DNA of 64,000 bases. It comes from Halobacteriovoraceae bacterium (lineage in GTDB: Bacteria > Bdellovibrionota > Bacteriovoracia > Bacteriovoracales > Bacteriovoracaceae). The notes beneath the pieces are model-generated. The model made no database searches. It had not been told where the DNA came from and saw only the letters and a program-made list of their open reading frames with translations. Shown here piece after piece: positions 1 to 64,000 of this stretch; position 1 is the first letter of the stretch, and each line of letters begins with the position of its first letter. Location of the stretch: positions 119,019-183,018 of the forward strand of contig PASN01000009.1 in assembly GCA_002711995.1 (NCBI GenBank). Direction: 5' to 3'. Both the position numbers and the translations under genes were made by a program.

Positions 1-187
1 CACGCGAATCTGGGTGAACTCGAAGTTCTTTAACACCTACTCTCTGGGGCAGGTAGCCGCTAATGTTGTTCATGAATGGACTCATAAATTAGGATATGAT
101 CACTCAAGACGAAACAACCCCGAAAGACCTTTCTCAGTGCCTTATGGAGTTGGAACGATTATTAAAGAACTTGTTGATGGAATGTAA
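1..187 (+). CDS. zinc metalloprotease-like protein, C-terminal end (partial)
   Basis: The 5' end lies outside the window; the reading frame starts at base 2 and stops with TAA at 185-187. The visible 61 residues contain HEWTHKLGYDH, which matches the HExxHxxGxxH zinc-binding signature of metzincin-type peptidases, about 23 residues from the frame edge. About 27 residues follow the motif, so the catalytic motif sits near the C terminus. Fold and substrate cannot be told from this piece. The next gene is on the opposite strand, with the two stop codons 9 bp apart. Confidence 0.7.
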   Translation, partial: TRIWVNSKFFNTYSLGQVAANVVHEWTHKLGYDHSRRNNPERPFSVPYGVGTIIKELVDGM

Positions 188-196
188 TCAGAAATT

Positions 197-1318
197 TTAA
201 AAAATTCCATACTCTTTTAGGGTCTCCACGGAGACTCTTTCTTCTTTCTGATCCAATTCAATTACATATAATAGACCTTTAATCTTTGGCTCATTCATAA
301 AAACCGGACCTAGGCCCATGGCCTTCATCAAAGAATCAAGGATCACTCTCTGGTCTTTATATGTTACTCCAGGATAACTCCCTTCCCTAACTGACACGCA
401 ACCGGCCGTAGGCATATGGGGATAGTATTTACTGGATGGTCTTTTATTAATTCTTCCGGTTCCATGAATCCTTAGCCACTTCCTACCATTATTTCTTGCA
501 ATGCTTGCCGCCCTCCACCACTTGCTTGAGTGATTAGAACGTGGAAGGAGTTTTCTGGTGTCGGCATCGGTGGGTACCCAGTTAAGAATTACTCTTCTAA
601 ATTTTCCAAATGATAAAACTCTATTAGCTTCAGGCATCACTGAATCTATAGTATGCACACCCTCAGGGGTGTATCCATTGGTTTTGTAAAAAGGAAGATT
701 CCCAGCGGACTTGGCCAGGGCCGGTAAACTCCAAAGCTCTCCATAAGAGTTTCTAACAAGCCGATCATGCATATCTTTTAATACAAACCTACAAGGGTAA
801 GATCTATCATGACGACAGAATAGAAACAGTTTAACTCCATTGTGGTATTGACCATTCTTGTAGTCAGCAACATCAGGAGTATTAAATACAATGTCTTCAA
901 TTTGCTGTTTTGATTTAGGTTGAAATTTCGCTAGGTCACTGAGTTGGGCTTGTGCCTTCTCTATGGATTTGGCCACATCTTCTCCTAGCCTCATGCTAAC
1001 TTTGGTGAACTCATCTAGTTCACTCGCAATCTTCATTGCTTGAGCTTCATTCAACTTATAGATGGAAAAAGAAGACTTTTCTCCTTTAAAAGAGTTTTTA
1101 ATTTGAGCAATTCTTAATTGATCCCTTACCTCAAGGTTGTTGAGATTGATTTCAGAAATTGCTGAATAGAAACCTAGTGCCTCCAACTCTCCGCTCTGAT
1201 AGCCACTCCATAAAACCTCAACTTTCTCAGAGTCTTTAAGCAAAGAAGGATAGTCGATATCAATATTCGCAGATAATTGAGAGATAGTGAAAAGGGTCAG
1301 CGATATTAGAAATTTCAA
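197..1318 (-). CDS. secreted L,D-transpeptidase-like (YkuD fold) protein
   Basis: The 373-residue protein has an N-terminal hydrophobic signal peptide (about residues 1-17). Its C-terminal half carries HGTG near residue 285 and PTAGCVSVRE near 303-312. This resembles the YkuD signature, in which a His is followed by [ST]xGC with the catalytic Cys, here C307. L,D-transpeptidases cross-link or trim peptidoglycan, or attach proteins to it, in the periplasm. The start is TTG at 1318, chosen because AGGAG lies 6 nt upstream. The N-terminal 150 residues look helical and family-specific. It follows the 1353-1703 gene by about 34 bp, so the two are probably co-transcribed. The YkuD assignment rests mainly on the Cys motif. 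Confidence 0.7.
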   Translation of the reverse strand: MKFLISLTLFTISQLSANIDIDYPSLLKDSEKVEVLWSGYQSGELEALGFYSAISEINLNNLEVRDQLRIAQIKNSFKGEKSSFSIYKLNEAQAMKIASELDEFTKVSMRLGEDVAKSIEKAQAQLSDLAKFQPKSKQQIEDIVFNTPDVADYKNGQYHNGVKLFLFCRHDRSYPCRFVLKDMHDRLVRNSYGELWSLPALAKSAGNLPFYKTNGYTPEGVHTIDSVMPEANRVLSFGKFRRVILNWVPTDADTRKLLPRSNHSSKWWRAASIARNNGRKWLRIHGTGRINKRPSSKYYPHMPTAGCVSVREGSYPGVTYKDQRVILDSLMKAMGLGPVFMNEPKIKGLLYVIELDQKEERVSVETLKEYGIF

Positions 1319-1352
1319 AAAGGTCTCCTATATAGTTTATTTCTACTTTGGT

Positions 1353-1703
1353 TCATAAATGCACAGTTGAAGGGTATGAGTACCCTACTCTTAAGCTTTC
1401 TGCTTTAAATAAAGCTACATCTAGCTGTATCATTTCATTTTTGTGGTAGTTGAGAACTTCAGCAGGAGCTTCAAGGTTAGACAGAACTGTTTTTGCATAT
1501 TTTAGTGATCTGATTAAATTTTCTGCAAGACCTACTAACACTAAATAAAACTCTAAACTTGCTTTATTCTCACTAGTGGACAGCACGAACTCTGGAAAAC
1601 TCGAATAATGATAATCTCTAAATTCATGAATGATTCTAGCGTCTTGTACGATAGCTTGTAGGCCAGTGACATGACTTAATATACCAAGAATAATAAATTT
1701 CAC
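1353..1703 (-). CDS. small secreted hypothetical protein
   Basis: This 116-residue protein has a hydrophobic N terminus that could be a signal peptide (MKFIILGILSHVTGLQA). The start is GTG at 1703 with a purine-rich GGAGAGAGA stretch upstream. No known domain is recognised. The middle is rich in Leu, Ser and Ala and is probably helical. It ends 34 bp before the L,D-transpeptidase-like gene on the same strand, which suggests an operon and possibly a shared cell-envelope role. That role is inferred from position only. Confidence 0.5.
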   Translation of the reverse strand: MKFIILGILSHVTGLQAIVQDARIIHEFRDYHYSSFPEFVLSTSENKASLEFYLVLVGLAENLIRSLKYAKTVLSNLEAPAEVLNYHKNEMIQLDVALFKAESLRVGYSYPSTVHL

Positions 1704-1746
1704 TGTCTCTCTCTCCGACGAAATACCCTAGCAATAAAGTCACACA

Positions 1747-1781
1747 TTTTCCAATTCCTCTAAATAGCTGAAAATTGGAAA
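1747..1781. promoter_or_regulatory. inverted repeat upstream of udk
   Basis: TTTTCCAATT (1747-1756) is mirrored by AATTGGAAA (1773-1781) across a 16-nt spacer. It lies in the divergent gap between the secreted protein at 1703 and uridine kinase at 1863. It could be an operator or chance symmetry in A+T-rich DNA. Confidence 0.25.
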
Positions 1782-1862
1782 TATATTTTTTACACCTTGC
1801 ACAAAAAAGACTTGAAAACATTGAAATCTTAAGTAATTATGAAGCAAACCAAGGATTAGTTG

Positions 1863-2537
1863 ATGAGAAAAAACACCTATATTTTGGGAGTTGCTGGCGG
1901 CTCAGGCTCGGGCAAAACATTCTTCGCACAGGCCCTCGCCAAAAAGCTTGGAGAACAAGCTTTTGTTCTTTACCAAGACAACTACTATATAGATCAAAGT
2001 CATAAGTTTGATTTCGATGGTGGATCTGTCAACTTTGATCATCCTGAAGCTTTAGACTTCGACCTTATGGCCGAACACTTAAAGGCCTTAAAAGATGGCG
2101 AAGATATTCGCATTCCAAAATATGACTTCGCAACCCACTCTCGACTTGAAGAAACTATCTTTCAACCTTGGAAAAGAGTTGTCATCGTTGACGGAATTCT
2201 TATTTTAACTCAACCAAAACTTTTGGAAATTTTTGACGACGCTATTTTTGTTGAAACTCCAGAAGATATTCGTTTTGCCAGAAGACTAAATAGAGATGTT
2301 GTCGAAAGAGGCAGAACCCCAGAGGGTGTTAAGGCACAGTTTGAAAGACAAGTGAAGCCTATGCACGACCTGTTTGTAGAACCATCTAAAAAGCAGGCCA
2401 CACACGTTAGCAGCGGTGTGGATATGGAGGCCTTCTATAATCTTTTAAGAGATATTCAGAAAAGAGTAAGCGACTCCGATTTGTCCGCAGCAAAAATGGA
2501 CTTTTTGAAAGAACCTAGAACCCAGATTATTTACTAG
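1863..2537 (+). CDS. udk: uridine kinase
   Basis: Phosphorylates uridine and cytidine to UMP and CMP in pyrimidine salvage, in the cytoplasm. The P-loop GVAGGSGSGKT is at about residues 9-19, followed by the substrate-binding YQDNYYID segment, FDHPEALDFDL and the RRLNRDVVERGR arginine-rich lid, all typical of Udk. At 224 residues it has the usual length. ATG at 1863 is preferred over an in-frame TTG just before it because AAGGA lies 7 nt upstream. The stop overlaps the stop of the convergent NYN gene by 4 bp. Confidence 0.95.
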   Translation: MRKNTYILGVAGGSGSGKTFFAQALAKKLGEQAFVLYQDNYYIDQSHKFDFDGGSVNFDHPEALDFDLMAEHLKALKDGEDIRIPKYDFATHSRLEETIFQPWKRVVIVDGILILTQPKLLEIFDDAIFVETPEDIRFARRLNRDVVERGRTPEGVKAQFERQVKPMHDLFVEPSKKQATHVSSGVDMEAFYNLLRDIQKRVSDSDLSAAKMDFLKEPRTQIIY

Positions 2538-3058
2538 TTAGTTTTTTTCTTTCTAGTCTTCTTTGAAGTTTTCCTAGGGGCGTTGTAGGTAAAGACATCT
2601 TCAGGCGTGATCGCATGAAAGTACTCCGCTTCTTCCTGCAAAATCTTAGCTGTTGTTTCAACCACAGCGGCAATCTCAACCCTAACACCTTCACTTTTTA
2701 AATGCCTAACAAGCTCAATATAATCAGCATCGCCAGATAGAATAATAATACAATCCACTTTGGCAGCTAGTTGGGTGGCCTTGATTGAAAGAGGAATGTC
2801 CGCACTTTTATGGCAAGGAGCTACAGAGCCGTGATATTGTTGATGCAGTCTTTCGGCCAACTTGGAGGAGATGTTCTTGCCCTCTCTAAAGTAGATGAGC
2901 CTGTTTAAGGCACGATCACCGATGAGTCTTGGTATGAGGGTGTCGAAATTAATCATTCCTCCACTCATATTAAAGGCCCCATCTATGGATCTTTCTATGT
3001 TATTGCCATCCACAAGAATAGCTACGTTTTGACTTATATATATTTCATAATCACTCAT
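2534..3058 (-). CDS. NYN (PIN-like) domain protein, LabA/DUF88 type
   Basis: The 174-residue protein begins with the NYN signature AILVDGNNIE (Asp17). It has a second acidic cluster, LSGDADY, at about residues 107-113, and ends in a Lys-rich tail (KKTRKKK). NYN domains have the PIN-like metal-dependent ribonuclease fold. Asp17, Asp110 and Asp112 are the likely metal ligands. The basic tail suggests nucleic-acid contact. The RNA target is unknown. It is convergent with udk and overlaps its stop codon by 4 bp. Confidence 0.85.
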   Translation of the reverse strand: MSDYEIYISQNVAILVDGNNIERSIDGAFNMSGGMINFDTLIPRLIGDRALNRLIYFREGKNISSKLAERLHQQYHGSVAPCHKSADIPLSIKATQLAAKVDCIIILSGDADYIELVRHLKSEGVRVEIAAVVETTAKILQEEAEYFHAITPEDVFTYNAPRKTSKKTRKKKTN

Positions 3059-3204
3059 GGAATAATACTAACCCTAATTATGTAACAAGTACAACTTAGC
3101 CCGGGTAATCCAGTCGGTTAATGATTAAATTTTAGTCTGGAATTCAATTCAGTTTTCCGGGATAATGAATTGGCATTAACCATTTCTTATACAAAGGAGA
3201 AGAT

Positions 3205-3381
3205 ATGAAATTATTTTGTTCAGCAATGCTTTTACTAGGGGCTCTTTCTTTAACAAGTTGCGCTCACCATGGTCAACACAGGGACAAAGCAAGCTGCTGT
3301 AAAGAAAAAAAAGACTGTAAAGGCGACTCTTGCAAGCTTAAAAAAGGCGAAAAGAAAGAAAGCTGTTGCAGCAAAAAGTAA
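3205..3381 (+). CDS. tiny cysteine-rich lipoprotein
   Basis: A 58-residue protein with a strong ribosome site (AAAGGAGA, 5-6 nt before the ATG). Its lipoprotein signal ends in the lipobox LTSC (Cys19). The mature part is only about 40 residues, very Lys-rich, with pairs and singles of Cys (SCC, DC, SC, SCC) and two His near the anchor. This suggests binding of a soft metal or thiol chemistry at the membrane surface, which is inferred from composition alone. A strong bidirectional hairpin follows directly. No homologous family is recognised. Confidence 0.8.
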   Translation: MKLFCSAMLLLGALSLTSCAHHGQHRDKASCCKEKKDCKGDSCKLKKGEKKESCCSKK

Positions 3382-3389
3382 TTTAAATG

Positions 3390-3420
3390 AAAACTCATTA
3401 GTAACATGCTAATGAGTTTT
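3390..3420. terminator. bidirectional rho-independent terminator
   Basis: AAAACTCATTAG (3390-3401) pairs perfectly with CTAATGAGTTTT (3409-3420) around a 7-nt loop. It lies 8 bp after the small lipoprotein stop, and its stem contains the stop codon of the convergent propeller lipoprotein. The A and T flanks would let it end transcripts from both sides. Confidence 0.8.
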
Positions 3421-4405
3421 CCCCACTCTCTAAATCCCAAATCACTATTTTATCTTGTTCAAAGCTATCCCTACAAACGAGCTTAAGTGGGTTAGTCTTT
3501 ATCCTGCATGAAGATATAATCAAATTTCTTGGCGTTTCAGAAAAGTACAATTCATTTCCATTTTTGAGATCTACTATTGAGAATTCCGTCCAGCTTTTTG
3601 CGAATAACCCCACCTTTTTTGAGGAGTCCATTTGATATAGATACTTTAAATTTCTATCAAACACCTCAGATCCATCCTCAGTGGAATAGAAAGAAAAGTT
3701 GTTTCCAGAATCCACAATCACCATAGATGAAGAAAGGTCCATAGAATCAAATGAGGTATAATAAGGCAGCTCAATAGTGAACACTTTTTCTTGGGAGATT
3801 AGTTCAAATTTTGAAATGCTTTTATTCCAACTCTTCTCTTGTCCAAAGTAAATGTGGCCATCGTGTATTTTTACAAACTTCACATTGGCCCTATTAAATG
3901 TGCTTAAAAAGGCATTGGCTTCAATATCTAAAACATCTATGTTGAAAGAACCCCTTGGCCAAAAGGCCTTGCTCTTAATGATCAAATACTTTGAGTCCTC
4001 GCTAAATTCAACATCAAGCGTGTTTTTACTTGTGAGGCCAAGCCTTCTATGCAGTTTATAAACCCCATTGGAAAGTTTAAGAAGATAATTTCCTTTTGAA
4101 CTTTTAGTAACAGCATACTCGCCGCCAGGACCCATCTTTAGTGTGTCCAAAGCAAAACCTCTGGCCTGAACCTCTCCACTGTCAATATGCCAAGAGACCC
4201 AGGAGTTTTCACTTGTTTGCGAGATGGCGACATCGCCACCATCAAAAACATAAACGGCCTTTAGAGAGTTACAAGATTTATCACCTTGAGTTACGGCGTT
4301 ATAACCATTATTTGGAATGCCGGAATCATGCTCTTCTTTTTTATTGCATGACAAAAGACTAAATGAGAGCCCTATGATAAGGGCCGGGATAATTTTTGAC
4401 TTCAT
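3398..4405 (-). CDS. lipoprotein with probable beta-propeller fold
   Basis: A 335-residue protein with a lipoprotein signal ending in the lipobox LLSC (about residue 20). The rest consists of repeated strand-rich segments in which sensor-like phrases recur (DGGDVAISQTSE, FSEDSKYLIIKS, DGHIYFGQE, IWDLESGEN), as in WD40 or YVTN propellers. No catalytic motif is seen. It probably works as a scaffold or binding protein on the periplasmic side. The stop codon is embedded in a shared terminator hairpin. The WD-like reading is a judgement from pattern, not from a profile match. Confidence 0.7.
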   Translation of the reverse strand: MKSKIIPALIIGLSFSLLSCNKKEEHDSGIPNNGYNAVTQGDKSCNSLKAVYVFDGGDVAISQTSENSWVSWHIDSGEVQARGFALDTLKMGPGGEYAVTKSSKGNYLLKLSNGVYKLHRRLGLTSKNTLDVEFSEDSKYLIIKSKAFWPRGSFNIDVLDIEANAFLSTFNRANVKFVKIHDGHIYFGQEKSWNKSISKFELISQEKVFTIELPYYTSFDSMDLSSSMVIVDSGNNFSFYSTEDGSEVFDRNLKYLYQMDSSKKVGLFAKSWTEFSIVDLKNGNELYFSETPRNLIISSCRIKTNPLKLVCRDSFEQDKIVIWDLESGENSLACY

Positions 4406-4462
4406 TCATTTTATTATTTCAAGCTTGATGCTGAAAGCCAATGAACAATAGTTAAGAAAAGG

Positions 4463-5347
4463 TTAATTCTTGGGAGAAAACCCTTGCAGATTGGCCTGAA
4501 TGGACTGAGATTTAATATTTGCATCTCTTAAAGATTGATGGATTCTTTTTCGCATGTCACATCTCAACTCCCATGCATCGGTTGGATTTTCGGCCCAGGC
4601 AGCGATCCAACACTGAACAGCATCCTTATCAAGCTTGGTAACCCAAAAAACAGGATCCTCATTTTTTAAACTAAACTCGGAGTCTTTCGCCGCGTTTAAA
4701 GAGATTTGTTCGACTTGGTCGAGATCAGTGTGAGGTTCCACCCAAAAATCAATATGTGCCCTAATGAGGCTGTCGTGCATGGTAAGATTTTGAATTTCTT
4801 TTGTAAGCATCTTTGAGTTAGGAACAACAAAGCGCTCCCAATCCCATACTCTAAGAACACATTGAGTTAAGTCGATTCTTTCGATCACTCCGTATTGACC
4901 TTCTATTCTAACAGTGTCACCCACACGAAATGGTTGAAAGAAAGAAACAATAATTCCGGCTATAATGTTCTCTAAAAATGGCCTGAGGGATATACCCGCA
5001 ACAACAGAAACGATCGTAAGAACAACCGAAATGTAAATAGCAGGAAGTGCGGATAGATAAGGCACTGACATGATAACAACCCACAGTAGGGCAAAAAATA
5101 TGGGAAGCAGCCTTTGAATAAACAGAAATCGTGATTGAATACTGTCCACTCCAAGTTGAAGAATTTTTTTATCATCAATTTCATCAGGAGTGTCCCCAAG
5201 CATAGGGTCATACACTTCTCTCTTCTTTGCCTTTTTGAGCATTCTTCTTTTCTTGTTAAGAAGAGAGAGATTGCCAGCAGAGTAAAGGGCCAAAGTTACA
5301 AGAGTCACGGAAGCCGGATAACCGTATGTTGAAATAAGATCATTCAT
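4463..5347 (-). CDS. small-conductance mechanosensitive channel, MscS family
   Basis: A 294-residue membrane protein. One N-terminal TM segment and a Lys/Arg-rich cytoplasmic loop are followed by a TM hairpin. Next comes the MscS pore helix and beta domain, with GISLRPFLENIIAGIIVSFFQPFRVGD and the adjoining GQYGVIERIDL. Such channels release solutes on hypo-osmotic shock. ATG at 5347 is preferred. The frame stays open to a TTG at 5437, but that extension (YDIITRKCHYQP) does not look like protein and has no ribosome site. The exonuclease gene starts divergently 120 bp away. Confidence 0.88.
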   Translation of the reverse strand: MNDLISTYGYPASVTLVTLALYSAGNLSLLNKKRRMLKKAKKREVYDPMLGDTPDEIDDKKILQLGVDSIQSRFLFIQRLLPIFFALLWVVIMSVPYLSALPAIYISVVLTIVSVVAGISLRPFLENIIAGIIVSFFQPFRVGDTVRIEGQYGVIERIDLTQCVLRVWDWERFVVPNSKMLTKEIQNLTMHDSLIRAHIDFWVEPHTDLDQVEQISLNAAKDSEFSLKNEDPVFWVTKLDKDAVQCWIAAWAENPTDAWELRCDMRKRIHQSLRDANIKSQSIQANLQGFSPKN

Positions 5348-5466
5348 GGGCTGATAATGACATTTCCGCGTTATAATGTCATACAAGAAATTTTTTCTAT
5401 GTCCGACAATAACTCTAAGAATCACGTTATTTGACAATCGCCCGCAGCTTGCTCGAAAATTAATCT

Positions 5467-6738
5467 ATGACTACCTTGGCCTTTCTTGACATTGAGGCAA
5501 CTAGTGCTGACCCAAAGACTGCTCAAATTATTGAGATAGGCCTGGTTATTAAGAATGAAGAAGGTAAAATTGTTGATCACTTTAATAGTTTGATAAACCC
5601 TGCGGGAAAAATTCCTCCGGATATTGTCGAACTGACAGGTATTACAGATAAAATGACCTTGAACTCTCCGGAGTTTCACGAAGTGGCCGAAAAGGTATAT
5701 CAAAAGCTAGTTGGCACTAAAATTGTGGCCCACAAAGTTGAATTCGACTTCGAAATTCTAAAAAATAGCTTCAATCGCTTAGGCAAAGAGTTTTCCAATA
5801 AAACCATCTGTACCTTAAAGTTGGCCAAAAATTTGGCCCCAGAAATGAGCTCCTACTCACTTGCTTCCCTCTGCGCATTTTTCGGGATACCACTCAAAAA
5901 GAATCATAGAGCAATGGAAGATGCTGAGGCCGTAGCGCACCTCTTTGAGAACCTCTCCCTCCTCTCTCACCACGTGGAAAAGAGCTCTCCCAAGTTCCTG
6001 GCAAAACACAGAAAGATGATAGAAGAGGCCAGGGCAATACCTGGGTTTGTTACTTACAAAGACTCAAAAAATAAAACTCTAATAGAGCGTCCTGTAGAAA
6101 ATATTCAAAAAGACCTCTCTTACAGTTTAAGGCTTTCACCAAAGAACCGTAGATTGGTAACCCACTGTGAAGTGGTAAAGGTAATCGAATGCGCTTCTTT
6201 TGCCAAAGCTATGCTTTTATCTGCTAATAAAGGAAAGGACCCTAAATGGTCTATCTACTCATATAAGAATCCCCATGGAGAAATAATCATCAAGTGCGGA
6301 AAAGTTTTGAAAAACAAAAAAGCTCTTTTCTATTTTGATGAAAAAAAACAGGCTCTAAGAGTCCTCAAAAAATTAAAGTCTACCAGTGAAAAAAACAAAT
6401 ACGTTTACCAGGAAGGGCCTCGCCATGATAAGGATGAGATAGTTAAAAGAAATAGACAGCTTCAAGATGAGATAAGAAAGTTGAAGCCCTCTATAGAAAA
6501 CACTCTGTTTAAATCTAAATCAAAAATTGATGGAAAGTTTCAGTATGTGGTAGTCAAAGGCGCTGACAGGTATGCGACCTTTAAATCGAACAACGATGAA
6601 GATCAGCTTGAGTTTGATGGACTTCGCTATAAAAAGTTGAGCCCTTCATCGAGAAGGGCCCTGGAGTTGTCTATGCAATATATTAAGAATCAAAAAAATA
6701 AAACAGACATTGTGATGAAGATTAAGCAACCTTTCTAA
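5467..6738 (+). CDS. DEDDh-type 3'-5' exonuclease (DnaQ-like) with a long C-terminal extension
   Basis: Residues 1-165 form a DnaQ-like exonuclease: LDIEAT (Asp8, Glu10), AHKVEFDFE (Asp94) and HRAMEDAEA (His147, Asp152) supply the DEDDh residues. The remaining 255 residues are basic and unrecognised, with a likely coiled-coil around KRNRQLQDEIRKLKPS. At 423 residues it is much longer than a Pol III epsilon subunit and resembles stand-alone processing exonucleases fused to an extra domain. Its 3' end overlaps the convergent 6722-7924 gene by 17 bp. Confidence 0.85.
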   Translation: MTTLAFLDIEATSADPKTAQIIEIGLVIKNEEGKIVDHFNSLINPAGKIPPDIVELTGITDKMTLNSPEFHEVAEKVYQKLVGTKIVAHKVEFDFEILKNSFNRLGKEFSNKTICTLKLAKNLAPEMSSYSLASLCAFFGIPLKKNHRAMEDAEAVAHLFENLSLLSHHVEKSSPKFLAKHRKMIEEARAIPGFVTYKDSKNKTLIERPVENIQKDLSYSLRLSPKNRRLVTHCEVVKVIECASFAKAMLLSANKGKDPKWSIYSYKNPHGEIIIKCGKVLKNKKALFYFDEKKQALRVLKKLKSTSEKNKYVYQEGPRHDKDEIVKRNRQLQDEIRKLKPSIENTLFKSKSKIDGKFQYVVVKGADRYATFKSNNDEDQLEFDGLRYKKLSPSSRRALELSMQYIKNQKNKTDIVMKIKQPF

Positions 6739-7924
6739 AGTAGCTATCCATAAATTCATCATCGTGGAATAAGCAGATTAAAGAGTTTATTACTCCTTTG
6801 CAGCCCACCCCCAAAATAATATTTCTTACCATCATGGCCTCTTTCTGATTAATGGGGCCACTGCTATCGAACTTGTTTTGAGTAAGCTCTAGAAGTTCTG
6901 TTCTACAAAATTTAAAGAATGCAGCTTTCCTTTGAAAAGCTAAATCCAAGTTGCAGCTTTTTACCTTTTCAGGTGACTCCAATAGTCCATAAATTTCATT
7001 CAACGAGAGATTGCCTTCATAGTTCTTTAAAGGCCTTGCGCCAAACTTGGCCTCACTCACAATCTTTCCTTGAGCGTCCACATAAATATCCTCGCTCACT
7101 TCTTCTTTTAAATATTTTACAAATGTGGTGTTAAGAACACTTTCCAAAATTTCTTCATAGTTTCCGACTATTTTCTCATGCAAGTCGTGCTTGGAGTTGT
7201 CGTTCTTATAAATCTCCATTTCAATTGAAATCAGCTTTTTCTTAAGACGCTCCGAAAGCTTTCCATAGATTGCAGGTGGCAACACATAAGTCTGAACGTT
7301 GCTTGCAACTCTTCCAGACTCTTTTGGAGATTCAATTAATGGGTTGCCCCCCAGGGCCCTTGGTCTTTGGTCGACCTCCGAGTGGGTAAAATACTGCTCG
7401 TTCAAACGATCTTGAACTATTAGTGGATATCTTAAACCACTTAAGTAAGGATTGATGGAGTCGATATCAAGATTCATAAATTCATTCTTAGCGTATAGCT
7501 GCTCAAGGTAATACCCCGTTTCAACATACTCTGAAGAGACCAGGTCCATATCCGTGATTTTAAACCAAATCTCCACTTCCTTGCCGTCATAAAAAGGAAG
7601 AGTGTTTTCTTTGTCATATACCTCTTGGTGAACTGACTCAACCTTAGCAACCCAAAAGTGATGAAAGTCGCTAATAAATAAGTGTGTGTGGTAGCCTAAG
7701 GACTGGTTAAACTCTTGCGCTTTTTTAAATTTCTCAAACTCCAAGTCAGATTCGTGCTTGGACATTTTTAGCTTTCCCCAATAGAAGTGAGATCTCCCTG
7801 GATCGCCAGTTTTTAGGTTATGCTTAAGTTTATGGAAAAACTCATGGGCCTGGGTTTTATAATTTTGGTTCTCTCCGTTTAGCAGCGGATTAAAAACGAC
7901 ATAAAAACTAAATGGGTTCTGCAT
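6722..7924 (-). CDS. conserved-looking hypothetical protein
   Basis: A 400-residue soluble protein with no signal peptide and no recognised domain. The first 130 residues have strand-rich segments with aromatic clusters (HFYWGKLKM, THLFISDFHHFWVAKVE, EVEIWFKITDMDL) that hint at a small beta-barrel of PUA/EVE type. The C-terminal half is mostly helical. The PUA-like idea is weak. Flanked by an exonuclease (overlapping 3' ends) and a TIGR02147 regulator (divergent). Confidence 0.7.
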   Translation of the reverse strand: MQNPFSFYVVFNPLLNGENQNYKTQAHEFFHKLKHNLKTGDPGRSHFYWGKLKMSKHESDLEFEKFKKAQEFNQSLGYHTHLFISDFHHFWVAKVESVHQEVYDKENTLPFYDGKEVEIWFKITDMDLVSSEYVETGYYLEQLYAKNEFMNLDIDSINPYLSGLRYPLIVQDRLNEQYFTHSEVDQRPRALGGNPLIESPKESGRVASNVQTYVLPPAIYGKLSERLKKKLISIEMEIYKNDNSKHDLHEKIVGNYEEILESVLNTTFVKYLKEEVSEDIYVDAQGKIVSEAKFGARPLKNYEGNLSLNEIYGLLESPEKVKSCNLDLAFQRKAAFFKFCRTELLELTQNKFDSSGPINQKEAMMVRNIILGVGCKGVINSLICLFHDDEFMDSYFRKVA

Positions 7925-8079
7925 ACTTTCTCCTTAAACTTCCCTATTTATCGGTCATTGAAACTAAAATCTGAGCAAAATAGTAAAGCTTCGCCTCTTT
8001 TCAAGAACTTAGAACGATAAATATAACTAAAAAACCCGCTAAATCCCTTAGTAAAGCCACGTTACGCATGTGAGGGCAT

Positions 8080-8108
8080 TTGACCCTTTGAACCTATATA
8101 AATTACAT
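8080..8108 (+). promoter_or_regulatory. candidate sigma70-type promoter for the TIGR02147 regulator
   Basis: TTGACC (8080-8085) and TTACAT (8103-8108) are separated by 17 bp. The implied transcription start near 8115 leaves a usable leader before ATG 8163, but almost none before the in-frame ATG at 8124. Confidence 0.4.
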
Positions 8109-8162
8109 ACTTAACAGACAACGATGGATCACTGCAGAGCGTTAAGTTATTATAATCGCCAT

Positions 8163-8957
8163 ATGGAAGCACAACTATATCTACAGAAATCAATCAGAGA
8201 GAGATTGGACGAATTAAGGTCCAAGAATAGTCAGTTCTCTCTTAGGGCCTTCGCAAGGCTCTTGGGGGTATCTCCGGCCTCTCTGTCTGAATTTTTGAAT
8301 GGTAAGAGAACGCTTTCGGCTAAAATGCTTAAAAAACTTGGGGAAAAACTTTGTTTGGCCCCTGAAGAGCTGGATGTTCTAAATGAGAAAATTGTAAGGG
8401 AGAAGAAAGGCTTAACCCATACCCCTTCAAACAAGAAGAATGTTCAACTTCAAAACGATCAATACTATCTCGTGGCCGACTGGAGATATTACGCCATCAT
8501 GTGCTTGGCGGAAACTCCTGACTTCAAAGAAGATTATCAGTGGATAGCAAAAAGAATTAAAACTTCCGAATCCAAAGTTAAAGAGGCCATGGAGAGACTC
8601 ATTCGACTTGGATTCCTAACATATGATGACAACGGAAAGTTGATTTACCAGGATGTTGAAATAACAACTGGAGAAGATGTTCCAAGCACTTCTTTGAAAA
8701 AAAGACATATGGAAAATCTTGAAGCTGCAAGAGACTCTCTTTATACAGATGATGTCCTTCTTAGAGACATGAGTTTTATGACGATGGCCCTTGATCCAGA
8801 ACAACTTCCTGAGATTAAGAAGAAGATCAGGAACTTCCAGGATGAGTTGGCCGAATTAATAGATAAAGGTAACAAGAAAGAAGTTTACGAAATATGTATG
8901 CAGGTTTTTCCTCGTACGAGCATCAAAAAGGATAAAGTTTATGAAAAGTTTCAGTAA
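8163..8957 (+). CDS. TIGR02147 family regulator
   Basis: A 264-residue protein. Residues 1-55 form an Xre-like helix-turn-helix (FSLRAFARLLGVSPASLSEFLNGKRTLS). Next comes the middle region typical of TIGR02147/DUF4423 proteins (YYLVADWRYYAIMCLAETPDF, IAKRIKTSESKVKEAMERLIRLGFL) and a C-terminal dimer-like helix. These are probable DNA-binding regulators found in multiple copies in Bdellovibrionota and Fibrobacteres. ATG 8163 is preferred to 8124 because the family starts with a short lead-in to the HTH. Its 3' end overlaps the next gene by 17 bp, so the two are translationally coupled. Confidence 0.85.
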   Translation: MEAQLYLQKSIRERLDELRSKNSQFSLRAFARLLGVSPASLSEFLNGKRTLSAKMLKKLGEKLCLAPEELDVLNEKIVREKKGLTHTPSNKKNVQLQNDQYYLVADWRYYAIMCLAETPDFKEDYQWIAKRIKTSESKVKEAMERLIRLGFLTYDDNGKLIYQDVEITTGEDVPSTSLKKRHMENLEAARDSLYTDDVLLRDMSFMTMALDPEQLPEIKKKIRNFQDELAELIDKGNKKEVYEICMQVFPRTSIKKDKVYEKFQ

Positions 8958-9858
8958 GGCAATTCTAATGGTGGCATTGCTTTCAGTTGGTCCAGCAGCG
9001 GCGGAATTAGTAGAAGAAACCGAGTCCATTTCTGGTAAATATGAAATCCCTTTGGAGAGACCAGTCTTAGAAGGTCACAGGGGTGGAAATGGTGGAAACA
9101 GCATCGGATCTCAATTCAATTTGATTGCAAAAAATTCGGCAAAAGCTTGGAGGGCAATGTGTGGAGAAGAACCAGTCCCGATGTGTCAGCACCTAGAACA
9201 ATTTGAATCTTTGCTTGATAGAGAAAGCCCAAATTTCGTAACAGTTTTGGCATCCCCCACTGTTTACGCAGATGATGGACAAGAAAGAGAAGCTGTGAAC
9301 TTTTTCGGCAATCAAGGTAGAGGCACAATTGTAGTAAGTCAAAAAGCTTGGAGTGAAATGGATTCACATATTTACAAGGCCCCAGAAAGAAAAATAAACT
9401 TGGTTCTTCATGAGTACTTTTCCATCATGGGCATCGAAAGCAGCGACTTCTACGCTTTTTCAAGAGACCTATACACATTCTTTGTTCACACAGGATACGA
9501 TACTGAAAAAATCGCTAGCAACGAGGCAATGCCTAGTGCTTGCTCAATCAACTTTAAAGGAAGTGAAGACATCGCTCCAGGTTTAAACGGAAGTATAAAG
9601 TCTCACCTTTCACAACTTGGATATGAAAGTGTGGACAATTCAAAGTCTGCAAGATTTTCAATGAAGATCCGTTTAAGTTGTAGCACAAACGCCTTATTTA
9701 ACCATTCATGCTCTGTGTATACTGAGGTGGTAGACACTTTCAAAGGTGACTTTATCCATTTTGACGAACATGTTACGGGTCAAAGGTTTATTCGTAAGAA
9801 GAACTTAATAAATGACCTACATCAAGAGGCATTGAGCCAACTTAAACCATGCAATTAA
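8941..9858 (+). CDS. secreted protein coupled to the TIGR02147 gene
   Basis: A 305-residue protein with a clear signal peptide (cleavage near AAAEL, residue 21). The mature part begins with a Gly-rich stretch (GHRGGNGGN). It has HEYFSIMGIESSDFYAFS at about residues 157-174, which holds HE and a later GxE but lacks the second His of a standard HExxH protease site. Six Cys may form disulfides. Function is unknown; a degenerate gluzincin is possible. The start codon lies inside the end of the regulator gene, so expression of the two is tied together. Confidence 0.75.
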   Translation: MKSFSKAILMVALLSVGPAAAELVEETESISGKYEIPLERPVLEGHRGGNGGNSIGSQFNLIAKNSAKAWRAMCGEEPVPMCQHLEQFESLLDRESPNFVTVLASPTVYADDGQEREAVNFFGNQGRGTIVVSQKAWSEMDSHIYKAPERKINLVLHEYFSIMGIESSDFYAFSRDLYTFFVHTGYDTEKIASNEAMPSACSINFKGSEDIAPGLNGSIKSHLSQLGYESVDNSKSARFSMKIRLSCSTNALFNHSCSVYTEVVDTFKGDFIHFDEHVTGQRFIRKKNLINDLHQEALSQLKPCN

Positions 9859-9882
9859 AAAAAGCTAAAAGCTGAAACACCT

Positions 9883-9906
9883 AAAGGGCCTATCAAGGCC
9901 CTTTTT
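9883..9906 (+). terminator. rho-independent terminator after the secreted protein gene
   Basis: AAAGGGCC (9883-9890) pairs with GGCCCTTT (9897-9904) over a 6-nt loop and is followed by a T run. It lies 24 bp past the stop at 9858. Confidence 0.8.
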
Positions 9907-9986
9907 CTTTGGAAACCATGTAGAATCTAGCCGTTCCAAAATTTTAATCTCTTGTCGAAACACTTTCCACCTCTTGCTATAGCTGC

Positions 9987-10154
9987 TTAACCAAAGCTTT
10001 GTTAAAACAACATTACTGAAGAGATTGAGCTTGGGGAAGCTTGATCGAGTTTGTAAAAACACATTCAGTATTAGGGAAAGGGTATTGCCATTTGGGAGAA
10101 CTTTTTTTCATCGTTAGGGGTTAAAGGGCGTTTGCATAAACGCCCTTTTTTTTT
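9987..10154 (+). ncRNA. candidate small RNA of about 170 nt
   Basis: A perfect 11-bp stem (10123-10133 with 10138-10148, GCAT loop) followed by a long T run is an excellent terminator, yet no coding gene precedes it. A possible promoter upstream has TTGTCG (9952-9957), 17 bp, then TGCTAT (9975-9980), giving a start near 9987. The preceding terminator at 9883 isolates this interval from the upstream gene. The promoter match is only moderate and no known RNA family is recognised. Confidence 0.3.
10123..10154 (+). terminator. strong orphan rho-independent terminator
   Basis: AAAGGGCGTTT (10123-10133) pairs perfectly with AAACGCCCTTT (10138-10148) over a 4-nt loop, with T continuing to 10154. 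No ORF ends nearby on the plus strand. Confidence 0.8.
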
Positions 10155-10227
10155 GCCTAATTTTCGGATTGTAATTTTTAAATGTTCCAAAATTCTCTTC
10201 CCTTTTTGAAACGCATTTTGAAACACT

Positions 10228-10296
10228 GTGTTCATTTTCATGGAACACGACCCCGCAGTGCGCTAAAACGTGTTCAGGGAAAAACAGGGAAACACG
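10228..10296 (+). ncRNA. structured element of alternating complementary segments
   Basis: GTGTTC (10228-10233), GAACACG (10243-10249), CGTGTTC (10269-10275) and AACACG (10291-10296) can pair 1-2, 2-3 or 3-4, so at least two alternative hairpin sets exist. CACT/AGTG can extend the first. The order resembles a switchable leader or a structured small RNA upstream of the ROK kinase. It could also be clustered protein-binding sites. Confidence 0.35.
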
Positions 10297-10361
10297 AGAG
10301 AGAGAGAACAAGGGAAAAAGGGAGAGCTAAAGATCGTTGTAAATTCAGGGATTTAAAGTTC

Positions 10362-10395
10362 AAAGGCCAAACGCAAGTTTGGCCTTTCCTATTTT
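10362..10395 (+). terminator. hairpin with GCAA tetraloop, probable terminator or attenuator
   Basis: AAAGGCCAAAC (10362-10372) pairs perfectly with GTTTGGCCTTT (10377-10387) around GCAA. The following bases are only partly T-rich (CCTATTTT), so termination may be incomplete. It stands 88 bp before the ROK kinase start and could act as an attenuator for it, or end a small RNA from the preceding 200 bp. Confidence 0.55.
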
Positions 10396-10474
10396 GGGGT
10401 ATCAGCTTTATATATATGAATTGGTTTATTTTTTATTTCATGGCTGAGAGTATTAAATAGTCCAAGGAGATAAA

Positions 10475-11383
10475 ATGAAACAGCACGCTATTGGAATAGA
10501 CATTGGAGGAACCAACACAAAGATCGCCATTGTCAATTCTTCAGGCAAAGTGGAAGCATTCAATGCTTTCTCAACCAAAGGGCCCTCAAATTTTGAGCTA
10601 TTTTCAGACAAGGTGTTTGAAGTTTCAAAGAATCTCCTAGCCGAACTTAACTTAGGTATTAAGGACGTTAAAGGAGTTGGTGTGGGTGCCCCTAACGGTA
10701 ACTATATTAGCGGTAAAATTGTTAATCCCCCAAACTTAAAACAATGGGGAACGGTGGATCTTACAGGCCCGTTTAAAGAAAGATTTGGCACTGAGGTTTA
10801 TCTAGACAATGATGCAAATGTTGCGGCCTTGGGCGAAGGTAAATGGGGCAAAGGGAAAGATAAAAAGGACTTTGTAGTGGTTACCCTAGGCACAGGCATT
10901 GGTACCGGAGTGATTGTCAACAACCAGCTAGTTAGGGGTGGAAATGGACTTGCTGGAGAGGGAGGTCATATATCTATAGACTTCCAAGGTCGCAGGTGTG
11001 GATGTGGAGGACTAGGCCACCTAGAGATGTATGGCTCAGTTCAAGGAATTAAAACAACCGTGTTGGAACATTTGGGAAAAGAATTAAGCTTTAAGGAGAT
11101 CTCCGAAGGATATAAGGCCCAAGACAATGAGATGGTTGAAGTTATTACTATTACGGCCGATTACCTTGGAAGAGGTCTTTCCACTATGGCCGCTCTATTA
11201 AGTCCACAGGCCTTCATACTTGCTGGCGGTGTCTCGACTCTTGGCCAAAGTTTTACAGTGCTAGTGAAAGAGTCACTGGACAAGTACGTCTTCCCTACCT
11301 TCAAAGGTGACATCGCCGTTGAACTATCAGAAATTTCTCAAGGTGAAGGGGCCGTGCTTGGCGCCGCCGCTTTGGTTCTTTAG
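10475..11383 (+). CDS. ROK-family sugar kinase (glucokinase-like)
   Basis: A 302-residue cytoplasmic protein. The phosphate-binding GIDIGGTNTK is at residues 7-16, the catalytic segment LDNDAN at about 110-115, and a second nucleotide motif, TLGTGIGTG, near 137. The ROK zinc site is read as GHISIDFQGRRCGCGGLGHLE, with His165, Cys175 and Cys177; the usual third Cys is His182. ROK kinases phosphorylate glucose, N-acetylglucosamine or related sugars; which one cannot be told here. AAGGAG precedes the ATG. The stop lies 2 bp from the convergent Usp gene. Confidence 0.88.
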   Translation: MKQHAIGIDIGGTNTKIAIVNSSGKVEAFNAFSTKGPSNFELFSDKVFEVSKNLLAELNLGIKDVKGVGVGAPNGNYISGKIVNPPNLKQWGTVDLTGPFKERFGTEVYLDNDANVAALGEGKWGKGKDKKDFVVVTLGTGIGTGVIVNNQLVRGGNGLAGEGGHISIDFQGRRCGCGGLGHLEMYGSVQGIKTTVLEHLGKELSFKEISEGYKAQDNEMVEVITITADYLGRGLSTMAALLSPQAFILAGGVSTLGQSFTVLVKESLDKYVFPTFKGDIAVELSEISQGEGAVLGAAALVL

Positions 11384-11385
11384 CT

Positions 11386-12297
11386 TTACTTGGCCACAAG
11401 GATCGAACACGGTGATTTTTTGATTAACGCAGAAGCCACACTTCCTAGGAACAACTCTTTAATTTTTCCTCTCATGTGAGAACCCATTAAAACAAGGTCT
11501 ATATTCTCTTGTTGAATGTATTCCACTAATTTATCACTGACGCTTCCCTTCTTATCCAGAATTGTGGAAGCGGCCACATCAACGCCCGCGCTCTTCAGCT
11601 CATCTGCTCGTCTGGCAAGCTTCTTTTCAAAGTCATGAATGTTTTCAGTGATAAGCTCTTCTATTTTTTGTGTCAGTTCTCCTGTGGGAGTTTCAGGACT
11701 TTGATAGCCTTGATAGTAGCAAGGCACAATGTTCACGATATGAGTTTTACATTTAAATTTTTTGTGAAGGATTTTAGCCCAGTCCAAGGCCTGGTCACAG
11801 TGATGAGAAAAGTCATAGGCAACCATTATGTTTTTAGGCCGAGTGGCCTGTTCATTTTTAACGATCATCAAAGAGCAGGGTGATTTATGAATAAGCTCCT
11901 CTGTCACAGTCCCAAGAAACAGTTCTCTAAGGGTTCTTTTAGGGTTGTAACCCAGTAACAACAAATCTGCTTGATTCTCCTTAACTTCTTCCAAAAGGAC
12001 GTCAGCTCCGTCACCTGGCCTTGACTCATAAGCAACTTCGACACCTTCGAGATCTCCAAATTGCTCAAGCTCTTCTTTAATTGTTTTATCATTGGCGGCA
12101 AGTATATTTTTAGAATAGGACTCAAAGGCTTCAGGATCAAAGTGAACTAAGGCTCCATCTAAGGCGGTGGCGTCGGCAAGTTTTTCAGCATGTAGGGTCA
12201 GCACCTTTTTGCCAAATGCTTTGGCCCAAGCAAGAGAAGTTTTAAGAAGGTTAAAACTGTTCCCTCGTAAATCTTCTCCCACAACAAATTGTCCCAT
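11386..12297 (-). CDS. tandem universal stress protein (two UspA domains)
   Basis: A 303-residue cytoplasmic protein made of two Usp domains. Each ends with the nucleotide-binding signature: LLLGYNPKRTLRELFLGTVTEELIHKSPCSLMIVK in the first and LVLMGSHMRGKIKELFLGSVASALIKKSPCSILVAK in the second. The G-x2-R-x9-G pattern is visible in the second domain (GSHMRG then GSVASALI), and both end in SPCS followed by the final strand, as in ATP-binding Usp proteins. It faces the hsp20 gene across a 149-bp divergent gap, so the two may share stress control. Confidence 0.92.
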   Translation of the reverse strand: MGQFVVGEDLRGNSFNLLKTSLAWAKAFGKKVLTLHAEKLADATALDGALVHFDPEAFESYSKNILAANDKTIKEELEQFGDLEGVEVAYESRPGDGADVLLEEVKENQADLLLLGYNPKRTLRELFLGTVTEELIHKSPCSLMIVKNEQATRPKNIMVAYDFSHHCDQALDWAKILHKKFKCKTHIVNIVPCYYQGYQSPETPTGELTQKIEELITENIHDFEKKLARRADELKSAGVDVAASTILDKKGSVSDKLVEYIQQENIDLVLMGSHMRGKIKELFLGSVASALIKKSPCSILVAK

Positions 12298-12446
12298 TTG
12301 AACCTCCTACTCTGTGGTTAAAATTTTTATACATCCTATTAGTAATGACAATTAGCGACATCTTATACGGCCGTTTACGTTCACGCTTTAGGACCTTAAA
12401 ATTAGAACACAAAGAAGTTTAAAACTTGAATGCACAAGGAGGTTTT

Positions 12447-12917
12447 ATGGACTTCACACCAAATAGAAGAAGAGGTGACTACCCTTCAAGAGGTAAGATT
12501 CCTGCCAAGAGCGGAGATGTATGGTCTGCTTTTGATGACTTTTTCAACTCTCGTTTTTCTGACTTGCCATCCACCAATGAATTAAACAACTTCAATCCAG
12601 AGGTGAATATCAAAGAGACTGACGACGCCTATATTGTGGAAGCTGAATTGGCAGGTCTTTAAAGGGATGAGATAGACATCGAACTTAGAGACGATCAATT
12701 GATCTTAAAGGGAGAGAAAAAAAGCTTCAAAGAAGATGATAAAGATAATTACTATCATATGGAAAGACGCTACGGAAGCTTTTACCGTTCAATTCCTATG
12801 GACGCTGACATTGATGAAAACAAGTGTGACGCCAATTACAATGATGGACTTTTAACGATTAAGGTCAAAAAGAAAGAGGGAAAGAAAAGTAAAAGCAAAA
12901 AAATAAATATCCAATAA
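12447..12917 (+). pseudogene. Hsp20-family small heat-shock protein, interrupted by an in-frame stop
   Basis: AAGGAGG (12436-12442) and ATG 12447 give a sound start, and the frame runs to TAA at 12915-12917. That is 156 codons, the usual Hsp20 length. The alpha-crystallin domain starts at NFNPEVNIKETDDAYIVEAELAGL, then TAA (12660-12662) falls exactly where Lys is expected. The same frame continues as RDEIDIELRDDQLILKGEKK and through GSFYRSIPMDADI to the conserved end. One base change (TAA for AAA) restores the chaperone. It is either a fresh nonsense mutation, a sequence error, or read-through; restart within the domain would not yield a working chaperone. Confidence 0.85.
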
Positions 12918-12918
12918 C

Positions 12919-12944
12919 AACAAGGCCGCGAAAGCGGCTTTGTT
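12919..12944. terminator. bidirectional terminator between hsp20 and the CoA-binding gene
   Basis: AACAAGGCCGC (12919-12929) pairs with GCGGCTTTGTT (12934-12944) around a GAAA tetraloop with one G-T wobble. It serves the convergent genes on both sides. Confidence 0.75.
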
Positions 12945-13302
12945 AAAATGTTCCAGTGTTTAGCATAACAAGAACACATCCACTCACGACCCTAATGCCA
13001 GAGTCCTTGAGCTCTTGGTAGATCTCAGGGTTTTCCGCACCTGGGTTAAAGATGACTCTTTTTGGGCCAAGAGACTTTATATCATCCACCAATTTACTTG
13101 ATATTCCTGAGTTCACATACATTGCCAAAGTGTCGACTTTTTCACCTATCTCGTTGAGGGAACTAAAAACTTTTTGACCATCGATTTCCTTTAACCTCGG
13201 GTGAACCAACTTAGTGGAATGTCCATGTTCCTCCAAAAGCTTCATGGCCTTATAGGAATATCTTGATGCAACATCAGATGCGCCGAGGATTGCAACGTTC
13301 AT
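12943..13302 (-). CDS. CoA-binding domain protein (YccU type)
   Basis: A 119-residue single-domain protein with a Rossmann-like fold: VAILGASDVASRYSYKAMKLL at the start, the LVHPRL...EIDGQKVFSSL segment, and KRVIFNPGAENPEIYQ with GIRVVSGCVLVML at the end. This is the pattern of stand-alone CoA_binding_2 proteins, whose cellular role is unknown. AGGAG lies just before the ATG. Its first 29 bases overlap the end of the small 13274-13444 gene, suggesting coupling. Confidence 0.85.
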   Translation of the reverse strand: MNVAILGASDVASRYSYKAMKLLEEHGHSTKLVHPRLKEIDGQKVFSSLNEIGEKVDTLAMYVNSGISSKLVDDIKSLGPKRVIFNPGAENPEIYQELKDSGIRVVSGCVLVMLNTGTF

Positions 13303-13444
13303 TACTTTTCTCCTGCTTTGTTAGGATGCGTTTCTTACTGGCCGACTTTTTATATTTGAATTGAAAAATGTTCTCCCCTATTGGACTTAGTTTGCCCTGA
13401 GAGTTGACTGTAAAGGCCGTTTTTAGTCTTTTACCGACGATCAT
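13274..13444 (-). CDS. small basic hypothetical protein (56 residues)
   Basis: ATG 13444 is preceded by a near-perfect ribosome site (AAGGAGGAG), which is the main evidence that this is a gene. The product is highly basic (KRLKTAF, KYKKSASKKR, NPRRI), with no signal peptide and no recognised family. It ends inside the start of the CoA-binding gene. The longer frame from 13483 lacks a ribosome site and is rejected. It could be a nucleic-acid- or ribosome-binding peptide, on composition alone. Confidence 0.55.
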   Translation of the reverse strand: MIVGKRLKTAFTVNSQGKLSPIGENIFQFKYKKSASKKRILTKQEKSNERCNPRRI

Positions 13445-13530
13445 AATCTCCTCCTTACAGCTAATATGGTAAAGAGTTTTCAAATGGCAAGAGGTAGGCC
13501 TTAAATAACAGCTACTTGTCTTACAAAAAT

Positions 13531-13605
13531 TTAGAAGCTCATTAAAAATTCAACGAGCAGTCCGACAGCCAAGAACAGACCGACAGAAAAGGAAATTCCT
13601 TTCAT
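13531..13605 (-). CDS. 24-residue single-span membrane peptide
   Basis: ATG 13605 follows a very strong ribosome site (GAAGGAGGAGG). The ORF encodes MKGISFSVGLFLAVGLLVEF then LMSF and stops with TAA at 13531-13533. After a Lys it is almost wholly hydrophobic with one Glu, the shape of a small regulatory membrane peptide. It is the first gene of a likely operon with the 56-residue protein (86 bp downstream) and the CoA-binding gene. No family is recognised. Confidence 0.6.
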   Translation of the reverse strand: MKGISFSVGLFLAVGLLVEFLMSF

Positions 13606-13727
13606 TAGACCTCCTCCTTCAGTTTAAACAATTCCGGTAGGATTAAAAACTAAAATTACGCTTTGCAAGGAATTATCTAAAAAACATTCATAGATTATTG
13701 ATTTTAGTCAATTTTTAAGGCAATTTA

Positions 13728-14735
13728 ATGCCCATGACTCACAGCACACTAAGCTCTTATTCAGATGACGAAATCTTGTCCATGAGGATCAAGGACTTGC
13801 CACTGGACAGCAGACCACTATTTGATGGTCAATTGTCAAAATTGCGAAGCGAGCTCAAGCGAAGAGGAATAGAATGGATGCCACATGTCTGGCCTTCCGA
13901 AGAGTGGTTCTCGCCTGATGGAGTCGGTGGATTTGCCTTTCCATTCACTCTTCTAGACTCAAAACTAATCAAACTTGAAAAAAAGCATGTTGGCCTTTCA
14001 GAAGGATCTAATGAAAAAGAATTCTTGAAGCTTATCAGACACGAATGTGCCCATGCGCTCGACAACGCGTTTCATCTTAGAAAAATTAAAAGCCGCCAGA
14101 GAGTTTTTGGATTAAGTTCCACTCCTTATCCGAGTTACTATATTCCCAAACAAAATTCTAGAGAATATGTAAAACACCTTCCACAAGGCTACGCTCAGGC
14201 GCACCCAGAAGAAGATTGGGCCGAAACATTTGCGGTTTGGCTCACTCCCAAAAATCAATGGAAAAAGAAATATGCCAATTGGCCAGCACTTGAAAAACTT
14301 ATGCTGGTAGACAATGTTATGGACAATCTAAGAGGACTCTCTCCCAAGATTAATCGCAAGGACACTCCTCTACACTTCAAAGACGACGAAAGAACTGTAA
14401 GGGAGTACTTTTCTTGGAGAAAGAAATCCTTAGGTCTTCGTCAGAGAAACTTTTATGAAAATAAGGTTAATGAACTTTTCTCAATTCAAGGAAGAAAACA
14501 CGCCAATGAGGTTTTCAAAAGGTATGAATCCATCATCTGCTCCAAGCTTGTAAAAAGAAGCGGTATTGATAGAAATGTGGCCAAGCTCATGATTAAAGAA
14601 CTGAAACAAGAGTGCAAATCCAAAAACTATCATTTAAAATATTCTTCAATTAAAACAAAAAGAGCTGTTGAGGATGTGCTTGCCGCGCATTCAGCTGACT
14701 TTCTTAAAAAGAAAAGACATCGAGTTTTCATGTGA
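13728..14735 (+). CDS. putative zinc metallopeptidase (gluzincin type)
   Basis: A 335-residue protein without a signal peptide. HECAHALDNAF at residues 105-115 gives the HExxH zinc site, and HPEEDWAETFAVW at about 159-171 supplies the downstream Glu (Glu166), the layout of the family annotated as putative zinc-binding metallopeptidase. The C-terminal 120 residues are basic and helical. It overlaps the following ATP-grasp gene by 3 bp (GTGA), so the two products very likely work together, for example in making and trimming a peptide or peptidoglycan-like product. The substrate is unknown. Confidence 0.8.
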   Translation: MPMTHSTLSSYSDDEILSMRIKDLPLDSRPLFDGQLSKLRSELKRRGIEWMPHVWPSEEWFSPDGVGGFAFPFTLLDSKLIKLEKKHVGLSEGSNEKEFLKLIRHECAHALDNAFHLRKIKSRQRVFGLSSTPYPSYYIPKQNSREYVKHLPQGYAQAHPEEDWAETFAVWLTPKNQWKKKYANWPALEKLMLVDNVMDNLRGLSPKINRKDTPLHFKDDERTVREYFSWRKKSLGLRQRNFYENKVNELFSIQGRKHANEVFKRYESIICSKLVKRSGIDRNVAKLMIKELKQECKSKNYHLKYSSIKTKRAVEDVLAAHSADFLKKKRHRVFM

Positions 14736-15739
14736 AAAATGTTTTAGCGATTATGCATAAAAGCCTCATACCTCCCGAAGGCTTTAAGAAAGAAGAGATT
14801 GATAGGTTTAAAACACCTTGGGTCACCGAGGCCGATGTGATCATGGCGTTGAAAGAGCTCGGTCATACAGTTACAACATTGGGCATTGATGAGGAGATCA
14901 CTCCATTAGTGGCGTCAATAAAAAACCAAAAACCAGATTTAGTCTTCAACATGCTTGAACAATTTAACAATGACCCTGCAATGGACTATCACATTGTGAC
15001 CTTGCTTGAACTCCATCAGGCCACCTACACAGGTTGCAATCCAAAAGGTCTGTTAATTGCAAGAGATAAAGCGCTCGCAAAAAAGATATTAAAGTTTCAC
15101 AAGATAGCCACCCCCAACTTTTTCACGATCAAAAAAGGTAAAAAGCTTCGCAGTCACAAAGGACTTAGATTCCCTCTTATTGTAAAGTGCGCATCTGAAG
15201 AAGCAAGCTATGGCATAGCTCAGGCCAGTGTGGTTCACAATCTTCAAAAGCTTCAAGAGCGTGTTGACTACATCCAGAATGAATTGGCCCAGGATGTGCT
15301 GGTTGAAGAGTTCATTGAGGGTAAAGAGATCTACGTGGGAGTCATCGGAAATAAAAGACTTAAAGTCCTACCTGCTTGGGAACTCGTTTACAAGAATGTG
15401 GAAAAACCCGAGAAGGAAATTTACACGGAAAGGGCCAAGTGGAATGAAAAATATAGAAACAGAAAAGGCATAGACCACGCAAAAGCGGACATATCACAAG
15501 AGTTAGAAAAGAAAATTCAAAAAGTCGCCAAGAAGGTCTACAAGGTTCTAAACCTTAGTGGTTATGCCAGAATAGACTTTAGGATTGGAAACGATGAAAA
15601 AATTCATGTTCTGGAGGCAAATCCCAATCCAAACATATCCAGTGATGATGAGTTTGCCGAAAGCGCTAAGTACAGTGGAATAACCTACCCAGAACTTATA
15701 AAAAGTTTAATAGGCGCAGGTCAAAAACCTAATAGCTAG
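14732..15739 (+). CDS. ATP-grasp ligase, D-alanine--D-alanine ligase-like
   Basis: A 335-residue protein starting at GTG 14732, which overlaps the peptidase stop. The ATP-grasp domain shows FPLIVKCASEEASYGI (phosphate loop), VLVEEFIEGKEIYVGVIG and the Mg-binding RIDFRIGNDEKIHVLEANPNPN. The N-terminal part has a D-Ala-D-Ala ligase-like lead-in (DLVFNMLEQFNND, TYTGCNPKGLLIARDKALAKKIL). It joins an amino acid or carboxylate to an amine using ATP. Because it travels with a peptidase rather than mur genes, a specialised ligase is more likely than the housekeeping Ddl. Confidence 0.85.
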   Translation: MKNVLAIMHKSLIPPEGFKKEEIDRFKTPWVTEADVIMALKELGHTVTTLGIDEEITPLVASIKNQKPDLVFNMLEQFNNDPAMDYHIVTLLELHQATYTGCNPKGLLIARDKALAKKILKFHKIATPNFFTIKKGKKLRSHKGLRFPLIVKCASEEASYGIAQASVVHNLQKLQERVDYIQNELAQDVLVEEFIEGKEIYVGVIGNKRLKVLPAWELVYKNVEKPEKEIYTERAKWNEKYRNRKGIDHAKADISQELEKKIQKVAKKVYKVLNLSGYARIDFRIGNDEKIHVLEANPNPNISSDDEFAESAKYSGITYPELIKSLIGAGQKPNS

Positions 15740-16441
15740 CTACCATTGTATTTCTTCTTTATTTCTAAAAAATTTCCCACTCGGCGGCTCATTCATGGTC
15801 GCGAGCCAAACAGGAGTTCTTGCCCCTTCCTCAGGGCTTAGTGGAGCCTTCTCTCCTCCTAGATCAGTTCGAACCCAGCCAGGACAGACAGAGTTCACAG
15901 AGATCCCGCTACTATTCAATTCCGCATGGAGAATTTTAGTCAATGCATTAAGAGCACTCTTGCTCATTCTGTATGCGGCCCATCCTCCTTCCATTTCACT
16001 CAAGGAACCCATGCCGGATGAAATGTTAATAATTCGACCTTTTCCATTTTCTTTCATTAATGGTGCGATGGCCTGTGACATAATCAAAGCGCCAACAGTA
16101 TTCACTTCGAAGGTCTTTGAAACGATTACTGGATCAACATTCAAAACACTATTTTGACCTTCCCCACTGTCTAGCATGACACCGGCATTGTTAATTAGGA
16201 CATCCAAGTAGTCGTGTTCATCTTTTATCCTCGCCACAGCATCTTTGATAGTTGCGCTTTTTGTCACATCAATTTCAATAGGTTTTACGTTTAATCCTTC
16301 TTGCACAAGGCCTTCACAAACCTTTGAACCCTTTTCGAGATCACGCACCCCCATATAAACAATATGGCCTTTCGCCGCAAGCGTTTTAACGATTGCAAGA
16401 CCTAATCCCCTATTGCCTCCTGTGACCAATGATACTGTCAT
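15740..16441 (-). CDS. short-chain dehydrogenase/reductase
   Basis: A 233-residue classical SDR. The cofactor motif TGGNRGLG is near residue 7, NNAGVM near 90, the catalytic Ser in NISSGMGSL, and YRMSK holds the Tyr and Lys. Late VCPGWVRTDLGG is typical of carbonyl-reductase-like SDRs. A basic residue after the Gly-rich loop would favour NADPH. The substrate is unknown. The gene is immediately convergent with the ATP-grasp gene (no gap) and divergent from ftsH. Confidence 0.92.
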   Translation of the reverse strand: MTVSLVTGGNRGLGLAIVKTLAAKGHIVYMGVRDLEKGSKVCEGLVQEGLNVKPIEIDVTKSATIKDAVARIKDEHDYLDVLINNAGVMLDSGEGQNSVLNVDPVIVSKTFEVNTVGALIMSQAIAPLMKENGKGRIINISSGMGSLSEMEGGWAAYRMSKSALNALTKILHAELNSSGISVNSVCPGWVRTDLGGEKAPLSPEEGARTPVWLATMNEPPSGKFFRNKEEIQW

Positions 16442-16545
16442 GACTTCCCCCGCGTTTGTGTAAACCTTATGTATAATCCATCACACTGACAATTGAAGTC
16501 AATATGATAGCTTAATAAAGGATTACATTAAGCACAAGGAAGTCA

Positions 16546-18357
16546 ATGAAACCGCGTTTTAATATCTGGCCTTTAATAATTACTTTCTTTTTAGTCGTGA
16601 CCTTTCAAAACCTCGTCACCACAAACGCAACAATGAAGCGTGTAAGCTATGATGAGTTTATGGGACTTCTCGACAACAAAGAGATCACCGAAGTTGTTCT
16701 CGGCGAGACCACAATGAAGGGCATTACGAGTGTGCCTGAAGGAGAGACTCCCCAGATTTATGTGACCAACAGGGTTGAGGAAGACGCAGTAAAACTATTA
16801 AAACCGTATAATGTAAAATTTAGAAAGGAAGTCGAAAACACCTTTTTTAGGGACATACTCTCATGGGTAATCCCACCACTCATTTTTGTATTCATCTGGA
16901 TATATTTCCTAAAAAAGATGGCACAAAAAGGAGGGGGTGGCCCCGGCGGAAGTTTAATGAGTGTGGGCAAGAGCAAGGCCAAGGTTTATGTTGAGAAAAA
17001 CACTGGCAAAACCTTTAAAGACGTTGCTGGTGTTGACGAGGCAAAAAGAGAACTTGAAGAGATTGTGGACTTCCTAAAAGATAAAGAGAAGTACGGAAGA
17101 TTAGGCGGTAGAATGCCTAAAGGAATTCTGCTAGTTGGCTCTCCCGGAACAGGCAAAACTCTTTTGGCCAAGGCCGTGGCGGGGGAAGCTGGTGTGCCTT
17201 TTTTTAGTATAAGTGGCTCTGAATTTGTTGAAATGTTTGTGGGCGTCGGCGCTGCAAGGGTAAGAGACCTATTTAACCAGGCCAGAAAAAGCTCACCATG
17301 TATCATCTTTATCGATGAACTTGATGCCTTGGGGAAGTCTAGGGGGTCAAGCAACATGTATGGGGGCAATGACGAAAAAGAGCAAACACTAAATCAGCTT
17401 CTTACCGAAATGGACGGCTTTGAGACTAAAGAAGGCATCATTCTTCTAGGTGCTACAAATCGGCCAGAGATACTTGACCCTGCCCTCCTTAGGGCCGGAA
17501 GGTTTGATAGACAAGTGCTGGTGGATAGGCCAGATAAAAGTGGAAGACTTGAAATTCTCAAGGTTCACATTCAGCGAGTGAAATATAAAAAAGATTTAGA
17601 CTTGAAACAAATAGCATCACTCACCACAGGCTTTACTGGAGCTGATCTTGAAAACTTGGTCAATGAAGCTGCATTGGTGGCCACCAGAAAAGACAAAGAA
17701 TATGTTGAAGTTGAGGATTTCACCCAGGCAACGGAAAGGATTGTTGCTGGGCTTGAGAAAACAAACAGACTTTTGAATGATTTTGAAAGGAAGGTGGTGG
17801 CACACCATGAAATGGGACACGCCATAATGGGTATGGCCTTAAAGTCAGTTGATGAAGTTCACAAGATCTCAATCATCCCTAGGGGAATGGGTGCTTTAGG
17901 CTACACAATTCAAAGACCTTCTGAAGATAGATTTCTTATGAGAAAAGAAGAGCTAGAGGCGAAGATCTGCGTTTTAATGGGAGGACGTGTTGCTGAAAAA
18001 ATAATATTCAACCATCTCTCAACTGGAGCTTCCGACGACCTTGCCAAAGCAACCGATATCGCAAGGAGTATGGTCACAAAATACGGGATGGTAAAACAGC
18101 TTGGACATGTAAGCCTTGAAAGAACGCAACAACAATTTCTAGGCCCTGACGGTATGAAAACCCATGAGTACTCTGAGGCAACCGCAAAGGAAATAGACGA
18201 GGCGGTGAAGCTTATTGTTGAAAACGCATACCAAAGAACCTTATCCATTTTAACAAACAACAAAAAGCTTCTAGAGAACTCTGCTGCTGATCTCCTCAAG
18301 AGAGAAACCCTCGAAGGCGATGACCTAAACGCGATTAGAGAGTCTATAATTTTATAA
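16546..18357 (+). CDS. ftsH: ATP-dependent zinc metalloprotease FtsH
   Basis: A 603-residue inner-membrane protease that degrades misfolded and regulatory membrane and cytoplasmic proteins. Two TM segments (about residues 8-26 and 104-122) enclose a short periplasmic domain. The AAA domain has Walker A GSPGTGKT (198-205), Walker B IIFIDEL (253-259) and the second region of homology, [18 protein letters not shown]. The peptidase site is HEMGH (421-425) with a later Asp in [19 protein letters not shown] instead of GPPGTGKT and HEMGH instead of HEAGH are mild departures that suggest an FtsH paralogue. hflK and hflC lie 13 kb downstream. Confidence 0.96.
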
Positions 18358-18456
18358 GCTGCAATTTAGTTATATTTCATAAGCGTCCTTTTACTATTTT
18401 GAAAAAAATGCGGTAAATTTCGATGGTTATACTTTTCAATTACTAAGGAGTGGCAA

Positions 18457-20031
18457 ATGTCCAAAATCGCATCAATGTTAGGTTTAAATCAAGACAAGAC
18501 TATTCACAAAGACCTGCCTAGAAGCTTCTATATTCAGGAGGCAGTAAAAAGAGGAGACGGTGATCTTTCAAAAGACGGTGCATTGATCGTTAAAACGGGA
18601 AAGCACACTGGACGCTCGGCAAATGACCGATACATTGTGAAAAGTGAAAGAACTAGAGATACCATTTGGTGGGAGAACAATCTAAATCCTATGGCGCCTG
18701 AAAAGTTTCAGGCATTGAAAGAACAGGCCATCCAACACCTAAATCAAAGAGATGAGCTTTACTGCACGGAAAGAAGTGTAGGGGCAAATGAAAAGCATAA
18801 TATTTCAGCACTTTTAATCACCACTCATCCTCAGCACGCCTTATTCTCACAGCATCTTTTTAGGGACAAAATGAGAGATTTTAAAGAGGATGATTTTACA
18901 ATATATCATGTCCCGGAAATGGCGGTTGATCCAAATGTGTATGGAACCAAGTCCAACACGATCGTGGCAACTTGCTTCGACACCAACACCACAATTATCG
19001 TTGGTACCCTATACGCAGGCGAAATAAAAAAATCAATGTTTTCAGTCATGAATTATCGTTTGCCTGAAAAAGAAATCCTACCTATGCACGCTGGTGCCAG
19101 CAGATTGGAAAATAAACAAACTTCAGTCTTTTTTGGCCTGTCAGGAACAGGAAAAACAACTCTTTCAACAGATACAGGCGTCTACTTAATTGGTGACGAT
19201 GAGCATGGATTAAGTGATGAAGGCATTTTTAATTTCGAGGGCGGCTGCTACGCAAAAACATATAAATTAAGCCCAGAAACTGAGCCAGAGATTTGGGAGG
19301 CAACAAATCACTTTGGCTCCATGATTGAAAATGTAACTTACGATGAAAAGACACGTGAGATTGACTTTAGCGACAAGTCCATTACCGAAAATGGAAGATA
19401 CTCCTACCCTCTTTCATTTATTAGAGATCTTGAGCAAAGTAGCCAAGGCCAAGTTCCAAACCATATTTTCTTCTTGACCGCTGACGCTTTTGGAGTTCTG
19501 CCACCGGTAGCAAAACTTACCAACACTCAGGCAATGTTCTATTTTGTCTTGGGCTACACTGCCAAACTAGCAGGAACAGAAGTTGGAGTTCGTTCACCCC
19601 AAGCGACATTCTCTCCATGTTTTGGCGCTCCATTTATGCTTCGCCACCCTTCTGAGTATGCAAAACTTTTAGGTGAGTACCTTGAAAGGCATGACACGAA
19701 TGTATGGCTAATCAATACAGGCTGGACAGGTGGTCCTTATGGAGAGGGAGAAAGATTCCCACTAAAGGTCACCAGACAAATTATTAGATCTATCCAGGCC
19801 AACAACTTAAATGACGTGAAAGTTGAAAAAGATCCTATTTTCGGACTTCAAATACCTTTGGAAATTGAGGGAGTTTCATCCGAAATGCTTCAACCGCAAA
19901 AGACTTGGAAAGATGAAAGCAACTACGCTCCAAAGGCTAAGGAATTAGCAGAATCTTTCCACGAGCAAATGAAGAAATTTGGCGACTTTTACGAGAAAAA
20001 TATTGAAGGCGCCCCCAGCATCAAGCTATAA
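18457..20031 (+). CDS. pckA: phosphoenolpyruvate carboxykinase (ATP)
   Basis: Converts oxaloacetate and ATP to phosphoenolpyruvate, CO2 and ADP, the first step of gluconeogenesis. At 524 residues it has normal length. The kinase-1 motif GLSGTGKTT is at residues 227-235, followed by the metal and substrate segments DDEHGLSDEGIFNFEGGCYAK and the RYSYPLSFI loop. AAGGAG precedes the ATG. A dicarboxylate-type transporter starts 7 bp after the stop, so uptake of C4 acids and their use for gluconeogenesis are plausibly co-expressed. Confidence 0.97.
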   Translation: MSKIASMLGLNQDKTIHKDLPRSFYIQEAVKRGDGDLSKDGALIVKTGKHTGRSANDRYIVKSERTRDTIWWENNLNPMAPEKFQALKEQAIQHLNQRDELYCTERSVGANEKHNISALLITTHPQHALFSQHLFRDKMRDFKEDDFTIYHVPEMAVDPNVYGTKSNTIVATCFDTNTTIIVGTLYAGEIKKSMFSVMNYRLPEKEILPMHAGASRLENKQTSVFFGLSGTGKTTLSTDTGVYLIGDDEHGLSDEGIFNFEGGCYAKTYKLSPETEPEIWEATNHFGSMIENVTYDEKTREIDFSDKSITENGRYSYPLSFIRDLEQSSQGQVPNHIFFLTADAFGVLPPVAKLTNTQAMFYFVLGYTAKLAGTEVGVRSPQATFSPCFGAPFMLRHPSEYAKLLGEYLERHDTNVWLINTGWTGGPYGEGERFPLKVTRQIIRSIQANNLNDVKVEKDPIFGLQIPLEIEGVSSEMLQPQKTWKDESNYAPKAKELAESFHEQMKKFGDFYEKNIEGAPSIKL

Positions 20032-20038
20032 CTAGTGA

Positions 20039-21469
20039 ATGCAAAATATTAAATCTATAATGGTCCCGCTTGCGGGGCCTTTTATTTTTCTCACAGTCTA
20101 TTTTTCCAACCTTGATCTTACACAAAAACAACAATGTTTTTTGGCCATATTCAGTTTTGTTGTTTACAACTGGTTGATTGCAAAAATTCCACTTTTTGCC
20201 ACTGGCCTTATGGGCGTTAGTCTTTCGGTTGTTTTAGGTGTAAAAGATGCAACAACCGCCCTCTCTTCTTTTGCCCACCCGATAATCTTTATATTTTTGG
20301 CAGGTTTTCTTTTTGCGAAAGCTCTTCGAAACATTGGACTGGACAAGAGGATTTCACTTTTCATAATTTCTAGGAAACAGGTATCCAAAAGCTTTGACCG
20401 CCTACTATTTTGCTTATTGGCCTTGTGCGCATTTTTCTCTATGTGGGTGTCCAATACTGCAACCACAGCGATGATGCTTCCAATTATGCTGGGTGTGCTC
20501 AATAGTGTGGGAGTTAAAGATAAAATTACTCAAAGTTACATGCTTTTGGGCCTGGCCTATAGCGCAAGTGTTGGCGGTCTCGCCACACCCGTTGGGTCTC
20601 CACCAAATATTATTGCCATTGGCATGCTGGAGCAACTGGCCGGCATTAAAATCACCTTTCTTGAGTGGACACTGTTTGGAATGCCTTTAAGCCTATTTTT
20701 TCTTTTAATCATATACTTCTTTATAAAAAGAAAGGTTCCTAAAGAAGTTAGATCCATCGATTTGACCAAACTTTTCAGTGAAACGAAGGAGAAGAAAGGT
20801 CTAAACTCAAATGAGCTATGGCTTATGGCAATGTTCAGCGCTCTTCTAATCGCATGGTTTACGCCTGGGCTTTTAAAATCCGCATTTGGCGATGTTATGC
20901 CAATTTTTCATACAATACAGAAGAGAATGAACCCAGGAGCTGTGGGTGTGCTATTGGCGTCCCTCTTATTTGTATTTCCTCTAAAATCAAAAACAAAGCT
21001 TTTGGAAACAGACGACTTAAGAGATATCGACTGGGGGTCCCTAATCCTATTTGGTTCAGGTTTGTCTCTAGGAAAAATGCTGTTTGACACAGGACTTGCC
21101 AACATTGCCGGCAACTTTCTAGTAGCTCAAATAGCTGGAACAGGGGTTTTCTTGTTTTTACTGCTCCTTTGCCTTTTTACTGTTTTTTCAACCGAGCTTG
21201 CCTCCAATACGGCCAGCGCCAACATCTTAATACCAATAGTGATTGCCTCTTCCACATCTTTAGGTCTAGGACCTGCAGCTGCGGCGATTGCAGTTGCCCT
21301 ATCTTGTTCGCTTGCCTTTATGCTGCCAGTCGCGACACCTCCCAATGCGATAGTATATGGCTCGGGAAAGGTCGAAATTTCCACAATGATGCGCTTTGGC
21401 CTTGTTCTAAACTTTGTGTGTGGAACATCTTTGGCCTTGGTTTTTTATTTTATAAAATATGCACTATAA
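20039..21469 (+). CDS. DASS/SLC13-family anion permease
   Basis: A 476-residue integral membrane protein with about 12 hydrophobic segments. The first half has SNTATTAMMLPI and VGSPPNIIAIG, and the second half repeats them as STELASNTASANILIPI and VATPPNAIVYGSG. These paired SNT and TPPN-type motifs mark the sodium-coupled dicarboxylate/sulfate family. With pckA 7 bp upstream, a C4-dicarboxylate substrate is likely. The kinase gene starts 20 bp downstream with its own AAGGAG site. Confidence 0.9.
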   Translation: MQNIKSIMVPLAGPFIFLTVYFSNLDLTQKQQCFLAIFSFVVYNWLIAKIPLFATGLMGVSLSVVLGVKDATTALSSFAHPIIFIFLAGFLFAKALRNIGLDKRISLFIISRKQVSKSFDRLLFCLLALCAFFSMWVSNTATTAMMLPIMLGVLNSVGVKDKITQSYMLLGLAYSASVGGLATPVGSPPNIIAIGMLEQLAGIKITFLEWTLFGMPLSLFFLLIIYFFIKRKVPKEVRSIDLTKLFSETKEKKGLNSNELWLMAMFSALLIAWFTPGLLKSAFGDVMPIFHTIQKRMNPGAVGVLLASLLFVFPLKSKTKLLETDDLRDIDWGSLILFGSGLSLGKMLFDTGLANIAGNFLVAQIAGTGVFLFLLLLCLFTVFSTELASNTASANILIPIVIASSTSLGLGPAAAAIAVALSCSLAFMLPVATPPNAIVYGSGKVEISTMMRFGLVLNFVCGTSLALVFYFIKYAL

Positions 21470-21489
21470 TGACCCTCTAAGGAGTTTCA

Positions 21490-22221
21490 ATGGCCAGGCA
21501 CATTACTAGTTTTGATTTCCCTGAGTTAAAGGTCATCAATGGCAAATATAGGATAATTTCCAAACTCGGCGGAGGATGGGAAGGAGAAGTCTATAAGGTT
21601 GAGGAGATATCCACCGGGATTATTAGGGCCGCAAAGTTCTTTTTGCCAATTAGAAATAAAAACAATGTGAACGCCAGAAGGTATGCCAAAAAACTTCATA
21701 AGCTTAGAAGTTGCTCAATCCTAATTCAGTACTTTACTCAAGAGACAATGATGTTTAAGGACGAGAAGGTAACTTACCTTATTTCAGACTATGTTGAAGG
21801 TGAAACCTTAACCGTATTCTTGAAAAACTTCAGAGGAAGCAAACTTCCTCCATATCAGGCGCTTCATCTTTTGCACGCTTTAGTTAGAGGTCTTGAAAAA
21901 ATTCATGCCTTTCGCGAGTACCATGGCGATTTGCACTCGGACAATGTTATCATTCAAAGATATGGACTTGGATTCAAGGTCAAGATATTGGATTTATTTC
22001 ACTGGGGCACGCCTAAAAGCCAAGACTTTAAAGATGATTTAGTCGACGTGATCAGACTATTCTACGATGTTCTTGGTGGACCTAAAACTTACAAGGACAT
22101 GCCCCCAGAGGTAAAAGAAATTGTTTGTGGCCTAAAGAAGGGAATCATAACTTCCAGGTTTAAAAACATGTCTCAGCTAAGGATACACCTAGAGAACATG
22201 GCATGGAGTGTTTATAAATGA
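21490..22221 (+). CDS. serine/threonine protein kinase-like protein
   Basis: A 243-residue compact kinase domain with no TM segment or extra domain. The Gly loop GGGWEGEVY is at about 27-35, the ATP-anchoring Lys in AAKF (Lys49), the catalytic loop HGDLHSDN at 145-152 and the metal site DLF at 168-170 in place of DFG. HGDLHxxN is more like aminoglycoside kinases and ABC1 proteins than HRDLKxxN kinases, but the key Asp and Asn are present, so activity is likely. The stop overlaps the following phosphatase start by 4 bp, making an antagonist pair. Confidence 0.85.
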   Translation: MARHITSFDFPELKVINGKYRIISKLGGGWEGEVYKVEEISTGIIRAAKFFLPIRNKNNVNARRYAKKLHKLRSCSILIQYFTQETMMFKDEKVTYLISDYVEGETLTVFLKNFRGSKLPPYQALHLLHALVRGLEKIHAFREYHGDLHSDNVIIQRYGLGFKVKILDLFHWGTPKSQDFKDDLVDVIRLFYDVLGGPKTYKDMPPEVKEIVCGLKKGIITSRFKNMSQLRIHLENMAWSVYK

Positions 22222-23009
22222 GTATAAATATAGACTTCCACAATTCTGCGATGGAGAAACCTATTCCCTATAGCTTCAAAAATGGAAGCTTATGGCTCTA
22301 TCCCCATCCTAGCGAATGGGACAAGCCTATGGAGGATGCCATTGTAACAGTCTCTAGAGATGAGGAGCTAGTTGCAATTTTTCTTAGCGATGGAATGGGC
22401 GGCCACGCTGGAGGCGATAAGGCCGTAAAGGCCATGCATGAAAGCGTAAAGAAAGTATTTGAAAGCAAGAGTGCTTCCAAGAATGACAGAGAAAACGTTT
22501 TAGATGCGATTGAGCTTGCAGATAAAAAGGTAAAAGAATTAAAAACTGGCGCAGGAGCAACAATTGTCGCCTTTGAAATTGGTAAAGAATTTACTAGAAG
22601 CTATCATGCTGGAGACAGCGTAAGCTATGTTCTAGGTTCACGAGGTAAGATAAAATACCTTTCTATGGAGCACTCTCCGAGAGGCCATGCTCTGGAGTCC
22701 GGACTGGTGCATGAAGACAATGTCCACATCTACATTAAAGACGATCATGAAGTCTCCAATGGACTTGGATTTGAGCCCATGAGCTTAGAGGTAAGTCAAA
22801 AGATTGAACTTAACAACCAAGACCTCCTCTTTTTGTCCTCAGACAATATGCCTAAAAACTTCACAGAAGAAGAAATTGTATCCCTTATCTCCACAGGGGA
22901 ATTTGAGAAAAGGATGGATACATTTCACGAACAAATGAATGAGAAGATTAAGGACATAAAAAAGGACGACACAAGTGTCGCCCTATTTAAATATAATCTT
23001 GAAAAGTAA
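22218..23009 (+). CDS. PP2C-family protein phosphatase
   Basis: A 263-residue soluble metal-dependent phosphatase. MEDA (Asp40) and SDGMGGHAGG (58-66) supply the N-terminal metal ligands, GAGATIVAFE and YHAGDSVSYV the central motifs, and a C-terminal KKDDTSVALF carries the last Asp pair. It overlaps the kinase gene by 4 bp and probably reverses its phosphorylation. Placement after pckA and a dicarboxylate transporter suggests, without proving, a link to carbon metabolism. It ends directly against the convergent secreted-protein gene. Confidence 0.88.
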   Translation: MSINIDFHNSAMEKPIPYSFKNGSLWLYPHPSEWDKPMEDAIVTVSRDEELVAIFLSDGMGGHAGGDKAVKAMHESVKKVFESKSASKNDRENVLDAIELADKKVKELKTGAGATIVAFEIGKEFTRSYHAGDSVSYVLGSRGKIKYLSMEHSPRGHALESGLVHEDNVHIYIKDDHEVSNGLGFEPMSLEVSQKIELNNQDLLFLSSDNMPKNFTEEEIVSLISTGEFEKRMDTFHEQMNEKIKDIKKDDTSVALFKYNLEK

Positions 23010-23495
23010 TTAGTAACAAGGCTGGTAGCAAGAACGAGCGGCGTCTAAAAGCTGCTCTTTTCTGTCACAATTGAATTCATCCTTGCATGCAGTTTCAAGA
23101 CAAACAATATCAGATCTGTCGCAGGCCATCGCCACTTCTCTTGTGTCTTCCAAACTTCTTAAGTTTCGTTTTCCCACCTTTTTGGCAACAAAGTTTAAAC
23201 AATCCATATCTGTAAGCGCGCAAGACAGAGCAACTTTATTTAAATCGTCCCTGTTGTTTGTGTTATACCAAGGAAGGGTCTTAGCTAGTTTTTTAACACA
23301 TGCTCCACCGGGGTTTCCCGCACAGTGATATTTTATTTGTCTATTATGCTCGTCACTGCTGTATTGATATTTTGGAATTCTACTTTTAATTTCTTGCTCA
23401 CACTCAAGATTTGGTTTTACTCTACAGTGCCCTGGGTGAAACTGAGCGGTTGCAAGTAGCGACCAGCTAAAAAGCATCACAAAAAAATATTTCAT
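23010..23495 (-). CDS. secreted cysteine-rich hypothetical protein
   Basis: A 161-residue protein with a signal peptide ending near LLATAQF. ATG 23495 is chosen because AGGAGG lies 5 nt upstream; the upstream frame from 23519 is not protein-like. The mature part contains many evenly spaced Cys residues (HCRV, EC, HC, CV, SCAL, DC, CD, VC, TAC, NC, SCYQPCY), suggesting an array of disulfide-bonded helical hairpins. No family is recognised. Confidence 0.75.
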   Translation of the reverse strand: MKYFFVMLFSWSLLATAQFHPGHCRVKPNLECEQEIKSRIPKYQYSSDEHNRQIKYHCAGNPGGACVKKLAKTLPWYNTNNRDDLNKVALSCALTDMDCLNFVAKKVGKRNLRSLEDTREVAMACDRSDIVCLETACKDEFNCDRKEQLLDAARSCYQPCY

Positions 23496-23570
23496 ATGTC
23501 CTCCTAAAATCAGGTACAACTTACTGTTTTACGTTACCAAAGTCCATATACTCGGTAAAATCCATAAGGC

Positions 23571-24083
23571 CTAGGCTAAACCTATGTCCCTAAGAGACGA
23601 TGCAACTCGGTGCTTCGAGTCTCTTATGGGTTTTGAGAAGAGCCTTACAGTCTTAAGCCCTGCTCTCTGCGCGGCATCAAGAGAGTCTTCAGACGAAGAA
23701 ACGTACATAATTTCAGAGGGTTGAAGCTCTAAGCTCTTAGAGATACGCTCAAAAGCTTTAGGGTCATCTTCACTTCCCACAGAAGCGTCAAACTTGTTTT
23801 CAATTTGTTTATTGAATTCATCTGCTGAGTCAGTGGGAAAAGTTGCGACACCTAACCCGCTTTCTTTCCAATTTGCCAAGATTTCTTCAATTTCTGCACT
23901 TTTATCAAACCAATTATCTAAAATATCACTCAGCTCGTTTGGAGTTGCAACGTCAAAGCCCTCTTGTGTGTCAGCGATTTGAGCGAAATTTCCAGCCAAA
24001 AATTTATTCATTTCCGTTAAAATTGAAGGAAGATCATTAGAGTCCGTTTGGTCTTTTAAATTGAGCAATACATACTTAATCAC
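23571..24083 (-). CDS. MtnC-like HAD protein lacking the catalytic residues
   Basis: A 170-residue protein starting at GTG 24083 inside the end of mtnB. Its layout matches the enolase-phosphatase MtnC (HAD class). The first strand IKYVLLNLKDQTD aligns with the family's VTDIEGTT, but the nucleophile Asp is Asn and the second Asp position is Lys. The late motif IMYVSSSEDSLDAAQRAGLKTV aligns with LFLSD...ELDAA..AGM, with the metal-binding Asp lost. FDASVGSEDDPKAFERISKSL matches FDT..G.K....SY..I. It is therefore a pseudo-enzyme, perhaps a regulator or partner of MtnB. A reading start at 24209 lies wholly within mtnB and is rejected. Confidence 0.7.
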   Translation of the reverse strand: MIKYVLLNLKDQTDSNDLPSILTEMNKFLAGNFAQIADTQEGFDVATPNELSDILDNWFDKSAEIEEILANWKESGLGVATFPTDSADEFNKQIENKFDASVGSEDDPKAFERISKSLELQPSEIMYVSSSEDSLDAAQRAGLKTVRLFSKPIRDSKHRVASSLRDIGLA

Positions 24084-24711
24084 CGGATCCCCTATTTCTA
24101 TTAACGCTCGTTTCCAACAGCTCACATTCAAGAAGAAACTCAAAGGCCTCAACCTGTCTTTTGGCGCCATCAATTGAGTTAGACCAGGTATAAAGTCCAT
24201 GCCCTTCAACTAAGATTCCATGAATAAACCCATTCTTAGAGAAATAGTCTCCAAGCCACGAGCAAAATTCAGACATATCATCACTATTTGGAAATATGGG
24301 AAGAATCACTTCCTCATCATGTCGCCTGATACCATCAAACGCTTTGAGTATCTCGTAGTTGGAGAAAGAAATCTCTCCTTTATTTTTACATAGCCTGGAA
24401 ACTGTAGTGGAGGTAGGTGAATGCGTGTGCAAAACACAATTCACATCAGAAAACTGATTGTAAACACATGTGTGAATTAGGGTTTCAGGAGAGGACTTTT
24501 CACCTTGTGATTTAATAAGTCCCCCACTATTGTTAACTTGAACTAGGTCATTAACAGCGAACTTCGACTTATCCACGCCATTTCTTGATATAACAATATT
24601 TTTTGAAGTTTCTCTAAAGGAAAAATTTGAGCTGGTAGCTGGCGTCCAACCTTTGGAGCTAAAAAACTTTACGGCCTCTACCAAATGTTCTCGTTTCGTC
24701 TTGCCAAGCAT
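24076..24711 (-). CDS. mtnB: methylthioribulose-1-phosphate dehydratase
   Basis: A 211-residue class II aldolase-fold, zinc-dependent dehydratase of the methionine salvage pathway. Zinc ligands are His95 and His97 in HTHS and the later His in EGHGLYTW. Also visible are TSSNFSFR near the N terminus and the proton-donor region EKSSPETLIHT. No other salvage gene lies in the window except the overlapping MtnC-like pseudo-enzyme. The start ATG 24711 has AAAGGGG upstream, and a perfect 20-bp palindrome sits just before that. Confidence 0.85.
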   Translation of the reverse strand: MLGKTKREHLVEAVKFFSSKGWTPATSSNFSFRETSKNIVISRNGVDKSKFAVNDLVQVNNSGGLIKSQGEKSSPETLIHTCVYNQFSDVNCVLHTHSPTSTTVSRLCKNKGEISFSNYEILKAFDGIRRHDEEVILPIFPNSDDMSEFCSWLGDYFSKNGFIHGILVEGHGLYTWSNSIDGAKRQVEAFEFLLECELLETSVNRNRGSGD

Positions 24712-24724
24712 TGTGCCCCTTTCT

Positions 24725-24744
24725 GTTATAAAGGTCTTTATAAC
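24725..24744. promoter_or_regulatory. perfect palindrome upstream of mtnB, candidate operator
   Basis: GTTATAAAG (24725-24733) and CTTTATAAC (24736-24744) are exact inverted copies with a 2-bp spacer, ending 14 bp before the mtnB start. The tight spacer makes an RNA hairpin poor, so a dimeric repressor site is more likely. Confidence 0.5.
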
Positions 24745-24897
24745 GTTCCAGGGTTAGACAAGCAACTCAACGAGGCCTGTCACAAAGTTAAAGAATTAAG
24801 ATCTAATGAACGTCTAACTAAGAAGCTATAGCTACAAAGATAGGACAATACGGTATTAAGCAAGAAAAACCAGAGCGTTAAAATAGTTTTAGAAGAA

Positions 24898-25617
24898 CTA
24901 GAATCCCAGGGCATCAATTAGCAGGACTTTTCTCTGCTCTGGGTCCCAATGAAGATTTGCCGAAATTGGTTTTTTATTTAAAGCGTTCATTATTTTTTGA
25001 TTTATGATGTCGGGTGACTTAGAGAGCTCTCTTTTAAGGGCCTTTATCACTTTCTTGATTGCAGGTTTATTGGCCACTTCTTTTAGCTCTTTAGAATGAG
25101 GCGCAAAATCACGAACGATATAGTTTCTCCCTATTTCTTTGATTTTTGTAACCGAGAGGTAGTTCTTCAACCTGTTATTGTGCAAGACCTTATCCTCAAA
25201 TACCATAAGTGCCTTAGTGCTTAATTCAAATTGATCCGCACGGGAGTCAGTCCACACCTTTAGGGCCAGCCTTTGATTTGTGGGATGTAAAAAGATAGCC
25301 CCCTCACCACCCTTGTAATCAGCTTCCAAGAGCTTGTTCTCCAGTTGATAGTCAATATCGGCTGGGGTGGAGTTCTTATACATCTTAGCAAGTCTTTCCT
25401 TAACAGACTCTCCATCTTGAACTATCGGACGCTTTACATGCAGTTCATGTTCCTTTACGGCCTCATAATAACGCTTTAGTTGGCCTCCCGTTTTAAAATA
25501 TAAAACGTAGTCGTGAGCGGCCGTATCCTCGATGGCCTTCTCAAGCCTCTTTTTACAAGCGCGCGTGAAGGCGTGAGACGATAAAATACATAGAATAACA
25601 AAAAGCTTAAAACTCAC
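24898..25617 (-). CDS. secreted protein with kinase-like features
   Basis: A 239-residue protein with a signal peptide (hydrophobic residues 4-18). Starts at GTG 25617 within the end of the preceding gene (11-bp overlap). The middle reads GGEGAIFLHPTNQRLALKVWTD, like a kinase Gly loop and ATP-binding Lys strand. The last 20 residues, ISANLHWDPEQRKVLLIDALG, resemble a catalytic Asn/His region and a metal-binding Asp (DALG for DFG). The protein stops right there, so a C lobe is missing or minimal. It may be an exported kinase-fold effector; this is a motif-level suggestion. Confidence 0.6.
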   Translation of the reverse strand: MSFKLFVILCILSSHAFTRACKKRLEKAIEDTAAHDYVLYFKTGGQLKRYYEAVKEHELHVKRPIVQDGESVKERLAKMYKNSTPADIDYQLENKLLEADYKGGEGAIFLHPTNQRLALKVWTDSRADQFELSTKALMVFEDKVLHNNRLKNYLSVTKIKEIGRNYIVRDFAPHSKELKEVANKPAIKKVIKALKRELSKSPDIINQKIMNALNKKPISANLHWDPEQRKVLLIDALGF

Positions 25618-26722
25618 AGCCAGTCGCCTCCATGTTTTGCATTAAAAGTTTTTCTTGCCCGGCCTCAATAATGCTTTCAACCTTAGCAATCATCCGAGAA
25701 CTCATATTGGCCAGTAGACCAAATGACAGAAGCTTCGACTTCGCGATGATGTTTCCAACCTTTTTCATTTTAAAGACTAATCTTCCCATAGTTAGTGCAA
25801 CCTTTGGACTCGCAGCACCTGCTGTAAGAGCTGCTATGAGAACATCAACACCAATACTTCCCACCATTAAGCATGTGGCCTCAAGTTTTTGGTTAGCCGT
25901 CATGTTGGAGAGGCTTGAATAGAATTCGCTGATTTGTTTACCGAACTCTCCATACTTTCTAATAAGCAGTGCTTTTGTTTTTTCAAAGTCGGTGATTGCG
26001 CTGCCAATATTTTTTGAGAAGTCCCACAAGACCTCAAGTCCATCCCCTAGAAAACTAAGATACTCTCCAATTCTTTTCTTGGGGTCGCTAAAAAGTCTGT
26101 CCCTCTCTTTAGATAGGGAACTAGTTACACTTTTATAAGTACCTATTGTTGAGTCGTATGCACCTTGCTTACCCGCCCGAGCACACTGAGCAATAGAGCT
26201 AACTAGACTGGCCTGAGAGAGCTTCTCAACACCACGTAGTTCAGGCAAACTTGATGCCTCTACAGGGCAAGCTTGAGCATGGGCACTTTTTATAGGAGAC
26301 CAATAGATTCCGGCCTTTTTTTTGGAGTTAATTGCCTTTGCAAGTGAATAGATTAGAGGGGGTGAAATCCCACTGAAATATATGGCCAATATGTTATCGC
26401 CCAAAGAAAAGTGCAAAGCATTAAACTTTGGGAAACTGAGGACTTTGTTGATTGGAAAGCTTCCTTTAACATCATACTTGAAAATGACCTTGGAATTTAA
26501 AAAGGCATCACTCAACACTAAGTTTATTCCTAAAAACGGGCTTCCACTATTTTTTACAAAAACAGGTGTAAGTCCTAGGCCTTCTCCAGCGTGAATGATT
26601 TTATTGAGCTGTTGTTCCGGTATTTTTTTAAAATCAAATGACTTATATGAATAAGGATCAAGACAAATCCCTGATTTTACGTACAAAAATAAAAAGCCGA
26701 TAACCCACTTGGCAATACCCAT
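25607..26722 (-). CDS. large secreted helical protein, partner of the kinase-like protein
   Basis: A 371-residue protein with a signal peptide (hydrophobic residues 5-20). Residues 20-150 look like a mixed fold; after HAQACPVEASSLPEL the rest is helical. It includes a very hydrophobic Ala/Gly-rich stretch, VGSIGVDVLIAALTAGAAS, near residue 290 that could insert in a membrane. No family is recognised. It overlaps the downstream kinase-like gene by 11 bp, so the two are coupled. The pair might be a secreted effector with its membrane or accessory partner. Confidence 0.65.
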   Translation of the reverse strand: MGIAKWVIGFLFLYVKSGICLDPYSYKSFDFKKIPEQQLNKIIHAGEGLGLTPVFVKNSGSPFLGINLVLSDAFLNSKVIFKYDVKGSFPINKVLSFPKFNALHFSLGDNILAIYFSGISPPLIYSLAKAINSKKKAGIYWSPIKSAHAQACPVEASSLPELRGVEKLSQASLVSSIAQCARAGKQGAYDSTIGTYKSVTSSLSKERDRLFSDPKKRIGEYLSFLGDGLEVLWDFSKNIGSAITDFEKTKALLIRKYGEFGKQISEFYSSLSNMTANQKLEATCLMVGSIGVDVLIAALTAGAASPKVALTMGRLVFKMKKVGNIIAKSKLLSFGLLANMSSRMIAKVESIIEAGQEKLLMQNMEATGCEF

Positions 26723-26770
26723 GTTAGATTATCGGACTTTCAATTAGTTTTCTTTAAAGTTTATTTTATC

Positions 26771-26965
26771 TTATTCCGCAATCTCCTCTTCAAAAAGATC
26801 CTTATCCTCCTGTGGTTCACTACCACTGGAATCAGGCTCAACAGCTACGCTCTCTTCCACTTCCATGCCACTGTCAAAATCGTCCATCTCAAGAGACTGA
26901 GCAAACGCAGTTGAAAATAAGGTTGATAATAGAACAAACAAGATACAGGTATTTCTAAGTTTCAT
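26771..26965 (-). CDS. small acidic secreted protein
   Basis: A 64-residue protein from ATG 26965 (GGGAGGG upstream) with a signal peptide ending near FAQSLE. The mature 45 residues are strongly acidic and low-complexity (MDDFDSGMEVEES, EPQEDKDLFEEE). It has no fold signature and may bind cations or a basic partner. It lies 49 bp upstream of the secreted pair on the same strand and may belong to the same transcript. Confidence 0.6.
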   Translation of the reverse strand: MKLRNTCILFVLLSTLFSTAFAQSLEMDDFDSGMEVEESVAVEPDSSGSEPQEDKDLFEEEIAE

Positions 26966-27112
26966 AGGGCCCTCCCATATAACGGCCATGACTAAGCTCC
27001 CTGCTAGTCTAGAAAAGTATGCATCAACTTGTATTTTTCACCTACGAAAAAGTGATGGGAAGGATCATTATTTTTTGAGTATTTTGGCCCCCAGAATGGA
27101 GGCCAGATTGAA

Positions 27113-27748
27113 CTATAAGATCTCTACAACTTCGTCTTTTTTAAACCTAACTTTAAGTTTTTCTGTGTAAACATCATCGTCGGCCCTAAAACCTACAGGA
27201 CAAAGAAGCACTGAGCGCAAATCTTTCTCATGAAGTCCCAAAATTTTGTCTACTTCATTAGGCTTGAAGCCTTCCATTGGACAAGAGTCGATCTTTAAGT
27301 TGGCACAAACTGTAAGCAGTGTTCCCAATGCGATATAGATTTGATTCTTTGCCCAAACAAGTCTTTTCTCTGCAGGCTGCTGAACGATCATTTTTATAAG
27401 CATCTTCTTGAAACCTGCCAATGAGTCAGCTTCAACTCCTCTAGTTTCGCAGATATCTTTCATGTAAGCGTCAACGTGAGCCTCGTCGATCTCTTCTTTT
27501 TCACACATAACAATTAAATGAGAAGCATCCTTAACCTGTTGCTGTCCATATGAAGCGGCAACCAGCTCCTCTCTTAACTTTTCATTCTTAACCAAAATAA
27601 ACTTCCAAGGTTGAAGTCCATAGGAAGAAGCAGTCAGCCTTAAGGATTCAAGAAGAGCATCAACTTGCTCTTCACTAAGCTTTTTCTCTGGGTCAAATTT
27701 CTTACATGCATATCGCCACTTTAGGTCTTCAATAATATCAAAAGACAT
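27113..27748 (-). CDS. nitroreductase-family NAD(P)H oxidoreductase
   Basis: A 211-residue FMN enzyme. The FMN-binding RYACKKFDPEKKLSEEQVDALLESLRLTASSYGLQPWKF at the start is the classic NfsB-type signature. The middle NQIYIALGTLLTVCANLKIDSCPMEGF and the terminal LCPVGFRADDD complete the fold. Such enzymes reduce quinones, nitroaromatics or flavins. The physiological substrate is unknown. It follows the lipoprotein gene by 8 bp. Confidence 0.92.
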   Translation of the reverse strand: MSFDIIEDLKWRYACKKFDPEKKLSEEQVDALLESLRLTASSYGLQPWKFILVKNEKLREELVAASYGQQQVKDASHLIVMCEKEEIDEAHVDAYMKDICETRGVEADSLAGFKKMLIKMIVQQPAEKRLVWAKNQIYIALGTLLTVCANLKIDSCPMEGFKPNEVDKILGLHEKDLRSVLLCPVGFRADDDVYTEKLKVRFKKDEVVEIL

Positions 27749-27756
27749 TCACTCTC

Positions 27757-28353
27757 CTATATCAAAGGTTTACTCTTTATAAATTCCAACAGATTTTTAT
27801 CATTCACAATTTTCTCTACGATGATGTTCATACAGGAGGCAATGGTCGGAGCAAGTTTCTCTGTTGCGTCTCCCATGTCTCCAGGGGACTTAACTTCCGT
27901 CCAAAAACTGCCACTATAAGAGTCATCTTCTTTAACGACTTTAACGTCTATCGCTATCTTACAACTGGCCCTTTCAGGCTTAAATCGCTCCAATACTTCC
28001 TTGGTCCAAAACTCTTTCACCACAATGCTCATAACGGCTTTTTCATCAGTCATAACCATAAGAACATTTCTTCTGCTCAGTGAGTTTCTCAGGTAGTCTT
28101 TGAAATACTCGGAAAAATTATATTTAAACTCGACAGGTGTCTTTTTAAACTGAGCACCCGTTCTTGCCTGGCCAACTTCAGCTACATTCCTTTGATCGAC
28201 AAGAGCTGAGAGCTTTATTGGCATGGTTGCTTCATTCAATATGGTAACTTTTGAAAAATCCTCATAAGGTATAAGGTTTTGCTCTTTTAACACAACCTTT
28301 TGCTGAGCGCATGATATGGTCAAAAGAGTGATAGCAAAAAGTAGTTCTTTCAT
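27757..28353 (-). CDS. hypothetical lipoprotein
   Basis: A 198-residue protein from the ATG at 28353, with a lipobox LTISCAQQ at about residues 12-18. The body contains a repeated beta-alpha pattern (VMTDEKAVMSIVVKEFWTKEVLERF, CKIAIDVKVVKEDDSYSGSFW) reminiscent of YajG- or LptE-like outer-membrane lipoproteins that bind OM components. That likeness is tentative. Confidence 0.75.
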   Translation of the reverse strand: MKELLFAITLLTISCAQQKVVLKEQNLIPYEDFSKVTILNEATMPIKLSALVDQRNVAEVGQARTGAQFKKTPVEFKYNFSEYFKDYLRNSLSRRNVLMVMTDEKAVMSIVVKEFWTKEVLERFKPERASCKIAIDVKVVKEDDSYSGSFWTEVKSPGDMGDATEKLAPTIASCMNIIVEKIVNDKNLLEFIKSKPLI

Positions 28354-28391
28354 TCTGGCCCTCATTTAAGTTTCTATATTAAATGAATACG

Positions 28392-28808
28392 TTAGTTAGA
28401 ACCTTTTGTCGATGCGGTGTCGGATTCCCACTTTTTAAACCTTTCAATATCAAGCTTGATTTTCTCCATAACCCAACGCAATACGGCGATGTCATCTAGA
28501 AGGCCAAGTCCTAGAATAAAATCTGGCATAAAGTCTGTTGGAGTTACAAAGTATATGATTGCCGCGACAATATAAACAATTGTGCTTGTTGGAACCTCTC
28601 GGTAATCTCTGGCAAGCCAAGCCTTTACCATGCGTACCAAAGTCTTCAGATCATCGACGTTTTTACCCAAGGCATCTTTAACTTTGCTTTTGTTCAACTT
28701 CTCCATTGCCCCATCTAGCTTAAACTTTAAAGCTTGAGGGTTTCGAATTAAGTCTTGAGCAAGAACTAAAAACTTGGTTTGGACATATTTCAAAAGTCGC
28801 TTGTTCAT
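28392..28808 (-). CDS. DUF1232 (YkvA) family membrane protein
   Basis: A 138-residue protein from the ATG at 28808. The C-terminal half has the DUF1232 core VYIVAAIIYFVTPTDFMPDFI followed by GLLDDIAVLRWVMEKI. YkvA proteins are small membrane proteins of unknown function. The N-terminal 60 residues are basic and helical. A divergent PhoD-like gene begins 89 bp away. Confidence 0.88.
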   Translation of the reverse strand: MNKRLLKYVQTKFLVLAQDLIRNPQALKFKLDGAMEKLNKSKVKDALGKNVDDLKTLVRMVKAWLARDYREVPTSTIVYIVAAIIYFVTPTDFMPDFILGLGLLDDIAVLRWVMEKIKLDIERFKKWESDTASTKGSN

Positions 28809-28896
28809 TGTTTGTCTCACCTTAAGAATTCTTTTTCTTTCACACGCTGTGCTAGAAAATTAGATGGTTTCGGAATTATATAACAGGGAGACAAAC

Positions 28897-29913
28897 ATGT
28901 TATCAAGATTGTTGGCCTTATTTTTGATCACCGCAGGAATTAATGCATCAGAGCTATCTAACTATGAGCGGATTGAATCCATTGAACGACTGGAAAGATT
29001 TGCCTTTGGCTCCTGCAACAGTCCATACAATGAGCAGCCATTGTGGGAATGGATCATAAAAGAAGACCCCCAGCTTTGGCTTTGGGGAGGAGATAACATC
29101 TATGCTGAGACTGAAGACCCTGAACTGGTAAAACAAACTTACGAGATGCAAAACAATGTGCCAGGCTATAAAGAGTTAAAGGCACAGGCCCCCATCATTG
29201 GAGTCTGGGATGACCATGACTACGGCTATGACAATGCGGATTTTACCAATCCAATGAAAGTAGAGAGTCAAAAGCATTTTTTAGACTTTATGGAAGAGCC
29301 AAAGGACTCACCAAGAAGGAAGCAAGAGGGAATTTACACCTCCTATGATATCGGCGCAGGTGATACCAAGGTGAAGTTCATTCTATTGGACAATAGATAT
29401 TTCTTAAACAACCCCGATGAAGAGGACAATATACTTGGAGAGAAACAATGGCGATGGTTTGAAAGGCAGATTCAAGAAAGCGATGCAAAAATCAACTTCA
29501 TCGTTTCAGGCCTTTCGGTGCTCTCCTATGTTATCCGAAGAACCGAAGAATGGATTGACCATCGACCTGCATTTGATCGAATGAGAAGTTTATTGGATAA
29601 GCACAATCCAAGTGGTGTGATTTTTTTAACTGGAGATAAGCACTTCTCCTCCATTTTCAATAGGTTTGGACATTTAGAGTTTATGAGTTCAGGACTTTCC
29701 CACACAGTTGAAGGCAAATTAGTAAGAACATACGTTTCGAGGTTTTATCCTAATTCCTTTTTTGGGAAGAACTACGGCATGGTAAAAATTGACTGGAATT
29801 CAAAACCCTTAGCGGTTGAACTTTCTATTAAGAGCTTCTACCCTCGCCCAGCGTTCAAATTTAGATATGTTTTGAATCCACTTAATAAATGGGAGCTAGA
29901 AGAACCTCAATAA
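28897..29913 (+). CDS. secreted PhoD-like alkaline phosphatase/phosphodiesterase
   Basis: A 338-residue protein with a signal peptide. ATG 28897 follows GGGAGA; the longer frame from 28864 is rejected because it precedes the signal. The metallophosphoesterase core shows FAFGSCN, LWGGDNIYAE, VWDDHDYGYDN, LDNRYF and a later TGDKHFS, all typical of the PhoD family. It probably releases phosphate from diesters or phospholipids in the periplasm or outside. A terminator follows at 30027. Confidence 0.9.
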   Translation: MLSRLLALFLITAGINASELSNYERIESIERLERFAFGSCNSPYNEQPLWEWIIKEDPQLWLWGGDNIYAETEDPELVKQTYEMQNNVPGYKELKAQAPIIGVWDDHDYGYDNADFTNPMKVESQKHFLDFMEEPKDSPRRKQEGIYTSYDIGAGDTKVKFILLDNRYFLNNPDEEDNILGEKQWRWFERQIQESDAKINFIVSGLSVLSYVIRRTEEWIDHRPAFDRMRSLLDKHNPSGVIFLTGDKHFSSIFNRFGHLEFMSSGLSHTVEGKLVRTYVSRFYPNSFFGKNYGMVKIDWNSKPLAVELSIKSFYPRPAFKFRYVLNPLNKWELEEPQ

Positions 29914-30026
29914 ATTCGAACACTTGTAAAAATTACAAAAGTATTCCAAATTATTTGACGCATGGTTATATTGCACAACGAAAGAGGAGTCTACTTCCTT
30001 TTTTCTCTCTCTCTTAATGTGTGAAG

Positions 30027-30054
30027 AAGGGCCTCTAACCAAGGCCCTTTTTTT
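30027..30054 (+). terminator. rho-independent terminator after the PhoD-like gene
   Basis: AAGGGCC (30027-30033) pairs with GGCCCTT (30043-30049), and T30034 can pair with A30042 to extend the stem. A run of T follows to 30054. The convergent ogt gene stops at 30035, so the hairpin also overlaps the end of ogt. Confidence 0.75.
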
Positions 30055-30491
30055 CTAACTCTAATAAAAATATCTTCTTTTCAATTCCACAAGAATACCC
30101 ACCAAGTTTTCCATCTGTGCGAACAACTCTGTGGCAAGGCACAATAATTGGCAGAGGATTCTTTCCATTGGCAAGACCTATGGCCCTTGCTTTTTTAATG
30201 TCTCCCAGCATAGCTGCCTGAGCTTTATAGCTCACAGTTTTCCCATATGGAATCTCGATTAAGGCCTTCCACGCCGATTGCTGAAACTGTGTCCCGCTTA
30301 AATCCAGTGGCAGCTTAAAAGTTTTCCGTTCGCCCTTAAAGTATTCTAGCAATTGGGCATGCGCGGCATCTAAAACATCACAGGATTCAGTGCATTTGTG
30401 TTTATCAAAGCTTAGAAACTTCAGACGCTCATCTTGTGCGCCTAGGTATATAGCTCCAAGTGGTGTATTTATTTTTTTTTACTTTTAACAT
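30035..30491 (-). pseudogene. ogt: methylated-DNA--protein-cysteine methyltransferase, frameshifted in an A9 tract
   Basis: Repairs O6-methylguanine by transferring the methyl group to its own Cys. The C-terminal domain is intact: SAWKALIEIPYGKTVSYKA, ARAIGLANGKNPLPIIVPCHRVV (active Cys in PCHRV) and GKLGGYSCGIEKK. The N-terminal domain INTPLGAIYL...RLKFLSFD is also present, but the only sensible start, ATG 30491 (GAGG upstream), is out of frame by one base. The shift lies in nine A residues (T at 30472-30480). With eight, the reading is continuous from MLKVKKINTPLG, about 151 residues. Sequence error, phase variation or RNA-polymerase slippage are all possible. Confidence 0.8.
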
Positions 30492-30587
30492 CTATCTAAC
30501 CTCGAGATAAGTAGTATCAAACTTATATAATTGAAACAAAGTTCATTCTGCTTTAAAAACATTCAAATTTTAATAAAAGGACGCCTG

Positions 30588-31058
30588 ATGAACTTTAATT
30601 TCTCTGCTATTTTGATCACTTGCTTTTCCATAAATATCGCTCTCGCTACAGGCGTATCCATCAATCAAACAAACAGTTCATACTCAGAAATTTTAATTCA
30701 AACATCTATCACTAAAGGCCTTGAGGACTTGCAGGCCAAAACCCTTGTTGATAGTGCCGACTTTGATCATTTTATAGAGCAAGCACTTAAAACACCATAC
30801 CTGGTACCCAATTTTTGTGAAGAATTTGAAAGCTTTAAAAACGGTCTCATTTGGTCAAAGCCGAACCATGTCATAATCGAAAGCTGCCGCAAGCAACTTG
30901 TTGAAATGATTTCTCCTTTTATGAACGGCGACTTCACTGTAAGAACGATCTTTTACTCCGGTGTGGACGAGTATGACCAGGATTATGAAAAGTTTCTTTT
31001 CATGGCAGAGAACTCTATGAGCTCTTATGTAATGGAATTTCAAATTATACAAGACTAG
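30588..31058 (+). CDS. small secreted hypothetical protein
   Basis: A 156-residue protein from ATG 30588 (AAAAGGA upstream), with a signal peptide ending near ALATGVS. The mature part has three Cys and an acidic C-terminal half (GVDEYDQDYEKF). No family is recognised. It sits between ogt (divergent) and hflK, 72 bp upstream of the latter on the same strand. Confidence 0.7.
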   Translation: MNFNFSAILITCFSINIALATGVSINQTNSSYSEILIQTSITKGLEDLQAKTLVDSADFDHFIEQALKTPYLVPNFCEEFESFKNGLIWSKPNHVIIESCRKQLVEMISPFMNGDFTVRTIFYSGVDEYDQDYEKFLFMAENSMSSYVMEFQIIQD

Positions 31059-31130
31059 CTTAATAGCCTTCGTAATTGATTTAAAGAGTCGTTTATCATA
31101 ACGTAGCATAAATCAAAAAGCGGAGAAATA

Positions 31131-32126
31131 ATGAATCAAGGACAACCGGATCTCAATTACGAACTCTACAAGCTAAAGCAATCATTTAATAAAAACAAAA
31201 AGGCGTTCATACCCCTAATTATTGCATTGCTTTTGGCGGTAGGCTTTTTTACTTCTTACTACACAGTGGAACCCGATGAGGAAGCAGTTGTTATAAGACT
31301 GGGAAGATACTTGGAGACCACTCAACCGGGACTTCACTTTAAAATTCCTTTTGGTGTGGATAGAGTAATAAAAGTAAAAACAAAAATTGTTCATCAAGAA
31401 GAGTTTGGCTTTAGAACTCAATCGTTGGACACAAGAAGAACGACCTACTCTTCAAGAAATCTCGACGAAGAATCGCTAATGCTAACAGGCGACTTGAACG
31501 TTGCTGAGGTACAATGGGTTGTTCAGTATCAAATTTCAAATCCTTTCAAGTTTCTTTTCAAAACAAGTGAACCAGTAAGAAACATTCGTGATGTAAGTGA
31601 ATCCATAATGAGAAGAGTTGTTGGTGACATTATGGTTACAGAAGTTTTGACAACAGGAAGAGTTGGAATCGCAGGAGACGCCAAGCAGTTAATGCAAGAG
31701 GTACTAGATAAGTACAACATGGGAGTTTTAATTAGATCAATTAAACTTCAAGACGTGAACCCTCCTAAAAAAGTTCAGGCATCTTTTAATGATGTAAACG
31801 CGGCCAAACAGGAACAAGAAAAGATGATTAACCAGGCCGAACAGGCCTATAACAAAGTAATCCCAGAGGCCAAGGGTAAAGCTAAAAAACTAGTAAGCGA
31901 GGCCCAGGGCTACGCTCAAGCAGTTGTAAACAGAGCAGAGGGTGACGCGGATAGATTTAGCGAAATCTATAGAGAATATATCAAGGCACCAGAAATTACT
32001 CAAAAAAGATTGTACCTAGAAACAATGGAAGAGCTCTTCTCCAGAATGGAAGATGTTGTAATTATCGACTCAAAAGTTAAAGGTCTTCTACCTGTGTTTG
32101 GAAAAGGAATAACAAGTGAAAAATAG
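31131..32126 (+). CDS. hflK: HflK, stomatin/prohibitin-family membrane protease modulator
   Basis: A 331-residue protein with one N-terminal TM segment (about residues 24-42) and a periplasmic SPFH domain starting at YYTVEPDEEAVVIRLGRYLETTQPGLHFKIPFGVDRV. A long helical C-terminal part (KAKKLVSEAQGYAQAVVNRAEGDA) follows. With HflC it forms a large cage that encloses FtsH and controls its access to substrates. The gene overlaps hflC by 11 bp. Confidence 0.93.
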   Translation: MNQGQPDLNYELYKLKQSFNKNKKAFIPLIIALLLAVGFFTSYYTVEPDEEAVVIRLGRYLETTQPGLHFKIPFGVDRVIKVKTKIVHQEEFGFRTQSLDTRRTTYSSRNLDEESLMLTGDLNVAEVQWVVQYQISNPFKFLFKTSEPVRNIRDVSESIMRRVVGDIMVTEVLTTGRVGIAGDAKQLMQEVLDKYNMGVLIRSIKLQDVNPPKKVQASFNDVNAAKQEQEKMINQAEQAYNKVIPEAKGKAKKLVSEAQGYAQAVVNRAEGDADRFSEIYREYIKAPEITQKRLYLETMEELFSRMEDVVIIDSKVKGLLPVFGKGITSEK

Positions 32127-33102
32127 TTCAAAGTTTATATTGTTTATAGTCGCTGCGCTTTTAGTAATTGGCAGCAATTCATTTTACATCCTAACTGAAG
32201 GTCAACAGGCCATAGTCACACAATTTGGTAAGCCAATTGGCAAAGGAACAACTGAGGCAGGACTTCACTTTAAGTTGCCTTTCATCCACAAGGTAAGATA
32301 CGTGGATAAAAGAATCTTAAGCTGGGATGGCTCTCCAAATCAAATTCCAACAAGAGATAAAAAATACATTAGAGTGGACACCACAGCTCGTTGGAAGATT
32401 GTTGATGCCCTTAGGTTCATTCAAACTGTTCAAAACGAGCGCGGGGCCAAAGCAAGAATTGACACAATTCTTGACGGACACACAAGAGATGTCATTTCTA
32501 GCCATAACCTTGTGGAAGCGGTGAGAAACTCAAACCAAATCCTTGATAACCTTGAAGCAAAGAAAGAGCTGGTTGAAGAAAAGAAACAGAAGGGCGAAGT
32601 TGCAGACGCTGCAGTGATAGAAGTTGAAGAGGAAGTCAGCGGCGAGATCGAAAAGATTAGACTTGGCCGTGAACAGTTGAGCGAGCTTATTGTTGAAAAA
32701 GCGGACGAAGAGTTAAAAGCACTTGGCATTGACCTTATTGATCTCCAGCTAAGACGAATTTCATATGAAAAATCGGTTGAGGAAAAAGTTTACGATAGAA
32801 TGATTAGTGAGAGACAAAGAGTCGCGCAAAAGATCCGTTCTATTGGTAAAGGTGAAAAGGCCGAGATTGAAGGTCGACTCTCTAAAGACTTAAATAAAAT
32901 TGAATCCGAAGCTTACAAAAAGGCCCAACTGATTAGAGGTAAGGCCCAGGCAAAAGCTACAGCGATTTATGCTAAGGCACTAACTAAGGCCCCAAAGTTT
33001 TATGAGTTTATGAGATCTCTTGAGGCCTATAAAAAATCGATTAAAAAAGATTCAAAGCTCATTCTCTCTTCAGAGTCTGAATTTATGAAGTACTTTCAAT
33101 AA
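32116..33102 (+). CDS. hflC: HflC, partner of HflK
   Basis: A 328-residue protein starting at GTG 32116 inside the end of hflK. TM segment at about residues 7-25, then TEGQQAIVTQFGKPIGKGTTEAGLHFKLPFIHKVRYVDKRILSWDG, the diagnostic HflC SPFH start. The coiled region around residues 140-190 is long and acidic (EAKKELVEEKKQKGEVADAAVIEVEEEVSGEIEKI), which looks like an insert relative to typical HflC. The C-terminal AKATAIYAKAL segment is normal. The stop overlaps the convergent CBS gene by 7 bp. Confidence 0.93.
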   Translation: MKNSSKFILFIVAALLVIGSNSFYILTEGQQAIVTQFGKPIGKGTTEAGLHFKLPFIHKVRYVDKRILSWDGSPNQIPTRDKKYIRVDTTARWKIVDALRFIQTVQNERGAKARIDTILDGHTRDVISSHNLVEAVRNSNQILDNLEAKKELVEEKKQKGEVADAAVIEVEEEVSGEIEKIRLGREQLSELIVEKADEELKALGIDLIDLQLRRISYEKSVEEKVYDRMISERQRVAQKIRSIGKGEKAEIEGRLSKDLNKIESEAYKKAQLIRGKAQAKATAIYAKALTKAPKFYEFMRSLEAYKKSIKKDSKLILSSESEFMKYFQ

Positions 33103-33542
33103 TCATGGATATGTGGAATATCTTCACCAACATCGCCTCGAAGGACCTCAATTAGAGCGTTAATTGCGTCGGTGCTGGTGAATATTCCATATATGTTCCC
33201 CTCGTCATTATTTACAATGAGTGATCCAATTTTGTTCTCGGCCATAAGAAATGCTGAATCAAGAAGACTTGCGTGATAGTTCACAGTTATGGGGTCGGGC
33301 GTCATTACATCCTCGGCCTTCAAGTCTGCTTTAAATGCAAATGTGCTCACGGAAGCAAGATCTCTTTCACTTATAACACCTATTGCCATCCCCTCGCCGT
33401 TTACCACTGGCAAATGTCTTATCTCTCTTTTTTGCATTTCTTTCATCACTGTGGTGATTGAAGCGTCAGCTTTCACAAATATTGGAGAAGGTGTAGTGTA
33501 CTCCTCGACAGTTAAGTTCTCAAAATCAGTGTTTTTCTTCAC
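33096..33542 (-). CDS. paired CBS-domain protein
   Basis: A 148-residue cytoplasmic protein from GTG 33542 (AAGGAG 6 nt upstream, a better start than the 33581 ATG). Two CBS motifs are present, TTPSPIFVKADASITTVMKEMQKREIRHLPVV...GVISERDLA and VMTPDPITVNYHASLLDSAFLMAENKIGSLIV...GIFTSTD. A pair like this usually binds adenine nucleotides and acts as an energy sensor. No effector domain is attached, so the target is unknown. Confidence 0.9.
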   Translation of the reverse strand: MKKNTDFENLTVEEYTTPSPIFVKADASITTVMKEMQKREIRHLPVVNGEGMAIGVISERDLASVSTFAFKADLKAEDVMTPDPITVNYHASLLDSAFLMAENKIGSLIVNNDEGNIYGIFTSTDAINALIEVLRGDVGEDIPHIHDY

Positions 33543-33683
33543 AATTTTCTCCTTGATAAACCTTGCATACAGTTTAAACAACTACCATATTCATGGTATA
33601 ACTTTTACGACGTCTAAAGATGATATTGCTCATGTTTAGGGTTTTAAAGATGTGTACAATAAAAGCTTAACAAGGAGTTTTAA

Positions 33684-34016
33684 ATGAACGTCACTATGAA
33701 TTTTCATCAGATTGAATCCACACCAGCTATCAAAGAAATGGTTGAAAAGAAATCTTCAAAGCTTAAAAAGTTTTTTAACGCTGGATTTGACCTGAAATGG
33801 ACACTAAGTGTCGATAAAGGTGGCCATCACTCTCACACAATTCTTGCTGCTGATGGATTTACCTTGAACGCAGACTCTGTCAAAGATGATTTATACAAAA
33901 CTTTTGATGATGTCGTGGCAAAATTGGAAAAGCAACTGGTCAAAAAGAAGTCTCAGGCCAAAGACCATATTCACCGTCAGAGACCTGAAATTCAACCAGA
34001 GACAGAAACAGAATAA
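33684..34016 (+). CDS. hpf: ribosome hibernation-promoting factor, short form
   Basis: A 110-residue protein with the HPF/RaiA fold: MNVTMNFHQIESTPAIKEMVEKKSSKLKKFF, then LKWTLSVDKGGHHSHTILAADGFTLNADSVKDDLYKTFDDVVAKLEKQLVKKK, and a basic tail with HIHRQRPE. It binds the 30S subunit in stationary phase or stress. It lacks the C-terminal dimerisation domain of long HPF. A Usp gene follows 17 bp later, a natural stress pairing. Confidence 0.9.
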   Translation: MNVTMNFHQIESTPAIKEMVEKKSSKLKKFFNAGFDLKWTLSVDKGGHHSHTILAADGFTLNADSVKDDLYKTFDDVVAKLEKQLVKKKSQAKDHIHRQRPEIQPETETE

Positions 34017-34033
34017 CCCAAAAGGGGAAGGCC

Positions 34034-34456
34034 ATGAAAAATATAATTGTTTGCATGCCCATGGATGAAAAAGCCCAAAGCTCAATCATCAAGAAGCTTA
34101 AAACTATTAATTGGATCAAGGACTGCAATCTTGAATTCGTACATGTGTTCAAGGAAGAGAGCTATCCATATATGGCCCCCCCAACGATTTATCCCAATCA
34201 AGAGCAAAAGATTGAAATCAGAAAGACTATCAAAGAGATCTTTGATGGCATCACAAAAGACTTTTCCCACTCTAAGAGCGAATGTCTGTTTCACTCAAAT
34301 CCTAAAGAGGGAATGATCGATTACTTAAAAGAGAACAACTCTGAGCTTGTCGTTACCTACACCAAAGAAAAGCACGGCTTTAGGGACTATTTCCACAGCT
34401 CCTTCACTGAGCATCTTATAAAGCATGCTCCATGCGATGTTTTAACTATACGATAA
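34034..34456 (+). CDS. universal stress protein, single domain
   Basis: A 140-residue protein with the Usp end signature YFHSSFTEHLIKHAPCDVLTIR and a middle GMIDYLKENNSELVVTYTKEKHGF. The ATP-binding Gly motif GxxGRGxxG is not evident (TKEKHGFRDYFHSSF), so it may be of the non-nucleotide-binding UspA type. It lies between hpf and the DTW gene in a tight plus-strand run. Confidence 0.82.
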   Translation: MKNIIVCMPMDEKAQSSIIKKLKTINWIKDCNLEFVHVFKEESYPYMAPPTIYPNQEQKIEIRKTIKEIFDGITKDFSHSKSECLFHSNPKEGMIDYLKENNSELVVTYTKEKHGFRDYFHSSFTEHLIKHAPCDVLTIR

Positions 34457-34457
34457 A

Positions 34458-35057
34458 ATGACAAGAAGAAGAGCTACGAATGTCCATAGGTGCCCAAACT
34501 GCCGCATCAATAGGCGCTGGTGTTTTTGCGACCATATTCAAAAATTTAATACAAGAACCTTCCTCACAGTAGTCATGCACTGTAAGGAGCTAGGTCTGAC
34601 ATCCAACACGTCTTCTCTGGCCCTCAAAAGCTTGGAGTCTTCTGAACTTGCACTTAGAGGGAAAAATGGTGTGGAGTTTGATTTTTCAATTAAGGAAGGC
34701 TATCAGCCGCTCTTTCTCTACCCTTCAGATGACGCTCAGGAGTTAAACGAGGAGTTTGTTTCCTCTTTGGACAAACCTGTTCAATTGGTGGTGCCAGACG
34801 CAACTTGGAGACAAGCGAGAAAGTTTCACAAGCGTGAAAAGGTTCTCTCCAGTATTCCTGCGGTTAAGTTAAAAGGTCCTTTTGAGAGTATCTACACTTT
34901 AAGAAAGGCCCCTGATGAAAACTCAGTTTGCACTTTAGAGGCCATTGCATATGCATTTGGAATTCTTGAAGGAGAAGAGTCTAAAAATAAACTTCTCGCA
35001 CTTCTAAAAGTTATGAACGAGAGGGTTGAGATTTCAAGAAATCCCTCTCTCTGGTGA
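34458..35057 (+). CDS. DTW-domain tRNA-uridine aminocarboxypropyltransferase
   Basis: A 199-residue protein with a zinc-type Cys cluster (RCPNCRINRRWCFC) at the start and the DTW motif as PDATWRQARK near residue 115. A late LRKAPDENSVCTLEAIAYAFGILEG matches the TapT/YfiP family. These enzymes add an aminocarboxypropyl group from S-adenosylmethionine to uridine in tRNA. The gene starts 1 bp after the Usp stop and overlaps the convergent HAMP gene by 24 bp. Confidence 0.9.
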   Translation: MTRRRATNVHRCPNCRINRRWCFCDHIQKFNTRTFLTVVMHCKELGLTSNTSSLALKSLESSELALRGKNGVEFDFSIKEGYQPLFLYPSDDAQELNEEFVSSLDKPVQLVVPDATWRQARKFHKREKVLSSIPAVKLKGPFESIYTLRKAPDENSVCTLEAIAYAFGILEGEESKNKLLALLKVMNERVEISRNPSLW

Positions 35058-35513
35058 TTCGCTTTCCTCTTTTATCTTGGCAATCGCTTCATTTACACAA
35101 TCAGCAAGTTCAGGGTCCAAATCCCCTTCTCTAAACGTCAGATCATATGAGTGCCCATTTTCTTTAACATCGTTAAAATACTGCTTTAGTCGATGAGTTG
35201 CCCCAACAACCTTGTGGGAGAAAACTACTGTAAATCCAAAACAAAGAGTGAATGTTGCTAAGAAAACAAACCAAACAGTCATAATAAAGTCGGCCTTAAG
35301 CTCCTGCATCATCTCCAAAAATATCTGGTTGCTGGCCAGACCAAACCTTGAAGCCACTGAATCAACGACTTCCAAATTCTTGTCAAATTGATAGCCGACG
35401 ATCAAAACCGCGGATACAACAATAAGAATGTTAAAGATTAATAGACTGACTTGGAATCGCGGAAAGATTAAGTAATTTTTCCATTTTCTCTGGTACTTTT
35501 TAGGCTCGGACAT
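35034..35513 (-). CDS. two-TM membrane protein ending in a HAMP-like segment
   Basis: A 159-residue protein with two TM helices (about residues 19-40 and 79-99) enclosing a 38-residue periplasmic loop. A HAMP-like segment follows (GATHRLKQYFNDVKENGHSYDLTFREGDLDPELADCVNEAIAKI). No kinase, cyclase or chemoreceptor domain follows. It might be a truncated receptor or a stand-alone sensor subunit that signals to a partner through HAMP. Confidence 0.75.
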   Translation of the reverse strand: MSEPKKYQRKWKNYLIFPRFQVSLLIFNILIVVSAVLIVGYQFDKNLEVVDSVASRFGLASNQIFLEMMQELKADFIMTVWFVFLATFTLCFGFTVVFSHKVVGATHRLKQYFNDVKENGHSYDLTFREGDLDPELADCVNEAIAKIKEESESPERGIS

Positions 35514-35574
35514 GTGCCCTCCATCTTCACTTGTTTTAATAAGCTATTCGGCATTCTCCGGCGTTTTGTGAATA

Positions 35575-36570
35575 TTAATTATTGATAACACCAGATGTTT
35601 TTTTGGATTGTAACTTGGCCCCTCTTCGATTGCTTGGAAGTTTCTCTATTAGAGTTCTTGAACCGTCATACTCATCTTCTTCTTTGGAGAAAACTCTTTG
35701 ATACTTGGAAAGGGTAGATTTTGTATGGAAAAATTCACAGTCGTCCTCCTGTGGTTCTCCATAGTACCAACTCCCATCAATTTTAAAGTAGTTATATGCA
35801 TGCCCAGGACCAATCATCCCAAAGATTGGAATATCCAACTCCTTGCCCAGGTGTTTAGCAATACTACTATACTCCGTACACTCACCGACTCTTTTATCGT
35901 ATATGTCAGCAATTCCTCCAAACTTCGTTTCGTTTCCAAGACTGTATTTCAAAACATTTGAGGCGGCACATTTTAAAAGGCACGCCTTTTGGCAGGAGTT
36001 TAAGTTATTAGTAGATACGAAATTTCTGAGAGTGCTTACTAAAAGCTTCCTCTCCATCTCACCTTTGTAGTTATAATTGATTTGGTTATACTTTCTAATT
36101 GACTCCGAAACTATTTGTTGGAGTATGGTACCAGCATGATTGGATTTGTTGGTAAAGTCGTATCCAATACTCATATCGTCGGTGGCAGAGACAGTGCACT
36201 TGGCATTTAAGATCTTTTTGGTCCTTAGGCATGAGCGTTTAACATCTTCATGCACCTTGTACTTTCTTACTTGAAAAGAAGGAAATCTTTTTAACCCCTG
36301 TTTTGAGTCGGTCCCCCTGCACCTCACTACTCTTCTTGTTTTTACAAAACTGCCCCCTCTGGTTTCACACCATTGTTTAGCGTCATTAGAAATGGGTTCT
36401 TGCTGATACTCAAGCCTGTCGACACACTTCTTAGTGTTCTCATTCCATTGTCCATGAAAGGCCTCACAATGCTCCTCAACTTTACTAGGAGTAACTTCAA
36501 ACCTTGAAGTTTGGGCATAACCAATGCCAGGGATTAAAGAATAGCTTAGAATTATTAATAAAGTTTTCAC
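35575..36570 (-). CDS. secreted transglutaminase-like cysteine protein
   Basis: A 331-residue protein with a signal peptide (cleavage near GYAQT). The C-terminal third contains RVGECTEYSSIAKHLGKELDIPIFG with MIGPGHAYNYFKIDGSWYYGEPQEDD, the Cys-His-Asp layout of transglutaminase-like (papain-fold) proteins. The N-terminal part is Cys-rich (HCEAFHGQW, CVD, WCETRGG, CRG). It may be a periplasmic or surface protease or acyltransferase. Confidence 0.75.
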   Translation of the reverse strand: MKTLLIILSYSLIPGIGYAQTSRFEVTPSKVEEHCEAFHGQWNENTKKCVDRLEYQQEPISNDAKQWCETRGGSFVKTRRVVRCRGTDSKQGLKRFPSFQVRKYKVHEDVKRSCLRTKKILNAKCTVSATDDMSIGYDFTNKSNHAGTILQQIVSESIRKYNQINYNYKGEMERKLLVSTLRNFVSTNNLNSCQKACLLKCAASNVLKYSLGNETKFGGIADIYDKRVGECTEYSSIAKHLGKELDIPIFGMIGPGHAYNYFKIDGSWYYGEPQEDDCEFFHTKSTLSKYQRVFSKEEDEYDGSRTLIEKLPSNRRGAKLQSKKTSGVINN

Positions 36571-36670
36571 TATAAGCTAATCGGCTTGCTAACTTTATTT
36601 TAAAGATACTTTGTTTAACAACGACATAAATAATGATTAGTTAGGCGATTTACCAGGCGAATTTGGGCAA

Positions 36671-36703
36671 AAAAAAGCCCAGTGGGTTAAACTGGGCTTT
36701 TTT
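36671..36703. terminator. strong terminator downstream of tRNA-Leu
   Basis: AAAAAAGCCCAGT (36671-36683) pairs perfectly with ACTGGGCTTTTTT (36691-36703) over a 7-nt loop. On the minus strand it lies just after the tRNA 3' end and ends that transcript; it is symmetrical and can work both ways. Confidence 0.85.
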
Positions 36704-36718
36704 ATTTCTTTAAATTTA

Positions 36719-36801
36719 TGGTGCCTCAGGAGGGACTCGAACCCCTACGCGTTAGCACTAGATCCTAAGTCTAGCGTGTCTACCAATTCCACCACTGAGG
36801 C
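36719..36801 (-). tRNA. tRNA-Leu, anticodon UAG
   Basis: An 83-nt tRNA on the minus strand with acceptor GCCTCAG/CTGAGGC, encoded CCA at the 3' end, and the T-loop GGTTCGAGTCC. The anticodon stem CTAGA/TCTAG holds the loop CTTAGGA, giving anticodon TAG, which reads CUN leucine codons. An extra arm between anticodon and T arms fits a class II tRNA. A terminator follows directly. Confidence 0.95.
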
Positions 36802-36910
36802 ATAAATTTGAAAGAGCCATCAAATAAATTTGAAGGTGAATGTATATATAAGAGGTTCAGGAGGAAAAGACAAGTGTTTTCTTAACTTTTGCGATGCAAA
36901 ATTCAATATT

Positions 36911-39900
36911 TTATGCCGCTTTTTTAGACCTTCCCTTTTTGGAAGCGACTTCTTTCTCAAGCGCCTTTATCTTATTCTTAAGGCCTGTAATCTCACTTTT
37001 ATATTTAACAACCTGCTTCTTTTGCTCTCCAAGCTCTTTTTGGGCCTTCGCAAACTCAGAATTGAGCTTTTTAACCGATTGCTCGAGGCGGTTCTCATTG
37101 GCACTCTTCTCATCCTTAGAGCCGGACTTCTTCGCACCTTGGGAGGCCATCTTTTTGGTTAGCTCTTTAACAGACTTTTCAAGCTGAGCATTTTTGGATT
37201 TGAGGGTCTCCACCTCATTATTCGGCTTAGGCTCAGTGCCCTTCCCTTTTTCTGCCATAGCAACAAGACGGGCCTCATTTTCTTTTAACTTTCTGATTTC
37301 TTCGTTGGCCTCTTTTGTTTTCTTTTCAGCAGCGCTTGCCCTTTCACGAAGCTTCTTTTCCTGGTCTTTTAGTTTTCCAAATTGAGCTTCAACGGCATTT
37401 TTGTGTTTTTCAGCTGAAGTTAGTTTATTTTCTAGTTGGTTTTTGAGTCTTGATAAGTTTCTATTTTCGGCCATAAGTTCGGCTGAATTGTCTTTGGCCT
37501 TTGTTTTCTCTTTTGATTTGACCAGGTTATTGAGCTTGCCCTTATAAACACTTACTGTCTTTTTAGCGGATTCAAACTCTTTCTTTATTTTTTTCAGCTC
37601 ACCTTGCAATTTGGCCGTTTGGTCCCCTGCAAGTCTATGGTTTAGAGTTTCAACTTGAGCTTTAAAAGCGTTGATTTCGGCCTGTTTCTTTTCAACCAAA
37701 CTTTTCACACTCTCTTTAATTCTTACAATTGCAACGTCTTTGGCCTTGGATTCCTTATTTGCTTCGTGTATAGCTGACTTGTATTTGCTCTCTCTTTTAC
37801 CATGTTCAATTTCAGCTTTCTTAAAGTTTTCCTCTGCAAGCTTTGCGTTGTTTAAAACTTCCTGCTCTCTCTGAACCATTCTGGCAATGGATTGAATTGA
37901 CTCAGGTGAGAGAGTTCTTCCATTTTTTAGATCCTCTATGGCCTGTAGATCGACATTTTCGGCTTTTATTTCAACTCCAAAAACTTTTTCATCGTCTGTT
38001 TCAGCCTGAACTTCGATAGCGGCTTCCTCTTTGGCCTCTGCCTCAATTGCTGATGTAATTTTGTCACCGGACTCTAAAGCTTTAACCTTAACTGCCAAAC
38101 TCTTGTTACTGGCCATAAGCTTTTTATTTTCGTCTTCAACGCTTTTAAGACGATCCATAAGCTTAGTGTCTTCAAATGAGGTGTTTTTACTCTCACCTGG
38201 AGCTTCAGAGAATAGGTTTTCAACAACTTTTTTTGTTTCTTTTTCTTTAACCTTCTCGGTGGCACCCTTTACGAGTACTTTAACTTCACCTTCGTCTTTG
38301 GATAGAGTTTTTGACAAGGCCTCAATGATTTCTTTTTCCTTATTTTCGATTTCATCTCGATTTGCCTTTTCAAACCTGAACTGTTCGTTCAGAGTTTCTC
38401 TCATTGATTCTTTTACAATTTCTTGAAATCCATCCTGTGCGACATCATCAGGGCTAAACAATAAAGCATCAGGAGATAGGTTAAGTTCTTTTGAGTCTTT
38501 TATTTTCTGCTCAAACTTTGTTTTAAATTTTTCTCTAAACTCTGGAGAGGCGTTTTGTAGAACGCTCTTTTTCCTTTCCACTATAAGTGGGTCCCGTGCC
38601 TCCTCTATAAACTCATCAATTTCATTTTTATCTGATAGAAGCCCCTCCACAGCGGCTTTTACATTATTGTTAAAAAAGTCGCTTAGATGTTCGGATTCAA
38701 GCTCTGAAAGCTTCAATCCAAGGCCTGTGGCATAATCTTTCAACTCCATTCCAATTTTCTTTGGAGCCTTTGATCTTAAAAACTTTTTCGCTTTCGGATC
38801 AATATCTAATGAATCAAGACCATTCAATGCAAGACTTACAAACTTAAACGCTCCTTTCTCCTCATCTTCAGAGGAACCAGACTTAACATTAAATTGGCCT
38901 AGTTTTTTCTGCGCTTCCCCTGAAATTCTTTGGGCTAAGTTCTCAGTGCCGGTTTCTTTAAGTCCTACGATGCTTGCTTTAAATTGATCTTCTTCCTCTT
39001 TGCCGCTGATTGTTTGGGAAAACCTGTCAGTTCCCTCTCCCCCAGGAATGATTTGAGAATTTTGATTCTCTTCTTCAGCGTTTCCTAAAACTCGATTGAT
39101 CACATCAGCATCTATCTGAGAACTAACACGATTTACTACTTCTTCACTTAGGGTGTCGCTTAGATCTTTTTTAAATTCTTCCTCATCCTCAAGATTTCCT
39201 CGCACTCTTTCCAGTTCTTCCTCATAAGCGTCCGTAATGTTTTTCTTTTGAATTTTTTCGAGTAGAGCTTCCTTATCCCCATCGCTCAGTCGCTGTACAA
39301 ACTCCTCTCCAGGGTAATCAGAAAGAACTTTTCCAAGATCCTCTTCCGTCATCTCGGACAATATGCTATCAGGATAAACTTCTTCAAAATGCCCTATAGC
39401 AAAAGCTATGAGCTTAGAGGTGTCTTCGGGTTGCTTCGCTAGAGCGGATTCAGGGTCAACCCCGTCAACCACCATCTCCAGAATTCCACCTGGAAGATAT
39501 TGGTTTGCAAGTTTTTCACTTTTGGAAACAGCGGCATGCTCCGCTTTATCAGCACTCTCATATTCACCAACCTTACGATCAAGGCTGGCCATGATTGAGG
39601 ATGCTGTTTTTATATTATTAAAAGATATACCATTGAACTTTCCATTTAACTTTGAACTCCAAAAGCCATTGATGACAACTTTTCCAGGATTTTCCAAGAA
39701 AGTTACATCCATAAAGTCGGCGCTTCTGGATGATACGGCCAGTAGGTACCTTAAGGGATCTGATGAGTTAACTGCTCCGAAGGAATCCACCATGTAATCC
39801 GCTACAAAGTTCTTAACCGAAGCGTGAACATTTACTGCAAAGTAGTCACCATTATGAGCATACTCAACTTCATATGGAACCCCTGCAAGCCCGGCCTGTT

Positions 39901-40417
39901 TTAGGTAAGTAAAATACATTAAGATATGATCTAGGAAGCTTCTAAGCGAGACGATATTAAAACCGCTCTCAAAAGCTTTCAAGCTTAGTTCATCAACGGA
40001 TGAGCCAATAGCAAGATGATTTGTAACTTTAAAGTTCTCTGTCTGTTTAAAGATACCCGAATACGCCTCGTCCAAATGGATATTGCACTCATTGGTAAAG
40101 AACTTAGTTAAAGCCGCTTTTCCCAGATCTGTGGAGGCGAAGAGAGGATCAAAAGCAAAACGCCCATTTCCAAGCATAAATGTCTTCATCTCTTTTACTT
40201 GTCCAAGACACACTATCGTGATTTCATTATTAATCACATCATAGTCTTTCTCCGCCAGCAAGGCCTCTTCCTCAGAGTCCACAACAATAAAGTCTAGCTG
40301 ATCATAGTCAACCGCTTCGCTTCGCAAAGAAGTCTCTGCGCCAATTTTAGCGAAGATTTCAGACAAGCTTTCTGGAAGCTCTTGGCATAAATTGAGAATT
40401 TTAATTTTCCCACTCAC
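36911..40417 (-). CDS. very large coiled-coil protein with receiver-like N terminus
   Basis: A 1168-residue protein with no signal peptide or TM segment. It starts at GTG 40417, one base from the upstream HD-GYP-like stop (GAGGTGA serves as ribosome site). Residues 1-100 read IKILNLCQELPESLSEIF...LDFIVVDSEEEALLAEKDYDVI, like a degenerate response-regulator receiver. Residues 100-300 form a mixed domain. From about 300 it is acidic and helical, and from about 740 to 1150 it is a long heptad-rich coiled coil. The last residues are basic (KKGRSKKAA). It may be a cytoskeletal or polar scaffold tied to its HD-GYP-like partner. Confidence 0.75.
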   Translation of the reverse strand: MSGKIKILNLCQELPESLSEIFAKIGAETSLRSEAVDYDQLDFIVVDSEEEALLAEKDYDVINNEITIVCLGQVKEMKTFMLGNGRFAFDPLFASTDLGKAALTKFFTNECNIHLDEAYSGIFKQTENFKVTNHLAIGSSVDELSLKAFESGFNIVSLRSFLDHILMYFTYLKQAGLAGVPYEVEYAHNGDYFAVNVHASVKNFVADYMVDSFGAVNSSDPLRYLLAVSSRSADFMDVTFLENPGKVVINGFWSSKLNGKFNGISFNNIKTASSIMASLDRKVGEYESADKAEHAAVSKSEKLANQYLPGGILEMVVDGVDPESALAKQPEDTSKLIAFAIGHFEEVYPDSILSEMTEEDLGKVLSDYPGEEFVQRLSDGDKEALLEKIQKKNITDAYEEELERVRGNLEDEEEFKKDLSDTLSEEVVNRVSSQIDADVINRVLGNAEEENQNSQIIPGGEGTDRFSQTISGKEEEDQFKASIVGLKETGTENLAQRISGEAQKKLGQFNVKSGSSEDEEKGAFKFVSLALNGLDSLDIDPKAKKFLRSKAPKKIGMELKDYATGLGLKLSELESEHLSDFFNNNVKAAVEGLLSDKNEIDEFIEEARDPLIVERKKSVLQNASPEFREKFKTKFEQKIKDSKELNLSPDALLFSPDDVAQDGFQEIVKESMRETLNEQFRFEKANRDEIENKEKEIIEALSKTLSKDEGEVKVLVKGATEKVKEKETKKVVENLFSEAPGESKNTSFEDTKLMDRLKSVEDENKKLMASNKSLAVKVKALESGDKITSAIEAEAKEEAAIEVQAETDDEKVFGVEIKAENVDLQAIEDLKNGRTLSPESIQSIARMVQREQEVLNNAKLAEENFKKAEIEHGKRESKYKSAIHEANKESKAKDVAIVRIKESVKSLVEKKQAEINAFKAQVETLNHRLAGDQTAKLQGELKKIKKEFESAKKTVSVYKGKLNNLVKSKEKTKAKDNSAELMAENRNLSRLKNQLENKLTSAEKHKNAVEAQFGKLKDQEKKLRERASAAEKKTKEANEEIRKLKENEARLVAMAEKGKGTEPKPNNEVETLKSKNAQLEKSVKELTKKMASQGAKKSGSKDEKSANENRLEQSVKKLNSEFAKAQKELGEQKKQVVKYKSEITGLKNKIKALEKEVASKKGRSKKAA

Positions 40418-40418
40418 C

Positions 40419-41477
40419 TCAAGCTACCTCACCCTGCTTTCTCTCTTCCACTGCGACTCCCCACTTCATTGCCTCTTCCCATAAAGAGAGAGTTGTATTA
40501 AGCGGAAGTTTATTTTGTATTGTTAATTTTTTAAGCTTGCTTAGACCTTCCTTTACCAAAAGAGCACCATCATAGTTTTGAAAGATATGCTCCTCAAAAG
40601 GAGTAATATTGTCCCCAAACATTAGAATCGTTTCGGTTTCGGATATGGCGCCATATGTATGTCCGCCTGGGAATCCACTTCCATCCGCTTTTTCATGATG
40701 ATACCTAATGAAGTCCACGGTCTCTGGATTATAAAAACAATTTGAATGCTCTAGGGCCAGCTCTGCGCTAAGATTAGGATGTTCTGTGAACTCAAGCAGC
40801 TCTTTACTGGCATCATTTCTCGCCTTTAAAAACTCAATACCACTCCCAGGAGCATTTCTCTCTTTTTCACATGCAATAGAAAGAAGAAAGTTAAACTCTT
40901 TTCTCCCCCCAAGTGAGTAATCCATCATAAATGAGGCGTTGTATAAATCTGAAATAAAATTAGTGTCCAATATTGAGTGCATCACGCAGTTCATGACAGA
41001 GAATGAACTGGTTAACAAGGCCCTAGAATACAAAACTAGACTCGACTCTTGCAATGATACAACAACATCTTCTGGAAGGTTGTAGAACTGGTCAAAGCAA
41101 GCGCTTACAAAACTTAAAAAGCTTTTGTCACTTTGCTTCCAATAATCGTCAGCAAAAATCTTAACAAGCTCATCTTTGACTCTTCGCCTTTGAATTTCAT
41201 TTTTTGCGTTGTTAAACTTGGAAAAAATAGTTTTGTACTTTTGAGACTCTTTCTCACTGGCAATGTTTAAACAGTAAAAAGACTGAATGCCCTTTCTTTT
41301 ATACTTCACCAAAAATTCTTCTTCCACAAAGTCCCCAGCTCGAAGCAATAAAAAAGGACGCTCTTGGATAAAGGTAAAAATATGGCAGGGGGGAACGCTA
41401 TTCGCATCGATATCACTTAGCTTTACAAGCTCAAGTTCATCTTTAGTAAATGTAATTCCCTTCACTGAATATTCCAT
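40419..41477 (-). CDS. degenerate HD-GYP domain protein
   Basis: A 352-residue protein with start taken at ATG 41477. The C-terminal half has the HD-GYP signature HHEKADGSGFPGG in a good match to HHERxDGxGYPxG, and HPNLSAEL fits the helix before it. The metal-binding HD dyad region reads MMDYSLGGRK where HDIGKIG is expected, so the catalytic His-Asp pair is lost. It probably binds but does not cleave cyclic di-GMP, or acts as a structural switch. Coupled to the coiled-coil giant by adjacent stop and start codons. Confidence 0.75.
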   Translation of the reverse strand: MEYSVKGITFTKDELELVKLSDIDANSVPPCHIFTFIQERPFLLLRAGDFVEEEFLVKYKRKGIQSFYCLNIASEKESQKYKTIFSKFNNAKNEIQRRRVKDELVKIFADDYWKQSDKSFLSFVSACFDQFYNLPEDVVVSLQESSLVLYSRALLTSSFSVMNCVMHSILDTNFISDLYNASFMMDYSLGGRKEFNFLLSIACEKERNAPGSGIEFLKARNDASKELLEFTEHPNLSAELALEHSNCFYNPETVDFIRYHHEKADGSGFPGGHTYGAISETETILMFGDNITPFEEHIFQNYDGALLVKEGLSKLKKLTIQNKLPLNTTLSLWEEAMKWGVAVEERKQGEVA

Positions 41478-41643
41478 ACGTATTTTTAGTCCTCTCATAT
41501 TTATCGGAAGTTTGACCGCTCAAGTTTATGAAATCATTAAGTCTGAAGGTTTTTTATGGAGGCACATTAAGATTGCCGATTGATGACTAAACTAGTATGA
41601 ATTAGGCCGTTTAAATTCTTATATATTACAAGGGCTTAGAATA

Positions 41644-43089
41644 ATGGACGCCAATATTTCTTACATCGACCTAATGGTAGTTTCTCTATACCTGAGCGGA
41701 ATATTTTTCCTGGCCTTCAAGTCGGGAAAGTTCAAGTCCGCACATGGAAGTGGAAGTTTAATAAACGATCAATATTTGGCCGGCAAATCTCTTACTTTTT
41801 CAGAGTCCTTATTTTCAATTATTGCAACAGAGGTGAGCGCTCTCACTTTTTTAGGCATCCCCGCCTTTGCCTATGGGGGGGATTTTTCCTTTATTCAAAT
41901 TTATATGGGAGCTCTTTTTGGAAGGCTTGTCATCGCTTTTGTTTTCTTGCCTAAAATTTACGACAAAGGGCTAACTGTATACTCTGTTATGGGGATCAAT
42001 GGAACCAGAATGGGCCAAAGGTTTGCGGCCTTGTTCTTTTTTATCAATAAACTTCTGGCAGTGGGAGTAAGATTGTTTGCAGGATCCATTATGGTAGCGC
42101 AGTTCTTTTCTCTTGATATCATCTGGGCCATCCTAGTTATCTGTGTCCTTACATTTTTCTACACCTTGATCGGCGGCCTCAAGGCAGTTGTAAGAACAGA
42201 CATGATACAGATGGGACTTTTTGTTGTGGGAGGAATGATAGCTCACATCATCATTCCAGAGGTTGCAAACACAGATTGGTCCACACTAATGCTACAGGCG
42301 CACGAGGCCGGCAAAACGAGTTTCTTTAGCTTTAGCGACCCCTCTCCCTTTTTGGTTGGAGTTTTAGGAGGCGTGCTATTTGACATGGCCACTCATGGTG
42401 TTGATCAAGATTTCGCCCAAAGACTCACCGGAAACAAGTCCATGAAGGGTGCGCAGAAAGCGATTGTCATATCCACTTTTCTCTCAATCTCGGTTGGATT
42501 TTTATTTTTATCCATAGGAGTGCTGCTATGGTCTCATTATCAGACTGTTGCTCCACCAGATATATCAAATGACAAACTGTTCGCTTACTCTATCACCACC
42601 CATTTTCCAGAGGGACTTAGAGGCCTTATGGTTGCAGGAGTCTTAGCTGCGACAATGAGTACTCTTGACTCAACAATTAACGCCTTGAGTGCTAGCTTTT
42701 ATAGTGACATCGCTCACCACGAGACAACCAACAAGAAAGAAGTTTCTAAATTCTACACTAGAGACACTCTTGTCATTACAATTCTTCTAACTGCAGTGGC
42801 CTTAATATCTTCTAAGTCAGATGGACTTCTTATACTAGGACTTGAGATAACTTCCTGGACCGCTGGCTCGCTTTTGGCGCTGTTTATTTGCTCAGTAATC
42901 CTTCACAGGCATACAGGCCTAAAGCTTGATTTTTATGCGGTTGTGGGTGCCTATGCTGTTGGGGTAGCTGCGGTGTACTTTAATAGGTTTGTTATTGGAG
43001 GAGTGTGGCAGTGGAATGTTTACTATGGGTTTGCGCTATCAATGGCCTTCCTTCTTATCAAAGGAAGGCTTTATGACAGTAAGAACTAA
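41644..43089 (+). CDS. sodium:solute symporter (SSS/SLC5 family)
   Basis: A 481-residue membrane protein with about 13 TM helices. [42 protein letters not shown] near the start, [17 protein letters not shown] in the middle and [30 protein letters not shown] later are the SSS hallmarks. It carries a small organic solute with Na+; the substrate cannot be read. Its stop overlaps the convergent ABC gene stop by 4 bp. Confidence 0.92.
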
Positions 43090-44810
43090 CGGGTACCTTC
43101 TTCAAGCAATTCCTTAGGCACACCTTTTGGTATCGCCGAAAGCAATGATTTTGTGTAGTCGTTCTCAGGGTTGTGATAAACCTTGAAGGCCTTATCAAGC
43201 TCAACAATCTTCCCTCTATTCATTACGGCCACTTCATCGGAGATAAAGTTCACAACAGATAGGTCGTGGCTGATAAAGATGTAAGTTAAACCAAACTCAT
43301 CTTGAAGGTCTAATAAAAGGTTTAAAACTTGGGCCTGTACAGAAACATCCAATGCGGAAACTGATTCGTCACATATGATAAAGTCAGGGTTAACCGCCAA
43401 TGCTCTTGCAATACAGATCCTCTGTCTCTGGCCACCTGAAAACTCATGTGGATAACGACTTAATTGTGAAGCACTCAGACCCACTTTCTCCATAAGCCAC
43501 TTAGCGCGGTCGATTTTTTCTTTTTTATTGGCGCCAATATTGTGAAGATCCATAGGCTCAAGCAAAGTCTCACCAATAGTCATTCTAGGGTTTAATGAAG
43601 AATACGGATCTTGAAAAATAATCTGCATTCTCGAGCGCATTTCTCTTAATTGCTTTTTATCGAGCTTAGTTAGATCTACACCATCGTATATAACCTGTCC
43701 GGCAGTTGGCTCTATTAGTCTTAAAATGGTTCTTCCTAGGGTGGTTTTTCCACAACCCGACTCCCCAACAAGCCCTAGTGTCTTTCCTCTTTGAACTTTA
43801 AAGGAAACGCCATTCACGGCCTTAAAGTGATCAACAGTCTTGCCGAACAATCCTCCCTTGATTGGGAAGTGAGTGTGAAGATTATTTACTTCAAGCAACA
43901 CATCATCGTCTTTATGCTCTTGTTTTGGTTTTGAAGCAAGTTTGGTTTTTTCAGGGTCAACCTCAATCTCGTTTCCTTGCTCATCCATAAAGTCTGCAAC
44001 AGTCAAAAGTCTTGAAGGGTTTTTATCCAAGCTTGGACGACATGCTAAAAGACCTTTGGTGTATGGATGCTGGGCGGAAGTGAAAATCTTTTTGGTATCA
44101 CTCTTCTCAACAAGATTGCTTCTATACATAACTACAACATCATCAGCGATATCTGCAATTACACTTAGATCATGGGTAATGAAGAGCATTCCCATTTTAT
44201 ACTTTTCTTGAAGATCAAACATCAACTCAAGAACTTGTTTTTGAATTGTCACATCCAAAGCTGTCGTTGGCTCGTCGGCAATGAGAAGCTTTGGCTCACA
44301 GGCAATCGCAATAGCAATACATACTCTTTGCTTTTGTCCCCCACTCATTTCATGAGGATATTTTTGAACACTGGATTTTGGATCAGGGATTCCAACTTGA
44401 TGAAGAAGCTCTTCAGCTTTTTGCCATGCCTCTTTCTTATTCATCCCTTTGTGGAGCATTAGGACTTCAGCGATTTGATCACCAACCTTAAATACTGGAT
44501 TTAGGGCACTCATAGGCTCTTGGAAGATCATAGAGATTTCGTTTCCTCTTATTTTTCTCATCTCCTCATCGCTTGCGCCTACTAGATCTTTTCCTTCAAA
44601 TAATATTTGTCCGCCGGTGATCTTTCCCGGAGGATTGGGAATAAGTCCCATTGCCGCTAGAGAGGTTACAGACTTCCCGGAGCCAGACTCCCCTACAAGT
44701 CCAACAGTTTTTCCTTTTGGCACATCAAAGGAAATTCCATTAACAGCTCTAACTATCCCTTCGGGAGTGTTAAAGTCTACAGTAAGGTCTCTAATGCTTA
44801 ATAAATCCAT
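43086..44810 (-). CDS. oligopeptide ABC transporter, fused OppD-OppF ATPase
   Basis: A 574-residue protein with two ABC ATPase domains in one chain. Domain 1 has Walker A GESGSGKS (about residue 40), signature MSGGQKQR and Walker [12 protein letters not shown]. Domain 2 has [16 protein letters not shown] and [11 protein letters not shown]. Each ends with the C-terminal peptide-transporter extension ([26 protein letters not shown]). This fusion powers the two permeases just upstream. It is the last gene of a four-gene operon. Confidence 0.95.
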
Positions 44811-44813
44811 ATA

Positions 44814-45722
44814 TTAATCCTTGCCTTTTAGTTTTGGATCGAGGGCGTCTCTAAGAGAGTCACCTAAAATATTAAAGGCCAACACCACAACAAACATGGC
44901 AATGGTGGCTCCGGCCAATTGCCACCATACGTCTCTGGCCAGTTCAAGTTTTGCGTCATCTATCATTGTACCCCAACTAGGCTGTCCTGAAACTCCAAGG
45001 CCTAGATAAGACAAAATTACCTCCGACTTGATTGCAACTTGAAACTGCAAAGAGGTAAAGATAATAACGATATGCGAAACATTTGGAAGAATATGCTTGA
45101 AAAGCTTTCTTCCATGTCCAGCACCTAATGAACCTGCGGCCTGTACATAGTCTCTATCTTTATGCTTCATCACTTCGCCTCTAATCAGTCTTGCGAGTCC
45201 AACCCAAGAAGTTAGCCCCAAAGCGATGTATACAGTGGTGATCCCCTTTCCAAGAATGAATGCAATGGACATTAAAAGCATAATTTGTGGCACGGAAGAA
45301 AAAGTTGTGTAAAACCACACAACTAGCTCGTCAATCCATCCACCAAAATACCCAGCAACAGCTCCAAAGAAAACACCTATGGGAATGGCGATCGCTGATG
45401 AAATTAGTCCCACACTCATGGCTATTTGGGTACCATGTATAACTTTTTGTAAAACGCTTCTGCCAAAAATGTCTGTTCCCAGCCAATGCTCTGAACTTGG
45501 AGGCGAGTATGAAGCTCCAACCTCTTTGCCCCAATCAGCTGCGATTACACCCCACCAAGAAAGAAGGGCAATCAATGCGTAAAACAAGACGATCCCTAAA
45601 CAGAGAACGGCCTTTTTTTCCTTTTTTAACCTCTGCCAAGCGTCACCTAACAATGATCTTCCCTTAATGGATTCGATCTCAATTTTTTCATCACTAGTCA
45701 TAATAGCGTCTGCAGTATCCAT
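44814..45722 (-). CDS. oligopeptide ABC transporter permease, OppC type
   Basis: A 302-residue inner-membrane protein with about 6 TM helices. The N-terminal DUF-like segment (GRSLLGDAWQRLKKEKKAVLCLGIVLFYALIALL) and the WLGTDIFGRSVLQKVIHGTQIAMSVGLIS start are typical of DppC/OppC. The EAA-like loop GAGHGRKLFKHILPNV contacts the ATPase. It starts 8 bp after the OppB stop and is followed 4 bp later by the ATPase gene. Confidence 0.94.
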   Translation of the reverse strand: MDTADAIMTSDEKIEIESIKGRSLLGDAWQRLKKEKKAVLCLGIVLFYALIALLSWWGVIAADWGKEVGASYSPPSSEHWLGTDIFGRSVLQKVIHGTQIAMSVGLISSAIAIPIGVFFGAVAGYFGGWIDELVVWFYTTFSSVPQIMLLMSIAFILGKGITTVYIALGLTSWVGLARLIRGEVMKHKDRDYVQAAGSLGAGHGRKLFKHILPNVSHIVIIFTSLQFQVAIKSEVILSYLGLGVSGQPSWGTMIDDAKLELARDVWWQLAGATIAMFVVVLAFNILGDSLRDALDPKLKGKD

Positions 45723-45729
45723 AATTTCC

Positions 45730-46674
45730 TTATTTTAACTTAACTCTTGGATCAACCACTGTGTACAAAATGTCCTGCACCAAAGTGAATACAATATAGG
45801 CCACGGCCGAGAGAACTGTTATTGCCTTTAGGACCGGGAAGTCTGAAGCGTTCAATGCATTAATAACCATATTCCCCAGTCCTGGTATTGAGAAAAAGCT
45901 CTCTAAAAGGATAGATCCCAAAAGCAAAAACGGCAGCTGCACCACTGTGTAGGTAATGATTGGAATCATTGCGTTTCTAAGTACATGCTTTAAAAGAATC
46001 TTCTTTTCAGATACACCTTTAGCTCTGGCGGTTCGCACATAGTCTTGATACATCTCATCCAAAATCAATGTTCTATAAAATCTAGTGTCTGGCCCAAGAC
46101 TCAAAACAATCCAGATAATAATTGGCAACGTGATATATGGCATGACCTCAGGGAAGCTGTACTCAAAACCGGAGATTTCGAACCAGCCCAGCTCAAAAGC
46201 GAATAGCCATTGAAAGACCATGATGTATACAAGAGAGGAAATGGACATCATCGCAATCGTTAAGATACGAATGAAAAGATCTATCCCCTTTCCTCTAAAA
46301 TAGGCCACAATCGTCGCTAGCAAGATACTCACAACAGTTGCAAGGAAGAATCCCGGAAGAGTTACAGACAGAGATGGTATCGCCCCCTGAGCGATCATCT
46401 GGGAAATCTGCTGCTTTGTTGCCCACGATCTTCCAAAGTCAAAAGTGAAAGCGGATTTAACAACGTCAAAGTATTGCGCAATCAACGGCTTGTTTAAACC
46501 AAGCTGCTCACGAAGTTCGGCCATCTGAGAAGCAGTGGCATGTTTGCCTAAAAGAATCCCTGTGGGGTCCCCAGCAACAACGTTAAATAAAAAGAAGATT
46601 AAAAAGCACACACCCAACAATACGGGGATTAGATACAAAACTCTTCTAAAAATATAATTCCAAGTTGAACTCAT
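45730..46674 (-). CDS. oligopeptide ABC transporter permease, OppB type
   Basis: A 314-residue inner-membrane protein, with FRRVLYLIPVLLGVCFLIFFLFNVVAGDP at the start, the ELREQLGLNKPLIAQYFD loop, and ARAKGVSEKKILLKHVLRNAMIPIITY as the EAA loop. These match DppB/OppB. It pairs with OppC to form the translocation path for peptides. It starts 9 bp after the binding-protein stop. Confidence 0.94.
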   Translation of the reverse strand: MSSTWNYIFRRVLYLIPVLLGVCFLIFFLFNVVAGDPTGILLGKHATASQMAELREQLGLNKPLIAQYFDVVKSAFTFDFGRSWATKQQISQMIAQGAIPSLSVTLPGFFLATVVSILLATIVAYFRGKGIDLFIRILTIAMMSISSLVYIMVFQWLFAFELGWFEISGFEYSFPEVMPYITLPIIIWIVLSLGPDTRFYRTLILDEMYQDYVRTARAKGVSEKKILLKHVLRNAMIPIITYTVVQLPFLLLGSILLESFFSIPGLGNMVINALNASDFPVLKAITVLSAVAYIVFTLVQDILYTVVDPRVKLK

Positions 46675-46682
46675 TTATCTTC

Positions 46683-48443
46683 CTAAAGTTTTTCCAGTAG
46701 CTTCTTTTTCTTTTTAAGGTCAACATCCCAGTACTTAACGTTTCCATAGTTGAAAGTTGAAAACTTGTAGTTTTCAAGCCACCCATGTTTTACAACAAAG
46801 CTTGTTCTGTGAACTCCAAGTATCCAAGGCACCTTTTCAGAGTATTTCTGCGCAAGCTCCTCGTAAAGCTTCGCTCTCAGAGGACTTGGCTGCATTTTAG
46901 TTGCCTTGTCAAATAGCTTGTTAAACCCTGGGTCGTTGAAGTTTGATCCGTTAGGACCTGGAGAGGAGTTTGGTCCATACAGTAGCTGAAGAAAGTTTTC
47001 AGCATCAGGATAGTCACCAACCCACGCCATTCCATAAGTTTGAGTTTGACGCTTATGGACTTTCTCCGTTAACTGAGGCCATGTGTTAGTCACAACCTGT
47101 ACGTTTACGCCAATTTTCGCCATCTGCTTTTTGAAGAACTCCCCCATTTGTCTTGAAACGGTTTTCGCTAAAGTGTCATACTTAATAACTGGAAGTCCTT
47201 TCCCTCTTGGGTAGCCAGCTTCTGTAAGAAGCTTTTTGGCCTTTTCCAAGTTGTATTGCATGTAAGGGTTTTTATAATCTTTATCGTAGCCAGCAATCCC
47301 TGGTGGAATTGGGGTCTGAGCTAAAATTCCATTGCCGTTATAAAATAATTCATTGGATTTCTCTCTATCGTAGGCCAATGACAAGGCCTGCTTTAGTTTA
47401 ACGTTATCTTTAAATAGAGGATCTTCATGATTGAAGGCAATATAAGTAACGTCGAGATCAGGTGAGATCTGAAGCACAATCCCCTTTTTAGCGTATTCTT
47501 CAGTAACTCCTTTATTAGGCGCTACAACAGTTTCAAAGTTGTCCTTCGGAATTGAGATGTAATCAAGCTTCCCTTTTTCAAATGAGAGCCATCTTGGTTG
47601 GGATTCAGGTTGAATTACAACAACTAGTTTCTCAACTAGTGGAAGTGTTTTTCCAGCATCCTCCAAAAGACCTGCAGCCTTGTCCTCTGGAGTTCCCTCG
47701 CTTGGGTAGGTTTCTTTTCTGTAGTTTGGATTCTTATGATAAACAATTTTGTTAGATTGAGTGTAGGTATCCGTCATAAAAGGCCCAGTTCCAACCGGGT
47801 TGTTTAAAAACTCTTTTCCATAGTGCTCAACGGCCTCTCTAGGAACGACCATTGTGTAAGTCATAGGAAGAGCATACAAAAACTGCGGAGACTTTTCTTT
47901 TAATTTAAATTGAACAGTGTATTTATCCAAGGCCTTAAGCCCTGAAACTTCCTCGTCATAATTTGTTTTTTCAAGTCTCTTTTGCTTTTCTCTCCACTCG
48001 TTTAGACCTTCAAGTTTACCATCTAAAATCCACCAACCAATGGCATTGTTTCTTGGATCAGCAAGTCTTTTGAAGGAGTAAACAACATCCTCGGCAACCA
48101 TTTCTCTGCCTTTTCCATCTTTGAAACATTTGTTGTCGTGAAAAAGCACTCCCTCTTTCAACTTAAAAGTATATGTTAGTTCGTCTTTGGAAACTTTTGG
48201 CATTTCTTTAGCCAAGTTGGGAATCAACTCGTATGGTCTTTTAAGATAATGATACTGAAGAAGTCCCTCATACACTCTCGCCACTTCAGTACTTGAATAA
48301 GTGTCTCCAGTGTTAATAGGATCCAGACCTTTAACCTTGCTTTCAACAGTCAGGTTTAAGACTTTTTCATTTAGGTCTCTTTTTTTGGTACAGCTGGCGA
48401 AGGTCAAAACCAACAGTAATAGTGAAAGAAGCTTTTTAATCAT
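46683..48443 (-). CDS. oligopeptide-binding lipoprotein, OppA/DppA type (SBP family 5)
   Basis: A 586-residue periplasmic binding lipoprotein with lipobox FASCTKK (about residue 18) and a strong AAGGGG ribosome site. SBP_bac_5 features include VARVYEGLLQYHYLKRPYELIPNLAKEMPKVSKDELTYTFKLKEGVLFHD, PVGTGPFM, and QALSLAYDREKSNELFYNGNG. It captures peptides and hands them to OppBC. First gene of the operon in the order binding protein, OppB, OppC, fused OppDF. Confidence 0.94.
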   Translation of the reverse strand: MIKKLLSLLLLVLTFASCTKKRDLNEKVLNLTVESKVKGLDPINTGDTYSSTEVARVYEGLLQYHYLKRPYELIPNLAKEMPKVSKDELTYTFKLKEGVLFHDNKCFKDGKGREMVAEDVVYSFKRLADPRNNAIGWWILDGKLEGLNEWREKQKRLEKTNYDEEVSGLKALDKYTVQFKLKEKSPQFLYALPMTYTMVVPREAVEHYGKEFLNNPVGTGPFMTDTYTQSNKIVYHKNPNYRKETYPSEGTPEDKAAGLLEDAGKTLPLVEKLVVVIQPESQPRWLSFEKGKLDYISIPKDNFETVVAPNKGVTEEYAKKGIVLQISPDLDVTYIAFNHEDPLFKDNVKLKQALSLAYDREKSNELFYNGNGILAQTPIPPGIAGYDKDYKNPYMQYNLEKAKKLLTEAGYPRGKGLPVIKYDTLAKTVSRQMGEFFKKQMAKIGVNVQVVTNTWPQLTEKVHKRQTQTYGMAWVGDYPDAENFLQLLYGPNSSPGPNGSNFNDPGFNKLFDKATKMQPSPLRAKLYEELAQKYSEKVPWILGVHRTSFVVKHGWLENYKFSTFNYGNVKYWDVDLKKKKKLLEKL

Positions 48444-48580
48444 AGGATCCCCTTGTAAACTCTACTCATTAAATCAATATGTTATATAACTTTAACTTAA
48501 AGTCTTAAAAGGTTCTATAAAAACAAATAATGACTGACAAGAAGTGCAATTTGACGCCATCTAGAGGGGTCTTTCCGACA

Positions 48581-49201
48581 CTAGAACTCAGTTTTTTCCA
48601 AACAATCTCTTACAATCAGCTCCATTCCAAATAGAGGCTCACCCTTCTTGTCCTTTAATTTAAAATCAAACCTTCCAAAGTGACCTTGAGAGACAACGTT
48701 TAAAAACTTTAACCGAGCTTTATAGTTTCTTATTCTAAAATTGCCATAGATTTCTTTGTCTTTTACTTCCCAAACAATGGGGCTCTTTTGATTGGCAACA
48801 AGCCCCTTTTGTATCAGGAAGTCTTTAAAAAATGTCTCCCACATAACATTTGCGGAATCTAATAAACTAGGATCAAGTCCTTTTGCGTTTTTCAACAGGG
48901 CCTGCTCGTAGCTTGCATTGGTGACTGGTTTATCGTGAGCTGTGTCCCATTCAACTACGATGCTTTCTCTGCCATACACAGGGAAGTCTATGATAGACGC
49001 CCACTTAAGTTCATCCTCTACAAAGGAGCTTTGAAAAGAAAAGACATGCTTTTGGCCAGCAAATATAAATCTGCCCTTGCCTTCTGAATTTAGACAAATT
49101 CTACGCTTGGCCTGCTCTGGTGAATTGGAAACCTTTACTTCTTTAAACAAAGCACAGCTTCCCAACAATAAAAATAAAGAGATTTTAATAAATGAATACA
49201 T
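48581..49201 (-). CDS. lipoprotein, possibly LolB-like
   Basis: A 206-residue protein from ATG 49201, with lipobox LLGSCALF. The body is strand-rich (GRFIFAGQKHVFSFQSSF, ESIVVEWDTAH, EIYGNFRIRNYKARLKFLNV, HFGRFDFKLKDK), consistent with a half-barrel as in LolB, the outer-membrane receptor for lipoproteins. It follows a TPR lipoprotein gene, the arrangement seen for lolB in some proteobacteria. Sequence identity to LolB cannot be judged by eye, so the name is not used. Confidence 0.6.
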   Translation of the reverse strand: MYSFIKISLFLLLGSCALFKEVKVSNSPEQAKRRICLNSEGKGRFIFAGQKHVFSFQSSFVEDELKWASIIDFPVYGRESIVVEWDTAHDKPVTNASYEQALLKNAKGLDPSLLDSANVMWETFFKDFLIQKGLVANQKSPIVWEVKDKEIYGNFRIRNYKARLKFLNVVSQGHFGRFDFKLKDKKGEPLFGMELIVRDCLEKTEF

Positions 49202-49246
49202 AGAGAAAAGATTAGACCTCAAAACTTGAGAAATCAATTCAGCAGA

Positions 49247-51109
49247 TCATTCTTCTAAGAAAGAGGCCGGTATACGATCCGAGTCCAAGCTTTTTAGAAC
49301 TTCTATCAACTCTTCTCTTTCAGAAGCAAATTTAGCAAGTCCTATTGCGTTCTCGATGTAACGCTTGGCATTCTTAAAGTCGCGAAGCTTTCCATACACA
49401 ATCGCCAGGTGTTTTTGAATTGAGATATCGTCCGGCACAAGCTTTGCCGCTTTTTGCAACTCCACAAGAGCTCTTTCAACATCTCCAACCTTATAGAAGT
49501 ACCAGCCAAGCGAGTCTCTTATGAATCCATCATTAGGGTTTAATGCAATGGCCTTCTTTATTAATTCATACGCCTCATCCAACCTCTCACCTTTCTCAAG
49601 AAGAGAGTATCCAAGAAAGTTGTAGGCATATGCATCTTTTGGATTATCTTTGATGATACCTTCAATTAAAGGAAAGACCTTTTCATACATCTTCTCTTTT
49701 TCATATAAAGATGCCAGATAGTAAGTATGGTTATGACTAAAGTTCTCTTTTTGAGAAATAGTTTCCAATGCCTTAATCGCAAGTTCATTCTCTTGAATGT
49801 TTTCATAAAAGTTGGCCAGGATCACCTGAAGCTCCACCTCTATCTCTGGCAGCTCTTTAGTTTTCTTCTCTACAAGTGCTGTGAACTTTTTGGACAGCTC
49901 TCCCTGCTTCCCTGTTTTAGAAGTTTCTTCCAGGGCAAGCGCAGACAACATTTGAGCTGCTTGAAAAGAGCTGTCTTGATAAAGGCCACTGCTAGATGGA
50001 ACTCTTGAGAAGTACTCAATTGAGTTTTCAAACTCTTTCATCTCTTGGTAGATGGCCCCTAAATAGTAAAGGATTTTGTCATTTTCTGGGGCTGCAACAA
50101 GCAGCTCTTTAAAGGTAACAATTGCCTTATGATACTCTTTAGAGTCAGTATAAAGGATTCCAAGCTTTACTTTTAAATTAAGGTTTTCAGGATCGTGATC
50201 GCTCAATCTTTCAGCAAATGGAATGGCCTCATTAAACTTCTTGGTCGCAAACATCAGTTGAACCAAACGAGAAAGTATCATGACATCATTTGGTTTTTGC
50301 TTTAAATATTTTTTATAGATTGAGATTGCCTTTTTATTCTTCCCTTGCTCTTCATGTGCCAATCCAAGCGCCATTGTTGCCTGGCTAAAATCAGGCTCAA
50401 GTTTCGAAGCTTTTTTGAAGTAATACTTTGCCTTCTCAATCTCACCTCTATCCACGTGCATTTTGCCTATGTAGTATGAGAAAAGACCTCTTCCAGGAAC
50501 ATTTTTTTCACATTTCTTTAACGAGGACACCGCCTTTTTGAAGTTCCCCTCGCTGACATGAGACTTAGAGAGGAAAATACAGGCATCTTCATTTTTTGGA
50601 TTCTTTTTAAGTATTTTTGCGTAAACCTTTTGAGCTGGTTTATGTTTACCCAAACTAGAGTAAACACCCGCCAAAACGAGAGCGATATTTTCATTAAAAT
50701 CTTTTCTTTTATATAAATTTTCAAGAATCTCTTGAGACTCTTTAAGTTTGCCTACTCTAATTAGGCCAACCGCTCGCTTTTTTAAAATAAACGGGTCATT
50801 GGGCACCAGACCTACGAGATGCTTCAATATAAGGTTTGAAGTGACATAATCACCTTCCATCTGCGCAGCACTTGCTTTTAGATACATATCACTTGCAAGG
50901 AAGTTGATCTTGTCCTCACCACTGGCCTTGGCGGCTATGGCAAGCTCTTTAAGTTGGTTAGAAACCCTCTTTAAACTCTGTTTGTTTAATTTTTCAATCT
51001 CTTTAGGACTTAGATGCTTGTTGGCCTTTGGGGCCTGTTTCTTAACGGTTTGAACCTGCGCGCAGCCGGTCAAAAGCAATATAGCAGCTATAATAAGAGA
51101 TCTGAGCAT
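49247..51109 (-). CDS. tetratricopeptide-repeat lipoprotein
   Basis: A 620-residue lipoprotein with lipobox LLTGCAQ (about residue 17) and AAGGA before the ATG. At least ten TPR-like 34-residue units run from about residue 70 to the end, for example YLKASAAQMEGDYVTSNLILKHLVGLVPND and IDRGEIEKAKYYFKKASKLEPDFS-like repeats. TPR proteins scaffold complexes; anchored at the membrane, it may help outer-membrane assembly or secretion. It is followed 45 bp later by the LolB-like gene. Confidence 0.88.
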   Translation of the reverse strand: MLRSLIIAAILLLTGCAQVQTVKKQAPKANKHLSPKEIEKLNKQSLKRVSNQLKELAIAAKASGEDKINFLASDMYLKASAAQMEGDYVTSNLILKHLVGLVPNDPFILKKRAVGLIRVGKLKESQEILENLYKRKDFNENIALVLAGVYSSLGKHKPAQKVYAKILKKNPKNEDACIFLSKSHVSEGNFKKAVSSLKKCEKNVPGRGLFSYYIGKMHVDRGEIEKAKYYFKKASKLEPDFSQATMALGLAHEEQGKNKKAISIYKKYLKQKPNDVMILSRLVQLMFATKKFNEAIPFAERLSDHDPENLNLKVKLGILYTDSKEYHKAIVTFKELLVAAPENDKILYYLGAIYQEMKEFENSIEYFSRVPSSSGLYQDSSFQAAQMLSALALEETSKTGKQGELSKKFTALVEKKTKELPEIEVELQVILANFYENIQENELAIKALETISQKENFSHNHTYYLASLYEKEKMYEKVFPLIEGIIKDNPKDAYAYNFLGYSLLEKGERLDEAYELIKKAIALNPNDGFIRDSLGWYFYKVGDVERALVELQKAAKLVPDDISIQKHLAIVYGKLRDFKNAKRYIENAIGLAKFASEREELIEVLKSLDSDRIPASFLEE

Positions 51110-51331
51110 TACTTGTCCTTGTAGTTTCTCAAAAGGCCTTAAAGGCTTTTTAAATAATCGGATTTTCTTGCAGAATTCTTAAAACAAAGTGGCAAGGATC
51201 AGATATTAGGTCATTTATTCCGAAAAAGTACCAACTAAGTACTTTATTACGCTCTCTGACTAACAAAATGCGTAAAAATTACTCAATTTATTCTAAATTT
51301 CCTATTTTAGTTCTTTTTTTGACTAACCGGG

Positions 51332-51361
51332 TTGACTTTTTTTCGGCCTTTCTTGTATGAA
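51332..51361 (+). promoter_or_regulatory. candidate promoter of the phaR-like operon
   Basis: TTGACT (51332-51337) and TATGAA (51356-51361) are separated by 18 bp, implying a start near 51368 and a leader of about 160 nt before ATG 51530. Confidence 0.45.
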
Positions 51362-51387
51362 GTGACCACTCAAGCAATTGAGCACCA

Positions 51388-51402
51388 GCGTTAAATTAAC
51401 GC
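51388..51402. promoter_or_regulatory. perfect palindrome in the phaR-like leader, candidate operator
   Basis: GCGTTAAATTAACGC is an exact 7+1+7 inverted repeat located about 20-35 bp after the predicted transcription start. PhaR proteins are known to repress their own genes; this is a reasonable site for that, but the match to any known PhaR box was not established. Confidence 0.45.
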
Positions 51403-51529
51403 AACGGGCTTTGGGTAAATTTATTTATCACTTTGCAGAGTAAGTACTAGGGAAACTTTTAAAAACAAATACTTAATGTTGAACGTCACCTCACAAGTAT
51501 TAGGGGTAAACAAAACAGGGGAAAGCCGA

Positions 51530-51961
51530 ATGAAAGATGTAAGAACTATTAAAAGGTACCAAAACAGAAAACTTTATGACACTTTTCAATCTTGCTATGT
51601 AACGCTTGAAGAAATTGCTCAAATCATCAGAGAAGGCAACGAGATCCAAGTTATCGACAACAAGACTAAAAATGACATCACATACATGACTCAAATCCAA
51701 CTTCTTTTTGATCAAGAAAGAAAGTCTCTTAAGCCAGGTGACACTGAGCTACTTAAGAGAGTTATCAGATCTGAAGAAGGAACTCTTACTGGCTACATCA
51801 AAGGCCTAGAGAAAGAAATGGGACTAGACTTCCCTACTTCTATCGTGAACAACGAAGTTGCTGCTTCTGAAGAGAAAAAAGAAGAAGTTCCAGCTGCTGC
51901 ATTCTTGAACTCTAACAGCGTTAACCTTAACACTGTTGAGACATCAACGACTCTAAACTAA
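51530..51961 (+). CDS. PhaR-type polyhydroxyalkanoate synthesis regulator
   Basis: A 143-residue protein from ATG 51530 (AGGGGAAAG upstream). The PHB/PHA_accum DNA-binding domain is clear: RTIKRYQNRKLYDTFQSCYVTLEEIAQIIREGNEIQVIDNKTKNDITYMTQIQLLFDQER. The C-terminal tail is acidic and low-complexity. Family members sense PHA and control granule proteins, but no PHA synthase or phasin gene is in the window. It heads a tight run with the barrel and ArsA-like genes. Confidence 0.85.
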   Translation: MKDVRTIKRYQNRKLYDTFQSCYVTLEEIAQIIREGNEIQVIDNKTKNDITYMTQIQLLFDQERKSLKPGDTELLKRVIRSEEGTLTGYIKGLEKEMGLDFPTSIVNNEVAASEEKKEEVPAAAFLNSNSVNLNTVETSTTLN

Positions 51962-51976
51962 AAAAGAGACGCATAT

Positions 51977-52600
51977 ATGACATTTAATTCAATGTCGAAG
52001 CTCATGGCCTTTGTGGCCATGAGTTTTCTTATTTCGACAAATTCTCTTGCTCAAAACAAAAACGAAGACAAAGAACTAGAAAAAGAAACATCCGCAACAG
52101 TTTCTGCCGCAAGACGCGAAGTAGGCAAACACGGCTTTGGCGTGGGCCTTGGACAGACTTTTCTTCTAGGTAGTCTTCAAAGCAAAGGTGACAGCCAAAT
52201 TACTGGCGAGCTCTTTTATAGCTACACCGCAAGTTACTCATTTGACCTGCTAGTGAACCTTCACTCTTCTCATCACTCCTACCAAGGTAAGGATGTGTGG
52301 CTTAGAGGGTTGGCATTCAGCATCAAAGCTCGCTCTTATGAGTTTGACGCATTCTCACCATATGTCATTGGCGGACTTGGCTTTTACGAGCCTAGAATTG
52401 CCAAAGACGGAGTTCAATCTGAAAGAAAAACAACTTTTGGATTCAACGCCGGTGGTGGTGTGGACCTGAGATTGAATCGCCGCGTTGTGATTGGCATACT
52501 TGGTCAATATCATAATCCATTTGATATCAAACAAGATGAGACCGAAGATGTAAAAGGATCTTACTTTAAGCTTTTACTTACGAGCATGTATTTGTTTTAA
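51977..52600 (+). CDS. outer-membrane beta-barrel protein
   Basis: A 207-residue protein with a signal peptide (cleavage near SLAQN) and amphipathic strands with aromatic belts: GFGVGLGQTFLLGSL, TGELFYSYTASYSFDLLVNLHSSHHS, GLAFSIKARSYEFDAFSPYVIGGLGFYEPR, GFNAGGGVDLRLNRRVVIGILGQYH. The final residue pattern ends in Phe, as in BamA-assembled barrels. An 8-stranded OmpA/OmpW-like barrel is likely. It lies 15 bp after the phaR-like stop. Confidence 0.8.
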   Translation: MTFNSMSKLMAFVAMSFLISTNSLAQNKNEDKELEKETSATVSAARREVGKHGFGVGLGQTFLLGSLQSKGDSQITGELFYSYTASYSFDLLVNLHSSHHSYQGKDVWLRGLAFSIKARSYEFDAFSPYVIGGLGFYEPRIAKDGVQSERKTTFGFNAGGGVDLRLNRRVVIGILGQYHNPFDIKQDETEDVKGSYFKLLLTSMYLF

Positions 52601-52609
52601 TACGCGGAC

Positions 52610-53437
52610 ATGTTGTCCGATCATAAAAGACTATACATAATTACAGGCAAGGGCGGCGTTGGTAAAACCGCCCTTTCTTTGGCCTTTACTAAATACCTGA
52701 GAACTCAGGGGGTAAAGGCAAACTATCTAAATTTCACAACAGCAAACTTAGACAAACCCAAACACGATATCCAAGAAATCATTCAAGCAAAAAAGATGGA
52801 TGTTCCTCTTACTGCATTAAACCTTTATGATTGCGCTTCTGGATACGTTGCAAAAAAATTAAAATCCCAAACCATTGCCAAGTTTGTGGTCAAGACTCCA
52901 TTTTTTAAAGCGCTAATTAGCATGATTCCGGGTTTTAACTACACAATATACTTAGGCCAGGCATTGGAGCTTCTAAAACAAGACCCTGATCAGGTATTTG
53001 TTCTAGACTCCCCTTCTTCAGGCCATGCCATCACAATGCTTGAGGCAACCAAGAACTTTGGAGAAATTTTCCAATCAGGATCTTTATTTGATGACACTCA
53101 AAAGATGTTGTCTCACATATACGCTCCAGGGTTTGCTCAAATAAATATTCTTACACTTCCAATTCTTATGGCAGTTAACGAGGCGATGGAGCTGAAAGAA
53201 CAACTCAAAAGCATTGCCCCAATAGACAGCAAGGTTGTATGCAACAATAGCTTTGCAAGACTGGAAGGCGCGACCGAAATGGACTTGCCAAACTTTCTGC
53301 AAAAGAAGCTTGATACTGAGAGACTTATTGAGAAAGAATACGGGGAGCAAATACAGTCATTCATCCCCCACTCTTTAAGGAACATAGACGAGGAAATAGT
53401 AAACGATTTGGTGCCCCACATGGGCCAATTGGTATAG
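52610..53437 (+). CDS. ArsA/Get3-like ATPase, first copy
   Basis: A 275-residue protein with the deviant Walker A GKGGVGKT (residues 13-20, including the signature Lys) and DSPSSGHAITMLE as the Walker B/switch II region. ArsA and Get3 use ATP to move arsenite or tail-anchored membrane proteins. No arsenite Cys triad or Get3 CxxC is seen. With an adjacent second copy it may form a heterodimer. It starts 9 bp after the barrel gene. Confidence 0.85.
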   Translation: MLSDHKRLYIITGKGGVGKTALSLAFTKYLRTQGVKANYLNFTTANLDKPKHDIQEIIQAKKMDVPLTALNLYDCASGYVAKKLKSQTIAKFVVKTPFFKALISMIPGFNYTIYLGQALELLKQDPDQVFVLDSPSSGHAITMLEATKNFGEIFQSGSLFDDTQKMLSHIYAPGFAQINILTLPILMAVNEAMELKEQLKSIAPIDSKVVCNNSFARLEGATEMDLPNFLQKKLDTERLIEKEYGEQIQSFIPHSLRNIDEEIVNDLVPHMGQLV

Positions 53438-53444
53438 GTGAGCT

Positions 53445-54515
53445 GTGAACTTAAAACCAAAACCTTTTGAAATTTTTAGTGGAACAGGCGGCGTGGGAAA
53501 AACAACTCTTGCAGCCTCAAGGGCCATTTATCTTGCTCAACAAGGTTGTTCAGTTCTTCTTATTACCATTGACCCGGCCAAGCGTCTGAAGGAAGTTCTT
53601 AGCATTAAAGATGAGGATGCTGGAAAGGTCGTTTCGATCTCAGATCCTCTTGGAGATGGAGCCAAGCTTGATCTAGACGTTGAGCTTATGAATCCTGAAG
53701 AGACAATAAAAAGAATAGCTCAAAAAACTGATTCAGATGACATTGTTAAAAACAGAATCCTAAAAATTTTGGCCCGTCCCTATGGCGGTCTAAATGAGAT
53801 TTTGGCAATCATTGAGCTCCAACTCAATATGGATAAAAACAAATACGACGTGATCGTATTAGACACACCTCCAGGCAGCCATTTTTTAGACTTCCTAGAA
53901 AGTGTTGAAAAAATAAGAACATTTTTCGACCAAAACTTTGTGGATATATTCACCTACCTCGGGAAAAAGTCTGAGCCTACAAAAGCAGGCCGTGGCAAGC
54001 GTTTCATGACTAAAATGGTCTCCTCTGGGGTTAAGAAGCTTTTAGACTACTTATCAAAGGTTACTGGAGCATCATTCGTTGAAGAATTTTTAGAGGCCGT
54101 ATACACTCTCTACCAGTCAAGAAATGTCTTTCTTGACGCTCTAGATTTGCAAAAGGGCCTCCAAGATGAGAATAAATCTACATGGTTTTTAGTTACAAGC
54201 GTCGAGCAAAACAAGCTTAAGGAAGCAATGGATTTAAGCGAAGGTGCAAAGGCCCTCTTAACCGATAAGAGCTGGGTTATTTTAAACAAATGCCTGCTCT
54301 CTCAAGTTGAGCAATGGGACCCGAAAACTGAAAAAGAGAAGCTTGTTAAAAACAGCTTTGTGAACCGAGAGAAAAAACATGAGGACCTTTTATCCTCAAA
54401 ATTTAATAATATTTTAAGATTTTCGGAAGTTTTAAGGCCTGAACCACTGGAACATGTGAGAGAGCTGGTAAACCAATTGAGAGAACATAAATTAATTGGA
54501 GCAAAGAATGGATAA
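53445..54515 (+). CDS. ArsA/Get3-like ATPase, second copy
   Basis: A 356-residue protein from GTG 53445, with Walker A GTGGVGKTT (residues 13-21; Thr14 in place of the signature Lys) and Walker B DTPPGSHFLDFLE, plus TIDPAKRLKEVL typical of the family. It is longer than its neighbour and carries a basic helical insert (KAGRGKRFMTKMVSSGVKKLLDYL) that could hold a hydrophobic client. The gene is 7 bp after the first copy and overlaps the CBS gene by 8 bp. Confidence 0.88.
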   Translation: MNLKPKPFEIFSGTGGVGKTTLAASRAIYLAQQGCSVLLITIDPAKRLKEVLSIKDEDAGKVVSISDPLGDGAKLDLDVELMNPEETIKRIAQKTDSDDIVKNRILKILARPYGGLNEILAIIELQLNMDKNKYDVIVLDTPPGSHFLDFLESVEKIRTFFDQNFVDIFTYLGKKSEPTKAGRGKRFMTKMVSSGVKKLLDYLSKVTGASFVEEFLEAVYTLYQSRNVFLDALDLQKGLQDENKSTWFLVTSVEQNKLKEAMDLSEGAKALLTDKSWVILNKCLLSQVEQWDPKTEKEKLVKNSFVNREKKHEDLLSSKFNNILRFSEVLRPEPLEHVRELVNQLREHKLIGAKNG

Positions 54516-55551
54516 GTTTAAGAACAACAACATTATCAACGCAATAGGAAACACTCCTATCATAAGACTTCAAAATGTTGCCAAACATATTGATAGTGAA
54601 ATCTATGTAAAACTTGAATATCTGAACCCAGGTGGATCTATTAAAGATAGAATGGGTGTTTACATGTGTCAGAAGGCCGTTGAAAAAGGCGACCTAAAAC
54701 CAGGTGGAACAATTATCGAATGTACTTCAGGCAATACTGGTATTGGCATCGCTCTATACGCAAACACTCACGGATACAAAACAGTATTTGTTATGGCGGA
54801 TAAACAGTCTCAAGAAAAGATCGACAACTTAAAAGCATTCGGCGGCAAAGTAATTGTTTGTCCTACAAACGTTGCTCCGGAAGATCCAAGATCTTATTAC
54901 TCAGTTGCGGCAAGCTTAAAGTCTATGCCCAACTCATTTCACATCAACCAATATGAAAACATCTACAATGGTGAATGCCACTACAACCAAACCGGACCAG
55001 AAATCTATGAGCAGACAGAAGGCAAGTTTGACACATTCATGGCATCGGTTGGAACTGGTGGAACGATTTCAGGTGTGGGCAAATATCTGAAAGAGAAGAT
55101 GGACAATGTAAAAGTGGTAGGTGTTGACTGTGAAGGAAGTATCCTTGCCCACTACAAAAGCACTGGAGAAATGATCGAAGGCACTTCTTACGCTCTTGAA
55201 GGTATTGGTGAAGACTTCCTTCCAGGAAATGTTAACTTTGATGTAATTGACGACTTTGTTGTTGTTGCCGATGAAGAGTCATTTCAAATGACAAGAAGAC
55301 TTGTTAAGGAAGAAGGTGTCTATTCTGGAGGTTCAGCAGGAGCCGCAATTGTTGGCGCGATTAGATACGCTGAAAAACTTGAAAAGCCAGAGAAGATTTT
55401 GGTTGTTCTTCACGACTCTGGAAATAACTACTCCTCAAAAATTTACAATGACGCTTGGATGAAAGAGATGGGCTACAAAGTAGACATGTCTCACGACGAA
55501 GTTGATGAAATGATTCTAAAGACCATCGGAGAAAACGGAAAGCTTGTATAA
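54508..55551 (+). CDS. cystathionine beta-synthase (PLP enzyme)
   Basis: A 347-residue protein from ATG 54508 (GGAG upstream). PLP lysine is Lys46 in NPGGSIKDR, the phosphate loop is SGNTGIG, and VGTGGTISGVGKYLKEK and SGGSAGAA complete the type II fold. TNVAPEDPRSYYSVA and the YEN..N motifs favour cystathionine beta-synthase over cysteine synthase. There are no C-terminal CBS domains. With the next gene it converts homocysteine and serine to cysteine. Confidence 0.88.
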   Translation: MDKFKNNNIINAIGNTPIIRLQNVAKHIDSEIYVKLEYLNPGGSIKDRMGVYMCQKAVEKGDLKPGGTIIECTSGNTGIGIALYANTHGYKTVFVMADKQSQEKIDNLKAFGGKVIVCPTNVAPEDPRSYYSVAASLKSMPNSFHINQYENIYNGECHYNQTGPEIYEQTEGKFDTFMASVGTGGTISGVGKYLKEKMDNVKVVGVDCEGSILAHYKSTGEMIEGTSYALEGIGEDFLPGNVNFDVIDDFVVVADEESFQMTRRLVKEEGVYSGGSAGAAIVGAIRYAEKLEKPEKILVVLHDSGNNYSSKIYNDAWMKEMGYKVDMSHDEVDEMILKTIGENGKLV

Positions 55552-56702
55552 TGAAAAAGCTGAAGTTTGGAACCAAGGTTATTCACGTTGGTGGAGAACC
55601 TGATAAGGAGACGGGGGCGGTTATGCCCCCAATATACCAAACTTCAACTTACGCCCAAAAAAGCCCTGGCAAACACCAGGGTTACGAATACACCAGATCT
55701 CACAATCCCACTAGGACTCGCCTCGAACAAAACTTAGCATCACTAGAGAACGCCAAATATGCACTAACTACCGCCTCAGGTGTTGCAATGACTTCACTAA
55801 TTATGCAGATGCTCAAAAAAGGCTCAACAGTGCTTTGTGGCGATGATGTTTATGGTGGAACATATAGGCAGTTTACTACCGTTTATAATGACAGACACAA
55901 CTTTGAATTTGTAGACACCACAGATTATAAGCTACTTGAAGAAAAGCTTGCCGAAAGGCCAGCAATGATTTGGATTGAAACTCCCACCAATCCACTTCTA
56001 AAAATCACTGATATAAAAAAAGTCTGTGATATAGCAAAAAAGCATGAAGTACTCGTGTGCGTGGACAACACTTTCATGTCTCCCTACTTTCAAAATCCTC
56101 TTGATCTAGGTGCGGACATTGTCACTCACTCTCTTACAAAATACATCAATGGCCACTCCGACGTTGTGGGTGGTGCGATGATGACAAATCATCAACATAT
56201 TCATAAAGAGCTTTTTAGACTTCAAAATAGCATGGGTCCAAGCAGCTCTCCATTTGACTCTTGGCTGGTGCTTAGGGGAATTAAGACTCTTGCCATTAGA
56301 ATGCAAAGACATGAAGAGAATGCGCTAAAGATTGCAAAGTTTCTTGAGTCTCATGAACAAATTGAAAAAGTTGTTTACCCTGGACTTGAATCACACCCTC
56401 AGCACGAGCTTGCAAAGGAGCAAATGTCTGGCTTTGGTGGAATGATTACCTTTTTTATTAAAGGGGGTCTTGAAGCTTCTAGGAACTTTCTAGAAAAGGT
56501 TCAAATATTTTCTTTGGCAGAAAGCCTTGGTGGTGTTGAATCTCTGATCGAGCATCCCGCAATAATGACTCACGCCAGTGTCCCTAAGGAAGTAAGAGAG
56601 TCAATTGGAATATCTGACAACCTAATAAGAGTCAGTGTTGGGATTGAAGACGTGAACGATCTTCTACTGGACTTAGAGGTTGCATTGGAATCGCAGAAAT
56701 AA
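55551..56702 (+). CDS. cystathionine gamma-lyase (trans-sulfuration PLP enzyme)
   Basis: A 383-residue Cys/Met-metabolism PLP enzyme. The PLP Lys is Lys197 in THSLTKYINGHSDVVGG; EYTRSHNPTRTRLEQNLASLE and IETPTNPLLKITDI are also family motifs, and SLGGVESLIEHPAIMTHASVP ends the fold. Placed after CBS with a TAATG overlap, so cleavage of cystathionine to cysteine is the likely direction, although gamma-synthase activity cannot be excluded by sequence. Confidence 0.9.
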   Translation: MKKLKFGTKVIHVGGEPDKETGAVMPPIYQTSTYAQKSPGKHQGYEYTRSHNPTRTRLEQNLASLENAKYALTTASGVAMTSLIMQMLKKGSTVLCGDDVYGGTYRQFTTVYNDRHNFEFVDTTDYKLLEEKLAERPAMIWIETPTNPLLKITDIKKVCDIAKKHEVLVCVDNTFMSPYFQNPLDLGADIVTHSLTKYINGHSDVVGGAMMTNHQHIHKELFRLQNSMGPSSSPFDSWLVLRGIKTLAIRMQRHEENALKIAKFLESHEQIEKVVYPGLESHPQHELAKEQMSGFGGMITFFIKGGLEASRNFLEKVQIFSLAESLGGVESLIEHPAIMTHASVPKEVRESIGISDNLIRVSVGIEDVNDLLLDLEVALESQK

Positions 56703-56749
56703 TAGTCAAAAAATTCCGCCATCCAATGCATTCTATCACATCAAAGAGT

Positions 56750-57382
56750 TTACAATTGACCATCCCACACATCAAGCATCAAAGTAAATGAATCAGACTC
56801 TCCGCCATTGCTGTTGTTTCCATCCAGTGAGCTTTCAGTGTGCCCTCCAACAAATATATTCCCTGCTCCATCAAGGGCAATTGAAGTGACATTTTCGTAA
56901 CCGCTTGCATCTAAAGTATTGCTTGCATTAATTTGGAGGATTCCATCATCGTCCAAACCATCTCCGTCACCAAAGCTTGAATCAAACGTGCCATTGGTAG
57001 CTTCCATTTTAATTATAAAGCCATCGTTATCACCAGCGTTTGCTCCAGATAAAGAGCTGGAGGTACGGCCTGCAATAAATAGATTTCCTGCGCCATCAAG
57101 CACAATGTCTCTCACCCACTCATTTAGACTTGCATCTGTAACATTACTCGCATTAATTTGGAGTATTCCATCATCGTTAGCACCATCTCCGTCCCCAAAG
57201 GTCGCATCAAAAAGACCACTTGCTGCACTCATTTTGATGATAAAAGCGTCGAAATAGCCACCATTTGCTCCTGATAAGGTTCCATCGGTATAACCAGCCA
57301 CAAAGAGGTTGCCCGACCCATCAAGAGCAACAGATGCGATACCATCACGACTACCTGTGCTTGAGGTGTTACTAGCATTAAT
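56750..57382 (-). pseudogene. 5'-truncated SBBP/propeller-repeat protein remnant
   Basis: The frame is open from just after the upstream gene's stop, but a start codon and signal are missing. Homology begins abruptly at INASN (about 57382) inside a repeat unit. Two and a half near-identical units of about 73 residues follow, with LDGAGNLFVAG-like and FGDGDG..DDGILQINASN phrases, typical of SBBP beta-propeller repeats of surface proteins. It lies 44 bp past the delta-60 lipoprotein stop. Probably a leftover of a deleted or recombined paralogue, or a donor cassette. Confidence 0.6.
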
Positions 57383-57425
57383 CGTCTTTCTTTCTAAGAC
57401 CTTTGATAAAAGCTTTAGAAGAGAA

Positions 57426-58799
57426 TTACTTTATTCTCCAAATGACAGCGTCATGGTCTGTGCCGTTGGAACTTTTACCTGTAACTAATATGTGCCCAGT
57501 CTTGTCCAAGCTAATTCCCATAGCTTCATCGTCACCACCACCAGCGGTTCCATCTATAGACATATAGCCTGCTCCACCTGCAAAGCTTGTATCCAACACT
57601 CCATTAGAGGTGTACTTCCATAAGACCATGTCATCATCAACACCGTTGTTGCTTTTGCCGGCAACTAAAATATTTCCTTCGTGGTCTAATGTAATTGCAT
57701 TTCCAATATCAGCATTTCCCCCACTAAGGTCATGAGTTACTAAACCGCTTGTTCCAAAGCTTGTATCTAAAACTCCAGAAGAACTATATTTTACAATAGA
57801 CATGTCATCATCGAAACTTCCGGTGGCTAATATGTTTTGATCTTTATCAACTGTGACAGAGAAAACACCGTCGTCTGAACTCATTCCAGGACTTGTATAT
57901 TTAACGAATCCATTTCCACCCCCAAAGGCTGAATCCTCGGCACCCGCAGATGTAAGCTTATATATATGCATTTCTCGCTTCAAAGAAGGGTCGTTATAGC
58001 CACCAAGGATAACGTTGTCATCAGAGTCAAGGACCATGGATTCGGCCTTAAAGTCATCAGGGATTACTCTTCGCCCGAGGCTAAAATCTCCAAACGTTGT
58101 ATCTAAGGTTCCAGATAAGGTCAGTCTCCAAACAACGGTTCGTGTATTACTAGAACTCTTACTAGTTCCTCCCAGAATAATTTTACCGTTAGAGTCTAAG
58201 ATTAGGTTAGAGACCTTATCGTCTCCATTTCCACCAGCGGTATCATTTTCAGTGAATACACCGTCTCCATTAAAGCTATTATCAAGAACTCCAGAAGGAT
58301 CTAACTTCCACACAGCGATATCCAGATTTTTATCCGCCCTCTCGCTGTATCCACCAACAAAAATATTACCTTCTGAATCAATGTCCAAAGAGGTTGCAAC
58401 GTCTACCACTCCAGTTCCCCCAGCGGCATTATGATGGGTGAACACACCTGAGTTTCCAAATGAAGTGTCTGGAGTACCATCTGAATTAAATCTCCATACG
58501 GCCATATCTAATCCAGTGGCCACCTTTTTAATAGCTCCCACAACAACAATCCTTCCTTCACTATCCACAGAGGAGGCTCGCATGTAATCGTCGCCATCTG
58601 CTGAGCCTGTTACAGAGAACCCATTCCCTTGACCGAAAGCCGAATCCAAAGCTCCAACAGTGCTGATTTTCACAATCTCTTCTTCGACTTGATCAGCTTG
58701 ATCTGTTGCAGACTTTGCCTCCAAGGCCAACTCTTCAATCTTTGCTCCACATGAAACAATTAAAGGCAACAATAACAAGCTTCTAAATAAACGAGACAT
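57426..58799 (-). CDS. delta-60 repeat lipoprotein, copy 1
   Basis: A 457-residue lipoprotein with lipobox IVSCGAKIEEL (about residue 17). Seven or so delta-60 repeats follow, each built on xxDxxGxIxVxGxxxxxxxxDxAVWRxxxxGxLDxSFGxxGxxT, for example VDSEGRIVVVGAI, FNSDGTPDTSFGNSGVFTHHN and LDSNGKIILGGTS. These fold as a beta propeller exposed on the cell surface or in the periplasm. The protein ends in VIWRIK. Its function, possibly binding or adhesion, is unknown. Confidence 0.88.
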   Translation of the reverse strand: MSRLFRSLLLLPLIVSCGAKIEELALEAKSATDQADQVEEEIVKISTVGALDSAFGQGNGFSVTGSADGDDYMRASSVDSEGRIVVVGAIKKVATGLDMAVWRFNSDGTPDTSFGNSGVFTHHNAAGGTGVVDVATSLDIDSEGNIFVGGYSERADKNLDIAVWKLDPSGVLDNSFNGDGVFTENDTAGGNGDDKVSNLILDSNGKIILGGTSKSSSNTRTVVWRLTLSGTLDTTFGDFSLGRRVIPDDFKAESMVLDSDDNVILGGYNDPSLKREMHIYKLTSAGAEDSAFGGGNGFVKYTSPGMSSDDGVFSVTVDKDQNILATGSFDDDMSIVKYSSSGVLDTSFGTSGLVTHDLSGGNADIGNAITLDHEGNILVAGKSNNGVDDDMVLWKYTSNGVLDTSFAGGAGYMSIDGTAGGGDDEAMGISLDKTGHILVTGKSSNGTDHDAVIWRIK

Positions 58800-58979
58800 A
58801 TCGAACTCCTTTTTTACTTGCGTAATACTCGGAGAATCATTGGGTTCCTTAAATCGAGTTGTAAAAAGCTAACCAAAAAACATTTACCGTAAACACTTTA
58901 TTTTTCAGGCATAAACATTTGAAATAATTGTGCTTTTAGAACTGAAAAATTTTGTTTTTTTCGATACCGGAATTAAAAC

Positions 58980-58997
58980 CCCGCCAATAATGGCGGG
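58980..58997 (-). terminator. terminator after delta-60 lipoprotein copy 2
   Basis: CCCGCC (58980-58985) pairs with GGCGGG (58992-58997) over a 6-nt loop. On the minus strand it is followed by TTTTAATT and lies 43 bp past the stop of the 59041-60405 gene. Confidence 0.7.
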
Positions 58998-59040
58998 TAA
59001 AAGTATGGATTATTAAATCGAATATGTGGAGTTTAAGAGA

Positions 59041-60405
59041 TTATTTAATCTTCCATATGACAGCATCATTATCTGAACCGTTATGCATTAGCCCTGTTAC
59101 GATTATATGTCCTGTCTCGTCCAAATTTATACTTAATGCCTCATCATGGGCGGACGGCCCTCCAGCAGCGTCAATAGTCATATAGCCGACACTATTAAAG
59201 GAAGTATCGAGAGTGCCATCAGAGTTGTATTTCCAAATTGCAAGATCTCCATTGGAGCCATTCCCACTTTGACCTGCCACCAAAATTTTGCCTTCATGAT
59301 CTACAACTAGATCATTGCCAAGATCACCACCATTCCCACCGGCCGCATTATTATGAGTCACCACTCCTCCGGATCCAAAGGTTGAATCTAAGTTACCTGT
59401 GGTAGAGAATCGAAGCAGAGCCAAATCTAAATTGCCCTCACCAGCGATTAAAACTTTTTCGTTAGCGTCAAGAGTGATTGAATAGGAGGCCTCTATATTC
59501 ATGAAACCATATCCATCGTAAGAGGCGACCCCACTAGTACCGTATGCAGGATCTAAGCTTCCTGTCGAAAGAAACTTCCATACTCTCATTTCTTCCCTCA
59601 AGGCACCGGAATAACCACTTAAGTAAATATTGTTACTTGAATCAATAACAAGAGAGTTTGCAACGGTATTATCGGACCCAGTAGCATAGCCTACGCTGTT
59701 AAAAGTTGTATCTAAGCTTCCATTAGAGTTTAGTCTCCAAACAGCAGCCTTAGTAGTGATACCACCTCCGCTTTCAGAGTCAGAGTGCCCTCCAACTACA
59801 ATCTTTTGATTTGAATCGATGGCTATAGCAAATCCCTCATCCCCCTCATTAGGCACACCGGCAGCACCATCGTGAGTAAAGACACCATCTCCACCACCAA
59901 AACTTGTGTCCAAGCTTCCATCTGAGTTTAACCTCAATACGATCATGTCTATGCTAGAACTAGTTTCAACTGCACCGGTAACTAAAATTTTTCCATTAGA
60001 ATCTACAGCCACACCTCTAGCATAATCATCGTAAGCACCACCGCTATGATATGTAACTTGACCCGTTCCACCAAAACTTGTGTCTAAGCTTCCATCAGGG
60101 TTAAACATCCATATAGCAATATCAACCCCATTAGCTCCCTGGTCAACATCGCCTACAACAACTATTTTGCCATCTGAATACATTGCTGAGGCCTTCATAT
60201 CATCATCGCCCGCACCACTGCCTGATACAACAACGTATCCATCGCCTCCTCCGAAGCTTTCATCAATAGAGCCCACAGTGATTATTTTTGAAGGGATTTC
60301 TTCATCATTGGACTTATTCCCCAACTGAAGATCCAAATCATCAACCTTGGCTCCACAGGAAACAAGTACAAATAGTGCAATAAACCGAACTAAAATAGCT
60401 TTCAT
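59041..60405 (-). CDS. delta-60 repeat lipoprotein, copy 2
   Basis: A 454-residue paralogue of copy 1 with the same lipobox and start (LVSCGAKVDDLDLQ) and the same end (AVIWKIK). It has about seven delta-60 repeats (for example LNSDGSLDTSFGGGDGVFTHD and VDHEGKILVAGQSGNGSNGD). The 241-bp gap to copy 1 holds only the terminator. A tandem duplication followed by repeat divergence is likely. Its many exact short repeats invite recombination between copies. Confidence 0.88.
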   Translation of the reverse strand: MKAILVRFIALFVLVSCGAKVDDLDLQLGNKSNDEEIPSKIITVGSIDESFGGGDGYVVVSGSGAGDDDMKASAMYSDGKIVVVGDVDQGANGVDIAIWMFNPDGSLDTSFGGTGQVTYHSGGAYDDYARGVAVDSNGKILVTGAVETSSSIDMIVLRLNSDGSLDTSFGGGDGVFTHDGAAGVPNEGDEGFAIAIDSNQKIVVGGHSDSESGGGITTKAAVWRLNSNGSLDTTFNSVGYATGSDNTVANSLVIDSSNNIYLSGYSGALREEMRVWKFLSTGSLDPAYGTSGVASYDGYGFMNIEASYSITLDANEKVLIAGEGNLDLALLRFSTTGNLDSTFGSGGVVTHNNAAGGNGGDLGNDLVVDHEGKILVAGQSGNGSNGDLAIWKYNSDGTLDTSFNSVGYMTIDAAGGPSAHDEALSINLDETGHIIVTGLMHNGSDNDAVIWKIK

Positions 60406-60552
60406 AGAACTCCTCTCAATGAAGAGTACTCGGTCTTTTCAGACCTAAAGTTAATATCTCAAGGAATAAAGTTTTCTTAAGTGTTGGTAATTTTCTTAAT
60501 GATAACAAGATGTTGCGGAGAAGTTTAAATATCCTCCGCATTCAATTAGTAA

Positions 60553-61194
60553 CTAAAAGCGTCCTTGAGGTGTTTGAGCTGGAGCTTCTCTTTTCTCGGA
60601 CACAGGAGCTTTTTCAGTCAAAGGTGTGGGTTTTTTAGATGAAGGCCTAGGCTCCCCTTTAAAAACGTCATCTACATAGATGTTTTCAGGCTCATAGTAC
60701 TTGGAAAAAAGAACACCCTCACCAAGATATTTGTTTAAAACAAGGTATGTGCAATAAACTTTTCCGTGTGGAGTTGAAAGTTTTTCTCTCTCACCCTTAG
60801 CAAAGATTAACCCTTGGTCTTCCAATTCACTTTTAAGTTGGTGCCAAAAGTCACAGTATTCGCTTTGTGTTTTGCTTTCGCACTTGCCGCTTCTTTTATA
60901 AACATCAAGAGCTCCTCTAACGGTAACCTTCATATGAATCGGCTTTCTGCAGATATCCACTTTATAACTTGTCTCAAAGAACTTCTTTTTATTTAAAACG
61001 GAAATTTGGCAGACGTCCTTTTTTATCGTGAGAACTCTCTTCATAAGTCCCCAGAGCTCTTCTCTTTCCACAGTTGTATCAAAATTAGATTTAAGGCACT
61101 CTTTGGAGGTGAACTTTTCAACTTTCTCTTCGGAGAAAGCTAGGCCAGCTGAGAGTATAAAATAAGCAACTAGACTAAACTTTAAGCATGACAT
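60553..61194 (-). CDS. secreted hypothetical protein with proline-rich tail
   Basis: A 213-residue protein with a signal peptide (cleavage near GLAFSE). The mature part has seven Cys (ECLK, VCQI, DICRK, KCE, YCDF, YCTY) and ends in a Pro-, Glu- and Lys-rich tail (PRPSSKKPTPLTEKAPVSEKREAPAQTPQ). No family recognised. The gene overlaps the end of the SpoIIE-like gene by 20 bp, so it is translated after it. Confidence 0.7.
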   Translation of the reverse strand: MSCLKFSLVAYFILSAGLAFSEEKVEKFTSKECLKSNFDTTVEREELWGLMKRVLTIKKDVCQISVLNKKKFFETSYKVDICRKPIHMKVTVRGALDVYKRSGKCESKTQSEYCDFWHQLKSELEDQGLIFAKGEREKLSTPHGKVYCTYLVLNKYLGEGVLFSKYYEPENIYVDDVFKGEPRPSSKKPTPLTEKAPVSEKREAPAQTPQGRF

Positions 61195-62290
61195 TTTTTT
61201 GAACCTCCAACATTATAGCCGACGCATCGTGTGGCAAGAAACCAGTTTGAACATCCTTTTTCAACTGAAAAAAGATCTCATCAAGGATATCTAACATTTT
61301 TATTTTTGAATTATTCATTAAGGTCTCAATAATGAACTCTGGAGCCACATCCTCCCAGCACTTTAGAAACCCAGGTGATAAGAACAGCACTCGCTCACCT
61401 CTTTCAAAAGAGCGCTCATATTTTGCTTCGGAGAATTGGTCTTTCAACAAGTCCAACTTGTTTCCATTAAAGCTTCTCTTTTGGTCAGAGCTTAAGAGTT
61501 GAAACTTTCCAAACATGTGACCGCTAAATTTATGAGTGGTGAGATCTAAAACTCCAGTGAATACAGAAATCTTTAAAGGCTTTTTCTTATTGCTATTGAT
61601 CTCCATAACTTCTTTTTGAATTTCTTTTAATAGTTTAATTTCACTCTCTTCAGAGATGTCACATTCATCTTTAAACTCTTGGAAGATTTGCAAAATTGAG
61701 CTGGAGGCTAAGTATGAGGAGGTCTCACTCATTAGAAAGAACACCTTGTTGCTGCTCTTTAAAATGTCAAAGAACTCTCCCCCAACACTTTCTCCAGCAG
61801 CGTACTTGGATAATAGCTTTATGTTTTTCAAATCCTGAAAGCGTTTAGGAGCATTTATTTCATAAGCTCTTTTAACTCTGAGAAGTTCAGTTTCCACATT
61901 GCCTAATACTTCAGACAACTCTTTGTTCATTGTTAAAAGCTGAGACTTTAAAACCATGCTCTCTTTAAGGCAGCCCTCAAGTCTTTCCAGATTGATACAA
62001 ACCTTTTGAGTGTCATCTTCAGAAGTGAAATCCAAAACAGTGTTTGGTAGATAAGCATTAGGACCTAGGTGTGCGCCATTGAAAATAACAAGCATCTTGT
62101 GTGAGCTTAATTTTTTTCTAAACAGATCACTCATTGAGTTTAGATGGTCCGAGTGAACAATTACCAAATCACCCTCAAGGCCATTTGCCATTTCATAGGT
62201 ATCGCAGTCTAGGCGAACTATTGGCAGTTCACATTCCTTTCCCTTATTAAGAAAGCTTGATATTTCTTCGCTCTTATCAATAATTATCAT
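61175..62290 (-). CDS. degenerate SpoIIE/RsbU-type phosphatase-like protein
   Basis: A 371-residue protein. Residues 1-110 look like a degenerate receiver (VIVHSDHLNSM...KMLVIFNGAHL). After a coiled linker the PP2C-SpoIIE domain begins at KYAAGESVGGEFFDIL, where families have VGGDfyD. The usual GDVSGHG reads SETSSYLAS, and FLSDGL reads FLSPGFLKC. Most metal-binding Asp residues are gone, so it is probably not an active phosphatase. It might act as a decoy in a partner-switching system. The next gene overlaps its 3' end. Confidence 0.7.
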   Translation of the reverse strand: MIIIDKSEEISSFLNKGKECELPIVRLDCDTYEMANGLEGDLVIVHSDHLNSMSDLFRKKLSSHKMLVIFNGAHLGPNAYLPNTVLDFTSEDDTQKVCINLERLEGCLKESMVLKSQLLTMNKELSEVLGNVETELLRVKRAYEINAPKRFQDLKNIKLLSKYAAGESVGGEFFDILKSSNKVFFLMSETSSYLASSSILQIFQEFKDECDISEESEIKLLKEIQKEVMEINSNKKKPLKISVFTGVLDLTTHKFSGHMFGKFQLLSSDQKRSFNGNKLDLLKDQFSEAKYERSFERGERVLFLSPGFLKCWEDVAPEFIIETLMNNSKIKMLDILDEIFFQLKKDVQTGFLPHDASAIMLEVQKNVMLKV

Positions 62291-62458
62291 TTAACCCCAT
62301 TTAAAGATATGGCCGATTTTTCCTATTAGAATCGTTTAATTTTCATAACTTGGATGTCCGAGTCACGTGGTTCTGATTTTACTGTTTATTTTTATTTTTA
62401 ACAACCGATTAGAAAAGGAGCTTTTGAAATTATGAGCAATTTTTAAATAGGTATTGTA

Positions 62459-63226
62459 ATGGCGAAGAAAAAGAGCAACGTAGTAAATTTAGACGAAAGA
62501 AAAGAAGCTAAGGCCAAGTCTTCTAAGTCCTCAAGCAACAACATGATGGTTTCCATCATGAACATGACCAAGAGGATCGAGGAGCTAAAGACTGAAAAAC
62601 AAAAGATTTGCGAGATGGCCGCCCGCACAATTCTCAAAGCTCTAGACGCCAAAGACAAATATACCTATGGTCACAGCATGCGTGTTACATATTTCTCAAT
62701 GGTTTTGGGCAAAGAACTTGGACTGAACGACCAAGAAATGTACGACCTTCAACTATCCGCTCTTTTCCATGATATTGGAAAAATTGGAACACCTGACGCT
62801 GTTTTAAACAAGCCAACAAGACTTAATGACGAAGAATTTAAGATAATGAAAAAACACCCTACGGAATCATATGAAATCCTTAAGGGTTTTTCTGTTTTTG
62901 AAAAAGTGGCAAGATTTGCTAAGCACCACCATGAAAGATATGACGGAAGAGGTTATCCGGACGGGCTTAAGGGAGAGCAAATACCACTATACTCTAGAAT
63001 TATTCTTATCGCAGACACCTTTGACGCTATGACTTCAACAAGAGTCTATAGAAAAGGCCTTTCTTATCAAACCGCATACGAAGAATTGAACGAGTTCTCT
63101 GGTTCTCAATTTGATCCAGAATTAGTTGTTATGTTCATACGCGGCATGAAAAAAGAACAGGCGAAGAAAGAGGACAAGTTCTACATTCCGTTAATGGACG
63201 AAATGTACGAAAAAGACGCTGCTTAA
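62459..63226 (+). CDS. HD-GYP cyclic di-GMP phosphodiesterase
   Basis: A 255-residue protein with a full set of catalytic motifs: YTYGHSMRVT, LFHDIGKIGTPDAVLNKP (His104-Asp105), KKHPTESYEIL, HHHERYDGRGYPDGLKGEQIPLYSRIILIADTFDAMTSTRVYRKG. It has a basic N terminus and a short coiled coil but no sensor domain. It lowers cyclic di-GMP, a signal that in predatory bacteria separates lifestyle stages. Convergent with the PEPV protein, 1 bp between the stops. Confidence 0.93.
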   Translation: MAKKKSNVVNLDERKEAKAKSSKSSSNNMMVSIMNMTKRIEELKTEKQKICEMAARTILKALDAKDKYTYGHSMRVTYFSMVLGKELGLNDQEMYDLQLSALFHDIGKIGTPDAVLNKPTRLNDEEFKIMKKHPTESYEILKGFSVFEKVARFAKHHHERYDGRGYPDGLKGEQIPLYSRIILIADTFDAMTSTRVYRKGLSYQTAYEELNEFSGSQFDPELVVMFIRGMKKEQAKKEDKFYIPLMDEMYEKDAA

Positions 63227-63227
63227 T

Positions 63228-64000
63228 TTATTTGCAAAAATCTGTATCAACGGTCATGTCAATTTTATATTGCTGCATGCTCGCACAGTCCATATCTGAA
63301 TCATAAAATTCATTTGGATAACACTGAACGGCCTCTGAGTTTTTAAGCCTCCATGCATAATTGTCTCCACACTGCTTAAAAGAAGCGGTGTCAACACATG
63401 CCCAGTGCTTGTCAACACAGTTATAAACAAGTCCTCTACCAACAGTTAGGTAGGACGGGGCCTCAGTTGGTTCGACCCTCTTGTTGTTAATAATTAAATC
63501 TTTCTTTTTCTTGGCCTCTTTTTCAAGTTCTCTTAGGATTGAGGTCGTGATCTGATCCTCATTCTCCCCTTCTCCTTCCATGACTTTATTTACGATCTCG
63601 TCATCAAAAGTAAGAAGTTCTTCTCCACTTGAATCAACCTCAGGTTGGTCAGGAAGAGAAACTTCGTAAGGAACCTCATCGGTAGAGTCATTGCTCCCCT
63701 CGTCATTGTCCTGAGTTGTTTCACTTGGTTGATTTACAATATTGTCTTCTTCAAAAAGATTATCGAGCTGACCTTCAACGTCTTCCACGGTCTCATTGTC
63801 AGAGCTACTGTCATCACTTGGAGAGAAGTCATCAACGGTATTGTCAATTTCAGAATCTGAAGGCTCAGGCTCAACTGGTTCAGGTTGAACAGGTTCAGGT
63901 TCAATTGGTTCAGGTTCAACCGGTTCAGGTTCAACCGGTTCAGGTTCAACCGGCTCAGGTTCAGGTTCAGGTTCAGGTTCAGTAGGTCTTGGTTCCTCCA
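63228..64000 (-). CDS. PEPV-repeat protein with Cys-rich C-terminal domain (5' end outside)
   Basis: The frame runs out of the window; the visible 257 residues start with a Pro-Glu-Pro-Val/Ile repeat (EPEPVEPEPVEPEPIEPEP, roughly 63880-63998). A long Asp/Glu/Ser-rich region follows, then a C-terminal domain with six Cys in pairs (YNCVDKHWACVD, QCGDN, QCYPNEFYDSDMDCAS, DFCK), probably disulfide-bonded and extracytoplasmic. It resembles surface proteins with a stiff Pro-rich spacer. Signal peptide and N terminus cannot be seen. Confidence 0.75.
   Translation of the reverse strand, partial: EEPRPTEPEPEPEPEPVEPEPVEPEPVEPEPIEPEPVQPEPVEPEPSDSEIDNTVDDFSPSDDSSSDNETVEDVEGQLDNLFEEDNIVNQPSETTQDNDEGSNDSTDEVPYEVSLPDQPEVDSSGEELLTFDDEIVNKVMEGEGENEDQITTSILRELEKEAKKKKDLIINNKRVEPTEAPSYLTVGRGLVYNCVDKHWACVDTASFKQCGDNYAWRLKNSEAVQCYPNEFYDSDMDCASMQQYKIDMTVDTDFCK

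What the first reader, a model, noticed from the sequence alone, without database searches (positions are those of the whole stretch)
23571..24711. Intact mtnB coupled to an MtnC-like protein without catalytic Asp residues
The second gene starts 8 bp inside mtnB and keeps the MtnC fold landmarks, but the HAD nucleophile (Asp to Asn), the second Asp (to Lys) and the metal Asp in the LSD motif (to Ser) are lost. A pseudo-phosphatase tied to a salvage dehydratase suggests a regulatory or structural role in a truncated methionine-salvage route.
Basis: partly seen in the sequence, partly recalled or inferred. Interest (0 to 1): 0.6.

Follow-up and report, generated by a model that had tools for sequence, protein, structure and literature searches.

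The report
Hollowed-out MtnC retained beside MtnB
In one Bacteriovoracaceae lineage most of the methionine-recycling pathway has been deleted, but one enzyme (MtnB) and a version of the next one (MtnC) stripped of its catalytic residues remain as an overlapping, still open gene pair, which suggests they were kept for a new job rather than being plain junk.

Summary
On the minus strand mtnB (24076-24711) overlaps by 8 bp a 170-codon GTG-start gene (23571-24083) descended from mtnC. That gene has lost HAD motifs I, II and IV, the motif III Lys, and 46 residues in three in-frame deletions. A congener (G001) has the same locus with mtnD and a normal mtnC. All 76 MtnC genes found beside mtnB in other genomes keep their motifs, and this is the only degenerate MtnC seen in 369 genomes of the phylum.

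The route is dismantled rather than truncated. mtnA is missing from its syntenic site, mtnD is gone, and no IF-2B-type isomerase, RuBisCO-like enolase or second MtnC was found. Of the upstream steps only MTA phosphorylase remains, so MtnB has no known substrate source.

"Intact mtnB" needs a caveat: metal and catalytic residues stay, but four near-invariant positions changed.

Neutral decay of the mtnC remnant looks unlikely: no stops (P about 0.005), only in-frame gaps, a preserved polar/hydrophobic pattern (beyond all 120 realigned simulations), and mtnB stayed constrained meanwhile. I favour a co-opted MtnB with a non-catalytic MtnC-derived partner. A slowly dying relic remains a serious rival, because only one genome shows this.

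The parts
24076..24711 (-). mtnB (methylthioribulose-1-phosphate dehydratase family, 211 aa); Zn ligands H95, H97, H171 and E76 kept
   Evidence: TIGR03328 above cut-off, PF00596, 73% identity to the congener's MtnB, column states
23571..24083 (-). Degenerate mtnC, GTG start, 170 aa, without HAD catalytic residues
   Evidence: TIGR01691 37 bits, below cut-off; syntenic with intact mtnC of G001; Foldseek best hit human E1
24076..24083 (-). 8-bp overlap of the two frames (GTGATTAA)
   Evidence: sequence
24088..24093 (-). AGGGGA, probable ribosome-binding site of the mtnC remnant, inside mtnB
   Evidence: sequence; function inferred
24048..24062 (-). Former HAD motif I: DxEGT now NLKDQ (residues 8-12)
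23826..23837 (-). Former motif II: SSGS now PTDS (residues 83-86)
23694..23699 (-). Former motif IV: SD now SS (residues 129-130)
24580..24582 (-). mtnB codon 44, S to N (Ser in 78 of 80 relatives)
24487..24489 (-). mtnB codon 75, A to P (Ala in 80 of 80), next to catalytic E76
24322..24324 (-). mtnB codon 130, T to R (Thr or Ser in 80 of 80)
24280..24282 (-). mtnB codon 144, Q to D (Gln in 80 of 80)
24712..24897 (.). Intergenic stretch at the place where the congener has mtnD; no mtnD trace
   Evidence: blastn/tblastn of the G001 locus, genome-wide ARD search

Best explanation
The ancestor had a normal mtnD-mtnB-mtnC operon plus unlinked mtnA and mtnP. In this lineage the methionine salvage pathway was dismantled: mtnA and mtnD are gone and mtnC lost its active site and part of its cap (shown). 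The mtnB frame stayed under protein-level constraint while mtnC changed heavily, and the mtnC remnant stayed open and kept its fold pattern (supported statistically). The mechanism I think most likely, which is inferred, is that MtnB still uses its zinc/Glu chemistry on another phosphorylated ketose, reflected in the altered near-invariant positions, and that the MtnC remnant is made by coupled translation as a non-catalytic partner that binds, stabilises or regulates MtnB.
For: Ancestral arrangement in the congener. mtnA absent at an empty syntenic site, mtnD absent, no IF-2B protein, no RuBisCO-like protein. All motifs lost here but kept in 76 other mtnB-linked MtnCs. No stop codon where 6-7 are expected under drift, P about 0.0005-0.007; gaps all in frame. 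Polar positions turned hydrophobic: 4.7%, against a minimum of 9.8% in 120 realigned neutral simulations. mtnB 73% identical to the congener where free drift over the same time would give about 47%. Four near-invariant MtnB positions changed while catalytic residues stayed. Overlap and RBS kept.
Against: One genome only. MtnB itself is accelerated (10 vs 2 lineage-specific changes against a background of 150 vs 124), which also fits early decay. Retained identity in the remnant is not concentrated in formerly conserved columns. The fold is confident only with the family alignment. No expression, interaction or activity data; no new substrate identified.
Confidence: 0.48

Rival explanations
1. 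Relic in decay: after loss of the pathway both genes are useless. mtnC lost function first, mtnA and mtnD were deleted cleanly, and mtnB plus the mtnC remnant happen to be still open.
For: The rest of the pathway is gone; MtnB is accelerated and changed at near-invariant positions; the remnant has lost the ancestral conservation profile; single genome.
Against: No stop or frameshift despite heavy change; preserved hydrophobic pattern; mtnB constrained during the time mtnC changed.
Confidence: 0.33
2. The remnant is a non-catalytic protein-binding protein with a role of its own, unrelated to MtnB, and is kept next to mtnB only by history.
For: Non-catalytic bacterial HAD proteins that bind protein partners are known (PcrP, PMC12632274); the remnant diverged far faster than mtnB.
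Against: Overlap and RBS inside mtnB keep the two co-translated; MtnB changed too.
Confidence: 0.14
3. A methionine salvage route still runs, with non-homologous replacements for MtnA, MtnC and MtnD.
For: An MTA-phosphorylase-like gene is still encoded (G000:C18:48719-49429) and MtnB keeps its catalytic residues.
Against: Three replacements would be needed; no IF-2B isomerase, ARD or RuBisCO-like protein found; MTA phosphorylase is useful alone for removing MTA.
Confidence: 0.05

Closest known systems
MtnC / enolase-phosphatase E1 (acireductone synthase, TIGR01691)
   Same: Descent, synteny, C-terminal Rossmann half, best structural match 1zs9/1yns
   Different: All catalytic motifs lost, 46 residues of cap and substrate segments deleted, 91 bits below the family cut-off
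MtnB (methylthioribulose-1-phosphate dehydratase, TIGR03328; human APIP)
   Same: Full length, Zn ligands and catalytic Glu, family cut-off passed
   Different: Four near-invariant positions changed; no upstream MtnA or downstream MtnD in the genome
Plant DEP1 (dehydratase-enolase-phosphatase complex 1)
   Same: Unites MtnB-type and MtnC-type parts in one protein, so physical association of the two is known
   Different: DEP1 works in the Yang cycle with an active phosphatase; here two genes and the phosphatase part is dead (PMC10514949)
PcrP, PA2803 subfamily of non-catalytic HAD proteins
   Same: Bacterial HAD-fold protein without catalysis
   Different: Another HAD subfamily (phosphonatase-like), a conserved subfamily rather than a single lineage; binds other partners (PMC12632274)

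Membership tests
MtnC / enolase-phosphatase (as an active enzyme) | HAD motif I DxEGT with nucleophile Asp | tested here: not met
   NLKDQ; 76 of 76 other mtnB-linked MtnCs keep it
MtnC / enolase-phosphatase (as an active enzyme) | Motif II SSGS, motif III Lys, motif IV SD | tested here: not met
   PTDS, Glu, SS
MtnC / enolase-phosphatase (as an active enzyme) | TIGR01691 score above the curated cut-off | tested here: not met
   37.2 bits against 128.1
MtnC lineage (by descent) | Homology and same locus as a true mtnC | tested here: met
   34% identity and synteny with G001
MtnC lineage (by descent) | Fold match to enolase-phosphatases | tested here: met
   1zs9 rank 1, E 9e-10, TM 0.58; the model depends on the alignment
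MtnB | TIGR03328 above cut-off, three Zn His and catalytic Glu | tested here: met
   192.5 bits against 137; H95, H97, H171, E76
MtnB | Near-invariant pocket positions S44, A75, T130, Q144 | tested here: not met
   N, P, R, D
MtnB | Dehydratase activity on MTRu-1-P | not testable with these tools
   needs an assay
Pseudoenzyme (non-catalytic but functional) | Catalytic motifs lost | tested here: met
Pseudoenzyme (non-catalytic but functional) | Protein maintained by selection | tested here: inconclusive
   Supported, but only one genome carries it

The most novel reading that the evidence does not exclude
Two consecutive enzymes of a dismantled pathway were rebuilt into one new two-component enzyme: MtnB with a changed pocket acts on a new sugar phosphate, and MtnC, emptied of its active site and cap, became its dedicated non-catalytic subunit.
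Probability: 0.3. Interest if true: 0.65.

Novelty: new variant of a known kind. Interest (0 to 1): 0.42.

Why it matters
If the pair is functional, it catches a pathway enzyme turning into a non-catalytic partner, with the ancestral state preserved in the same genus at the same locus, so the steps can be tested by a simple before-and-after comparison. It would also show that MtnB can have a role outside methionine salvage in bacteria. If it is a relic, it is a clear example of piecemeal loss of the pathway in Bacteriovoracaceae.

Tried and rejected
A second MtnC in the genome: the two weak hits are other HAD proteins. A second degenerate MtnC in the phylum: G036 gave a weak hit but it is a HAD of another kind. 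MTR kinase: none in G000 or its congeners. A DHAP-shunt reading (MtnA plus aldolase) was rejected because no IF-2B isomerase is present. Riboswitch or other Rfam RNA near the genes: none; promoter and terminator patterns at chance level. dN/dS was not used because synonymous sites are saturated; the upstream-gene control was misaligned and discarded. The MtnC tree places the remnant on a very long branch and is not used for its position. Enrichment of retained structural over catalytic columns was not significant (Fisher P 0.17). Structure prediction from the single sequence was uninformative.

Full report
Observation. The window lies on contig C6 of a 3.70-Mb genome (96.4% complete, 23 contigs) whose closest relatives are Bacteriovoracaceae; the nearest congener held is JAGSHJ010000226.1, isolate GY13CL_bin.22 (G001 = L043 = L045). 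On the minus strand mtnB spans 24076-24711 and a second frame starts at GTG 24083, eight bases inside it, and ends at 23571. AGGGGA (24088-24093) precedes the GTG, and the congener has a TAATG overlap at the same junction.

Origin of the second gene. The best profile match is the MtnC model TIGR01691 at 37 bits, cut-off 128. The congener carries, between the same neighbours, mtnD-mtnB-mtnC with a fully normal MtnC (DVEGTT, SSGS, LSD). The window protein shares 34% identity with it, including the stretch around residues 32-60 that other relatives do not share, so I take it as the same gene by descent. Relative to it the window gene lost 6, 28 and 12 residues, all in frame.

What is lost. Of 57 columns conserved at >=90% in the other MtnCs, 42 are changed or deleted here; no other sequence has more than 6. 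No phosphatase or enolase activity is expected (inference from established HAD chemistry).

How unusual. All MtnC genes found next to mtnB in 80 loci from public genomes (77 loci, one of them the congener) keep motifs I and II, and motif IV except in one that ends at the contig edge. Three of the 80 loci show no MtnC in reach. Among 369 genomes of the phylum 57 have an MtnC above the cut-off; the window gene is the only degenerate one seen, the other weak hit being another HAD.

State of the pathway. mtnA is absent. In G001 and G002 it sits between an AsmA-like gene and a Ppx/GppA gene; in this genome those two genes lie side by side inside a contig, so the loss is not an assembly gap. No IF-2B superfamily protein is found, no acireductone dioxygenase, no RuBisCO-like enolase, no second MtnC. 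An MTA-phosphorylase-like gene is kept (assignment by sequence features, from general knowledge). MtnB is the only class II aldolase found in the genome. So the pathway is dismantled, and MtnB has no known substrate source.

State of mtnB. It scores above the family cut-off and keeps the zinc histidines H95, H97, H171 and E76; the histidines matter in the human homologue (PMC3532061). But S44 (78/80 Ser), A75 (80/80), T130 (80/80 Thr or Ser) and Q144 (80/80) are changed to N, P, R and D. S44 and A75 lie in loops that in class II aldolases hold the substrate phosphate and the catalytic acid (family knowledge, from memory, not tested on a structure here). Lineage-specific changes are 10 against 2 in the congener with a background of 150 against 124 in a control region: a mild acceleration.

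Decay or retention. Synonymous sites are saturated between the two species, so dN/dS was not used. Codon position 2 differs at 38% of codons in mtnC and 15% in mtnB, while position 3 differs at 61-66% in both. If mtnC had drifted freely to this divergence, 6-7 stop codons would be expected and none is present (P about 0.0005 to 0.007). All gaps are in frame. Even with stops forbidden, neutral simulations turn 22-25% of family-polar positions hydrophobic; the real protein shows 4.7%, below all 120 simulations aligned in the same way (without realignment agrees). mtnB under the same free drift would be about 47% identical to its congener; it is 73%. These results favour selection for a folded protein and continued constraint on mtnB after MtnC lost its activity. 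They come from one sequence and simple substitution models, and the retained identity is not concentrated in formerly conserved columns, so slow decay is not excluded.

Structure. With 52 aligned MtnC rows the AlphaFold2 model has pLDDT 84.7 and pTM 0.75; its best PDB matches are human enolase-phosphatase E1 (1zs9, 1yns), E about 1e-9, TM-score 0.58, with a large overall rmsd of 11-12 A. The alignment carries the prediction; alone the sequence gives no model (pLDDT 40).

Mechanism. Most likely MtnB works on with its zinc chemistry on a different phosphorylated ketose, and the MtnC remnant, made by coupled translation, serves as a non-catalytic partner. Shown: motif loss, pathway loss, overlap. 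Supported: constraint on both frames. Inferred: interaction, new substrate. Known parallels for single steps are the plant DEP1 protein uniting both parts (PMC10514949) and the non-catalytic HAD protein PcrP (PMC12632274). A review of the pathway notes that the aldolase family of MtnB may evolve rapidly through side activities (PMC6302742).

Verdict. Observation confirmed, with added losses; interpretation partly supported: pseudo-phosphatase yes, truncated salvage route no. New variant of a known kind (a pseudoenzyme), single genome, moderate interest.

Noticed in passing
window 21490-22221 and 22218-23009 (+): A protein-kinase-like gene overlaps a PP2C-type phosphatase gene by 4 bp, probably a coupled kinase/phosphatase pair; the phosphatase is conserved at the same place in the congener (84% identity). 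Names from sequence reading, not from a family search.
   Followed up: no
window 23010-23519 (-): Small Cys-rich, possibly secreted protein conserved at the same place in the congener (54% identity), function unknown.
   Followed up: no
G002 (same genus), contig C8 (L142): G002 keeps mtnA but no mtnB, mtnC or mtnD was found; with 81% completeness this may be partial assembly or a different pattern of pathway loss in the genus.
   Followed up: partly
L041 (G027:C61): A class II aldolase gene lies directly upstream of mtnA, the arrangement expected for a DHAP-shunt-like salvage instead of the classical pathway.
   Followed up: no
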